64,000 nt of DNA. It comes from Polytrichum commune. Lineage: Eukaryota; Streptophyta; Polytrichopsida; Polytrichales; Polytrichaceae. The DNA lies in the NCBI GenBank assembly GCA_950295325.1, contig OX485803.1, positions 36,223,554 to 36,287,553 on the forward strand, written 5' to 3'. Position numbers and translations under genes: made by a program. Position 1 is the first letter of the stretch. Every line of letters starts with the position of its first letter. The notes below the pieces were generated by a model. That model did not search any database and was not told the DNA's origin. It saw only the letters and a list, made by a program, of their open reading frames with translations. Below are positions 1 through 64,000 of the stretch, one piece after another.

Positions 1-221
1 AAAAAATTCAACATTGTCTACTTTGTATGGGCATGTGTATCCACTTTGAATCACAAGAAAAGAAAAATAAAAAAGTAATGCCTATAGCTAGGTACTGGCG
101 TGAATGTGAGTCCATTGGCCTGATGTTGGTCACTGTAATTCGTAATGCAACATAAGGTGTTATGCCTCCTAGGAGGTGGGCTCTGGTGTAGTACATACCT
201 TTCCATTTTATTATATATATA

Positions 222-1150
222 TATATATGTTTTTTTTATTTTTTTGGGGGGGGGGGATGGGTGTTTGTTTGTTTTCAAGTTTTCTTTTGTTTAGGGCCAA
301 ATATGAGAGATGTTTGCTGGCTTTTTGGTGGATATTTCTCGTGAGGGTTTTGATAATTGGTTGTGGGATCTTTAGATTGGTAAGCTTTTTGATGGAGTGT
401 TCGTGTATGGACCCTCTTACTCTGGCTGTGATGATAATTAGGGGGTTGGTCTTCCATCGCTTGTTTTCTACAATGTTAATGAGGGGGTTGTATTTAGTGT
501 GTTTGTGTGTGAGGGCTTGGTCAGGGTATTTGTCATGGCAATATGTGAACTCAATGAGTTGGGTTGTGAGTGTGTTATTGGTGTTTGTGTATGGTTTGGG
601 GCTCTGATTATGTAGGAAATTTATTTGGTTGTAGTATGGCTTGGCATTGACATGTTCTTTGTGGGCATGTACATTTAAGGAGCCAAGCTTGGATTGTTTG
701 TTCGGGGGGTTTGTTGTTAAGGCTACTTGCATTGGTCAATGTGAAGAATTTGTTGTTTTTGTTAGCTTGTAATGCCTAGGTAATGAGATGTACCGCTTTA
801 TTACGTCGTGCGATTCTTAGGCCTTTTAAGTATGGGGTTTTGCATGATGATAATAAGTGGGGCCATGTGCCTCTATCATTGAGGTGGCACAATGTACAGT
901 TGGGGTTTTGATGTGTGAGGGGCCAAAAAATATTCTTCATGTGGTTGCCCATGTATTGTGCGTATTTGAATTTTAATGTTTGGGTGATTAGGGCATCTTT
1001 TACATTTTCATTTTTCCAAAAGTGGTTAGAGAGTTTTTGGTTTATTTGAGTATTTGATAGCCATTTGTCCACATAGGGGAATTTGGCTTTGGTTGTGGTG
1101 GATTCTCGGTTTCTGTGTTCTTTTGTTATGAATGTGTGGAGGTTGCGGAT
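222..1150 (-). mobile_element. Decayed LINE 3' end (copy 1)
   Basis: Minus-strand translation from 1072 gives the Cys-His motif near the C-terminus of LINE ORF2 (CTLCHLNDRGTWPHLLSSC, C-x2-C-x9-H-x4-C), then YLKGLRIARRNKAVHL. After a frame change, 732 down to 211 gives C-terminal sequence (ALTHKHTKYNPL, RGSIHEHSIKKLTNLKIPQP, LNKRKLENKQTPIPPP). It ends with a C tract then an A-rich tail (plus-strand T/G junction at 239-256). At least one frameshift, and no polymerase core in the window. Confidence 0.7.
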
Positions 1151-2193
1151 GACACCGTCATCTATAGCCGTTGGGCAACTTGCTAGCCAATAGGGAGAAT
1201 TACAAATAAACCTTGACTCTCATATATCATTTCTAAATTGCATGATGTTACCACTCTATGGACTCAAGTGTGCCATTAGCCGCCATGTGAATTTGCAAGT
1301 TTTTTTTAACACTATGTGCAATGTTTCAAATATGTTAAGGGTCTCAAGGTGTATGCTATAGGTGTTTTTCTCTTATGTTCTAACGTTATAGAGATTCTTT
1401 CATAGGGCTTGAGATTGATATCTTACCCTCCTTTGTTTGCACACAAAAGCCATCCACTACGTGTGTGTTCATCACATCCCTCATGGAACCATATATTTAA
1501 GTGTTGTGCCCTTTATTTAAGTGGTCATAAGGCTTAGGTTTTGTTTACACTGCTGACCACGGACCGTGACCGTTGCTTTCTAAATTCCCTCATCAATTGA
1601 GAGTTGAGTGGCGGTCCCACCTCGCCTTACACAAAGTCACCATAAATAATATTGACCATGTCAAAAAATGATGAGAAAGTTATATGGAAATCCACATCTC
1701 TAGCAATGGATAATGTTTGGTGGTTACCTGAATTTATTGATGGAACAACCCGAATAAGGCATCTCAACAGAGAATAAAAGTGAACACATAAAAACATATT
1801 CTAGCATATTCTATTCCCAATAAACATTTGTTGTATTCCCCCCCCCATTATAAACATCTGCATTCCAAAGTAAACCCATGTACACTATGTTCCATGACCA
1901 GGGCTTTTAAGATGTGATGTGAATTTCTCTTGGTCATGGGTCATGGGTGTAAAACGAACCACGTGGTTGGTGTTGGATTCACTCTAATTAAGTTACCTTG
2001 ACATCAACCAACTTGGAATGAACACAAAATGCCAAATCCGTTGTCACGGTATTTTAGGGATCCCAATTCCTTGGTATGAGCATTGTACTTATAGTATGGG
2101 GTTCACCAACAATTTGTCAAGTGCAACGGTAGCCATTGACTTATTATAGGTCAACTATAACATTTGTCTTATTAGTGGTTTTCATTGAAATAT
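1151..2193. other. Intergenic, no gene seen
   Basis: AT-rich sequence without a supported coding frame or recognised repeat. Confidence 0.6.
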
Positions 2194-2424
2194 CAATGAA
2201 CGAGGAGAAGAAGCCGGTACTTACAGATGAACCGGTTGAGTTTAAGAAATAAGCGGTTAAAGTTCAAGACTTCACGAAAATTACCCATCATTTTCGAGGA
2301 ATTTATGAAACATATCTCAAATTAATATAGAAAAAACCCAAAGATCACAACATGTAACTGGTTGGGAAGACTTGGAAATAACATGATTTTGATCAATCAT
2401 GATTGAAAATCTCCTTGGGTATAT
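2194..2424. mobile_element. hAT-like MITE family, copy 1
   Basis: Same ~225-bp family as the element at 24946. It begins CAATGAACGAGGAGA, has TTACAGATGAACCGGTTGAG, and ends AAAATCTCCTTGGGTATAT. Target duplication not recognisable. Confidence 0.65.
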
Positions 2425-2425
2425 A

Positions 2426-4099
2426 TAAGGTATGTGGTCTTATTGTGGGCACTTCTAACACTCCAAACACGTTTTAGCATTGGGTTGGAGTGAGAGTTGT
2501 TTCATCTTATTAGTATTTGTAAATCACAAAGATTGTTGTTCTAAATTGTCATTTTAGACTGTCATTTATAATCAAAATTTAGATATGGGAGGTCAAACTT
2601 ATAGGAAGTCAAACAGAAAACTATCATTCTTTTAAAAAGATCACGTACCTTGTTAATTGTGTTAACTAATGAGTCATACTGGTTAACATACAATGAGCAC
2701 ATAGTCCAATCTCATTGTAACATGTGTATTATTTGTGTTTGTTCTTAATAGAAGCCTTGTCATAATATATTGCATCAATATAGATGTTCAATCAAGAAGA
2801 GTGGCCCGTAAGATCCACATACCTCAACCCAAAAAAGGCCAATAGCATTAGCAAAAACCAAGAAGTGAGAAAGCAAATTGTGCTCCAAATTTTTGATTGT
2901 GTTGTGTCAATGTGGTGGTGAGGGAGTGCACATTGCATGCACATTGGATGCACATTGCAAAGTGTGTTCAATGAGAAGTGACTTATCTACTTGCTTATAC
3001 CCAAAATTAGTCACTACAACAGTTGCAGATCATTACTAGTGGTTTTCTTCCACTAGATGGGTTTAAAGTCTATGAATATGGATTGGATAACTATAAATGC
3101 AGTAAATCATAAAACCGTTCAATGAAAGGTACGAGTGGTAAGGAGCTGCAATTCTCATAGTAGGTGTTTAAGTTATAGTGATCACATTATCTATGTACAC
3201 AAGGATTGGTCTGGATAAATTACAAGAAGTTCCACATTCAATTTTTACATGAGATATTGTGGATATTTATTGATACTACACTACTAATAGAAAAAATAAT
3301 ATTTTTTATATTCCAATATTAGACATAAAAATATTTTCATTGTTTCTAGATGACAACACCCTCCCTATAAAGAAACTCCTCAACAACATGGCCATTCCTT
3401 TGGGACAACCATGACAACTATCCATTTTGGGATGACATGCTTTAACCCCTAAACAATTTTTGAACATGATTTGGACCTCACATACGTGCGGTACTTTTAA
3501 CTTGTAAGACATGGCATTATATTTTGATGTGACATTCTGGTAGATAATGAGACCATGTTGGTTGGGAAGAATCCACTTCTTGACATCCTTACAAACTAGC
3601 TTATCTTTTCAATCAAGTTTTGAGATCATCTAGGACAAAGAGAGAAAACACAAGTAATATATAATTGGTGCAAATGTTTAGAAGTTAAGCCTTGAATCGT
3701 CCACAAGCCCATTATGGATCTCAAGATGTTACTTATGACAGGTGTTTAACGTGACATAGTCTTATTCTTAGATGAATATGTCAAAATTGATCGCATCTAA
3801 AATCAAACCAACGATTAAAATGCATTCTTGCAATACATACATACATACATAAAACATGCTTACGAGATGCATACTTGTATGAATAACCTAGATTCAAATG
3901 CATTTGATGTAAAGCTTCTCACAATTGTAAACAATGATCATATTTTCACTTTCAATGTGTTGTGGGTTGTGTTTAATGTGGTCTTAGCCTCATAGACATA
4001 GTAAAGATTTGGTGCTTAAACTTATTTGGGGCTCATACAAACTCTCACATAGAGCATAGAAAGTACACCGATGCCTTTATGGGTCAATTCCAAAAGATT
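2426..4099. other. Intergenic, no gene seen
   Basis: No supported frame. A CATA microsatellite lies at about 3833-3852, and GCATGCACATTGGATGCACA short repeats near 2930-2960. Confidence 0.6.
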
Positions 4100-4760
4100 A
4101 ATTTTTTTTCTTCGGTAACTTAGCATATGAGCAACCATATGTGGAAATTTGTGCCATGTTATTTGAGCGAGATTGTAGCTTCCAAGGGTCACACCTACTA
4201 TTTAACAGTGGGAGAATATGTATTATGGAGTACTTTGTTAAGCTTTGACATAGTGACACAAGTCAACTAAGGTCCACTTCAAAAGTCAAAAAGCGGGTAT
4301 GGGCTTTCCATACCGTGTATGGACTAGCCTCTCGGTCACTTATAGAAATAAATTCAATGGGGCCATGATTCCCACCAAGTGATGCAATGCTATAAATGCT
4401 TCCAATTTGTACCATTTTGTGTACCCTTATTTGGTTACTCTTCTCAATTGCACATCTATAATTGAGTGGTGTGTGGAGTAGGTGTGGCTTCAAAAAAAGA
4501 TGCCAAAAAGTCATGTGTTTCAAGAGAGATTGCACTACGTGTTCAAAATATGGTGATTGTTCTATGTTCATTAGTCAACATAATCAGGGAACTTGTATGA
4601 CTGTTTAATGAGCACGAACCTCCACTTTTGACAATCAACAAGATATTTATGCGAGCCCCGAAAATTATGAGGAAAGTGGCTACTGTCCTAGTTTGGGAGT
4701 GCTAAGTATCTCATACGAATTGCATGTCTTCGAGAATGTCCTAGGAGAAGTGCGTTAGTC
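4100..4760. repeat. Dispersed repeat family with copies in several regions
   Basis: Related segments (GGTGTGGATCCAAGAA, CAAGAGAGATT..ACTACGTGTTCAAAA, AGTCAACATAATC.GG, TTAATGAGCACGA, AATTATGAGGCAAATGGCTA, AATCATCTCGCATTAATT) occur here and at about 16500-16860, 24540-25390 (split by a hAT-like MITE), 43680-43800 and 51130-51480. No coding sequence recognised. Probably relics of one element. Confidence 0.55.
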
Positions 4761-7700
4761 GTACAAAGTAACCCTTTGACACCCATATATGGTAGAGGCA
4801 CCTATTCCAAATTAGAACCCCATCGGCAATCTATAGGGTCCTGGTATTTCGACCATGCTGGGATTAGATTTCAATTAGGCCGGAACCAATAGTCCCATGA
4901 CATGTGTCTGGGTTTTTGAGTGCTAAAGTGATGTTAAATTAAGCGACTATGGTAAACTCTAGACATTGGTAATATGTTTGGGCCAAGTTTTGGCTTCAAA
5001 CATTACAAAAATTTCAATTTAAGGACTACAACTACCAGATTTTCTACAATCCTCCCGGTTTCTATTTTGCTACAGGGGAAAAATTTGCACCGCCTTATAG
5101 TTCTCCAAATATGGTGCATAATCTCTCGAGTGATTGGTTATGGGCGCCTCTACTCTAGCTTAGGTCCCAATAATACACTAGACTTGTCACCGGTGTTGGA
5201 CTAATATTGTTTTTTTATGAAAACATTTGAGTACTCATAACGAGAATTCCACAAATTTTGATACCAATAGGGTATGAATTTTTGAGGATTTCTTTGTTTC
5301 CAATATCATATATATATAGATATAGATATAGATACATAGATATAGATATAGATGTATATAAAATCCAAAATCTTCATACTTAGATTAAATTGTCCTAGTA
5401 TCAATATGATTTAGAATGGCACTGATCCAAATAGTAACTTGGGTATCTATATGAAGATTCTCTCACCTTGAAATATCCGCCAATATCAATATTTGTCTGG
5501 TATTACAATATTGATACCAATTGGGTGTATTCTTGAGAATATTGTGATATTGATTATGGATACCACACATACACCTATATCCCGGTCAAACTTTGCTTTT
5601 GACCTTTACTCTAGGTAATGTTCTTGTTTCTTAATACTTGAAGTATGGGAAAATCACATTTAGGGACACAATGTAACTCACATCCCTTGCAAAGGGGTTT
5701 TGCTTTTAAGGAAAAACCGTTTCACTCTTTGTGTAACTAAAAGCAAAATTCACACTGAACACTTGATAAGGTGTAGAATATGGTAATTGAAAAATGTTTT
5801 CTTTGGCTCACTTTAAGGTATGTGGGTGTTATTTGGTTGCATTGCTTAATTGGTCACCTATACATGATTGGTGTGTGATGCGGTGACGATCAAAGAACAA
5901 GCACCATGAAGACACATTTTTTAAAGAGATTAGACCATATCATCAATTTTATTATCTAATCCACACTCAATAGTGATCACAATTGGGAGGAAGTCCTATG
6001 TGATTAAGCTAAGAAATCATGAACATATAAACATGATAGTCATAACTAATCGCATGAGGTGGACTCTTCATACAACGTACAAACTAATGTGAGTGGTTTT
6101 GTTTGAGGCATTAACTTACATAATATTCATAAGGGAGAGGTATTAGTTTCTTCATTGTGTGCATTTAGAAAGGCTATTAAGAATTTTGAGGTAAAATTAA
6201 ATGTACAAAAGGGGGGCAAAAGATTTGGAGAAAAAGTTCACGGTGGGTGTGTTAGTTTCATCCAAATCATTCATTATTGTCATATGGTAATAGTCTGGGG
6301 TTGCTAGTATGTGAGCATGTGAGCCTGTGAGTCCGTGAGTCTATGCACATGTGAGCCTGTGAGCCTTTAATTTTTTCCCGGTTATAGTTTGTAAATCCAT
6401 TGGGGGCCTATGACCATGGAATTACAACTAAGGGTCTATAGTCCAAACAAACAACAAATGAAATGTTGCTATACCAATTTTGTACCAAAAATAGAACTAA
6501 TATACGTTTAAATGTTGAGATAATAATAATGTAATTGGATACAATGTGTAAGCAAACTCATGTTGAAAATAAATGTAGCATGTTAGGATGTCTCACTACA
6601 ATCCACATCAATGTAAAATTTGAATACATCATAACACCATCATAAGGGTGACATTTACGAAGTCCAAAACACGAAGAACAACGAATGTGGGTTGTAAACA
6701 TAAATCAGGTTATAGACATAAAGGTTGGATATAAATTGGCTTAGAGGCAAAGTCTGCAAGCATTCCAAGTACTAAAATATGAATTATGCCTTAGAATTAT
6801 TAAGCAATGAGTTTGAATGCCTTTGAATGATTAAGTAAATGAAAATTATGAATTTGAATGATAAAAATTATCCACCTATATTAGTATTCAAAAACTGTGT
6901 TTTAAAGTCTATAAATAAAATATTGTCCGTTGTTTTCCCATAGACTCAAATAAAACCTCAAATTCAAATATGTAAAAAATCAAGCGGTCAAACAATCTAA
7001 TTTGTTTTGAGGTGCTTACTTTCAATATGAATTACATGGCTACATTTCATCACAATTATAAAATAATTGTTGAAGATCTTGGAAATTAAATATCAAAAAT
7101 CAAATATCATATCATGAATACAAACTTAAATATCGTCAGATTCAAATGCACTGAGTTCAAAATAATCACATACTCTAGTATCGTAATATTTACGAGGTGA
7201 AGGATAAATTGAAGATGAACTGGATGAAGCATTAGCATAAGCTTCAGCTAAAGCCTCGGCATAAATAAGGAGGCTATGAGGACTAAGATAGGGACTTCTA
7301 AATAATTCACGGTGTCAATAAAATGACGAGGTTTGCATTGGTGATGGATTCATTCAACTGCAAACAATAAATCATGTATTAGAGTATGTAACAACAAATT
7401 AAAATACAAAATCTAAAATTTGCAATTGAAACTGTTGATGGAAAACATGGTAAAAACTTACTCACATAAGTTAAGTAATGCGGGGTCTTATATTAGAAAA
7501 TCATCATCAAAGTTCATACCATCGCACGTGGTAGTAGAATCAAGATTCTTGAAGTCAGTTGTAGGTGTTTGAGGAGGTTTAGTACCTTTTCAAAGATTTC
7601 AGCATTATTTTCTAATGCTAGAATATGATAATTAGATGAATGAGCCACTCTCATAGAAGAACACGGATGAAACATAATATTATAATTAGGAAAATATAAA

Positions 7701-10107
7701 CATTGAAGTATAAATTAAAAAATATATAAACTAATAATTGGATATTATAAAATACAATACATATAGAAGTAATCATGTATGCCACAGTACTACCTAAAGG
7801 GCCCAAACCATGAATAAATAGCTTTATTAGAACTTCAGACTTCTTGTTTGCACCCCTCTATGGCTTGCCATCTCTTTATCTACATGATTGATTTGTCCTA
7901 ATAATGGTGTTGAAGATGACATTATCTGTGGCTTAATCGACCTCTTGAATTGAATGATGAATGGTAATTACAACCTCTTAAGATTGCCTTGCAACGGGAA
8001 ATCAAAATGATCGAACCAATAACAAAGCCTTGACCTTCATACTCTAAAAATACAAATCATATTAAAATTAAAAAATACACACCATACAAAAGCAAATTCG
8101 TATATGAAGCAATTCAAATGAAAGGCCATAATTGCCACTTACAATTTTGGACGGCTTCATAGAATTTGCCCAATGCAAGCAATTAATGATAGTCCATTTA
8201 TGACATAAATTAAAAGGGTTGGTTTACACCTATCCTTAATTCAGAAATAATATATTTTAGATTCGGAAATGTTGTAAGTGAAAAAATTATAATCAGCCTT
8301 CCTAAACATCTATTTTGTCCAACAAAAGCTTAGTTGCTATAAAAATTGTCACTTAGACCCTTCTAATATAATTATCCACTAAAAATTAAAACAAAAAAAA
8401 ACGTAAAAACTAACATGTCATTTAAAGATCTCTAAATATTTGAAAAAAAAAGAAAAAAAAAGAGAAGATTTTTATGAGCCGCCTCACGGAAACGTTTATA
8501 ATTTTTAGCTTGATTTCCAGAATGGAACAAAACTAATAGACTAAACAAATAACTTCAATATCTGCATAGAATTATAAAAATCACAGAGAATGAATATTGT
8601 ATTTAGCCGGGTGAAGCTGCAAAATCAGCAGTGCCAAAATAAAAGTTATTTTACACAAATGTCTATAAATTCTAGACAAAAATATGAAATTTTGTAAACT
8701 TACTTTTGTTGAAAATACAACTCTAGAAACTATCCATGTATATAAATAACATTGAATTAGACTATGAATCAAGATTTGGTGAATTTTTAAGTCTACTGCA
8801 TCTTTAAAACCAAAATCACTAACTAAACTCTAAACCCTAAACCATGAACCCAAAATCCCTAAATTTTAATTATATTTTACCAATAAAAAAAGACGGATGA
8901 AAATATAACTTTGACACAAAGAACAATGACTTAATGAACTATAAGAAAACACGTTTATTAAATGATAAAAATACCTTGATCCATTTTAAAAAGTATTCAT
9001 ACGTATAATTATTAAAAAACTAACAACGAGTAATTCGATCAAGGTTAATATTGATCAAAGTCGGAAGTGGTTGGAATTGGAGAATAAAAATACTAGATTT
9101 GAAGGAGTTTAGACTTCTAAAGATCCGAGACCGAGAAAAAGTGTAAGAGTAAGAATAATGCCTCAATAAAATTTAGGTACCCTTTAAATAAGGTTGTCTT
9201 GTGCAGTAAAGTTGAATTTTTTTTGAAGTTTTGCTTCGTCACCTATCCCTTCATTGGATTCTCATAGCCACTATCGACCATTCTTATTTAAATTTCATTT
9301 ATTTTTCACTTACTAGTATCAAAAGATACTTGCCAAAATAAATCTCACATCGTCGAGGCAAATCACCTAAATCAAATGACATCTTTCAGAGTAAACTCGT
9401 TTGATTGTTTTTGCGCTTAATTACTTCAGAGCCTTAAAATATCCTAACCTTAGTATTATCAATTACTTACTTATTAATTTTAATTTAATCGATTCTAAAA
9501 TAATCATCTTATAATTCATTGTCACTTGTCTTTTTAGGATTTTATTTACTAAGCTAATTTCTAAATCTAAACTTATGAAACCAACCTATAATATCCCATC
9601 GAACCTCTACTTACCACAACTAATAGGTTAATTTGATAAAAAAATCATAACAATATTTCATACCATTTATCATTGATCTTGAACTTATCATTTTTGAAGA
9701 ACCTTGTTTTTTTTTTTACCGTAAAACTGTCAGGATAAAACAAAAAAATGTTTCATTATCATAAAAATAGGTAAAAATAAACGCCATCAATATGTGGAGA
9801 AACTTTACAATGATGACATTCAAACGGAAAATTTGAGATGTTGAATCCTAAACACCTAGAACCCGAAGACCATTTAAATTATCCACAATAATGAGGTCCA
9901 CATCAGGTTTCTTTTGTAATTGGCCATTGAAAAATAATTGTCTATCTTCATCAATCTACGGAGATGAAAATTCAAAGAAAAATAATATCATGAATTAAGA
10001 ATTAAATTTCATAAGACAAAAAAAACAAATATAAATTAAAATATATTCACATTTAATAAGAAAGTCATTATATTGTTGTATGGTGCACGAAATGTACATG
10101 TTTGCTT
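4761..10107. other. Long AT-rich intergenic stretch
   Basis: No gene seen. It holds a GATATA microsatellite (about 5309-5354), a degenerate GTGAGCCTGTGAGTC minisatellite (about 6305-6365) and an isolated telomere-like CTAAACCCTAAACC at 8828-8841. Confidence 0.6.
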
Positions 10108-10521
10108 CTAATCTTCGATAATCCTCACAAAAGAATCTTTTAAGATTAAATTTGAAGATGTATGATTTGCAAATAAAGAAACCAAAATATTCATCATACC
10201 TCTAAGCTTGGGAGGCATATCAAAGGTAGAAGAAGGGGTAGTGTTCTGCCGCTTTGAAGCAAAGAACATTGCCTGTAAATTCAAAGAAGGAGGTCCAATA
10301 ACTACAAGGTTGTTAATATTGTTTTGAACTGGTACAACGTCATTGCTATCATGAAATAGGAGAATTAGTTTCTTAAGCTTAGACTTTGTCTTTTTTGGTT
10401 TTTTATCTGTATATTCATCCATTATGATTGGAGCAACTATAATTGCATCCTTAAGGGCGGGTAGAATGAAATCTCGAAGGGCAATATGAAAAGCGGAAGG
10501 TATTTTAAAAGGGCAATCCAA
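10108..10521 (-). CDS. Unrecognised 137-codon open frame
   Basis: The longest frame in the AT-rich left region: MDCPFKIPSAFHIALRDFIL, a Lys-rich patch (KKPKKTKSKLKKLILLFHD), then a tail with SFVRIIED. No motif I recognise. Homology does not obviously extend into neighbouring frames. It may be a transposon-gene fragment or chance. Confidence 0.2.
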   Translation of the reverse strand: MDCPFKIPSAFHIALRDFILPALKDAIIVAPIIMDEYTDKKPKKTKSKLKKLILLFHDSNDVVPVQNNINNLVVIGPPSLNLQAMFFASKRQNTTPSSTFDMPPKLRGMMNILVSLFANHTSSNLILKDSFVRIIED

Positions 10522-10874
10522 ATATCAATTACATTTTTCAAAATACATAGGATTCTAAGATTTTATGATCCCTTCCATGAACATGCACTCTTCATTTTCT
10601 ATGCCAAACTAATTAGCAAAAGAAATGGGAGTTTGGATCTAGCTTTAGCAGAGAATAAGACATATTTGATGTTCTTATAAAGGACCTTTCGCATAGTTAG
10701 ATTGAAGTTGAATTTCTTGTCAATGTTATGGTTTTTATGAACTCCCTTATCTATAATAAATTCACGAAAAACATTTATGACCACCCTTATGGAAGACAAT
10801 TTTCTTGTATGAAAGTGAGTAATTATGTGTGGACCAAATCACATATGCAAAAAAAAACTGAAATGAAGAAAATA

Positions 10875-12286
10875 GTGGTTGTTAACGGCCACTCTCTTGG
10901 AAGAAAAGAAAATGATTTATATGTATGATTTTATTTTCAAATAAAAATGTTGCTAAATAGAGACAGAAACCCAAAAAAGGGTGGCCGTCAACGGCCACCA
11001 TAAACCAAAACATAAAAATTATAATCAAACAAAGGATGGCCGTTAATGGCTACCCATTTGGAAGATATGAAAAAAAAAATGAAATGCACCTTGATATGCG
11101 TCGCTTTCTGGAATTGTAGCCCCCTGGTCGCCTTTGCTCACTGCATCTCTGTACCCACGTCATCGCCTGGATTAAGTAGCAGTATTTGCTTCCTCTATGT
11201 TGCTCATTCTTGCTTTGCATGTATGTTGTTGCCGCCACACTTGGAAAGAGGATATTTGAAGATGACACAAGGGTTAGGGCCTCAAGAAATTAGGATAAGC
11301 TGGACTCTAAAAAAGAAAAAAGAAATAAAACAAATCAAGTAAAATATCGGTAGATTTCACTTAATGGAATCTTTGTTATAAGTTTTTCAAATTTTGATAT
11401 GTATTTCCAAAAACAATTGCTTCTATATGTTAAATTCTTTACATTCACTCCAAAATGTTTCGCAATTTTTGAAAACAATGTCAATTTTATATAAATCATG
11501 AGACTATACTAAAATTAATATGGCTAGATTTCCTTAAAAAAATCTTCAAGTTTTGGAAATTTGAATATACTTCGATTCTAAGATGTTGCAAAAAAAATTT
11601 GGCTCTAAAATATACAAAACGTAATCATTTTTTTGAGCTATATACCGTTGGAATGTTATTTTCGGTGTGTAAAATATGATGTATATCATATACCTTCAAA
11701 TTTAGTTTCATTTCATAGATATTCTCTTACCATTTCGTTCGTACTTCCTACCTTCGTTTCCGACTCAGATGGTTGTTCCTCCTATGTGGTTCACCTTCAC
11801 ATGTATTGATTTCATGTTCAAAGACATCTTTTATGACTTCACATGCTACAATATCTTTGTACATCAAATTTCTTGTTGTGTCTAATAGGTCCACTCCTAT
11901 CATTTGAGGACTACGTCTCTTCACTCTAGCCTTTGACAATTGTCTCTTATTTGAAAAACGAAAGCTACTTATCTTCCTAATTTTTTTCTCCCCCTCCCCA
12001 TTGGAGTGATCACAGCTAACAATAGACAAATGATATTCTCTTGCATCAAAACACATTCAACTTTCATCTCCGCTACATCGTTCATTTTCAAAAACATGTA
12101 TTTCTCTATATTGCTTTGCTTCCGTTTGTGAACTCTTACATTACATGATAGTCTTCATCACTAGCCCACCTCATTGTATGACTAATAACTGGAAAAGTGT
12201 AGCCGTTAATGGCTATACTTACTTTATTTGATTTTTTTTATATACATAATTGATAGGCACAAAAGTGTAGCCATTAAAGGCTACAC
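10875..12286. repeat. Five short GTGGCCGTTAACGGCCAC-type palindromes
   Basis: 18-22 bp palindromes at 10875-10892, 10981-10998, 11036-11053, 12199-12216 and 12265-12286 share the pattern GT(A/G)GCCGTTAA(C/T)GGC(C/T)AC with arm changes that often preserve pairing. Confidence 0.65.
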
Positions 12287-12727
12287 TTAGTTCATTTAAT
12301 ATTCTTAAATTATATGCATATTTATATGCACATATTGGATGAACGTGCATCATAAATCGTTAGTGCCAGTTGTAATATTGGTAGTTGCCAGTTTAGATAA
12401 TGAAAACCTTAACAACTCAAGAGAGCTGCACTCAAGATTGTATTTGGTGTCACCAATTCAATTTGTCTTGCTCAAGACTAATTGTAAACTGCCCATGTAG
12501 TGTCACCAACACTAAATGTAACCCTACATTATTTGTCATTCCTTATAGAAAAATAAATTGGGAGTATAGATTTACAATGTTGCAGCTACTTTCACTTACT
12601 AAGTGATTCTCCATCCAAATTTAAATCACCCATGACAATATTTTATGACATAAATGTTAGGACGCATAATGTATCAAAGTTTGTAAGTATGTCATCGTAG
12701 AAAAGTAACTTGGAGTGACAATACTTG

Positions 12728-13035
12728 TGAACTTATTTGTAGGAACTGTCATTTGGTGGCGGCTTGTGATTGATTACCCCCATAAGAGTTTTGACAACTG
12801 TCGTAACCAAAATGCTAGCATTTAGATGAGCGGTTATGGGTTAACCTATAAATCGACTATGTGTACCCTAACTTTACCCCTTCGAAAATTGTAGCAATTT
12901 CCATATTCATGAAAAAGAAAGTTGTATTTTGTATTCTCCTTAGAGTTTGTGTCTTTTCGCAAGAAAAAGAAGTCCCCGCTATCACTCCTCCTAAACAAAT
13001 GCAATCTCTCTTATTTTATCGGTTATGGATGCTTC
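12728..13035 (-). repeat. Dispersed ~300-bp family, copy A (inverted)
   Basis: The reverse complement matches 15598-15885 and 52505-52790 through shared blocks: CCGATAAAATAAGAGA, CATGAATATGGAAATTGCTA, TTAGGGT.ACACATAGTCGAT and GGTAATCAATCACAAGCC. Copies A and B are in opposite orientation and bracket the decayed LINE. Family unknown. Confidence 0.75.
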
Positions 13036-13459
13036 AAGATTACTAAATGTGTTGCGTGCGAGATTTGGTTCTTTTGTAATGGAAGCCTCCTTTAATTTGG
13101 TATCCGATGCGATGATGGCAAGTGGATCCAAGGGCCAAGGTACATTCATTTTCCTAGTGTTATTTTCCCCTCCTTTTTCTACCTTCCCTCCACATCCTCT
13201 TCCCCATTGGCCAAGCTCATTTGTGTGGCCAAACAAGGAACCCATAGCGAAGAACATGGTATTATTACTTCTATTGGTCATGTGCTAGGGCCCCACAAAG
13301 TCATGTGTGCATGACCAAGATGTGGGCAATTTGACATGAATTTGAGCATGTTGGTCCTACCTTGCTCAATCCATTGGTGCAGGGTGGGGTCAACTACCTA
13401 CCTTACGGAAGGTGGACTCTTGTTTGTAAAGGTTATATTATGTTAATATCCTTTACTAT

Positions 13460-15590
13460 TTTTTTTGGGGGGGGGGGGGGGACGAAGGAATAGTTTATTG
13501 TCGAGTTTCTCTTATTAATTACGAGGTTGTCATATATTTGATATCAAGTTTCCTTTTAATTAGTGATTCAGGGATATGTAGGTTTTTAAAAAGTTTTATG
13601 CTTCTTGTGTGTATGGCTTCCTCTACTCATGAAGTGATAACTACGATGGGTCTGATTTTCTAGCCTTGTGCTCTCATTGCGTCTATTAATGACTTGTATT
13701 TTTATTCTTTCATTTGTATGGCTTGGCTAAGGAATCTATCACGTGTGAAGTTGAATTCAATGATTTCGATGGTTATGTCTTGAGTAGGTATTAGCAGACC
13801 ATTTTGTTCATATGAAGTGCCTTGTATGTATACAATATCCACTCTTAGTTTTGCGAGGCATTCACATCATGTAGTGTTGCATGTGCAACTTAGTATTCAT
13901 GGCAGGGTGGTGTTGTCTTGGTGGTTGCATATTGATTACCAGCCTCAATGAATGTGACCCATAACCTTATTCAGATCCATAACAATATTTTGTGGGTCTG
14001 ACAATTTTCCGTGGAATACTATCCGTCCCACATAACATGATTGTTATGGATCTGAATAATGTTATGGGTGTCTTTGTGTACACTTGAATTTAATAGGTTG
14101 GTGAGTTGGTGGGCATTGACATTGTGTCTTGTGATTCTAAGGCCTTTAAGGAATTCATTGTTGCATAGAGAGAAGGTGAGGACATACATCTCTATTGTTA
14201 TTTCAGCACAATGTGCAGTTGGGGTTGGTGTGTGTGCATGGCCATAATTTTTTTTTTTCAATGGTTTGCCCATGTATTGGGCAAATCGGAACTTGAGGAG
14301 TGATGTGATTTGTGCATCCATAATTTGCATGAAGTGATTAGAAAGTTTATGGTGAATTTCCTTGTTGGAGAGCCAGTTTCTTGCACATATGAATTTCTGT
14401 GGCTCTTTCTTTTGTGAGCCTATTGTGTTATGTTTTTATGAATGTTTGTAGGTCCCTTTTATGCATGTTAGGTTGGTGCTTAAGGGAGGTTTGGCTAATC
14501 AATATGGTATGGTGTGGGCTACATGTATGCGTGGTATGGGTGTAATCGTGTCTTTTGCGGTGCCATCAATTGCTAGTGAGTCAACCATGTTGTTTCCCTT
14601 AATTTATGTGGGAGTTTTAACTTTTTGGCTTGTTATCATGTGTCGGAACCATGTTACGTATTGAAGTATGGACGCTATTCGTAGTTTATCCATGTGGTTA
14701 TGTTGGGAGGATGTGTGTCTTACGTGGTTGTTGATGAGGTAGATGCTATGGAGGCTATCCATAAAGTTGTGTATATCATGATTGACTTCTTGTGTGTTGG
14801 CCAGTGCTAGCCGAATAGTGCATACTTCTACTCTAAGAATATTTTGAAATTATGGGAGTCTTTTTGCTATTTGTGTGTAGTTGTGTTGGCTATGAACTCC
14901 TGATCTTGTGAGGCTTCGTTTCCTTTCCCGTCTAGTGGGATAAAGGACCCATTTGTGTAAATGCTTTGGGATGGGTTGTATTTTGGTGGTTGGGGGGTAG
15001 AGAGCTCATTTGGCGTTTGGTGAGTTTGTGTTAGAGGTGGTGTGGGTAGTGGGTATGGTGTTTCGTGACAATTTGTTCATTGTTTGATATGTTGAGTTTG
15101 TATGGCGTCATGGTAAGTGTGGTTGTGTGTGGGTATGTGTAGGTTGTGAGCTTCTTGGATGATTTGTTGGAGTTGTGGGCAAAAGTATGGTGTGTGGGTG
15201 GGGAGTCCTAGCTATGTAAGCACATGATTGTTAGTGAGGCTTCTGGTTGATTATAGTAGGAGGGCCATCAGGGTGCGTGCAGGTATCGAGCGGCATTTGG
15301 AGGGATGGTGGCTATTATATGAATGTCTTGGTGTTTTGTTAGGTCTGATTGTTGGGGTTCCATTCTTTATGGTTAAGATCATAATAGTGATATTATGTGG
15401 GTTTCTTTGGTTTCCATTGTCATCCATTATATGGATTACGTTGTTTTACAGTGGTCTATTGGATGTGCATGGCCTGCACCATTCCATTTTGAGGATAGTG
15501 TGTTGCCTTGTGCACCAAAGATGATATCTCTAGTATGAGGTGAGTTGTATCTTTAGAGTAGAAGTGGGCATGTGAGGGACAATGAGTAAG
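13460..15590 (-). mobile_element. Decayed LINE 3' end (copy 2)
   Basis: Minus-strand 14330-14019 reads KFRFAQYMGKPLKK and FLKGLRITRHNVNAH, aligning with copy 1 (KFKYAQYMGNHMKN, YLKGLRIARRNKAVH). Further on, AIHTRSIKLFKNLHIPESLI aligns with the copy 1 tail. It ends in the same C-tract/A-tract junction (15 G then T on the plus strand at 13459-13481). Many stops. The 5' limit is set by copy B of the 300-bp family and is approximate. Long plus-strand frames here are shadows of its G/T bias. Confidence 0.65.
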
Positions 15591-15597
15591 GTTCAGA

Positions 15598-15940
15598 CAT
15601 CTATAACCAATAAAATAAGAGATTTTGCATATGTTTAGGAGTAATAGCAGGGAATTGTTTTTCTTGCGAAGAGGAACGAATTTTAAGGAGAATGCAATTT
15701 TATTTTATTTTCCATGAATATGGAAATTGCTACAAATTTCGAAGCGGTAAAGTTAGGGCAACACATATTCAATTTCTAGGTCAACCTAAAATTGCTCATC
15801 TAAATCCTAATGATTGGCTACGATAGTTGTCAAAACTCTGATGAGTGTAATCAATCACAAGCCACCACCACATAAAGCTTAATTCGGTTCATCTAAAAAG
15901 TGAATGTGTCATCCATATCAACATTACATAACCCTAGTGA
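15598..15940 (+). repeat. Dispersed ~300-bp family, copy B
   Basis: Contains AACCAATAAAATAAGAGA, CATGAATATGGAAATTGCTA and GTAATCAATCACAAGCCACC. Homology to copy C continues to about 15940. Confidence 0.75.
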
Positions 15941-17405
15941 ATGGTTCAATGAACCTAGTCAACTATGAATCTCTCGACCTTAATATGAGTGGGTGAGTTG
16001 GAAAGTGTTGACTAGAAGGGTTGTGATTGAGGTGTGTATGCTTTGGTGTTGATTAATGGGTGGGATGCTTTTGAGTTTATTTCTTGGTAGTGTGATGATG
16101 ACTCTAGAGGAGCCATGCAATTCTTGTGGTGAAGTGTTGTGGTGAAGTGTTGTTGGAGGGTGACTAGGTTTGGTTGAAAGTTGATCATATGGGTTCCGAT
16201 TATGATTGGTCAAGAAGGTGAAACTTAAGTTCTCCAAATCATGGAGTTTCAGCAATGGTTCAAACTTTATAACTACTTCAATACTACTTGGGGTATCACA
16301 CTTGAAGATAAAATTCCATAGGGTCTATCTGGTTCAAAACATTAAAATAAAATACTTGGAAAAGGTCTAAACATGTTACATGCACATTGGTCAAGACTCC
16401 ATTGAATCCTACGTGGAAATTACCATTCAGCACTCAAAATTGTTAAACCAAACATCATTCTACAGTCAAATTCATCTCACTTTTAAAGCAAGGTGTGAGT
16501 GTGATGCCTACATGTTTGCACACCCCTGACTTTAAGGTAGCAACAGCAGCAGCAACACCTATATTTGAATGGTATGTGATTAGGTGTGGATCCAAGAATT
16601 GGCACCAAAAAGACCTGTCTTTACAAGGCATTGGAGTACTTGCTCAAAATATGCTAAACAATCTAGGTTGAATAGTCAACATGATTGGGGGGACCAATAT
16701 GACCACTTAGCAACCATGAGAATCTTCACTTTGATAATGAATAACATATTCATACGAGCTCTTAAACTTGTGAGGCAAATGACTACGGGTACGATTTCGA
16801 TCTGCTAATCATCTCGCATTAATTGTGTGTTTCATATCCTAGGAGAAGTGGGTGCAGAGAGAAAAGTATCCATCTAAGGAACGTCCACCTTAACTGTTTT
16901 GGGATGGATCACTATCACTTCATCATTCAAGTAATAATTTACAAAAGCTTCACCATAAGCTGCTATATCATCAGCATCCGAAGCTTCATTGGTAACCAAG
17001 CTGGTGAGAAATGTGCGAAAAAGGATGTAAAAAGATACCAAGCTTGTACAATTCCACCTCCAATTTCTTCACCCCACCATCTTGTGATTATGTCCTACCC
17101 AAAGAAAGAAAGATAGATAGATAGATATAAACGTCGGCACCCTAAGGAGGCAGGCATGAATGATGAACCTCTTTGCCCGCAGGCTCCTGCCACTGGTCGG
17201 TGGTCCCCCAAAGATTTATATATATATATCTATATATACTACCCACAAGAATGTGCACGAGAGTCTCATCTGTGTGGCCGTTGATTCAGGTTCACGTGAA
17301 GATCAATAAATAGATATAAACACTGGCTCCTGGCATAGCAACCATGAATGAAGAGCCTCTTTGCCTACAAGCTACTACCTTCTTCCGAGGGTGCGTTCAC
17401 ATGCA

Positions 17406-20400
17406 TCAAGAGCTTGTGTCTGGCACACTTGCGTCCACCTGCATGAATGTCACCTCTCTACTTTCTAGAGGTCCCTCGACCTGCACACAACAATAGAGAG
17501 AGTCATTCGTAAAGTCTTGGTATCAAACTGCCGATGAGGTGACTAAAACATGAGTTTGAGAGCTTGAGCATAAAGTCACCCAAGTTTTCTTGAGGCTTGA
17601 AAGAGTGGTGTTGGGGTATTAAAAATATGTTTTCTAGGTTGTCATGCTAGAATGGGTGGGCCACTCAAACTGGGTGAAGTATTTACTGGAGTCAGGACTG
17701 TCGAGACTTGGTGGGAAAGTAGTGCCATTCCGTTTTTTTCATACTTCAGACCCAGACCCTAGTGTAAACTCCTTGGGTCCAAGTTCTTGCTGTCGACCAA
17801 TATGGTTGCTTGATTGCTTCAGTCTTGGACCCTAGTGTAAACTATTCCTTAGCATGTGGAAACTAAATAAGCATGCACAGTTTTAAACAAGATCGTCGGA
17901 ACTTACACTGGCATTTTGGTTTAGGCGGTTCGCAAGGATGCTGAGAGTTTCGTCTGGGACAACAGCATATCTCTCAGATGGTGAGACCCAATGAGAAGCT
18001 GCACACAACACACAAAATCCAATCACTAACATAAACATCATATTTTGCCTGACGTAGACGTATACGTAAGGTCTTGGGATCAAACTCCCGTTGAGTTGGC
18101 TAAAAACGTGAGTTTCAGAGTGTATCCATAAAGTTAGCCAGGTTTTCTTCAAGTTTAACTCAACATGCTCAATGAGAGGTGCTGGGCTATTTCAAATAAG
18201 ATTTCTAGCTTGTCATACTAGCATGGGTGGGCCAAGCTAGCCTTGCATAGGCCAATATGGGATTCAAGGCAGCATGTCCCAAGGGCAAACCCTACTTTAG
18301 ATCCTATAGTTCTCTCAAAGCTTTTGGGATGACTAGAGGAAGTCCAAGGAGTTTCACCCAACTTTCAAAATAGGCTCAGACACACAATGAGCTAACAAGT
18401 TACTTGATAGAAAATATTCTCAAAGAAGGATCGAACTCACGGTTTTGTCCCTCTTTGAGAGACTTTATGCATAACTCTATTAACCCGTAAACGCTTTTTC
18501 AACCCAATGTGGGCGTTTCATACATACAATATTCTGAATTTAAACTAAGTGAAATTAAAACAAATGTGATGTGATCTTTTGATAGATAGGACTCTAGCTT
18601 GTTGCCTTGCAAGGCTGATACTCCTTGACACCCACACAAAGTGACTTGGAAAGAGTTTGATAAAGGTATCATATCGTCCAATATAAAGAGAGAATACACA
18701 ATTACTATGAAACTGCTAAGAGTGTTACGGGGTTCACCAATCAGGAATGGATTTGAGAACCAGATCATCTGCACACTTCTGCCTGAGGACAGGATTTGTG
18801 TGTGGTTAAACGCACAAACCTGGTGAATTTGTTGATCGTGATGATTCGATTTGCTGGCAAGCGAGGCCATCAACACTCAGCAGCTCTAATCTCTTTGGCA
18901 TGCTCCTGCCAGAAGAAAGTTCCACTCACTTGTTTGAGCATCGCGGATTCAAAGAGTAGTCCAAGCTGAAACACCCCTGTACTATTTGCTCTACTACAAA
19001 CTTCTTGCTTCCATTTCGAAGAACAAAATTGGTATCCCATTTTATTTATTTGTCTCTTTCTTTCTTTCTTTCTTTCTTTGTGAGTATAGGTGCAGATACC
19101 ATAGTTCGAACAACTAGAACCAACTCTGCAATAGCAACGACGGGGTCTAATTTCTTCAGAGCCAAGGTGTCCATAAAGTGGCAAAAGGAGGGTTACAACT
19201 GTGAGTTTTAGGAGAGTCTCCTCATAATCTTGTTTAAAGTATCCTCTATTAAGTCTGAAAAAAACTTAGTGCAGATTGAGTTTTGGGTCAAAAAGAGGGG
19301 ATTTCATGAGTTTTCGGTCAAGAGAGGATTCATGATTTTAAACACAATGATGAGTTCCAAGTCAATGAACCAGCCCCGGAATAGACGTCACCCTCCTCCA
19401 TTAGGCCGACTTGATGTCAACCCCTCTTGTCATTCAAAGTCTAAAAGAGGATCCAGGATTTAAGTCTGCACGAGTTCCATTTTGAAGTTCCTGAAATGCT
19501 TTTACTTTCCAGTTCAACTCATTCTCACCCCTTAAACCCCCTGCGCAGGCCCAGAGTCCCTTGAAAAGCATGGTAGCTTTGAGGATAATTTTTGCAAATG
19601 TGTGTGAGAGAGGGAGATCACCTGTCCCGAATATCTCCATGACCGAGCTGGCCGCTAGTTCCTCGGCCCCAACTATATACATTTCCAGCCATTGTAATGA
19701 CCACCGTGTGGCGCCACCCACACGCCACCTGCGTCACTCGCTGTGTCCACCCCCCCAATAAAGTGCAAATCAACATCACAAACTTTCAAAGGGTGGTATA
19801 TAATGTTATTGTTACACCTCGTGGTGGATAATGTAATTTTCATGTAATATATGCATCACTCTTACGTAAAAATCTACTTTGTGATAGTATAATGTGGCAC
19901 ACAATATAGGACGATAAACTAAACAATGTAAGTATCACAACATTGATTGAGAATTCTGGTGTAATTTTAGAATTTCATTATTCTTACATAATAATTTAGC
20001 CTCTCGAAGATTGTGACAAACCCTCTTGCATAAGAACAATTTACCAGAGGGAGCCCGCCAGTTCCCAATAACCATATTCAAAAGCCACATCCGAGATGTG
20101 TGAATCCCAACCAAGTATGCAGATCACGCCTAGATCAAGGTTGTTGGTTTTTTCTTAAAACTCACTCTTGTTCTTCCAATTCTCATCAGAAGTTGAGCTT
20201 CAAAAGAAGCTCCAATACCCTCCACAACACTCCAACTGATGCCAATGACACGCCATTTACATGCTTCGAACATGGGTGACGGGTCTCTACCTTAATTTTT
20301 AATAAAGTAATTAATAATGGTAGGCGTGTGTGTAGATATAAGATACCTCATGGGTGAGACCTTGCACAAGTTGGGGGATGCATTGGTCTTGTGTGCTCCC

Positions 20401-23400
20401 GCATCCAACTTGCCCAAACTGCAGGTAAAGACGATATCAACATGGATTTCAAATTGATGCAATCAACTCACACTACAGCTTTAAATCAATGCCGACCAAG
20501 CATAGGGTTGCAATTTTGATCACTTCTCTCTATATTTAAGCATTGAAAGATCCAAAACATTGAGTTATGAGTTGAATCGAATGTTGGACGAATCGGTAGC
20601 TAGATGAAAGGGTGGCTTAAACCCAAGACCTTAATATGGATCCCATAGGAACTCCGAGGTTGAGCCACCTAAGGCCGGATTTAGTTAGTACTCAGATGGG
20701 TAACCTTCCTAGCACTTCATTTCCGGTGCACCCTACCATCTATGGTACACCCAATCAAAGTGGGAGTATCAGGGTGAACCGTGTATTTTCAACCAACCAT
20801 GTGGAAACCCAGTAGAGGGCTTTAAATTTAAAATTAGAGGGCTTAAAGGCCCTCTAATTTTTGTAATGCCTGTATCGGGATTACATATAGACTTAGACCA
20901 ACTCGAAAATGGAAGCATCAACACCATAGTTCAGGCTGGTGGCAATGTCAGAGTCGTCTTTCTTTGCTTTCTTTCTAGCACTGAAAAGATGTTTAATCCT
21001 GAAGGGTGTGTATCGACACTTACTCAACATCGAACGCAGGTCAATTGCATTATGAGATGTAGGTACTTATTTTGTGAGTACTCTGAGCTATGAATGAGCT
21101 GAACTTCATCATCACAAATGACAAATTTAATCCCACCGGGTTGGAAATTGAACCTTGTTCCAGCCCCAACCGTATACTTGTCCCTGCTCATCGAATGCCA
21201 TCGAATGTCGCCAGCCTCCAGCAATCTGTGTTTCAAAAGCGCAAGATTCTTCACATTCGCATCATCTCAAAATGCAGTCGACAAACATTTCATGTTAAGC
21301 TAGTGTTGATACAAGCCCTTCAGGCTTGAATATCTTTTCAGTGCCAACTCAACATTTGGCTAAAGTGTCATTCATCAACACTGATTCAACTGATAAATCA
21401 ACTTTTCAGGTCTTTGCAACTATAAACTATAGAACAAAAGATTGAATTCACAACCCCATGTTTGGTATGCATTGATTCAATGTTGTGGTTGATGTTGATT
21501 ATGTATGAATCTAGAGGTTTGTGTGGAGAATATGTTATTGGAATTGGTCTTTGACGATGGTGAAGAGTTTGATATATGTCTCATTTGGTTGGGGGTTAGG
21601 ATTTAGGGTTTAAATTGGGGGCATACACTTTCAATCTTCCGGTTACGCAGGGCTTGCACTTCTCGGGGTAAAAGCTGGTCCTGGAAGTCTCCATGTCCAA
21701 GCTGCCCATATTTACTCCATCCGAACGTGAAAATACTGCCCGAGTCTGAGACAACAATCGTGTGCCGCCACCCACAAGCCACCATCTTCATCTTCTCACT
21801 CTGAACAAATTAACACGTATTAGAAGAAAAAGAAAAAGAAAAGATCGACTCAATTTGTCATATAGTGAGCTCCAATCCATGCATTATGGAAAGTATCGGG
21901 TGGTAAGAAGTTCTCATCTTATCCCATTGATTATTCACCTTTGGATTCTGAGAAATTTCCGACCTACAGGGTACGTTGACTACAATTTTCAGATTTCAGA
22001 TCATCATCTCAAAATGCAAAATGACCAGCATTCAACGTTAAGTCAGTGTTGATATATACTAACCCTTCGAGAAATCCTCCACATAAATCCTGAAGGGCTT
22101 GTATGTATCCAAATTGAGAAATATGTTTTCAGTGCTAGGTAAACATCTAGGTAATAATTCATTCATCAACATTGCTTCAACTCATCAGGTCTTGCAATGA
22201 TAAACTATAGAAACAGAAGACCAAAATTGCAACCCTATATCTGGTAGGCATATTGATTCAATGCTGTGAATAGATGGAATTGTACCAATGTGAAATCAGT
22301 GCTGATGAGTCCAGAGCTTAGTGATGTCATAGCTATGACTTTGCATACAAAAAGTTTCTTAATACTGCTCCCAACTTCTTCGATAGAACGATACAACAGT
22401 ACCCTCTATGACTGGCAGGTATGCTTAAGCACACATCTCAAAATGCAAGTCAATGTTGGTATGATATCTTTTCAGCGCTAACTCAGAATTTAGCTCATGA
22501 CTCATTCACCAACATTGATTCCACTCACACTTCAATTTTTTCAAGTCTTCCAACTACAAAATATAGAATTAAAATGGCAACCCTATGTCAATGCTAGACA
22601 ATGATATAGTTTAATGTAGTCTGAAGCAATGCAAAACCAGCTTTGGTTATGTATGAAGTTGAAGGTTTGTAATGCACACATTCAAAGTGACGACTTCAAC
22701 AGGAACGGATCTATCATCACGGTCGCCGAGTCCCAAATTTCCGTAACGGCCCCAGCCCCACCCATAGAGTTTGCCACTCACGGTGATTGCCGCAGTGTGC
22801 TCGGCTCCAGCAGCCACCACCATCACCTCCGTCCCCTGTGGTGAGATCGCAAAAAAATAACAGATATTTTTTTGGCGATTAATACCTTCACAACCACACC
22901 ATAAACCTCTAAATTCATATATCATCAACATTAATTTCACATTGATGCAGATATATTGAACTACATTATTAGAGTCAACATGCCTTTTGGTTGGGAGTTG
23001 GTTGTTTCGCATACACCAACACCTTCCATGTTTGGCAAGTTTTCGGTGCATGCTTGAAGGTAGTGTGGAGGTTTGAACGAAGAATATTCTATATTGGGTC
23101 AAACTCCATTGGCATGCCAAAAAAGGTCCTAAAATGAGTTTTTAACCCTCAATGAAGTTCACGAAATAGGTTGCTCTTAATTCAAATTCAAACGCTACCT
23201 TCAAGCATGCACCACAAGTGGAAAGAAATTATTGATTTGCTATGCAAAACAACCAATGGGAGATCATAGGGGACCACCTTCTGACTAAAAGCCCCGTTGA
23301 GTTAAAGGATAAATCTATTGAGTCAATGCGTACCAAACATAATAGGGTTGCAATCGTAATGGTTTGTTTCTATAATCTATACTTGCAAGACCTGAAAGGT

Positions 23401-26400
23401 TGAATTATGAATTGAATCAATGTTGACAGAATCATCATCTATACGTTGAGTTCGAACAGTAAATATCTTAGATTATGTGCAGTATGTATCAACACTAAGT
23501 CAACATGAAACTTGTATGTCACTTGTATTACCTCAAAGGTTTGGACTCTTTGTGGGCGAAGCGAATCATTGTTGTGGCCTAGACCCAGTTGACCATTTTG
23601 GTTGCGGCCCCAGCTGCATCGCTCAAGAACAAAGTTTCAGTATGCCCATGCAAATAAATAAAAACCGGTCAGCAAATCACGCACTTGTCCAATTTCTTGT
23701 CAAATGCGTGAATGAACATGAACATCATCATGTGCATCTCGGATCGTGGGGTTCAAATCCTACAAAGCGTAATTCTTTTATGATTTTAAGAAAAAACATA
23801 ATAGTTGATAAAACATATTTGAAAAATAGCTCAAGTTGGAGTTCAGTGGGGCTTGTGTACCTGTAGACTTTGCCCTCGGTCGAGATGGCAAGGCAATGAC
23901 TGTCGCCGCAGGCAATTTGCCGGATCTCTAGCCCTTGGAGCACCTGAATTGGATGAGGGATGAATAAGTCACTCGAATCTCCGTGCCCCAACCGCCCAAA
24001 GTCTCCCCTACCAATCAAAATGAAATTTCCATCAACAATTGACCAATGCCAAACTCAAAATTATCAAAACCACATGGCCCAAGAAGTCGCACTTTCCAGT
24101 ACTTGCCCATCAGAAACATGATCAACAGAACTAGGAATCGAACCACACTGGTATCACCTTTTTTGATACCTCTCGGCTTTATATGACGAGAATTTTAAAT
24201 GTAGTTTGAATACTGGGTATTTAAGGATATTTTTGATTTTGATACCGACTTTATGTACCATCCTCAAACCTTCATACCTAGGCAAAACTACCCTAGTATT
24301 GACATAGAATTAGGATGGTATATTGACCCAACTAATGACTCAGGTCTGCAAAGGTTTTTGCATCTTGCCAAGACCCACCAAGTGTCAAGATCGGACTAGT
24401 ATTACACTTTTAATATTGGTCAGGTGAGTTCTTCAATACCATTATTAAAAATGTGTGCTAACACCATGCATTCACCTGTATACACTGGTACTACCTGCCA
24501 TCCATTCAACATTAAAAAATACTCGGACCCCTATAGTAGGTTTGTGGTCGATTCATCTCAAATGAAATGACTTCAACTAGACTGATCGGGGGTCTTTGAA
24601 GCTAATTCCAGGGTCAAATCAACTTTACAAAGTTGTCATTAAAAGTTCAATGAATATGAGGTATGTTCGTATGAGAGAATTTCATCGCGCCTCCACCTGC
24701 GGTCCCAACATGCCTTTGCCCACACACCGGGTAGCGCGAGACCATTCACTTCCTCATGGGCTTCTAATTCAAGGTTTGCAGGCCAAATTCAGTTACTTAT
24801 CTTCGAGTAGTGGATGAGTTGGGTGCAGATCTAAGAACGGACACCAGAGAGACGTATGTTTAAAAGAGGGATCAGACTATGTTCTCAAAACTTGTTGATC
24901 ATTCTAGTCTCAGTAGTCAACAACATAATCTCGGGGGGTTCTTATCAATGATCAGGGAGAACCGGCAGTTAGTTACAGATGAACCGGTTGAGGTTGAAAA
25001 ATAACTGGTTGAAATTCAAGACTTCAGGAGAATTACCGATCACTTTAGAGGAATTTATGGAATATACCTCAAATTAATATAGAAAAAACCGAAGGATGTC
25101 AACACGCAACTGATTGGACTTGCAAACACTAGGATCTCAACCAATTATGCCCAAAAATCTCCCCGATCACTGGTTCTTGTGGCTCACTGTCCCTGGACTT
25201 TGATAAATCATAACAATCCCATCTTAGGCTCAAAAGTCGACATGTTTGGGGAGGGGACCTATACAACCACTTAATGAGCACAAGAATCTTCACTTTTGAT
25301 GATGAATAATATATTCATATAAGCTCCAAATATTATGAGGCAAATGGCTATGAGTACGATTTAGATTTGCTAATCATCTCGCACTAATTATACTAATAAA
25401 AGTTTGTGATGATGTACTGACCAGCCCCAGCTGTAGACAGTCTGGGTGGCGGCTGAGAGTGCAGTTGTGTGATCTGCTCCGCATGTAATTGAAGAGATTT
25501 CACAGTCTTCCAAAGCACTCACAATTGTTGGTAAGTGACGCTCCTCCGCATTGCCATGGCCAAGTTGGCCATCTTCACCTCGCCCCCATGAGCACACCAC
25601 ATCACCGGCTGCCATCAATCCAAGCCAAGCCAAGCCAAGCCAAGCCAAGCTCAGATCATCACAATTTTGGAAGTTTTTGGAAGAGAGATCATAATAGGAG
25701 TTATTCATTGATTCAACCGGAGTTTTGGTCGGGAGTTGGTTGTGTTGCATACAAACACTTTCCATGTTCGGTAAGTTTTTGGTGCATGCTTGGAGTCGGT
25801 GTGGAGGTTTGAACGAAGAACTTTGTATCTCGGTTCATTGGGGGGCCAAATTCTAATGGCAAAATCAACCAACTCCCGACCAAAACTCCAGCTGAATTAA
25901 CAGGTAACTCTTATGTCTATAACCATTTTGACATCTGAGGTTGTATTCCAGGATTGAGGAAGAGGATGACTTCCCTAGAGCTTATTCCTTGCCAAGAGCC
26001 TCCCAGTGTACGAATGGGGAGATCCAATCACTAGTTACAGATGAGCTGGTTGAGTTTGAGAAATAACCAGTTCAAGTTTGAGACTTTAGGCGAATTGCTG
26101 ATCATTTTAAAGGAATCTATAGAATATCCCTTAAATTAATAATGACAAACCGAATGATATCAACATACAACCGGTTGAACTTGGAAACACTTGGATCTCG
26201 ACCAATTTAGCCCAAAATCTCCCCGGGCACTGCTCACGGCCCGAGGGGCTTGCCTAGGCCGTCCTTCGTTAGAACCAAATGACATTCCGGGATTGGGAAG
26301 AGAATGACTTCTCTAGAACACAACCCTTGTCCTCCTCAGCCCTCAATCTAGGCCATCGATCTCCATGTTTGGAGGGCCCAGAAGGGGAGGGCACCAAAAT

Positions 26401-27585
26401 GGTTTTGTCCAACAACAATTCACAAAAAGGCAAGTACCAAACTTTCAAACAATTTAGCTCCCCCATCTTGTCCCTTGGGCCATCAAACTGTGAATGGCAA
26501 TCCCACAAAAACTCTCCAGTATCTCCAAACATCTCTAAAGCTCAAGATGATACAAAATTGCTGCAAAATACATGACATCTTGAGCAAGAGATCCTATTTC
26601 ACCAGCAAGAACAAAAATTATACTGGTGGACTGAGGAAGAGATTTCCAGGTGTAGGTTTGGGCTTGAACTTGTAAGTCAAGCCAAAAGCCACAAAAAGCG
26701 GGGACTGACCGTGATACAATGCACATTTACGTTAAGGGCTCAAGCTTGAGCTCATGTTGTGAGTGACAACCATATTAAAAAAAACTCCAGCGAGTCAAAA
26801 CATCTCTGAAGCTCAAGGTCACTCAAAAATTGCTGCAAAATGCATGACATTTCGAGAAGTAGAACAAATGTCACCCAAAAACAAAATTACACTGGTGGAG
26901 TGAGGAAGAGGTTTTCAAGTTCAAGTTTGGGCTTGAACTTGGAAATCAATCCACAAATTCAGGGACCAACCTGGACACAAAGCTCCACCATCTTAGGCAG
27001 ATGTAGGTTCAAGCTCTCAAGTTATTAATGACACCCCATAAAAAATCTCTAAAGCTCAAGATGTCACAAAATTGCTCCAAAATGCATGACATTTTGAGCA
27101 CAGAGATCCGATGTCACCAACACCAACAAAATGTGTACCGGTGGATGAGGAACAGATCTCCAAGTTCAAGTTTGGGCTTAAACTTGTGAATCCATCCACA
27201 GAAAGCAGTGACCAACCTTAGTATAGACAATTTAACTCCATCATACGAGGCACATTGGCCCACCAAACTTGCAAGCTTGAGCTCAAGTTGGAAGTAGAAA
27301 CCGCATATAAAAACTCCAGTGTGACTCAAACACTTCGGAAGCTCAAGATGACACAAGATTGCTGCAAAATGCATGACATTTTGAGCACTAGAACCAATGC
27401 CACAACAAAAATAACAAAACGGGACTCGCTCGCTCGCTCACTCAATGAAGGGAAGAGCAATACTTACAAAGGAGGGCCACCGTGTGACTGGCGCCTGCGG
27501 AGATGGTCAAAACTCGGCAAACTTCCCCACTCCCAGCCCCTTGCCACCTCTTGCCTGCACCTCCTCCACTTCTTGCATCCTCCAT
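17406..27585 (-). CDS. UVR8: UVR8-type UV-B photoreceptor, 12 exons
   Basis: RCC1-type seven-blade propeller protein that senses UV-B through tryptophans and, in the known family, monomerises and binds COP1 in cytosol and nucleus. Exons on the minus strand (high to low): 27468-27585, 25422-25608, 23861-24007, 23532-23613, 22680-22835, 21627-21800, 21154-21225, 20347-20418, 19622-19740, 18820-18905, 17907-17998, 17406-17480. All introns are GT-AG and all phases agree, giving 459 residues (Arabidopsis UVR8 has 440). Residues 30-39 read AGASHTVALL, followed by SGDVVCSWGRGEDGQLGHG. Three GWRHT/S motifs place Trp at 241, 293 and 345, spaced 52 and 52 exactly as W233/W285/W337 in Arabidopsis, and the Arg matching R286 is present. 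ERYAVVPDET lies at about 413-422. The last exon supplies a VP pair (SVPDT, 453-457) but ends without the usual DVKR tail. That exon is the least certain, because reading through from exon 11 stops at 17883-17885. The start codon is the first ATG in frame with the conserved core. Confidence 0.93.
17510..18240. repeat. Direct duplication flanking exon 11 of the UVR8-type gene
   Basis: 17510-17685 and 18060-18235 are homologous (GTAAAGTCTTGGTATCAAACT versus GTAAGGTCTTGGGATCAAAC, and a shared CATGCTAGAATGGGTGGGCC-like block). One copy is in intron 11 and the other in intron 10, so exon 11 lies between two direct repeats. A smaller pair lies at 17128-17210 and 17310-17390, downstream of the gene. 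Confidence 0.65.
21255..22640. repeat. Intronic dispersed repeat family in the UVR8-type gene
   Basis: Related segments containing ATCTCAAAATGCA, TTTTCAGTGCTAACTCA, CATTCATCAACA.TGATTC and AACTATAAACTATAGAA occur at about 21265-21485, 22005-22280 and 22435-22640 in one orientation. Inverted relatives occur near 20440-20600 and 23310-23440. They lie in introns 4 to 7, between short exons, and show these introns grew by copying one element. Confidence 0.6.
22960..23110. repeat. Intronic duplicate A (second copy at 25727-25845)
   Basis: A ~120-bp segment (GGGAGTTGGTTGT.TCGCATAC, TTGGTGCATGCTTG and GTGGAGGTTTGAACGAAGAA variants) occurs here in intron 4 and again at 25727-25845 in intron 1, in the same orientation. 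Each copy sits 120-130 nt upstream of an exon acceptor on the coding strand. Confidence 0.7.
24946..25172. mobile_element. hAT-like MITE family, best-preserved copy 2
   Basis: 227 bp. The left TIR CAATGATCAGGGAGA and the right-end complement CAGTGATCGGGGAGA match at 13 of 15. Flanks GTTCTTAT (24938-24945) and GTTCTTGT (25173-25180) form an 8-bp duplication with one mismatch, as in hAT elements. It is inserted in intron 2 of the UVR8-type gene, inside another dispersed repeat (24790-25390). Confidence 0.8.
25619..25645. repeat. CCAAG microsatellite abutting the exon 2 acceptor
   Basis: Five copies of CCAAG on the plus strand (CTTGG on the coding strand) end about 10 nt before the AG acceptor of exon 2 at 25609-25610, replacing the usual polypyrimidine tract. 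Confidence 0.85.
26004..26232. mobile_element. hAT-like MITE family, copy 3
   Basis: It starts CAGTGTACGAATGGGGAGA and ends TCTCCCCGGGCACTG, with the shared core AGTTACAGATGAGCTGGTTG. It lies in intron 1 of the UVR8-type gene. Confidence 0.7.
26535..27400. repeat. Diverged tandem repeat in intron 1 of the UVR8-type gene
   Basis: Four units start near 26535, 26808, 27050 and 27340, about 240-290 bp apart. Each begins with a variant of AAGCTCAAGATGACACAAAA and continues TTGCTGCAAAATGCATGACA, then a GGTGGA.TGAGGAA segment and a TTTGGGCTTGAACTTG segment. The units differ by many substitutions and small indels, so the duplication is old. It abuts the exon 1 donor and accounts for nearly half of intron 1. 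Confidence 0.8.
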
Positions 27586-28700
27586 GGCTTAAAAATCAAC
27601 AAATAAATCCAAGTGCCACTATCTAGGTACCCTAAAAAAACCGAAATTCAACTCCTCCCTCCCTAGGTGAGGTAAAAAAGCGTCCACTCCCACATCAAAG
27701 GCACAACAAATCTGTCTCTCACACACACCCTCCTCATCCCCCAACCCTCCCTTATAAAGGCTTCAGTTTTGGTAGGAATTTAGGAGCAATCTATCAACTC
27801 CAAGGTACAATTCCAACAACATCTACAAAGGCAACAGCTGCTGCTACGACTACGACTACTACTAAGGAAGATGGGTCCAGGGTCCTAGGGTAAGTCAGAG
27901 ACTAACTTTGGGGTGCACCCTCAGCCTTCCCGGGCCCCATTCATTAAAACAACAACAACAACAACAACAAAGATGGTGCACTATTGCAAGTCCTCAAGCT
28001 CTGAATTCAACCCCCAGTGACAATGAAAAGAATATTAAATTCATCTCTGGAGCTTTGGAGGTAATTCCACCTGGTGTTCGAGAATCTGCAACAACACAGG
28101 AACCGACGAACCAGTACAAAACTGGCACTAAAACCACCCACCCACACACACACACAGACAGATAGACAGACAGCACAAAAACTAAGTTCTAGTAGCTGCA
28201 ACCAGAAAGATCCCAACTCCTTACAGTAGTAGAGTTCTGGTGAGCCCACATTCTTCTAATTCTAAATGCTTGCCTTCCCAAGCTTGTGGGTCCAGAATTG
28301 CTTCCCGAGTTTGCGCAAAAATGAATTGGGTTAGGAGTGGAGATTGAGTGACTGGGGGACTCAAAACTCCAGAACTCTTCTAGATTGGGGGTTAGGGACT
28401 GAGTTAGTACTGAGGAGTGTGTGCAGCACCTCATTCTCCTGCCTCAGCCATGGCAGAGAGAGAAAGAGAAAGTATGTGAGAGAGAGTGAGAGAGAGATAC
28501 TGGCTTTTTGGCTTAAGAAATTTAGAGGATTTTTGTGAACCTGGATACAAAACAGTGGGAAGAAGGTGATGAGAACTGGTGGGTCCGAAGTGAGACTCAA
28601 AAGTGCAGGCCTAACTAAGCTTATTTTGGAGGAAGAGGAAGAGGAATAGGAAGGAAGGGGTACACTGATTATCCCAATTATTGCGTGTAGTACCAATTCC
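27586..28700 (-). promoter_or_regulatory. 5' flank/leader region of the UVR8-type gene
   Basis: Upstream sequence on the coding strand is pyrimidine rich. A CT-rich tract (minus strand of about 28450-28500) is typical of plant leaders. A TATA-like element lies at 27751-27759, about 165 nt before the ATG. An ATG in strong context at 28449-28451 (gccATGG) opens only a six-codon reading frame, so it could be an upstream ORF if transcription starts farther out. A possible leader intron would use the donor near 28226-28231. No transcript evidence is available and the transcription start is unknown. AAC and CA/GACA microsatellites lie at about 27948-27970 and 28140-28172. Confidence 0.3.
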
Positions 28701-29054
28701 CAAAACACGCACTATTTTGTGAGGCCTGGAATTTTTTACTAAGTGATACTAAATTCATGAATACATGTTCATTTACCATACATCAGTGTGTGCTCTAAGG
28801 TGCTTGTAGAGCAATACAAATAAACTAAAAATATATATGCAAACACATGCTTGTCAATAAATAATGCTAGGATGAATAATAATATGTCCTGTGGATAATG
28901 CTGGGATGAATAGTGCTTCCGTGATCTTTTGGTGACACTAATTTCATAGCATAAAGAAATGTAATATCACCTTCACTCATTTCCCATACACACTATTAAC
29001 CATCCCTCATTAATTTAGATAATCAATTTAGTAGACTATAAAATTAAGTTGGAA

Positions 29055-29216
29055 CATAACATTATTAAGTAGGGTGTGTTTGTTCATGTGGCCATGAGAA
29101 TATATAATCATAGGATGCCCCAATCTAGTGCAAAATAAGTCCAAATTTGCACTAAGTTGAGGCATCCCATGGTTAAGGCCCACATGAACGAATGCACGTT
29201 GCTTAATAATGTTATG
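29055..29216. mobile_element. Foldback (hairpin) MITE
   Basis: CATAACATTATTAAGTAGGG at the left pairs with CTTAATAATGTTATG at the right, and pairing continues across GTTCATGTGG/CCACATGAAC and ATCTAGTGCAAA/TTTGCACTAAGT to a short loop near 29137. The arms are about 75 bp. TTAA beside the GGGTGTGTTTG-type end would suit a Tourist-like element. Transcription would give a long hairpin RNA. Confidence 0.75.
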
Positions 29217-29969
29217 AAAATAACCCGAATGATAAGTTAACTTAAGCTTCAAAAATGATGATCATGGTCATCAAGTCTTTGGGCTTTCTCTGCACTCACT
29301 ACCAAAACTCTCACCCTTTTGCTCCCCCCTAGAGCTTTCTCCTAGAGATGTATGTGTTTATGATCACATGTCTACACAAGGATTTCTTGAAATTGCGACG
29401 ATTTACTTAAGTAATAAGGTGGGTTCACATTAAAGGTATGTGGGTGTTCTTTGGTTAGTTTTCCTTGTTCTCCATCTTATATTGATGAATTTATGTATTA
29501 TAAAAATGTGTGGTGCATTAGCAAATGTAGTATGATGAAACATAAAAAATAAAAAAATAAAAACGCATTGAAAATCACATCTCCTCTTATTTAGGTATGG
29601 TTATTATAAGCGCACATGTTGTTGATTTTGGTATAGGTCATCCTGATCGTGTTTATGGTTAAGAATGGAGTGGTTATTAAGTTTTGCAAATGTAGTTTGA
29701 TCTCTTTTAAGCATGTGTTTTTATGATGTTTGTTCTTTCATCCTTGCCTAATCATACATTAATCAAATACTGATGTTCGAGTTTTTTAATTAATTGAATA
29801 ACACCCGCATACCTTAAGATGGACCTTCCAATGGACCTTACTTTTAAACTCAAGATTGGACTCAAGCTTGAAGATTGACTTTCAAAATAGGAAGAGTATT
29901 TTTGATGGTTTAAGACTAACGAGATTTGGAGGGGAAGTGATGCCATATTAGTGCCACTTCATTTTGTTC

Positions 29970-30645
29970 CCATATCTTGGACCCGGACCCCACTATAACT
30001 TCCTTGGGACCATTTTTTTCTCTTGACCAATATGGCTTTCAAATTTGCAGCATTTTTTGGGATCTTGAACCCTAGTGTAAACCCACCCTAAGTAATTGGA
30101 CAAGTGAGTGGAATTCTACATAACTTTTAGGTTCACGCACATTAACGTTCATGGCATAGTAGTTATTGAAACTTCAATGGTTTTTAGGTCAAGTGACTTT
30201 AGAGTAGGTTTACATTATGGTCCAGGTCCAAGAAACTCGGGGCCTAAATGCACCTTGATGGACTCGTTGCGTTAAGGTGGACTCATTGGACTCAAGATTA
30301 GACCCAAACTTGAAGATCAAGTTTCAGAAACTAAGAAGAGTATTTTCTCAAATTGGGACCGCCAAGATTTGGTAGGAACATGATGCCACATTAACGCCAT
30401 GTTATTTTCTTGCACCCGAATAGAAACATCAGGTTCTAGAGGATGCAATCGTGAATAACGAGTCTCGTTGCATGTAGGCTATTGCCACCTTTCAAAGGCG
30501 GACTCTATTACCTTGGACCCGGACCCCATTGTAAAGTCCTTGGGTCCACAATTTGGCCATCAATTAGAAAAAATAAAAAAATAAAAAAAATGCTCAATTA
30601 TGGAGTTTCTTTGGTCTTGGATCCTAGTGCAAATGCACCCTTAAG
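29970..30645. repeat. Cluster of MITE-like copies with GGACCCGGACCCCA and CCTAGTGTAAA motifs
   Basis: Segments around 29985-30095, 30215-30300 and 30500-30645 share CTTGGACCCGGACCCCA, CTTCCTTGGG.CCA, GACCAATATGG and CCTAGTG.AAA..CACCCTTAA. Related copies lie at 17740-17850 and 50860-50980. Ends of type CCCTTAA suggest a TTA/TAA-target family. They are diverged and non-coding. Confidence 0.5.
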
Positions 30646-33600
30646 GTGGCTACACTTACAATTTTCTTTTCTTTTCTTTTAAAAAATATCTAACCACATG
30701 AGCATGGTTATTATTCTTATTTGATTGACTTTAGTTTTCTTGAATCTATTTGATAAATGAAAGTGGGTCTTACATATCTTAGCATGTAGTTTTTTTACAC
30801 TATATGAATAAACTATGAATCTTCAAAGAGTTGCTTGTTGGTATGTCAAAAACCAACCCTAGGCTCTCATATTGAAGCTCATGTTCATTTCAAGCAAAAC
30901 AATACTAGGGTTAAGTACACCTACTATAGAAGGTTGTGATATAGCGCACATAATTTTTTAATGTGTATGTTCTATTTAGAGTGGTGTGACTAAAAGAAAC
31001 CCTTAATTATAAGCATATTTTCATCCACTTATGTTGATTATGGTATATGTTGTGAGCCACGCTATTGAACTTATTTCCCTAATTAAATCCACAGGGCTAG
31101 CATTGTGGGTGCACACTATTTTCCAACCCATCAGCTAGCATGTGAGGTCAATATTGTGAACTACTTGAATTGTCTAGCATTGCATAAAATCATGAGTTAT
31201 GATGTCTTATTTCAATCAGTGTAGATCCTTTATTGATGTGAGTTTGAAACTAGGGTGGGCAACATCAATTTAGGAATTGGTTGGAATCGATGTCAACCAA
31301 ATAACCATGGCATTTATCCCTAAGCATGGTTGTGTACACTATATTGTAATTAACACAAGAGACCCCATTTCAACTAGTGAGACCCACTTGCAATGAATGG
31401 GCCCTCAACCTATAGGAAATTTACTTCTACTAGAACCTCCTCATCCATGCATTTGGACAAAGGTAGTCCAAAGAATACAACACCAAAGGCGTATGTGAAT
31501 GTACATCCTTTGTACTATCCACATGCGAAGATAGAATGACAACATGGAAAAGGAATATCAAAATATCCAATCATCATCATTGCATTTGACCATGAGGTCA
31601 AAAAATGTGGACGCTATGGGAACGGCTAGATGGTGAGTGGTGTGTGGTGAATGATGGATTCAAATTCGGTGCCAATCTAACTCAAACTCTTGTTCGGGGT
31701 TTAGACCTAGATTTGACTATTTGATATCATGTATTGATCCATTACTAACATCAACATTTAAGCAATTAATATAATCTAGCCACTATAATAACATAAAAAA
31801 TAAAAAAATTGAGTGCATACTGACACACTATCAAATCTATGAGGATAAAATCTACATGTTTGTTGATAGTGTTTCTTATGTACACCATTAACTAAAGAAA
31901 ACAACAATTGATTGACACTTATGCTTCAAACTAGGCTCAAACTGAAGCCACCTCTTTGTCATATATTTTCTTATAAAAAAATTAATGAGAAAATGCTAAC
32001 TCGAGTTTAAGTAGACAATTTGTCATGGACAATCTTGAATATAGTTAATGTCTTTCCTAATTCAGTCTCAAGTTAGAACACTTCTTCAACTTGGAAAGAA
32101 GAACAAGAACTTTGCTTCAATCATGTGTCTTCAATTTTACAAAATTATTATTCCTATCACTTGCAAATTTATACTAATCTTGCAATGGGAAAACTCAATC
32201 TCAAGCTACAATTGCAAAGACACAATAGTAGTTGTGAAACTTCCTTTTGACCAAATTGTCTTCAATTGTCTTACGGAGACCATTGCACTCCATTACTCTA
32301 AAAAATTAGGCTTTTTGACACCATCTTAATATACTTCTAGTCCCATAAGTCTTTGGACTTCCTAGACTTTAATACCAATTTCATTTAATCTCATTATGAA
32401 ATGGACACTATCCTAATCGATTCCAATAAGTCCTTCGAAAATGGGCTATGGTAGAACTACTAGGTATTTTAAGCTAATCAAGCTTAGCTCCTTGCTAATC
32501 CTTCCATTAGTACTCAATAGTCACCATTGGGGTAATGAGGGATTCAATATAAGAAGGTTTACAATCATACCAATAATCAATCATGTCGGGAATAGATTAT
32601 GATTTTGGAAAACTTTGATTGCGAAGCTCTTGTGGAACATGTAACGAGGGCACATGTTTGGAGAAGATTAACCAAGTAGAGTACACACACCTATTTATGT
32701 TAACTTAAGCAAGTTCGCATAAGTGGAGTACAAGTGTGATATTAGGGTGACTTTACACACGCATGGAAATTGATATCTAAATGTTTAACAAAAAGATCAA
32801 AATTTATTTCCAAGTTTTGAAATTACTATAAATTTTCAAAGGCAATATTCTCTTGCAACCCATATTCACAACATAGGTTGACCTATTTCCAATAAATGAG
32901 AGACGAAAACTTGAGTATAATTAGTGTTATTTAAACTTACTTTATCCATCACACCGAATGTGATGGGTACATGTGATTCTTCATGTCTTTTCTATCATGT
33001 TAGGAAATGACAGCTACATGTGTGGAAGTTCATGACTTTAGGGGACTGTATGTAGTAAGATTTTTTTTTTAATTTTTTAATTTTTTTTGGGGGGGGGTAA
33101 GTGGAAATGGGTATGCTTGCTCTAGATACACAAGTGAGCATGTGAGGCTTGAGTTGAGAATTTTATTGGCTCTGCCATGTGGAGAAAGAGGCATAGAGTT
33201 GGCCTCTAAAATGTGCCAACAATAATCAACCATACATGATGTTAGTGACTCAATTTCCAAGTGGAGTCCAGTTGCAAATGATCATTGATGTAAAGTGGTC
33301 TTTAGAATGAGCTAGAGTTTGGTCTTGGTTGGACAACCAACTAATAGTGACCCATTGCTTTCAAAGGGGATATTTGAGACTGAAGACGTCAGTAATTTAA
33401 AGATTGGATAAAAACACACAAAATACGTTAATATATATATATATAACGATTATATATCATATATATAATCATATTACATATATATAATGATGCGTTTAGG
33501 CACACTATGATTATATCTTATGTAGTTTTTTGAAATAGAAATGTGTTGATCTAGCAATAAAGGTGATTCTCACAAAATCTACATTTTACAATATTTTCCA

Positions 33601-36600
33601 TTGTTTGTTCTTTCTTGGCAATCCATAGCCTTCCCCACCATTGCAAGTTTGACTTCTCAGTTCTTAATTCTCTTACATAAATATGCAAAACAATGGTGAA
33701 AATCAAAAGCTCTATGAAGGATATGTGCATCAAGTTTATAAGTACTTTGTAAATGCATTGAAAATACTTTGAGAAAAAAAAAAATGAGAGAAAATTGAAT
33801 CATTTTTCCTCTTGTTTATATATGTTTACTAAACTCATGTATGAGCTTCTATGTGATACAATTTCCATACATAATTTGAGTACAAATACACATTCCTTGG
33901 TCTTATTATCAATGAAATGAAATCGATTTAAAATTATGTGCAACCAAAACGTTAATGGGACCCTAAACACATCAATATGGTTTCAAATCAACTAATTCTC
34001 TAGAGTGATAAATTGCGGTAGCCTTCATAAGATAGAGGCTAATGCCAACCTGCTAGTCCAATTGAAAGAAAGACTCGAAACTCCTTAATACAACAATTTC
34101 AAATAATGACAAAAAAATACATCTAATGGGGTTATACATGAAACTTTCCAACACAAAGTGTGCCTCATTTTCACTACATTATAAGAGAAGTTAAGTCCAT
34201 TGTCTATGTAGATTTAATTTGTAAAGATAGATAAATATTTTGAAAGTTAAAAAATTGAAAATTTGAGCCACACCCACCGCCGGGGTTGCTCTCTCGCTTG
34301 GCCAAATGACCCCACAATTTAATAATCTACTACATGGATGAGCTTTACAAAAAGCGGTGGAGGATGTGAAATGAGCCATGGGGAATGTAACTTCAAAGCC
34401 AAAGCACATGCAAGAGACAAAAATCTCAAGCTCCTTGACCACTTTTTACAAGCCTTTTTGGGAGGCCTCATGTAACATCGACTAAGTTATGCCACTTGTT
34501 CCCCATGCTTGGAGAGCCAAAGGGATTACCAAATTGTATTGCACATGCATGGTTTCGGTCGGTGATAATTTGACCCTTTTGGAGGATGCTTTGAGGCGAC
34601 AAAATTGAATGAAGCCCGCCGGGGGATGGCATAATAAATCGACGAAAGTTGTTTACGTAAGGTGGTTGAATACCATGTATCGAGATTGACTCAAAAGGCA
34701 AAGGCAATAATCCATTGTAATGTGATTTAGCCTCAAAACAATTTTAGAAATCCATAATGCAAAACATACACCCACAATATAGATATGCACTCAAGAACAA
34801 CATGAACTGCTTTTTATTGCAAAACCATTGACCAATGACATACGATTTATAGCATGATATCTTAGAGATAACATGAACTTGATTTCATGGAATTTGCAAC
34901 AACCTACATAATTTTGAACTCAAAGTCACATATTGTGTGGGGCTTTTATTTATTTTAAAACCGCTTTAATCTTTTTGATACCATCAATAAAATAAAAAAA
35001 GCCCTATCTTTGATTGCATGTAGCTTCTAATTCTTAGTGTGTGCTGACCCCATGGTCTTTACACATTGCATACACTCACGTTCAAGGTGAAAATCAATTC
35101 CCATTGAACATGTTGAGACACAACTCCAATATACAAACCATGTTCCAATTTTTCTGTGAATATTTGTAATCAAATCTTATGCATGGATTTTAGTCATATT
35201 GATATGTTAAATTGAACTCTCCACTACATAGATGCTTTTCTTTTCTTTTTTTCTTTTTTTTTGTTAGGTAATTTGTACCATCTCGTGTTTTAACGTAAAC
35301 AACATTTGAGCATTGAATGTCTTCCATCACAATTCATCTTGATTTTTTTTATTCCTTCCAAAAGCATCCTTAAACTTCAAGGGTAACATATGGTATCATT
35401 CGAGGACACATATAGAAACCACCTTCTATGCCTCACATGAATTCAACCTTTTATATCATTTTCTAAATGGCTGGTATGTTTGTAATGCATGTAATACAAA
35501 GTCCCTTTCTGGTACCATACGGACCAACTTGGTTATGATTGATTGATCCAAAGTCTAGGAGACTGGGAATTTTTTGAGGCCCAAGACTCAATAATTCTAT
35601 ACACGGTCCTCGACATTAAATAGTGGCCCTTCTTATCAATTGTACTAGCTTCCAAATTTGTTGTCACTTGTTGTTGTCCCCGTCCACAATGGTAATATTT
35701 GCTATCACATGTTGACATTTCATCCACTCATGAGAGAGATGACGCAACAAAAAACTTCATGTGAATGAGAGAGGTTTCACCCTTGGGCATAGGTTGAGCT
35801 CATGTATAAATATTATAAGGCTAGGTTATGATACAAATGCTATTACATTTTATTTTGGGTGGTCTCATATACCCTATGCATATTATGGGGGTCATCATCA
35901 AATTTAGTTTGATCATAAGTTGTCATGAGCATGTAAAGATACATTCAAAAAGATCCACCAATGTGTAGAGATATGAGAGAGAGGTGTTCAAAGACCACTT
36001 TGATTTGTCATCTTTTGCACTTCAAACCTGGTGTACCTGAACACATTGGTTCCAAGATTTTGTTGTAAACCAATAACAATGATCATTTTTGGGTTTCTTT
36101 GGCCTTGAATGCCATAAGTGTACCAAATCCATGACCAAAGAAACTTCCAAACTAATGATTATTCATTGTGAGAACAAACTTTTGGACATGATGTAATTAC
36201 ATATGGGTCCAAAGTACAAAGAAAAACAGAAGTGGTGCTAACTTATTATCATTTTCTCGCCAAATCTCAGTGTTTCCCCACTCAAGAAAATACTTGTAGT
36301 TTGAGAAACCAATCTTTGAGCTTCGGTCCAAAAGTAGGGTCCCCCGAGTCTCTCAAGATCCAAACCCTAAGGGCCACTTCACACACATGACCAAGAGCCC
36401 GTGACCATTACACTTCAACACTCTCGTTGGTGGAAAAGGCGGAGCTGGTCCAAGTTCGCTTCACACTACGCTTGAGGGACCAAGGAGTATGTGAATGCAA
36501 GATGGATGTAAAGTCTACATGGATTCCCTACACGGCATCGAATGGATGATGTTTCGTGGTAACTTGGATTATTTTCCAAACCCACCTCTTGGAGATAGGC

Positions 36601-37433
36601 CTAGTACAAAACTAGTAGACCATGGCACTCCAAACACTCACAATAATTGATTTATTCTATTTTATCATATATGAGGACCCACATGAATAGAAATTCATTG
36701 AAATAGCATTTGGTTGAGGGCCCTCAAATTTACATACTTCATACTTCGGTTGCTGCGATTCAACATGCACAAATCTAAGAACTCGTATGAGCCTCCCCAG
36801 TAGCAATCACAATGCCATCACAAGGGCTTGGGGATAGGCTATTTAAAAAGCTTTCCATAGACATGTAGGACTCCTTGAAATGATTAAATCAACAGAAATT
36901 ATGAATGGATGAAGTATCAACATTCAATACTTAATCCATTCATAACTTTTTATATTTATGTCTAAATATTAAATCCAAGGACATTTAGGATAGCCCTCCA
37001 TAAGATCAAGATTGTATAACCAAAATATATTAAAATATATAAACTAAAATAATCCGATTCGTTCCAAGGTGACTTGGTATTTCATCCCGAACTTGGATTT
37101 AATCACTTTCACGTCCTAGTCCATTTAAAGAGATTTTCATAGACATGTAGCACACCTAGAAATGATTAAATCAATAAAAATTATGGATGGATGAAGTATC
37201 ATCATTCAGATTTTCATCCGCTCATAACTTCGTTGATTTACGTCCAAATATCAAATTCAAAGTCATGTTGGATATCTATCTATATGATCTACAATGTGGA
37301 TGTTTAATATATTAATATTTACCAATCGGACAAGATATGAATAAGTTATGACGGATGAAGGTTGCAAATTTTCATCCATCTATGACTCATGCATACGAGG
37401 TCGTAGGACCAAGTGTCAAACCATTATAGAATG
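30646..37433. other. Intergenic, no gene seen
   Basis: No supported gene. A T/G-tract junction at 33061-33097 resembles the LINE tails elsewhere. AT palindromes lie at 33430-33480. A less AT-rich patch at 34200-34710 has two minus frames (79 and 83 codons) of unknown meaning. A Tourist-like end lies at 36366, and related segments at 36880-36970 and 37130-37230 share AATGATTAAATCAA.A and ATGGATGAAGTATCA.CATTCA. Confidence 0.5.
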
Positions 37434-37441
37434 CCTATGAG

Positions 37442-38460
37442 CAGGGCTGTTTTTTCACAAAGTTTTTACCCGTCCACGTCCCAAAACCTCGAATTGAAAG
37501 GCAAAAAAAATTGCAACCCGTCCCAAAACCGGTAATTTCTAAACCAACCCGTCCATGAAAAGGTTAAAGGAAAAAAACAAATCGATAAAGATAACCCGAA
37601 AGATGTTGGCATGTGATTGGTGCACTTGCCACTTGGAAACAATAGTATCTTACTATCTTCGTTCATTTCTGTTTTTTACATTATAATTACCGATTTGCCA
37701 GCCTGCCACTGCCCCATTTTGTCTATTTGTCCACAAACTAGTTCAGAGAAACTGAACTAGACTCAATCACTCAAACTCAACCAGTTCATTTGAAACTAAC
37801 TCGAATTCAAGAAGTTGGAGAGTGCCGCTGGAACAATCTCCTCCTGCAATCTTGAACTTCAACAGGTGTTTTCTCAAACTCAACCAGTTCATTTGAAACT
37901 AACTCGAATTCAAGAAGTTGGAAACTTTGGATGCTTTGATGCGCATTTCATGTGCAAATATTCCAGTTGAAAACATCGATTGGAATGCAGTGATGCTTGT
38001 TTGGAGAAACATGAAGGATAGGAGAATTCATCCACTTCTTTGAAGGGTAAGTAGCTCTTTATTTTTAAACTTTTTAACATGTTTATATATACTAATTCTT
38101 ATTCAATTACTAAGTTTACCTTCAATTGTAATCTTTGACATTATGTTAAAAAGGTTCTAAATCTTGTGGTTGATGAATTAATGTATGCAGGTGAATCAAG
38201 CACTTCAAGATTGATAATTTGATTGGGTATTAGTGGTTTGATTGCATTATGCTTATATTCACATGTCATATATGACATAACGTAATTGATATTTGTAACA
38301 TTTTTTTAACTTAAAAAAATGTTATTTGTAGAACCCGTCCAAAGTGAATTTGACACGTCCCAAAACCAGTTCATTTTCTAAGAACCCGTCCACTGGAAAT
38401 GTTTTTTTTTTATGAACATGTCCCTAGATATGTTAGGGACCTTATGAAAAAACACCCCTG
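37442..38460. mobile_element. hAT-like element with 8-bp target site duplication
   Basis: Ends CAGGGCTGTTTTTTCACAAAG and (reverse complement of the right end) CAGGGGTGTTTTTTCATAAGG are typical hAT termini. Flanks CCTATGAG (37434-37441) and CCTACGAG (38461-38468) match at 7 of 8 positions. Subterminal CCCGTCCA/ACGGGT and CCCAAAACC motifs occur near both ends. A 49-bp exact internal duplication lies at 37771-37819 and 37874-37922. Only a coding remnant is left. Confidence 0.85.
37903..38043 (+). pseudogene. Probable hAT transposase C-terminal remnant
   Basis: 46 codons reading LEFKKLETLDALMRISCAN then IPVENIDWNAVMLVWRNMKD and ending at TGA. The acidic/Trp pattern IDW...VWRNMKDRRI looks protein-coding and, given the hAT ends around it, is probably the tail of the dimerisation region. 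This identification rests mainly on context. Confidence 0.45.
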
Positions 38461-38468
38461 CCTACGAG

Positions 38469-41059
38469 TAGCCCTACTACGTATCCAAATCGAAATTCAA
38501 AAAAACGTCTATTTCAAAAAAATCAACTATGGAAGAACGAAAGTCAACAAGTCCTATAACTCCCAAATAGCAATAGTGTTAAGCTGGTTTTTTACTCCAT
38601 TGCGTTCACAACCCTCAATAATGGACGGGGGGGGGGGGGGGGTAGGTAACCTCGGATCTCTCAAATTCACTAACCTTGCAAAGATAGCCCATTTTAATTT
38701 TTGTTTTGAAATGCTAATAACTTTTATGCATTAACTTTATTGGGAAAACCAAGGGCACCATTATATTTATCATACTAGCAAATAGGGGGTTAGGTATTCA
38801 CCAAATTTCCAAATACCTTAAAATAAAAATGTCAACTTGCTCCCAAAAAGTCAAACTTGCTATATTTCACAAATGGCGATATTGTTAAGGTGGTTTTTTA
38901 CACCATTGGGTGGGCAATCCTTTATAAAGGAGGCCTAGGCCAAAAAAACTTTAAAAAAATATGGCCATTTTTTGGGAATACCCATGTAACCCTAAATTCT
39001 ATATGCCCATGTATGATCTGAATTTTGATTTGTTCTTGAGCGACTTGTCCTCGTTCCATGATTGTATCAGTTTCTATTCTAGCATGATTAAGATTCAATC
39101 CAAGTTAATAGTTTTTACAAAGCCCTATCAATACATAAACTAGCTTCTCAATTTCACCATAAACCCTTAAATTTGATTTATCTTCTTATTAGAACTTTCA
39201 TATTAATTGGTAATATGCAGCAAGTAGTAGAACTTATTCAAATGGATCCATTACCAAAGATCACACAAACCTTTTGTGGTATGATGTTAATGTTGATATA
39301 GATTTGCGTGTGTGACATTTGACACATTTGAAGTAATTATATGAACATGAGAATCATCTACATAACTCCAAAAAAAAATTCAGCTGCAACTTAAATTACA
39401 ATTAAAACTTCCGACTATCTACTGTTGAAAGACACAAAGTACAAACATGCATCAGCTGGCCATTTATTTGCTCCCAGGTCCCAGAGTTTAATAGGGGTAT
39501 AGCAAAGTTCAAGCTCATGAAATAAAACTTGGACCTAAATTATGTTATTGAAAATCACCTGCAATGGCTCACAACCACTTCAAATATACAATATTAACAA
39601 TAATTCTTGGATTATTTTTCACGTGAACAAATTATTTTCATGTAAAACATCATTATATCTAGATTTTTTTTATATTGGTCGGTCAATGCGTTCATAATCA
39701 ATTGGAACTTTCATATTAATTGGTAACATGCAGCAAGTTGAAAAACTTACTCGAATGGATGCACTAGTTTAGGGGAAAATTTGGATAATTGGTTGATGTT
39801 CAAGAAAATTACAGATCATTTTAGGAAAACCCAGTGGAGTATACCTCATATTTGTGAAGAAAAAACTGATTATGCCCAAAGTCTCCCCGTATACTGCATT
39901 TTTTTGCTTACGAGTCACCACCAGAAGAGTCATTTTTGTTTTTTGAAGTTTTATGTCCGTATTTAGATATGTGTGAAACTTGACATTAATGACTTTTGTT
40001 TGTGTATTATCACTTATAGATCCTTGCACTTAAATATATATCCATGGACGGGCCGTATTGGAGCAGTTAGGAGTACGCATAACATTTCTTTATCTATACT
40101 TCGATCATTGGTTACGTAATTTTTCAGTTTTTAAAGTTGTATTATCTATAAGATGACAAATCCTACCCACATTCATAAAGGGAGCAAAGATTTAGATATG
40201 CCTCCTTTGGGGACATATTCAAATATGCTTCATTTGGAAATAAATTCAGACAGTGAGAAACTGGTATTGTTTAATGGACCAGCCATTATGGGGGTGAATA
40301 TGCCGATATACCTCCTGTAAAAACAGATTCGAATAGTACTCATGAAGGAGTCCTTATCAAAGTCTGGCTGGAAACTAGTTCAGATACTGAATACACATCA
40401 GTGAACAATTCTGACAATGTTATGTCTGAACCGAGTTCACCTACGGAATATACATACGTGAATACAACTAATAAAAAACTTATAAAGATGGATGATTTAT
40501 AGCTTCAAGATCGTCTCTATCCTGTGGGGAATGAAATTATGCCCTCTCTCTAAATGGTCCGAAGTCTACCAGAAGTTGGCGAAGCAGGGGCCCCTTTCAA
40601 TGACCCAAAGAAACTTGATTTGGATATAGTTTACATCAACATGTGTATTTTAGATTTGCCTCTTTTGTGAGGCAGTATAACTTGTCCGACCAATCGCCAA
40701 ATAATAATAAAAGACCACGATTCCTTCAACAATTGGATCTACGTAATTTCTGATTCAGTGGTAGTTAAAATTTATGGGGGAAATAACATGTAGCAGAGAA
40801 GACATACTAAAGTTTCTATCATTTTACACCAGCGACAGCACCACAATCTAACGTTCACAATCAACAGTGACCATATAGTTTTATCAAAAATAAAGTTAAT
40901 GTCCTTGTTCGGGCAATGGCCAAAGCGATTCATCAGTGTGGTACGAGAGTTTGTCAAATTCAATTATTCGGTATGAAGTGGATTCTACCAGAGGCTGAAC
41001 ACATAATCGATCATTTGGTACAACGCTACATAGACATGATGCGCATTGATGCAGTCCAT
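38469..41059. other. Intergenic with a decayed possible coding patch
   Basis: A 16-bp G run at 38627-38642. Two related segments near 38570 and 38872 (AATAGTGTTAAGCTGGTTTTTT and its variant). 40190-41080 has short plus-strand stretches that look once-coding (for example THEGVLIKVWLETSSDTEYT and MAKAIHQCGTRVCQIQLFGM from 40916) broken by stops and frame changes. I cannot assign a family. Confidence 0.35.
39776..39896. mobile_element. hAT-like MITE family, truncated copy 4
   Basis: Only the right half is clear: AAGAAAATTACAGATCATTT through ATTATGCCCAAAGTCTCCCC and ATACTG. Confidence 0.55.
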
Positions 41060-41800
41060 GCTATAAATTATACACAATGAACTAAAAATAAGAAAGATAC
41101 ATCAAATTAAAGTTTGTTGGGTTTAGGCCCAACAAGCTTCAAATACAAATTACTTTCACATATCAACTTCATAATTTTAAAAAAAAAAAAATGCAAAGGA
41201 GGACTTAAATGATGCGCTTCCAATGAGCCTAAAATTATACACATTAGATTATATATGAAGAAGATATCTCAAATTGAAGCTTGCTAAGTTTAGGTCCAGC
41301 AAATTTCAAACACGAATTACTTTCACATACCAACTTCATAATGTTTTTAAACATATACAAAGCAACGCCTTATTATTACGCTTCCAGTGAGCCAAAAATC
41401 ATACACAATAGACTAAGAATAAGAAAGATACATCAAATTAAAGCTTGTTGGGTTTAGGCCTAGCAAGCTTCAAACACAAATTACTTTCACATATAATCTT
41501 TATATATATATATATTTAAAGAAGCGCTTTAAAAATACGCTCCTAATGAGCCTAAAATCATATACAATGATCTCCATATGAGAAAGGCATCTCAATTTGA
41601 AGGTTGTTAAGCCTAAATCCAATAAGCTTCAAATATCAATAATTTTTTTATATGAAGTACTGACAAAATATTAAAGGGATCTCTAGGAGCGCCTTCAAAA
41701 TAATGAGACAAAAATCATAAAGAATAAAGAATATATAAGAGAAAAATCGCAATTTAAGCTTGTTGGGCCTAAACCCAACAAGTTTCAAACTTTTATAAGT
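41060..41800. repeat. Five-unit ~160-bp tandem array
   Basis: Units centred on GCTTGTTGGGTTTAGGCCCA-like palindromes at about 41114, 41279, 41444, 41604 and 41758 (spacing 165, 165, 160, 154). Each is followed by ACAAGCTTCAAA.ACAAATTA and ACTTTCACATA, and preceded by AAGAAAGATACATCAAATTA. The TTGTTGGGTTTAGGCCCAACAA core can form an 8-9 bp stem. Confidence 0.8.
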
Positions 41801-43813
41801 TTTTTTTTCCTAATATCAAAACAAATTGTCAAAGTAAGGACTTTAAAACTTACCTTAATCATTCAACATATTTTAAGAATAAATAACGCATTAGACCCTT
41901 ATTCATTATATACGCAAATTAAAGAATTTAACTATAGTTGGAGTGCAATTTAGGGTTTAGGGTTACAAGGCCATCATATAGATAATTTTGAAATTTTGCG
42001 TTTTTGGAAAAATAATTATTGCTCGTACCCCCATGTTTGTGGGTAAATGGATGCTTAGGCAGTTAAGAATTAAAAACAAGTCAAATTTGACAAAAAAAAA
42101 TACTAGTGAAAGGTTTGAGCATGATAAAATTAATGGAAAAGGGATTTTTTGATGTCCTTTTAATTTGTTTATGTATGAATCAGTATAGATATCATACTGA
42201 TAGAAAATGCAAAATGATGCATCTAAAAAATTGGCATTGAAGTCAATATCAACATTTGTATAATGAAGTTGGTGAAAAATGATGGAACTTTGTATGCCTT
42301 TTTTTCACATAAATGTTTAGAATTATGCAAAGTAGAGTAAAAATTCAACAAAAAATGTGTAAAACGAAGACAAGTATTAAAAAAAACGATTGTAGGGTTC
42401 AATGCGAAAAATACTTTAACATCAAATTTTTATATATTTATAATGTTAAGTAATAATAATTTTATTCAACAAAATTGATTGAATATATATTATTTTAATA
42501 AATATTGAAAATTTTCTTTTAAATGTTATGTGTAAAGTATCAAATTGATTTTAATGGTATTCAACCATTAAAATGAAAATTTATATTATTAAGTTCTAAA
42601 TTTTATGATATTCAGGGATAATACATTACATCTTTCATATTTTACAAACTTCAAAAAACACATATTATACACATTTAGTTTGTAGCAAAAAACCTTGGGA
42701 ACTTAAGGGTTAAAACGAATCAGATTGACATCTATGGAAATGTACTACTCAAACCCTTTTAAACATCCAAATCGAAAAAAATTCAATCCATTAGATTACA
42801 TTACATTAAAATTAAACTTGTAGAAAAATATAATTACAACACACTTATATTGCATTTACATCCCACTTCCTCTTTTTAACTCTAATTCTCCTAGTTTACA
42901 GAGGTGTCAATCAAAATTCACTTTACCAATCATGCTTGCACCCGAAAGGGGGTGTTACTTTTTGATATCCTTGAAAATTTTCTTCCCACCAAAAGTAATC
43001 TAATATCGAATATCTTGGATCAATTATAATATGATTTATCAAATGATTATGCACATCATTGACTTGCGATAAGCAATACGATAATAAGTCAATGAAAGGA
43101 TATTTCAGCCCTCCCACATTATAGCCTCTTCATCTCTTCCATACAAATTTCAATTTGAAATGATTACAAATTTAGCCTTTTTCAAAGTAAAATGCATCAA
43201 CAATTTTTATTTATTATTTACTGAAGATAATATAAAAAATTGGCATGTATAAAGTGAAAATTCATTATTATTCAATATTTCAATTTAGAACATGCCAATT
43301 TTGGTTTCATACTCTAAATAAAAACAATAGGAAGAAAGAAAAAATTATGAATTTTTTCCATTAGTATATTACCTTTGGACTCCTAGCTTAATAAACTATG
43401 GCTCTTACAAATCAACTTCAATTTGTTTTTTGCCACTTACTAACTTCTCTCAACATGAACAATAGAACCTCTATAATCATATTTCTACAAGTGGTTTTCA
43501 AATTTCAAATAACGAATATTCTTTTACATGTTTACAAAGAAAGTTTCCAAAGATATATTAAAAATAAAAACTTTTACATATCACTAATGTATCTCTACGT
43601 ATGGGCATGTATGAAAATACAACTCAATATAAAATTTACTCATTTGGTTGTATATCTCAATAACTACCACTAAATTAACATGTGTTTAAAAGAGATTAGA
43701 CTACATGTTCAAAATTTGTATACCATTCTAGACGCTTACTCAACATAATTGGAAGAACTTATGTGGCCTTCGCATGACTAGAGTGCCACATCATAAGAAT
43801 GAGCCTGAGTGTG
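41801..43813. other. AT-rich intergenic stretch
   Basis: Very AT-rich, no supported coding frame. The end (43680-43800) carries a piece of the family described at 4100-4760. Confidence 0.6.
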
Positions 43814-43848
43814 AAACCCTAATTCCTAAACCCTAAACCCTAAACCCA
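43814..43848 (+). promoter_or_regulatory. Telo-box run upstream of the GAR formyltransferase gene
   Basis: AAACCCTAA at 43814-43822 is followed by three CCCTAAA-type units to about 43848, some 370 nt before the ATG. Telo-boxes of this sequence are common in promoters and leaders of plant housekeeping genes and match the Arabidopsis-type telomere unit. It could also be a relic of interstitial telomere repeat. Confidence 0.55.
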
Positions 43849-44217
43849 GAGCTTCAAGCTTCCTCGGGAGCTGGGCTTGGGAGTTATCCACAACTCCCCT
43901 ATACAGAAACCTCACTCGATCGAGACTATCCACACCCCCGATCCCTGGCATTGTTCTCCTCCTCCCTCAAATTGCACTCATCCGGATCCATTACCAATCC
44001 ATCACTACTATTTGCATTGTTTAACCTTACCTCTCCAGCATCCTTTCACATGGGAGGTCATGGTAACTTCGCCATGTGCTTGCAGGAAACGAAGGCTTAT
44101 AGAGAAAGACTCGGAGACTCAGCCTCTTGTGGATTCAGTATTATGTTCGCACTTGAAATTGCATCCCTAACCACCTGAGACCTGCTTGCATTTCCGGATC
44201 GATTTGGCGCAGTATCG

Positions 44218-47200
44218 ATGGAGCTTTCCGTGCGTTCAAGTTGTTTTGCAAGGCAATTAGGAGCCTCTGTATCCCTTCGGGCTGCAATCGGTGGGCCAGC
44301 CTTTGGTGCCCAAATTAGGGGTTTCCAAGGAAAATGGAAGAAGAGCAGACTAGTTTCTACTTCTTTCGCTTCCCAAAAACATGCTCGGTGGCAGGTTTTG
44401 TGTGCAGTGTCACAGGATGCATCACAGGAAGTGGTGGGCGGGGATATGAATGTGAAGGGATTAGAAGAGAGGAGAGTGGACGATGATGGCTTTACCCGGT
44501 CGAAGATGGCAGTGTTTGTGTCTGGAGGGGGTTCCAATTTCCGAGCCATCCATGCTGGTTGTTTGAGCAATCAGATTTATGGTGACATTGCTATTGTGGT
44601 TTCAGATAAACCTGGTGAATTCCTCATCCTCTTTGTTTTTCTGTGGTGAAATGACGATTTCACAGATTTGTGGTCCTTGTAGATGTGTAGTAGTTCTTCA
44701 TTTCGCAGCGTCTGTTTCCACTTTCAATTAGATTTGCTTTCGTAAAACCTGAGATTATAGAATACATGTTGTGGATGTGACATTTACATGTTCCACTTAC
44801 ATCATTGTTGATGTAGGTGGACTTGTTGGTGTTATTGACCCTATGAATGTGTGGATGTCGTTATGGAGTTCGTGTTGTGTTGTAAGCAGTTTCTTTCGGA
44901 ACAGAGTTTCTTGCTCCAAAAGCTGATCGTTTTTCGTTGGGTAGGTTGCGATGGTCTCCATCATGCGTTGGATAAGGAGATTATGGAGTTCATGTTGTGT
45001 TTGAATTAGGAGTTTCTTGTCATAAAACACGATCGTTTTTCGTGGGGTAGGTTACAAAGGTTGTGCTCATGCGAGGGTTAATCATATTAGTGAGTACATG
45101 TTGTGTCGTAAGCAGTTTGTTGGAATTAGAGGTTCTTATCACAGAATGACTGCTTTGTGTGGGGTAGGTTGCAAGGGTTGCGTCTATGCAAGAGATAATG
45201 AGATGGTGTTGTGCTTGATTATGCAAGACATAATGAGATTTTGGAGTACATGTTGTGCTGTGAGCAGTTAGTATTGAATTAGAGTTTCTTGTGACAAAAT
45301 CTGATCGTGTTGTATTTGTGGGATAGGTTGCAAGGGTTGCGATTATGCAAGAGACAATAACATCGATGTTGTGGCTTATCCAAAGGGAAAGCATGCACCA
45401 GAGGGGGTTTCTCCAACTGAGCTAGTAGACTCTCTCAGGTGCATCATCTCTACCATCTGGTTTGCAAGCCTACTGATATCTTAACCTTGGCTGTAGTAAC
45501 TTACATGTGGACATGACAACTGTCATATCTTCTTATTGGCTTGCCAAAGTTTTGAAGTGTATTTCACAAAAAGTCATTGAAGTTGCTGACTGGTGATCAA
45601 GGAATGGAGGTTGAGTTACATTACTTATTGTAGACGTGCAGGTGTTGAGTATATCCTCTTGGCTGGCTATCTGAGACTCCTTCCAAGTGAGCTGGTCCAG
45701 GGCTATCCGCGTGCTATTCTCAACATTCATCCGGCCCTGCTTCCTGCCTTTGGGGGAAAAGGCTACTATGGTGCAAAAGTACATGAAGCTGTTATTCGCT
45801 CAGGTGCCCGGTAAGCAACTATATGCTCATGCTCTCTTGTATTACTGTACATTGATGTCTGGTTCAGGACTTTTGAGTGCTGAAAGGTGCTTTCCATGTA
45901 GGATTTAGTAGGTCTTTGTCAATGTGAGTACAACACATGTCAAAGTTCTAAAAAATGTATGTCTAATTATATAGCACCTTACAGTAATCAGATTATTGAG
46001 TTGCATGTGAAAGAGTACAGTTAAGGGACCTGTCTATTAGGCATGTTCACTACTTCAGTGCAAGTTCTCCTTCCTTGGATGGGCCATTGCTGGCTTTATG
46101 TACGAAGATGCACTGTCTACGATCTGAACAGTTTTGAAACCAGTTTCAGAACCTGGGTTCAAAATTGTTCAATTGGTAGTTCAAGCCCAGTTTCAGAATA
46201 TAGTGTTGAGGTTGAAGATGGTACAGTGTAGACTACCCATTTAAATCTACACCTGGAGTCATTTGTGTATTGGCAATGATACTCAAGATTATTACAGTTT
46301 TTTTGACCATGTTCTTGATGGCTAATTGTTGTGTGAGCCAATGACATCACACTCATCATTGGTATTGTTTACCTGTTGCTATTTTCAAAGGTGCAGTGAC
46401 CTTCCCACCATTTGTCCAAAAAGCTGGTCAAATCTAGTCTTGAAATGAGTCTTGTGGGTCTGAAGTACTTGGATTGGAACCAGTCTGTCTATCTGGAATT
46501 AAGAAATTTATTAATGCAACCAATCTTCCAGCTGCAATTTTCCTATTCTTTTGGTTGTAATTTTGGTCACTTACAAATCACCTAGCAAGGGTCTACTTCT
46601 AACAGTGGCTTATGTGGCGGTGATGGTTTATATCACAGTTTGTCTGAGCAAGACTTTGACGAAAACTATATATTTTCTGAGCCAATTTGAAACTTTCAGA
46701 CCTGTTTTCAAGTCTGCAGCTGTAGGTGTCTGTTTTGTGAGCAATTTTTCAATTTTTTTGTGGGTTGTAGTTTAGTTCAGCTGTAGGTGTTTAGTTTTGT
46801 GGGTCAAGTTTTGATAGTGGGCTATATGGCGCTGATGCTTTATATCACAGTTTGTCTGAGCAAGCTTTGACGAAAACTATATATTTTCTGAGCCAATTTA
46901 AAACTTTCAGACATGGTTTCAAGTCTGCAGCAATAGGTGTCTGTTTTTGTGAGCTTTTTATTTTAAAATCTTATTTTAGTTTTAATTTTAAATTTTTTGG
47001 TAGGTTGTAGTTTTTGTCACCTCAGTTCACCTAGCAAGGCTCAACGTCTGATAGTTCGCTTATGTGGCACTGATGCTTTATATCACAGTTTGTCTGAGCA
47101 AGCTTTGACGAAAACTATATATTTTCTGAGCCAATTCAAAACTTTCAAACATGGTTCCAAGTCTGCAGCAATGGGTGTCTGTTTTTGTGAGCAAATTATC

Positions 47201-48718
47201 TTTTTTTTTGTAGGTTGTAGTTTTTGTCATCTCAGTTCACCCAGCAAGGCTCAACTTCTGATAGTTCGCTTATGTGGCGCTGATGCTTTATATCACAGTT
47301 TGTCTGAGCAAGCTTTGACGAAAAACTATACTTTTTCTGAGCCAATTCAAAACTTTCAGACATGGTTTCAAGTCTGCAGCAATGGGTGTCTGTTTTTGTG
47401 AGCAAATTATCTTTTTTTTTGTAGGTTGTAGTTTTTGTCACCTCATTTCACCCAGCAAGGCTCAACTTCTGATAGTTCGCTTATGTGGCGCTGATGCTTT
47501 ATATCACAGTTTGTCTGAGCAAGCTTTGACGAAAAACTATACTCTTTCTGAGCCAATTCAAAACTTTCAGACATGGTTTCAAGTCTGCAGCAATGGGTGT
47601 CTGTTTTTGTGAGAAAATCTTCCTTCTTTTGTAGGGTGTAGTTTTTATCACCTCAGTTCAGCTAAGAAGGGTTAATTTTTCACGCTGGGTATATGGGGTG
47701 CTGATGCTTTATATTACAGTTTGTCTGGACGAGTCTTTGATGAAAACTATTATTATCTGAGCCATTTTAAAACTTTCAGGCATGGATTTGAGTCTGCAAC
47801 AGTGGGTATCTGTTTATTTTTTTGTTACTTTAGGGTGGTTCATCCAGCAGTGGGCATCTTTTGACGTTGGGTTTGTGCGGCACTGATGCTTGATATCACA
47901 GTTTGTGTGAGCGAAGTCTTTGATGACAACCGAATCTCTGAGCCGCTTACACCAATAATTGCCTCAAAAGAAACTGCTCTAGATTTTCCTGTTGTATGAC
48001 ACTTTTGCAGTCAAATTTTGTCTGTACTAATCCCCTCAATTGAGTTCAAAAATGTTGTATAGAAGTCAATTCGGCTGGCTGTGATGGTATACTCCATTTA
48101 CTTCACAGTTTGTCTGAAACATGGATTGGTTTTACAGTATATCTGAGCCATGTCAATATTATGGAGTGCACCACCTTAAAGGTCTGTGGTTCCAGATATT
48201 CATTAATTTTGGTGTAGACACTATAAACGAGTCTGCTGTTTGAAATGATAATATTGAACATATTATGCAGCTCACAATTTTGGGGTCAAAGAACAGAATT
48301 TGGAAGTGATGTAGTATCAAATATTTCTTGAGTTTCTAGAGACTGTGAATACAATTTTCTGGGGTGTTGGACAGATATTCTGGTGCAACTATTCACTTCG
48401 TAGATGAGAAGTACGACAGTGGTCCTATTCTCGCACAGAGAGTTGTTCCTGTGCGAGCTGATGATACTCCATCTGATTTGGCTGCCCGAGTGCTAAAAGA
48501 GGTGTGCTTTCTTCTCATTTCTTTCATTCAATTTAATTCAGTGCCGATCTTCAAGCAAATTAAAATTCGTATGTCATCAACTCATAGAATGTTGGTGTCC
48601 TCAGGAGCACAAAATGTACACGGAAGCAGTGTCAGCATTATGTGAGGATCGAATATTCTGGCGGGAGGATGGTGTGCCATTGATACGTAAGTCGTGGAAT
48701 GAAGCAGAGTACTTGTGA
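44218..48718 (+). CDS. Phosphoribosylglycinamide formyltransferase, plastid type, 5 exons
   Basis: PurN-family enzyme that transfers a formyl group from 10-formyl-THF to GAR, the third step of purine synthesis, which runs in plastids in plants. Exons: 44218-44614, 45327-45438, 45634-45810, 48375-48501, 48605-48718. All introns are GT-AG, phases agree, total 308 residues. Residues 1 to about 95 are Ser/Arg/Ala rich and resemble a transit peptide. The catalytic domain starts at KMAVFVSGGGSNF (about 97-108). NIHPALLP gives catalytic Asn200 and His202, and HFVDEKYDSGPILAQ gives Asp243, matching Asn106/His108/Asp144 of the E. coli enzyme. The product ends EDGVPLIRKSWNEAEYL. The start is the first ATG of the open frame, preceded by a telo-box region. 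Introns 1 and 3 carry tandem arrays described separately. It appears intact. Confidence 0.95.
44812..45326. repeat. Tandem copies of the exon 2 acceptor region in intron 1
   Basis: Four diverged units begin near 44812, 44940, 45043 and 45160 and lead into the real acceptor at 45326/45327. Each has a GTAGGTTGCAAGG-like acceptor followed by sequence resembling the first part of exon 2, then GAGT.CATGTTGTG and GAGTTTCTTG blocks. The copy at 45160-45205 matches exon 2 for about 35 nt (GGTTGC.TATGCAAGAGA). Its frame then runs into a stop. Long antisense frames here are by-products of the repeat. Confidence 0.8.
46545..48150. repeat. ~210-bp tandem array in intron 3 of the GAR formyltransferase gene
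   Basis: Seven or eight units are marked by TATATCACAGTTTGTCTGAG variants at 46629, 46840, 47079, 47288, 47500, 47710, 47892 and a degraded one near 48100. The period is about 208-212 bp in the centre. The two units at 47211-47421 and 47422-47632 are nearly identical, and the outer ones are more diverged, as expected for expansion from the middle. Each unit contains AACTTTCAGACATGGTTTCA. Open frames across it are not coding evidence. Confidence 0.85.
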
Positions 48719-49501
48719 TGATGTCTGATGGAATTGCAGGGAATTCCTGCTTATGATTTTTGGGTATACAAATGGAGGCAGCACTCGAAGCAGGCTTTGC
48801 AACTCTCCCTCCTGGGTAGTTTAAACTGCCAGTTTAGAATACTGAAAGCACTTATCCTCCAGCTTTCACATGTAGGAGCGCTTGACTGGATTTTGGCAGG
48901 CTGAAACAACTGCCTTTTACAGCTGTCTCCATTTGAGAATTGAGTTTGAGACAGTGACCTTGGCTATGAATTTTGACAAAACGTCATGGTGTATACTATA
49001 GCTGAACCAGGGTACAATTGTCTGGTTCGCTTGAAATAACACTGCAAATAGTTAGATGATGTTGCCCAGATGTCATCTGACTGATGCAATTCACAACTGT
49101 ATTGTTATGCTCGTGGTTGAATGTGGATTTTGTTGACTTTTCTGCCCAAGAGTGGATTTGGGAACTTTTTCTGCCAAGAGTGTGGACTTTGGATAGGACT
49201 CTTGACACAATTGAACAGGGCCATGGTCCACTTTTAAACACAAAATTCAAGATTGAATCTTTTCCACAAAATGTTTATTTACACAAGGTCTTGCTTTGTT
49301 TTGCAGTTGCTCATAAGTCCCACTTGTCCTTTCTTCCAACCCATTTAAAATCCTCTATACATATATCCTCAATTATGGAGTCATTCTAATCTTTATGCGA
49401 TCTGCTCGGGATTGCAGTTGTGACATGATAGCTACACCCATGTTTACTTGTAGTCTACTTTAAAAGTTAAAGTGCAGTGGGGAATCAAGAAAATGCACTC
49501 A

Positions 49502-50010
49502 TGCCCCCTCCCCACTTGATATTAGCTAAGCCTAAAAGTGGGTTCTTAAAAATGAGCGTTCACACCATCAGCATTATTTAGTGCCGAGCCTAGTTGGCAA
49601 ATGATTTGCCATGGCTTAAAAGTGGAGGTTTTAAGCTAAAACTACCGACCCTCCCATTGGGACCTAGACATGAGGCAAGAATGTAGGACCTCTAAAAGTG
49701 TTGCCTCCCGCTCTTGGGATTGGTTGCTTTTAGTCTTAGCTATGAGGGCATGAGGAGCTCCATTAACAAAAACCGATGATAAGTATTAAGGCATTTGGGA
49801 TGGGACAAAAACTATCCAACATTCATTGGTTGGTAGATAAACCATGAACATGTGTGAAAGCTACTTAACTAAAAGCTACTTGGAAATCTCCGGAGCAAGT
49901 TCTTGTAGGTGCATTGGGATAGCCGGACGTGTCCACTATAACCGAGGGAGCTTTACCCGGGTTTTAGGGAAGTCTTTGGTTATTTGCTAATGTCAAGTGG
50001 GGAGGGGGCA
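49502..50010. mobile_element. MITE with GC-rich TIRs and TCA target duplication
   Basis: The left end TGCCCCCTCCCCACTTGATA and the right end (reverse complement TGCCCCCTCCCCACTTGACA) give TIRs of about 25 bp. TCA flanks both ends (49499-49501, 50011-50013). Internal sequence is non-coding. It lies 15 bp from the pogo-like MITE, in the 3' flank of the GAR formyltransferase gene. Confidence 0.75.
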
Positions 50011-50027
50011 TCAGAAATCCCCACTTA

Positions 50028-50360
50028 CAGTCCATCCTCTATAAATGTTACACCTATAAGTGTTAACCCTCTCTAAATGTTAACTTTCTTCTACTCCCCA
50101 CATATTGCACACTATAAATGTTAAACGTGTTAACTGTTAACAAAATGGTACTCCCTTCTTTGTAAATTTGACTCTATAAATGTTAACGAATGAAATGCAA
50201 CCATAATATGGATGATAAAACTACACATCCAGTTACATTATAAATGTTAAGATTTGTATATTGCTCAAAAAAGTAATTTTATAATTGTAAACTGTTAACA
50301 CCTCTATAAATGTTAACTTTGATCCACTCCCGAGGGTTAACATTTATAGAGGGTAGACTG
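50028..50360. mobile_element. MITE of Tc1/mariner (pogo-like) type
   Basis: 333 bp flanked by TA dinucleotides (50026-50027 and 50361-50362). The TIRs begin CAGTC(C/T)A(T/C)CCTCTATAAATGTTA. The interior repeats TCTATAAATGTTAAC several times in both orientations. CAGT ends with TA target duplication are characteristic of that superfamily. No coding capacity. Confidence 0.75.
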
Positions 50361-51789
50361 TATTCAACTTCAGTCATTGATTCTAAAAAGTTCACTACAA
50401 GCCAGGTTCCACTGTACAATGTCAAGGTGTGGTTGCCAAGAAACTTCCGTTGAGAGGGAGACTTTACCACTCTCATTAATACGTGTGTAAAGCAGTGACC
50501 ACGGAAATATAAGGGCCCTTGAAAATCATCCAAAGCCTGAACTATGAGAAACAAAAAAGCAATTTTGCAATAATTGGGCCCTTGGGCTTAGTGTAAAGAG
50601 AAAGTGGACTATGTTGAGGGACTGGAACATAGTTTATGGATAATTCAAATACTAGGTAGTTAAAGACACACCATGATAATATAATATATCTAGGAGTCAA
50701 TGGCGATTTTAATTGTTCGTTACAACTCCTAGTTTTGTGTGAGACCCACCTCTTTTTGATGGGCCCAACGTAATGTTTGGTAGACTATGAAACATTATCC
50801 ACTTAATGCCATGTAGGATACCATATATGTTTTTAATCCATTTGAATTTTTTTAGTCCCTCATGTCCTCAAGGTTTAGTATAAAGTGAACTTGAACAGTT
50901 TTTGGCTTCTCGACCAATCCCACACTTTGCATGTCATGGGCCAAGGGCCATCAAGCTCTAGTGTAAAGTGGCCCTAAAGTTGATACATAGTTCATTTTAT
51001 TCATTACTTGTAGTTGGTGCATAACCCCACATTTGCCATGTTAAACTATTGCTCCGTTGTAGATGCTCTCTTCCATGAAAACTCTAGAAATGTTGCACAA
51101 ACAACGCTCCCTCCCACTCTCAGATGGTGAGAGGAAATTATCGTACACGAGTGTACCTCTCATTCATTGAACATAAAAACATACCCCCTTTTGGTTTCTT
51201 GCCAATTCATCTCAAATGACCTTGGGTTAACTTATTTGGGGTCTTTAAAAGTAATTCCTCTATCAAACCAACTAGAAAAAACATACGTTTTGAACTACAT
51301 ACTAATTTGGGGCTTTTCGTTGTTGGATGGTGAGATGACACGCGTGTATGATAACTCCCTCTCTACCTCTCGGATGCAGCTTCGAATTCATGGCATTTAC
51401 GTAAACTCATCCATCGTGGATGAATGGGGCTCCAATTTAAAATGTACCCTATAAGATTGAGAGCTGATTCATTCCAATTCAACACCCCTAGACTAATTCG
51501 GGTCCCTCATTCTATTTCTGGAGTCATTTTCCCCCTTAAAATACACATTTACATATTATAGTACAATTCACTACGTTGTCACCTTTGTAATGGATGGGTT
51601 TACGTAGACAACACGAATCCCTAGCCCTTGGATGTTGTCATCATGGAATGCACCACCAAGCAAGACTTAGAATAACATATATATAATACACTAAATCCTT
51701 GATTTATGCAACAATTTCTATGCAACAATTCCCTCTCCCCCAAACAGTGATTTGAATGCACAAAGACAATTTTTCTCATGATCTAGTGA

Positions 51790-52260
51790 TGCCCACCGAG
51801 GACCAGAATCTGACTGATACTTTGACATCGGTCAAAAGTTCTTTGATACCATTACTGATAAAGTGTATTGATACCATGCATCCAACTATTATGATATGCT
51901 GCTCCAACATTGATAGTTACCCATAGTGGACTCGTATTGTCATTGTATAATAATAATAATAATTGGTTATCACAAAATGATTTCAATGAGGATTTCACAT
52001 TTTTTTTAATACCAACATGTGTGAGTATGTTTGTTTTTGATATCACACGGGTCTGTATACCATGATGCAAGGACCTTCACACCTAGGTAAAATCGCCCAG
52101 GTGTGGATGTGGTTTAGAATGGAATCGACTACTACAAATAGTAGTCGATTCCACTATTGAGATACCTACTGAATATCACTATTTGATTGGTGGTACAATT
52201 TCGACACCCATGGGTAGGTTCTTTGATAACAATTTTTAACGATGTTGATTATTGGTACCA
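51790..52260. repeat. Dispersed repeat related to 24140-24500, with a perfect hairpin
   Basis: Shares GATACCATTA.T.ATAAA.TGT, CCTTCA.ACCTAGG.AAAA and ACCATGCAT with 24140-24500 and weakly with 5230-5560. Inside it, 52120-52153 is a perfect 14-bp stem (TGGAATCGACTACT) with a 6-nt loop. Confidence 0.5.
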
Positions 52261-52262
52261 TA

Positions 52263-52474
52263 CATTTTGGCTGCTAGTTACAGATGAACCGATTGAGTTT
52301 GAGAAATAACCAGTTGAAGTTCAAGACTTCGGGAAAATGACCGATCAATTTACATGAATTTGTAGAATATATCCCAGTTTGGTAGAGAAAACCGAAAGAT
52401 ATCACGTGTAATTGGTAAGAATTAGAAACACTAGGATATCAACCGATTATGCCCAAAATTCTACCTGGACATTG
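52263..52474. mobile_element. hAT-like MITE family, copy 5
   Basis: Core TAGTTACAGATGAACCGATT and end TTCTACCTGGACATTG. It directly precedes copy C of the dispersed 300-bp family (52505 onward). Confidence 0.65.
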
Positions 52475-52504
52475 GTATGGATGTGTATGTGTTGACTTTA
52501 AGGT

Positions 52505-52850
52505 TGAGGCATCTACAACCGATAAAATAAGAGAGTTCGAATAGCGGGGAATTATTTTTGCTTGCGAAGCAAAATATCAAAGGAGAATACAATTTTTTTT
52601 AAAAAAATTCACGAATATGGAAATTGCTATAAATTTTGAAGCATACATTTTAGGGTTACACATAGTCGATCTTTAGATTAACCCATAATCATTCATCTCA
52701 ATCCTACTCTTTGGCTACAACAACTATCAAAATTCTCATGAGGGTAATCAATCATAAGCCGCCACCACATAAATTTTAACTTTGCTCGCCTAAAAAATAT
52801 AAATTTCATTTATGTTGGCACTACATGATCCTATTGTGCGGTTAGGGGCT
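52505..52850 (+). repeat. Dispersed ~300-bp family, copy C
   Basis: Contains AACCGATAAAATAAGAGA, CACGAATATGGAAATTGCTA, GTTACACATAGTCGATC and GTAATCAATCATAAGCCGCC. Confidence 0.75.
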
Positions 52851-55800
52851 ATGTACACCATCCACCATGAAGTCATCTTGTAGTTAAGGTTTTTGCTAGG
52901 TTTCCAACTAACCCAAGGAAACAACCTAGGGACCAAGTCTCAAGGAAGACTGAGCTAGTGTCTCTAAGGGTTAATGTCACATTGGATTCATGACTCTAAT
53001 AACAATATAGGTCTTTTACTCGTTCATTACTTTCTATATTAAACCTCATCTCCACTCTCATGGTTCATTGTGCTTTCTTGATCGCGTGTGATTCAATCCA
53101 ATGTGTGGGACTCCTATCATTTCATCCTTCAAATTAGTTGTGAAGCTCAAAAGCTTGGCAAATAGTCCTATATCCTCCCTTCCGAGTGTAATAGTCTTGT
53201 AAATGTCATTTCTCTAATGCAATTAGTCTTTGTTATCTCATGTGTGTGTTGTTTAATTAGATCTTGCTTAAATGTGAATTTCCATAAAAAGAAGAAGAAG
53301 GGTATAGTTAAGTTTGCTCACGGTTCAGCAATTCAATTTCAAAAGACTATAGCCACCATTTTCATATGAAAGTAAAATTTGGTGTCTCAAGCCTGTAAAC
53401 ATCACTTTATAGTATGTAGATTTGTACATGCAATCACATTGTCTCTCAAAATGAATCTAGCAATAAGCAATTTCATATAGCCAAATGACAAGGTCAAGTT
53501 AAATAAATCTTACTTTGTTTGGCAATTAATCCTATACCTTTCTCTCATTCATTTATACTACTCACATTTACTTAAACTGCTCTCAGAGTAATTAAATCTC
53601 TCTCTCTCTCTCTCTCTCTCGCGTTATTGTTCAATACCATGATTTTAAGTTTTATAAATATGAACCTTCAAAATATTCACTTAGCAAAAGTCATTTTTAC
53701 AAAAAGACGACTATAAGCACATGATATCCTTAATATACATGCATGGAAAGCGATCATGCTTACCATACTAAAAAGGTAATAAGGTTATGGAGGAATAGGG
53801 TAATGTAACCACAGTTAAAGATGTAACTCACATCTTTATCTCATGGTTAAAATAGGGTTTAGAAGAACTTAATTACCACAGGTAAGAACTCCAATATAAA
53901 CCCTTAACCCTAAAATGAGCCTCTCTTCTACCATTCATACAAACGCAAGGTGAGGTAACTCTTGGAGTACTCACCAAAGGGGTAGATACGTGAGGAAGGT
54001 GAAGGAAACTTGGGCTAATCACCAAGAGGAGTATTCTACTTGGGGTGACTCAATCATGGCTAAGGAACAAGTTTGAACACCCATTTGTCATTTTGCAATG
54101 AGTGTTACATTTTGAAAAATTGCTATGCATTTGATGAAACATAAAGGTGTGTGACATGGATAACAACTGGGTCCTGTTGTTATTTACCTCGTGTACGTAA
54201 CTAATCCTCAAATGTTTGTTGGTTGGTTGCATGGGCACAGGTGAGGCAGGCCCTTCACACTTACAATACGATGGTGTATTGGGATTATGACATTTTATGC
54301 ATATATTGTGGTTGATGTTACTAGGAATGTTTCCCTTGTAAGCACTCCATATATAGAGCAGATGGGGTATACATCACGGGGGGTGCACTTCATTGTCAAG
54401 TTGAACACCACGTGCGATAAAACAAAATCTACTTTTTACATAAAGCATCACCAAAATGGTTCAAAAGTTTATGATTTTTTTTTCATGAGTAGATATACAT
54501 AGTATCTATTACATAGTAAAAATTGGTAACCAAATTTGATGATTTGTTTTTTTTTATAAAACATACCGTTTCTAACTAGAATGACGCAACATTGAACTAA
54601 ACAAATTACTAAAAAAAATGAAGATGACTAAAAATTTCAAAAAAATATACAAAAGATATTATCAATGGTTATGTGTATGTAGAAAAAATATCATAATTTT
54701 AAAAATTATCTATGGCATGTAATATAGGGTAGCAAACTTTTATCGCACGTGGTTATGAAATGTAAGGGGGTGTGATCCCCCCGTGGTATACATACCCTAG
54801 GGTAAAAGCACGAGGATAGTAGGTTAAACTTGCAAGGTATGGGGTAGTCAAGAACAATGGTTTGGTATATGATACAATTAGATGATAGAAACCCTAAGTA
54901 TGGCATATATTCTTGCAAAGCAAAATAAGTTGTGGTACAACAAGTCTATACTATACAATATATTGTGTTAGACTTGAGAACAAACAACTTCATCATGCAA
55001 AAATGATACTGTGTAAATCAGTAAGAAAATGCATTAGTGGTAGAAAGAGTTATGTCAAAGTTCCCACCCACCCACCCACCCTTGTATGGCAATAAGGAAG
55101 ATTTTGAAGGATTTGGCCTCTGAAAAGAGGAAGTTCAAGCTTTGCAAAAAGTTTTGAAAAGTCAGCTCTCTCTCCTATTTCTTTGCTTATGGCCAATCTT
55201 TCTTTCTCACCTTACCAGTTTGTGAGAATATAGCATGTTTTTACTTTATGTTTTCATTGTAATCTTCATTGATTATCATCAACCTACATCTGAATTGGTA
55301 ATCTTACACCAACTATATTCTGATTCATTTGCAATATGCTTGTTATCATCCAATTTGTCATGATTGTTACTCCTATAGTCTGTTGAAGTTTCACTTAACT
55401 CTAGCTATAGCTAAAATAACATGAAGTAATGAAATTCATGCTCTCTCAAAAGTTAGGTCTTGTCCTAACATCTCAAGATCACTTGATCACTTGGTTGCGT
55501 GGCTAATTTTATCATGGCCATACTCTCCACGAATTCCAATGGTTATAGTCTAACTTCTTATTAATCAACACAATTGATTCAATACAATCTCAAATTCACT
55601 CACACTTTATCACTGTGACCACACTCTATGTGTCATCTCTTTCACTTAATATAATCACATTCCAATCACAAAAAAACTCACGATATGATTTTGATTACAA
55701 TTGATCAAGGTTTCAAAAGTGTTACCATGTTATATCATGGTTAACTTATTTTCTTTCTATAAAATACATCGTCTATAGCCTATGCTCTTGGCACATGATT

Positions 55801-57240
55801 CCATAGCTATAATCCTACGATTCATCTCTATCTCTTGCTCCAAGCCTATAGCTTGCGCTAGCTCTCACTAGCTCTCACACCTATAATCTGATTTTTCTAA
55901 TCCAAATGATACGTCTTTCTCGTAAGAGCGACCTTCCTTATCGCCAGACCTCTCCGGCAACCACCAATAGGCTGACAATCGTAGGCAACCAGATATAGCC
56001 TCTGATTCACACTACATTTAGCTTTAGGATGTCATTTCGAATCAATTTTCTAGTAATTCATTTTCTGCTGCTAGTAGGAACAACCTATAGCCAAAAAATT
56101 CATACTACACTTCCCAAGGCCATCTAAAATATGTGATTGGCTGTTGAACTCGTCTCGGGGCCACTTTGGTTTACAAGAAGGAAAAAAAATAAATGTGAGA
56201 GTGACCATGGAGTTCGAGGTCCCCCAAAAACATATTTTAAGGCCTACATTATCCCACTAACATGGTCCAACGGGTTTTGCGGTGGGAGAGGCAAAAGAGA
56301 TACTCTTATAGAAAAAAGCAAGGGGGTGGTAGAGAAACATTTTTGTATAATATTTTTTTAATGAATATTGTTTTTGGGAAAGAAGATGAAGACAAGAAAA
56401 TAGTCAAACTTGATATTCTTTTTCTTTCTTTCAAAACTATCATTCTGGAGCATATATCAAAAAAAAATTATATAAAAAAATCTGCACATTGACTTTTTGG
56501 TGCATTTTCATTCCTCTTGATCCACATTTGGTTTACACCTAGTGAAGAGCCCATAGACTTTGTAAATTGATTCGTTAAAAAGTCGGACCAAGAAAGTCGG
56601 ACCATGAAACAAGGCCATCTTCCATGGTCCGACTTCATGGTCCATGGTGTAAACCGTCCCTTAGATGGACCCAGTCCGAGTATGGATGTGTTGACCTTAG
56701 TTGAGGCTGATGCATGGGTGACACCAAACCCCCCCAATTAAAGATGATCCGGAGAGCTCCAAAGATAGTAACTTAGTCCGAGAGACCCAAAAATGCTTTG
56801 GGGACCCCACTTTCCACACGGGCCAATTGCTGTCCCATGTGACACAAGCACACCCACTGACAATTTATATTTAATTACCTAGACACCACCTTGAAACATG
56901 AAGCTCTTGAACGTGCTATCTTATTACCTATGTTTGGGGAAAACCGACGGCTACTTCATTATCAGCCGATGGATTTCCCCTCATGGCCGGTCCAAATTTC
57001 CAACCATCGGATGGCAATCCGACTGTAATTTCAATCTTCCGGCAATGAGCCGATGGACCAGAAAATGTCCCGGAAATGTAGCCGATTCTTCTTGTGAGTT
57101 ATTGGATTTCAGCCAGAAGCATCCAGAGCGCTATTTGTCTGGGGCATCTGATGATGCACTTGCGGAAGTACCCTAAACCTTAAACTTTTTGAATTATGCA
57201 ACCTTTCCATGACCAAATCCAATTGCTTCTATGAAGAATT
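52851..57240. other. Intergenic, no gene seen
   Basis: A CT microsatellite at 53597-53620, CCCA repeats at 55066-55081 and a hairpin at 56597-56632 (AGTCGGACCATG/CATGGTCCGACT). An open frame at 56898-57176 (92 codons) has no recognised motif. Confidence 0.5.
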
Positions 57241-57244
57241 GGGG

Positions 57245-57300
57245 GACCCTTGGCCTTCAAGCGGTGAAGACATTGCTAGGTTCAATTCCTGCCAAGGATA
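57245..57300 (+). repeat. Possible tRNA-derived SINE head
   Basis: TTGGCCTTCAAGCGGTGAAG resembles a Pol III A box, and GGTTCAATTCC about 30 nt downstream (57282-57292) fits a B box. The cloverleaf is not complete, so it is not called as a tRNA gene. Similar isolated B boxes occur on the minus strand at 18429-18439 and 24133-24143. Confidence 0.3.
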
Positions 57301-57582
57301 TTAACTCTTCAAATTTAAAGTTTTGAACATGCCTTTCTTTTCACTTATTCAAGATTTTGTACTAAGAAATGATTTCTAATAACTTTTCATACATTTTTAA
57401 AACAATTAGTGCCGATATGAATTCCATTTAATCGGATATTGGCCAATGAAAAATATGAAAATATAGGCAATTGGCTGATTGATTTTACAAAAGACCAGCT
57501 CTTGCCAATGTAAATTGGAAAAAATCCGACCCTTCGTAGCAACTACCGACAATTAGCCACTAAGGCTTCAAAAACTTCCTGA

Positions 57583-58521
57583 CGTACGTTAAGGGCAGCT
57601 TCGGCACAAAATAATTCTAAAAATAGACGCCCAAATTTTTGGAATATTATTGTCATTTTTTGACGAATATAAAATTAATTATTTTTCAAAATTGCCGAAA
57701 AGTAAGAAATTTTTACTTCTCACTAGAGTTTTACTTACAGTGGAAGCATATGTGAATTTTGAAAGAGAGAAGGTGCTCCTTTTGTAATCAAGCTCACTTA
57801 CATTAGTCCACAAAGAATATGGGTTAAGAAGTAGCAAGACTCTAGGTGAGGCTTTTCAAATGTGTTGTACACAAATTTTTGGAGTCCAATTGAGCATAGA
57901 AGATGAAGTTTTATAGGATTTTGTCCAACTAACAAAAGTTGAGAAATCAATCCTTCTTCCACCTCCAACAAGTTTTGTGTCAAAATAAGTCTTTATGCAA
58001 AAGATATGGACAAAACATTGCAGCCGTGTAAAGATCAAAAAATTAAAATGCGTTCATAACAGTTTTTCGGAGCTCATTTGTGCATAGAAGATCAACTTTT
58101 TTGGAATTTGTTGGTCTAAGAACAGTTTAGAAATCAAGTAATCTTTCACCTCCAACAAATTTTATGTCATTTGAAGACTCTATGCAAATGTTATGCGAGT
58201 TATAAAAATGAAGTCTAACTCGGTGCTTCACCTCAAAGTTTACATATCCCATATGCATTGTTGAACACAACTCCACTCTATTTGCATAAAGCACAGAGCA
58301 ATCTCTACTCTTCACTCATATCTTACTTGTCATTCAATGCAAGAGAGATGTACAAGATATAAGCTTAAATAGAAAATGAAAAATGAATTTAAGCTGAATT
58401 TTAAAAATTAAAAGAGAAAATTGCCAAAAATATGAATATACTATTTCTAGGTGCCGAACACTATTTTTTTACTTTTAATAATTATTCGGCAAGAGAGCGC
58501 CGAAGCTGCCCTTAACGTACG
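57583..58521. mobile_element. Non-autonomous DNA transposon with perfect 23-bp TIRs
   Basis: The left end CGTACGTTAAGGGCAGCTTC+GGC (57583-57605) is the exact reverse complement of 58499-58521. The 939-bp element has no transposase frame. It contains an internal direct duplication (about 57895-58000 and 58085-58190, sharing CCACCTCCAACAA.TTTTGTGTC). TTAAGGGC inside the TIR would fit a TTA target site of PIF/Harbinger type, but the symmetry extends further outward, so the exact ends and target duplication are unsettled. Confidence 0.8.
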
Positions 58522-58623
58522 GTATTACCACCTTCAAACAATGCGCCTAATGCAAGGTCCAAGATGCCAATAGTAGTGCCCGTGAAGTTTTAGGGCATAG
58601 TTGGTCAAGATCCTAGTGTTTCT

Positions 58624-58779
58624 AAGGGCCACTTCACACTATGGCCGTCAAAGTCGAGAGGCCGTGGGATTGAGTGGCCAAGCTTTATTGAGAGCCCAAA
58701 GAAATGGGCTGAAAATACATAGCCAATAAAATAATAGGAATTCGGAGCCTTCGGCCAGGCATAGTGTGAAGCCTCCAAA
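58624..58779. mobile_element. Short MITE immediately upstream of the retroelement
   Basis: GGGCCACTTCACACTATGGCC at the left and the complement of GGCTTCACACTATGCCTGGCC at the right form imperfect TIRs of a ~155-bp element. A TAA precedes the left end. Related ends (TAAGGGCCACTTCACAC) occur at 36366, which fits a Tourist-like family. Confidence 0.55.
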
Positions 58780-59579
58780 GTGTCACGTGAGGTGACATCG
58801 GGGGCTAAGTTACGTCAATTTAGGAGTAAATGGACTCCATTAGGAGTGCATGTGTGTTGGGATGAATAACGGACTCCATTGGGAGTCCTAGTTAGTTGTT
58901 CATCCACTCCATGGATGAACTCCACATAGGATTGGGGTTGTATGGAGAGGAAGGCCCCTTGACTTGCCATTGTTGTCAAGTCAAGTCTTGTGAGTATGTT
59001 TTGAGAGAGAGAGAGCTTGTTGTTGCTTTCTCATGGCTACGGTGTAGTAGATTATGAGTAAAACCTTTGCATTCTTTCTTCACCACTTGCACTCTTGGAT
59101 TCTCCCTTCGTGGAGTGAGAGATAGCTTGACTCTTGTGTGTGAATTTTAGAGTTTCTTAAGCTTTATAAGGAGACATTTTAGTTTCTTAAGCTTTGAGAG
59201 AGAAACCCTCATACTTGACAACAATGGCTCAAATTTTTCATTTTTTGGTTGTATTTCTGAGCTAGAATGGCCCAGTATTGAGAGCAAATGAGTGATACAA
59301 GTGTTTGAAAGCTTAGTTTGTCATTTCTTGCAGCCCTCAAGAAGATTTTGAGAGAAATCTTCCCATTTTTCTTTTGTTGTCTCTTTGTGTTTTCTTCAAG
59401 TGTTGATGGTTGAATCTTGAGATTCCATTTGGTCTTAAGATTCTCAAGTCACATTATTCTTGCTTGCAATTTGTAAAAGCAAAGTTTTTTTTAAAAAAAT
59501 TTTTTTACAAACAAACACAAACCAAACTTACAATCCGAATTTTTTATAATTTTTTTTGAGCTCCGGAGCTCCACGGACA

Positions 59580-59745
59580 CTCTTGGAGCTCCAATTCTGC
59601 ACCCGGGGGCGGCAAAATCCCGGGCCGGGGGCGGGCGGGCGGCGCCAGCCGGGCCCCGCGGCGAGGTGGCAGCGGGCGGGCGACAGCCTGGCCGAGGTGG
59701 CAGGCGGCGCCAGCCTGGCCCCCCCTTAAATTGCGGCTCCATGGC
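59580..59745. other. GC-rich, CpG-rich block in the retroelement leader
   Basis: A ~165-bp block of G/C runs (GGGCGGGCGGGCGGCGCCAG, and GAGGTGGCAG repeated at about 59663 and 59693) sits in an otherwise AT-rich window, about 750 bp upstream of the gag ATG. CpG dinucleotides are frequent. It is followed by a low-complexity TTAATTAA-type tract (59765-59960). It may be a promoter-like or structured leader element. Open frames in it on the minus strand are Pro/Ala/Arg low complexity. Confidence 0.7.
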
Positions 59746-60035
59746 GGCTTCAAGGTAAGCCTCCCTTAATTAGGCTAGTTAACTTAATTAACTTAATTAA
59801 CTTAGTTAATTAAATTAGGTTAGCTTAATTAGGTTAGGTTCATTAGTTTAAATTAATTAAGTTAGGTTGAGTTAAATTAAATTATTTAAGTTAATTCATT
59901 TAAGTTAATTAAGTTAATTAAGTTTATTTTTATTTTTATTTTTGTTTAATTAAAACAAATATTTTTATTTTATTTTATTTTATTTTCATATTTTTCCTTT
60001 CACCTTTCAAACTTGGCATCCAATTCTCACAAACT

Positions 60036-60335
60036 TTGAGGTTCAAATTTGGGGGCATACTAGCTCCGATTGGAGTGAAATTTGAGCCTATCTTGTGTGA
60101 AATTTGCCAAGGAATCCAATGGTGTAATTGGATTGTTGATTGGAATTCAAAATCATTGCTGAAATTATTAATTTCAACGCTGATTTTTGTTTTTGGGAGC
60201 AAATTAACTCCGAACGGAGTGAAATTTGAGCCTAATTTGTGTGAAATCTTCCTAGGAGTCCATTGGTGCACTTAGTTTGTTGATTGGAGTCCATAATCAC
60301 CTTGGAAATGAGCCTTTTCAACGCTGATTTTTCAT
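60036..60335. repeat. Two-unit direct repeat in the retroelement leader
   Basis: Units at about 60036-60190 and 60190-60335 share CCGA.TGGAGTGAAATTTGA, CAATGGTG/CATTGGTG, GTTGATTGGA and TTTCAACGCTGATTTTT. The offset is about 150 bp. It lies just before gag and could be part of the packaging or LTR/leader region. Confidence 0.7.
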
Positions 60336-60487
60336 TTTAATTACCAATCTCAAACCTTTGCACAATTTTGGAATTCTGGGGGCATAAACACTTGGCATTT
60401 GGCAAGGGATTGCCATTTAGATAGCCCACAACAGGTGCAGGTTGCCATTACCTTGTAGATAGTTGCAGGTACTCAAGTGATTATTTT

Positions 60488-61186
60488 ATGGTGCAAACTA
60501 GGAGCCGATATTATCGATCTCCATCACCAGATTACTTGGAGGACGTGCATACCACAAATCTTGAGCCAGAGGTAGATACCAACGAGGCTTTTGAGCCTAT
60601 TTCGGCGTTGGACACTACTAGTAGGCTTCAAATTTGGAGTGTCGGCACGTTCGACGAAATGGAGGACGATCGCCACAATTCAGTGCGTGATCGGTTTTCA
60701 GGTCGAGCTGGGGGCATTTCCTTGCCCGATTGGAAACTCCGGTTTCGTACCTGGATTAAGGAGAAACGCCAAAGGTCTTCCAATTTCAATGATTGGTATG
60801 CCTTTGAACTTCTGCCTCAACATTTGGAGTATGAGGCACTCCAAACTTATGAACGCTGGACAGAGGGTCATCAGCGACAACTTTGGGAGGTGGAGCAGTA
60901 TTGGGAGGCTCGGGTTGAGCTCATTTCAACCCTTAAGGATGGGGCGGTTGCTACCTTAGCTCCACCCACCTTAAAGGAGGAGGAATCGCCGGCGGAGTCT
61001 AAGGACACGGAACTGGCACTTGGGCCAATGGTGGCTAGCAGTAGCACGGCAACCCTTTCACGGGTGGCACGTGCTACACAGGCAACATTGATAGCTGTTG
61101 GTCCACCACCTCCGTTTGATCCCCTTACTGAATTTGTCGCACATTTGGAAGTGGAGTATGGTGGGTTTCGGCGAGACCAGATGTAG
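60488..61186 (+). CDS. Retroelement Gag, N-terminal part, ending at an in-frame TAG
   Basis: 232 residues from ATG (MVQTRSRYYRSPSP). The body is Trp/Arg/Glu rich (WKLRFRTWIKEKRQRSS) and has a Pro/Ala/Thr-rich stretch near 175-215. The frame meets TAG at 61184-61186 and continues in the same frame through typical Gag helical sequence (RIQDFRREKDD, LVKIFLSKIDKRLLEL), so the stop most simply interrupts a single Gag-Pro-MTase polyprotein. CAG to TAG by cytosine deamination would explain it. Programmed read-through is possible, but the downstream context (CGC ATC) is not one of the well-known strong read-through contexts. Nothing here resembles a host gene. Confidence 0.8.
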   Translation: MVQTRSRYYRSPSPDYLEDVHTTNLEPEVDTNEAFEPISALDTTSRLQIWSVGTFDEMEDDRHNSVRDRFSGRAGGISLPDWKLRFRTWIKEKRQRSSNFNDWYAFELLPQHLEYEALQTYERWTEGHQRQLWEVEQYWEARVELISTLKDGAVATLAPPTLKEEESPAESKDTELALGPMVASSSTATLSRVARATQATLIAVGPPPPFDPLTEFVAHLEVEYGGFRRDQM

Positions 61187-63427
61187 CGCATCCAGGATTT
61201 CCGCCGAGAGAAGGATGATAGTCCACGGACCATGTATACGCGACTCGCACGATTTGCTGTGGAGTCGGGAGGTGTTTTTGCTGAGAGTCAGCTTGTTAAA
61301 ATCTTTTTGTCTAAGATTGACAAGCGGCTACTTGAGTTGGCATCACCTCGGATTATCCTCGACTACGAGGGCCGAGCTACGCTTGCACAAGCATTTGCCG
61401 TGGTTGAGAGATGTGATCGGGCTCTTTGCCAACATGATGCCACGGATATGGTATCTTGGACGACAGAGAGTCCGAAATCAAGAAGAATTGTCACAGCTAC
61501 TAGTAGTTTAGCTGAGACTCAATCCGTCAAGGAGCAAAAGATTTTGCATTGTTGGGGTTGTGGAGAAGCTGGTCATTCGAAGAATGATCCCAATTGTCCT
61601 AAGAAGAAGAAAACTCAACCTTTGGGAAAATTAAAACAAAAGATGGAACCAGTAAAGGCAGGGGACAATTCTAAGAAGAGACAATTGAAATGTAACCATT
61701 GTGGTGGCACTAATCACGATGTGGATCATTGTTTCCAACTTCATCCTGAGATGCGGCCTGCCAGTTATGTCACTGGAAAGTCTCTAAGGGAGCAGAGTCT
61801 TGAGGCTAAGGTGGCAGAGCTTGAGCAAAAGCTCAAACCTTCTGCATCTTTTGCTCAAATTTCTGAGCCGCATGTGGGTGGTGGCACCTCGGGTTTGGAC
61901 ATGTATATGTTTGGAGCAGCTGGAGAGGTGGTGGCGGCGGCTTCTACTCGCTCACAAACATTGGCAGATGCGGTGGCTTCCACGAGTGGTGGTAGCAACG
62001 AGGTGCTACATCCTCGCCATGCCGGACCAGCTGATCAAATTGGTCAAGCATGTTTACCTCTTTCATTTGGATTGGTAGACACCACTGTTGTTGGGGCTAA
62101 AAACCCTGTACCTTTGAGAGATGGGGATTCCATCTCGAAGGATGTTACGCAGGCATTGGCATATAAAATTCTCCATATGCCAATTTTCTCGGGTTTGGAA
62201 TTTATGGCTTCGGATTTCAAGCCTGCTGCAGTTTTTCATTTAGCTGGGAGAATGTTAGAAGGTAAGGCGGATTTGCCATCCCTTCAAGTATCCCAAGCTG
62301 TGGTTGACGTACCTGTGGCTGAGGAGGTGGAGGACTTAGCCAATTTGCGAGCGAGTCTTGCGGATGCGGCGATCATTGCTTTTGGTAAGCAAACTGTTAT
62401 TCCTCCAGCATCAATTTCAGCAGTGGATACGTCATTTTCGAATTATGCGTCGGGAGCGGCATATCTTGCAGACATTTCTGCAAGGCCTGCTCGCGAACGG
62501 CATAATTTGCAACCTGGAGTTGTACGGCTGATGAACGACAAATCTTTGTTTGTCGTTTCACGCACGGATATGCCCACTATCCGTGCTACACCACTGAGAG
62601 TTATGATGGATTCCGGTGCTCAACCGGTTATGATTGGCAAAGGACTTGCTGACAGTCTTGGATTGACGCCAGTAAGCTTAGATCCTTGTCCATTCACTAT
62701 TGTGACTTCAGTAGGGGGCACTGAACGTGCAACAGGTTACACCAATGCACCTTTACGTTTGATTTTTCATGTGGGGGCAGGGCCTACTTACATTCATTTG
62801 TCAATGAAGTGTGTTGTTACTAATGCTACCAACTATGATATACTTGTTGGTCAGCAAGCTTTTTACCCACTTGGCTTTGGTTTGGATAATTGGATGGAAG
62901 AGGCATGGATTAGACCGGGATGGTCCACTAGAGATGGCAGGAAGGTATTTATTCCCGTCACATTTGCAGCCACTGCTATGACTATGGTTGCGGAGGCAAT
63001 GTTTGGTTGCAGCGGTTCAGTTGCAGATTTGCCTTGTGCTCCAGTTTTATTGGAGGAAACAATGGACTACACTTGTAATGCGGCAGAACAACAATTTTTA
63101 CCATCTTTTCAAATTCCTGCTCGACATTTCAAGGATCCACCTCCACCATGGCGAACTCCTAAGGAGTTATCCGACCATTGTCAACACATTGTAGCGGATT
63201 TGGAGCTTGGAGAGGCACCCCCAACTTCATCCTCATTTTCTTTTGCTCAACCCATTCGTTGGCAACCATCACCTGAAGGTATTGTCCTTGTGGAGATCTT
63301 TGGAGGCATTGGCACAGGTTTGGCGGCAGTGTTGGAAGCTGGAATTACAGTTGGCGATATATTAATGTGGACAATGGGTATGCAGCCAACAGAGCCGTCC
63401 GACACCACATCCAACAATTGTTGTTGA
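61187..63427 (+). CDS. Retroelement Gag C-terminus, CCHC knuckles, retropepsin, start of DNA methyltransferase
   Basis: First ATG after the stop is 61232 (731 residues to 63427). Counting from it: Gag helices about 1-75. A first knuckle CWGCGEAGHSKNDPNC at 107-122 has an unusual spacing (CX2CX4HX6C). A canonical second knuckle CNHCGGTNHDVDHC spans 154-167. A linker follows with Gly/Ser and Ala-rich segments. A retropepsin has VMMDSGAQPV with active Asp460 and NYDILVGQQAF at about 534-544. From 685 comes VLVEIFGGIGTGLAAVLEAG, motif I of C5-DNA methyltransferases. The last ~20 residues before the stop are out of frame: the methyltransferase continues in the next frame from 63367. In related elements the knuckles bind RNA and the protease processes the polyprotein. 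Confidence 0.85.
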   Translation, partial: RIQDFRREKDDSPRTMYTRLARFAVESGGVFAESQLVKIFLSKIDKRLLELASPRIILDYEGRATLAQAFAVVERCDRALCQHDATDMVSWTTESPKSRRIVTATSSLAETQSVKEQKILHCWGCGEAGHSKNDPNCPKKKKTQPLGKLKQKMEPVKAGDNSKKRQLKCNHCGGTNHDVDHCFQLHPEMRPASYVTGKSLREQSLEAKVAELEQKLKPSASFAQISEPHVGGGTSGLDMYMFGAAGEVVAAASTRSQTLADAVASTSGGSNEVLHPRHAGPADQIGQACLPLSFGLVDTTVVGAKNPVPLRDGDSISKDVTQALAYKILHMPIFSGLEFMASDFKPAAVFHLAGRMLEGKADLPSLQVSQAVVDVPVAEEVEDLANLRASLADAAIIAFGKQTVIPPASISAVDTSFSNYASGAAYLADISARPARERHNLQPGVVRLMNDKSLFVVSRTDMPTIRATPLRVMMDSGAQPVMIGKGLADSLGLTPVSLDPCPFTIVTSVGGTERATGYTNAPLRLIFHVGAGPTYIHLSMKCVVTNATNYDILVGQQAFYPLGFGLDNWMEEAWIRPGWSTRDGRKVFIPVTFAATAMTMVAEAMFGCSGSVADLPCAPVLLEETMDYTCNAAEQQFLPSFQIPARHFKDPPPPWRTPKELSDHCQHIVADLELGEAPPTSSSFSFAQPIRWQPSPEGIVLVEIFGGIGTGLAAVLEAGITVGDILMWTMGMQPTEPSDTTSNNCC

Positions 63428-64000
63428 GATACCCCGCACAATTGTCAGCCTCTGCCATTCATGGATGTTGTGGTCAACTTCCTCAAGATGTCACTATGAT
63501 TAGTGATGAGGATTTGAGAAGGTTGGGCCACGTGGATTTGATTATTGCAGGATGGCCTTGTCAAGGCCATTCGCGGGCAGGAATTGGCCAGGGATTGGAT
63601 GACCCTAGATCTAGTTTGTTTGCGGATTTGATGCGATTGACGCAATGGTGGTTTACCCACCAATCAACTCCGCCAGGGTATATTTTCGAAAATATACCAT
63701 TATTGGGTGATACACGGCACAAAGTGGTGAAGGATGGTGAGTACATTAACCAAATTCTGGGTACTCCAACATTTCTGGATGCTGCATCTTTGGGATCCTT
63801 TGCTCATCGGCCTCGTTGGTTTTGGACAAACTTGGTATCATCTCGGGTGCTTTCAACGGCGATTGCCCGCATTCCCCGCCTTATGGATCGCAAGGTGGAT
63901 GACATTTTAGATGATCATCGTGTTTCCTTGGCAGTTACCAAGGATGATACCTTGCCATTTGCATTAATTAACAAGGTGGGCATTCCGAGAGGTGCACTAC
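63284..64000 (+). CDS. C5-cytosine DNA methyltransferase domain carried by the retroelement (partial)
   Basis: Motif I (EIFGGIGTG, 63293-63319) for S-adenosylmethionine binding is in the upstream frame. The rest is in the frame beginning GTG GAC at 63367 and stays open for 211 codons to the window end. VDNGYAANRAV (63367-63399) fits motif II. AGWPCQGHSRAG holds the catalytic Cys (codon 63559-63561, motif IV). FENIP (63685-63699) fits motif VI. AHRPRWFWTN (63802-63831) resembles the motif VIII segment of DNMT3/DRM-type enzymes (HRARYFW). PCQ is instead typical of DNMT1 and bacterial enzymes, so the subfamily needs a tree. Motifs IX and X would lie beyond the window. The break between 63357 and 63366 is best explained by loss of one base. 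Confidence 0.88.

Follow-up and report, generated by a model that had tools for sequence, protein, structure and literature searches.

The locus at the end of this stretch of Polytrichum commune DNA raises the question of whether a mobile element carries a C5-DNA methyltransferase in its own polyprotein, or whether a host methyltransferase gene lies beside an unrelated retroelement fragment. The window, by which we mean the whole 64,000-nucleotide stretch that was analysed (C1:36223554-36287553, within a host assembly of 407.8 Mb in 64 contigs), breaks off inside the methyltransferase. A preliminary description had recognised a C5-methyltransferase built into the polyprotein of a retroelement, and this reading stood, as Pol follows in the host contig and relatives with unbroken frames have the same Gag-protease-methyltransferase order. 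The sequence is almost certainly a degenerate Ty3/gypsy-type retroelement of a land plant.

All parts of the element lie on the forward strand. It starts upstream of position 61187, where the preliminary description had placed its beginning, and runs past the window. A non-coding 5' region, LTR or 5' leader, occupies 58781 to 60487 and begins with TGTCACGTG, its start position being the most likely one. The N-terminal part of Gag (MVQTRSRYYRSPSPDY..., 60488 to 61183), which P0055, P0066, and P0067 share, is closed by an in-frame TAG (61184 to 61186) that appears to be decay of this copy, as the frames of two relatives, contig L030 and protein P0054, are open at that point. The C-terminal part of Gag and a linker follow (61187 to 62500, outer limits approximate), with a first zinc knuckle of noncanonical spacing (CWGCGEAGHSKNDPNC, 61550 to 61597) and a second of the form CX2CX4HX4C (CNHCGGTNHDVDHC, 61691 to 61732). 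A retropepsin-like aspartic protease (62579 to 62900, limits approximate) contains the motifs DSGAQP (62609 to 62626) and NYDILVGQQ (62831 to 62857). The N-terminal piece of the methyltransferase (63245 to 63352) is in the frame of 61187 and carries the SAM-binding motif I, VEIFGGIGTG (63290 to 63319); DSGA and motif I start 227 residues apart, close to the 225 codons or so first proposed. The remainder of the enzyme (63355 to 63999, extending beyond the window edge) contains WPCQGH (63553 to 63570), ENIP (63688 to 63699), and HRPRWFW (63805 to 63825).

The domain order that had been described was thus recovered, but not the single reading frame. The frame from 61187 to 63424 holds the end of gag, both knuckles, the protease, and motif I, while a frameshift near 63352/63355 leaves the remaining methyltransferase motifs in another frame up to the window edge. 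The proposed search with a C5-methyltransferase profile gave a match of the shifted piece to PF00145 (DNA_methylase, E value of 9.8e-12) that passed the cut-off, whereas Asp_protease_2 reached 21.7 bits against a cut-off of 24.3, and the knuckle matches were weak, as they also were in P0054 and L030. The window copy is 55% identical to ORF1 of L030 over 61037 to 63352 and 68% identical in the shifted methyltransferase piece. Additional stops lie 3' of the window at the equivalents of positions 64066, 65254, 67528, and 67606; the one at 64582 is the ORF1 stop, also present in L030. Judged from its sequence, this is a degenerate, nonfunctional copy of a retroelement. No second copy was found within the 64-kb window, where the flanking ORFs matched Malectin_like and RCC1 in Pfam and, weakly and just under the cut-off, a formyl transferase.

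The preliminary description had called for the locus to be extended in the 3' direction, toward reverse transcriptase (RT), RNase H, integrase, and a second LTR. The next 9 kb past the window are covered by L033 (host contig C1:36286554-36296553), and the element continues for about 4.1 kb beyond position 64000. There we found, in this order, the end of the methyltransferase, the ORF1 stop TAACAATCA, RT, RNase H, integrase, and a PHD finger; the second LTR was sought and none was found. This Pol is 85.7% identical over 1,016 amino acids to ORF2 of L030 (tblastn of the host contig), and because it continues past position 64000 with such identity to an element with unbroken frames, we regard the locus as a retroelement rather than a host gene. 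L030 is a 9,285-base contig, CADCWO010000201.1, recovered in a scan of GTDB contigs and filed under the cyanobacterial MAG AVDCRST_MAG81; most likely, it is plant DNA that was binned into this MAG. Its ORF1 is open from the contig edge (1,162 amino acids), and its ORF2 (1,047 amino acids) continues that frame beyond TAGCAATCA, with Pfam matches to RT_RNaseH (1.8e-38), RVT_1 (4.3e-31), Integrase_H2C2 (9.6e-18), rve (1.2e-13), and PHD (4.3e-10). The Ty3/gypsy order, Gag-protease and then RT-RNase H-integrase, is therefore present in the Pfam matches of L030 and in the tblastn matches of the host contig, with an integrase of the rve plus Integrase_H2C2 type. At an E value of 1 or below, L030 contains neither the tyrosine recombinase PF00589 typical of DIRS elements nor the chromodomain of chromoviruses; a PHD finger is found instead of the latter.

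Protein searches returned 52 relatives with the methyltransferase piece and 177 with a profile of relatives built from 16 sequences (both at an E value of 0.001 or below), as well as 13 with gag-pro. The organisms named among the best 120 of these 177 matches were Marchantia polymorpha, with five proteins, and a bacterial MAG (P0081). Gag, protease, and methyltransferase follow each other within one protein in P0054 (1,252 amino acids) and in P0066 to P0073 (1,330 to 1,376 amino acids), and the arrangement is encoded by a single unbroken ORF in L030, P0054, P0066 to P0077, and P0079. In all 15 long proteins that were checked, the protease motif and methyltransferase motifs IV, VI, and VIII are present, and motif I was recognised by pattern in 14, P0078 having no match; P0075 has one zinc knuckle above its Pfam cut-off. 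With 52 and 177 proteins matched, the finding lies well outside what chance would produce. P0053, which represents 48 clustered sequences, is 95% identical to the gag-pro frame of the window over 73% of that frame and stays open across the frameshift site of the window copy. P0025 and the window copy agree at 88% of the 92 residues that both cover, so P0025 belongs to a separate copy. Other relatives are arranged differently: P0034 has the methyltransferase joined to an integrase following an apparent frame change and deletion; P0108 carries methyltransferase, RT, RNase H, and integrase in a single ORF, the integrase clipped by the protein end; and in P0154, RT and RNase H are followed by a methyltransferase-like stretch (38% identity by BLAST, no Pfam match to PF00145) and then by integrase and PHD. 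Their Pol regions are 58% (P0108) and 43 to 44% (P0154) identical to that of L030. In the host itself, none of 20 sampled 10-kb stretches (200 kb of 408 Mb, all from contig C1) contained a close copy, the sole match being an RT at 30% identity in L053; this sampling excludes only a very high copy abundance.

By profile and predicted fold, the methyltransferase is classed as DNMT3 type. DNMT3 enzymes were the closest C5-methyltransferases of known structure, a result that required a profile, as the PDB search with a single sequence gave no match at 0.001. Motifs I, IV, VI, VIII, and X stand in canonical, unpermuted order in the window copy and its relatives, with a catalytic PCQ or PCN; the rearranged order of DRM enzymes is absent, as motif I precedes motifs IV to X. 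The catalytic Cys is kept in 106 of 110 rows of the alignment (4 lack it), and, among rows with a letter at the position, so are the motif VI Glu (92 of 99) and the motif VIII His (97 of 98). Mean pairwise identity is 0.691 for the methyltransferase and 0.735 for the protease (the latter across 14 relatives), so the enzyme is almost as well conserved as the protease. In the intact relatives it is probably catalytically active.

In a tree of 41 of the 47 near-complete methyltransferase domains (leaving out P0005, P0006, P0084, P0086, P0107, and P0109), P0065 is the partner of the window piece (100/96), the proteins from Marchantia group together, and a further clade unites P0108, P0154, and P0114 (97/95). 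The DNMT3A row, assembled from three pieces, has a very long branch and was placed among the elements, and for these reasons we drew no conclusion from the tree on where the enzyme was captured. Of the 29 viral contigs matched, 3 gave no usable ORF; the remaining 26 phage enzymes lie on the far side of the tree at 100/100, at a split where long branches meet, and a phage or bacterial origin was rejected. A viral scan with a single protein yielded six pattern matches, none of them a relative. Nor did we see a loss of CpG of the kind that methylation might leave behind: observed/expected ratios were 0.67 and 0.78 in the window copy against 0.45 in the rest of the window and 0.73 and 0.84 in L030. 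As the copy is not below its surroundings and is only 0.06 below L030, it bears no special mark of long methylation.

The junction between the two ORFs is the same in L030 and the window copy. The stop that closes Gag-protease-methyltransferase precedes the six bases CAATCA, and Pol continues in that frame; the stop codons differ (TAA-CAATCA for the window copy, TAG-CAATCA for L030), while the context does not. CAATCA, seen here in two related DNA sequences, matches the rule CAR-YYA for leaky stops of the tobacco mosaic virus (TMV) type (type I), a match expected by chance about once in 512 per site if equal bases are assumed. According to PMC2754532, CAR-YYA are the six bases 3' of the TMV leaky stop and are essential, and all three stop codons are decoded in this context in plants. 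Since the same paper also points to candidates for readthrough in gypsy elements of rice, the process as such would be no novelty for this kind of element. From the shared context, we consider readthrough at the ORF1 stop likely in this element. Against it, methyltransferase and RT are encoded without an intervening stop in P0108 (one ORF) and in the Marchantia gene model P0089.

At the 5' side of the element, BLAST similarity to the non-coding stretch of L030 starts at 58957, and TGTCACG lies 170 to 176 bases before that point in both; an upstream repeat (58620 to 58779) has a relative in L041 that diverges after ..CCTCCAAA. Together, these comparisons make 58781 the most likely 5' end. Toward the 3' end, the resemblance to L030 breaks off near position 5145 of L033, where a foldback repeat starts, and the copy may be truncated where it abuts this repeat. 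No repeat that could form an LTR pair was detected between 57001 to 64000 and L033, nor between 58501 to 60487 and L033 positions 4601 to 5400. L030 joins its 3' end directly to its 5' end (..ACACGACAGCTGTCACGG..), while the window copy shows only the order A-coding-B. The contig ends of L030 are identical over 127 bases, which would be expected equally from LTRs or from split repeats. CAAAG occurs on both sides of the element, with 5' and 3' flanks that resemble different repeats. The foldback (L033 5145 to 5852) was rejected as an interrupted target, as the 5' flank scored 31 against its other arm, compared with a mean of 27 and a maximum of 44 after shuffling; given this control and the likeness of the 5' flank to another repeat, CAAAG was dropped as a proven target duplication, and we claim none. 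KnitGypsy-Dnmt3 is described with DIRS-like repeats, A-coding-B-A-B (figure legend in PMC5890265), and atypical ends may thus be characteristic of the group.

Retrotransposons with captured DNMTs have been published for dinoflagellates and the charophyte Klebsormidium (PMC5890265), in agreement with the precedents named in the preliminary description, and the same distribution, streptophytes and dinoflagellates, is restated in PMC12344493 (2025). PMC6338049 states that such elements are absent from land plants, such as tracheophytes, the main text of the plant survey PMC6317226 contains no occurrence of methyltransferase or PHD, and our literature searches, which covered the best-ranked open-licence papers and few subscription journals, recognised no report of land-plant members; the name KnitGypsy appeared in a single paper of this set. 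As far as these searches reach, land-plant members of this class are new. The nearest published system is KnitGypsy-Dnmt3 of Klebsormidium nitens, likewise a Gypsy-type element with a DNMT3-type methyltransferase inside its polyprotein, for which several copies and purifying selection are reported (PMC5890265). However, its methyltransferase belongs to the Pol ORF, an arrangement that P0108 shares and L030 and the window copy do not, while in the present element the enzyme closes the Gag-protease ORF before a same-frame stop of leaky type; the two are set apart by published description rather than by sequence. The Pol of the present element has a PHD finger at its end. Within the scope of the searches, two features of layout are also new: the methyltransferase shares the frame of Gag and protease, and the PHD-tailed Pol follows a stop of leaky type. 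SymbioDIRS-Dnmt3, whose DNMT3-type domains are active in yeast, and SymbioLINE-Dnmt are dinoflagellate retrotransposons with captured DNMTs as well, but they are a DIRS element with tyrosine recombinase and a LINE, respectively (PMC5890265), in contrast to the DDE integrase and retropepsin found here. Plant DNMT3 (PpDNMT3a/b type, PMC6453930) shares the DNMT3-type catalytic domain in unrearranged order; compared by description, it differs in having DUF3444, which is absent from both ORFs of L030 at an E value of 1 or below. Orchid Gypsy elements (PMC9289625) also combine a plant Ty3/gypsy lineage with a captured nucleic acid modification enzyme, an m6A RNA demethylase-like domain, which is in an extra ORF instead of the Gag-protease frame.

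Among bryophytes, five Marchantia polymorpha gene models come close. Mp_4g09160, Mp_6g11220, MARPO_0008s0049, MARPO_0204s0011, and MARPO_0020s0163 (P0085, P0089, P0090, P0091, and P0094) are labelled as hypothetical proteins (one also as "CCHC-type domai.."), are 36 to 42% identical to P0060 and 44 to 49% identical to L030 in the methyltransferase domain, and are separated from the present element by their own clade in the tree. Mp_4g09160 has a knuckle, DSGA, and the methyltransferase motifs all within one protein of 1,278 amino acids, while Mp_6g11220 lacks the WPCQ motif and continues into RT sequence. The latter (P0089) is known as a gene model only.

In this layout, ORF1 encodes Gag, zinc knuckles, retropepsin, and the DNMT3-type methyltransferase, and a stop in TMV-type leaky context (stop-CAA-UCA) separates it from ORF2, which keeps its frame and encodes RT, RNase H, DDE integrase, and PHD finger. 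We propose that, because of this context, most translation would give Gag-protease-methyltransferase and a minority the same protein extended by Pol. An enzyme placed before the leaky stop would have a Gag-like abundance inside the particle where cDNA synthesis takes place. Most likely, it would methylate newly made copies of the element's own DNA, either ahead of integration or during it, while the PHD finger would steer the integrase toward a chromatin mark. We hold this to be the best explanation overall, with reasonably good confidence; that self-methylation is the main role of the enzyme is more tentative, somewhat short of an even chance. The layout of ORF1 is what yields a concrete hypothesis, a Gag-level dose in the particle, which a methyltransferase in the Pol ORF would not suggest. 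Since transposons are normally the targets of DNA methylation, an element that ships its own methyltransferase inverts the usual relation.

DNMT3-type enzymes act on chromatin, and the PHD finger on the integrase hints at contact with it, so the enzyme might act on host chromatin or genes instead of its own cDNA, by creating a methylation landscape that favours integration or by interfering with host silencing. Consequences for the host epigenome are considered by De Mendoza et al. (PMC5890265). The position of the methyltransferase in the Gag-protease frame, not on the integrase, suggests a role in the particle, and we consider action on the host unlikely as the enzyme's purpose, if less so than the remaining alternatives. 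It is rather improbable that the domain is kept as a structural or nucleic acid-binding part of the polyprotein and not as an active enzyme: the KnitGypsy-Dnmt3 enzyme gave no methylation in yeast, an outcome its authors call inconclusive (PMC5890265), while the catalytic Cys, the motif VI Glu, and the motif VIII His are kept in nearly all relatives, with conservation near that of the protease. PMC6338049 suggests, as speculation, that transposon-encoded methylases defend the host cell against DNA viruses. In the same paper, however, land plants are argued to have lost such elements, a view contradicted here for bryophytes, and nothing in the sequence indicates defence, which makes this reading highly improbable. 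Finally, only one copy is visible in the host, and in it a frameshift divides gag-pro from the larger part of the methyltransferase, as might be seen with a one-off chimera or a host methyltransferase gene beside an unrelated retroelement fragment. The preliminary description had named a unique host gene in unrelated flanking sequence as the outcome that would speak against it; the Pol that follows in the host and in L030, and the unbroken relatives that repeat the domain order, contradict this, and we dropped it as scarcely credible.

Returning to the particle enzyme that we favour, a wider and speculative picture can be drawn, one that is rather doubtful as a whole. An old gypsy-type lineage of green plants, with methyltransferase and PHD finger as standard parts, may have spread through bryophytes, and its methyltransferase may have shifted place, standing before RT in P0108 and between RNase H and integrase in P0154. 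The bryophyte enzyme would be a Gag-level particle component before a TMV-type leaky stop that methylates cDNA before integration, and the ends would be DIRS-like split repeats despite the DDE integrase. As relatives occur in Marchantia polymorpha, a genetically tractable liverwort, a direct test of the enzyme's purpose is possible.

Divergence from the unbroken relative on CADCWO010000201.1 (L030, a contig of 9,285 bases) is regionally uneven, as third positions of window 61187-63999 and of L033 1585-4500, on the host stretch into which the element continues, differ from it by 0.665 in gag-pro, 0.591 in the C5-methyltransferase (MTase) and 0.487 in Pol. One explanation for these differences would be that lineages of the element have recombined. 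This relative is filed under a bacterial metagenome-assembled genome (MAG), as is the related protein P0081, the MAGs concerned being those of a cyanobacterium and of Candidatus Obscuribacterales; for both of these sequences of the MTase-bearing retroelement group, the filing is probably contamination. Five Marchantia polymorpha proteins annotated as hypothetical (Mp_4g09160, Mp_6g11220, MARPO_0008s0049, MARPO_0204s0011, and MARPO_0020s0163) look like products of the same group.

Among the other related proteins, P0025 (120 aa) is an MTase fragment with 88% identity to the window copy across 92 residues; it is not among the proteins encoded in the window and hence derives from a different copy. 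P0154 (2,119 aa, encoded on a 21-kb contig) belongs to a related element in which an MTase-like stretch is placed between the RNase H and the integrase, and which codes for a PHD finger close to its end.

Both sides of the element are bordered by repeats. Directly upstream lies a repeat (window 58620-58779) with 84% identity to L041 9522-9679, a stretch of the same contig ca. 6 Mb distant. At the other side, a foldback repeat with arms of ca. 210 bp that are 84% identical (L033 5145-5852) begins at the point where retroelement similarity stops, and has relatives in two further DNA stretches, L043 and L045. Within the element, the 5' leader contains a tandem duplication of ca. 144 bp (window 60048-60332, 79% matches), and the MTase coding sequence includes a perfect 22-nt palindrome (window 63677-63698). 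Elsewhere in the window, tandem arrays occupy 46553-47815 (periods of 211/449 bp) and 41065-41493 (period of 164 bp).
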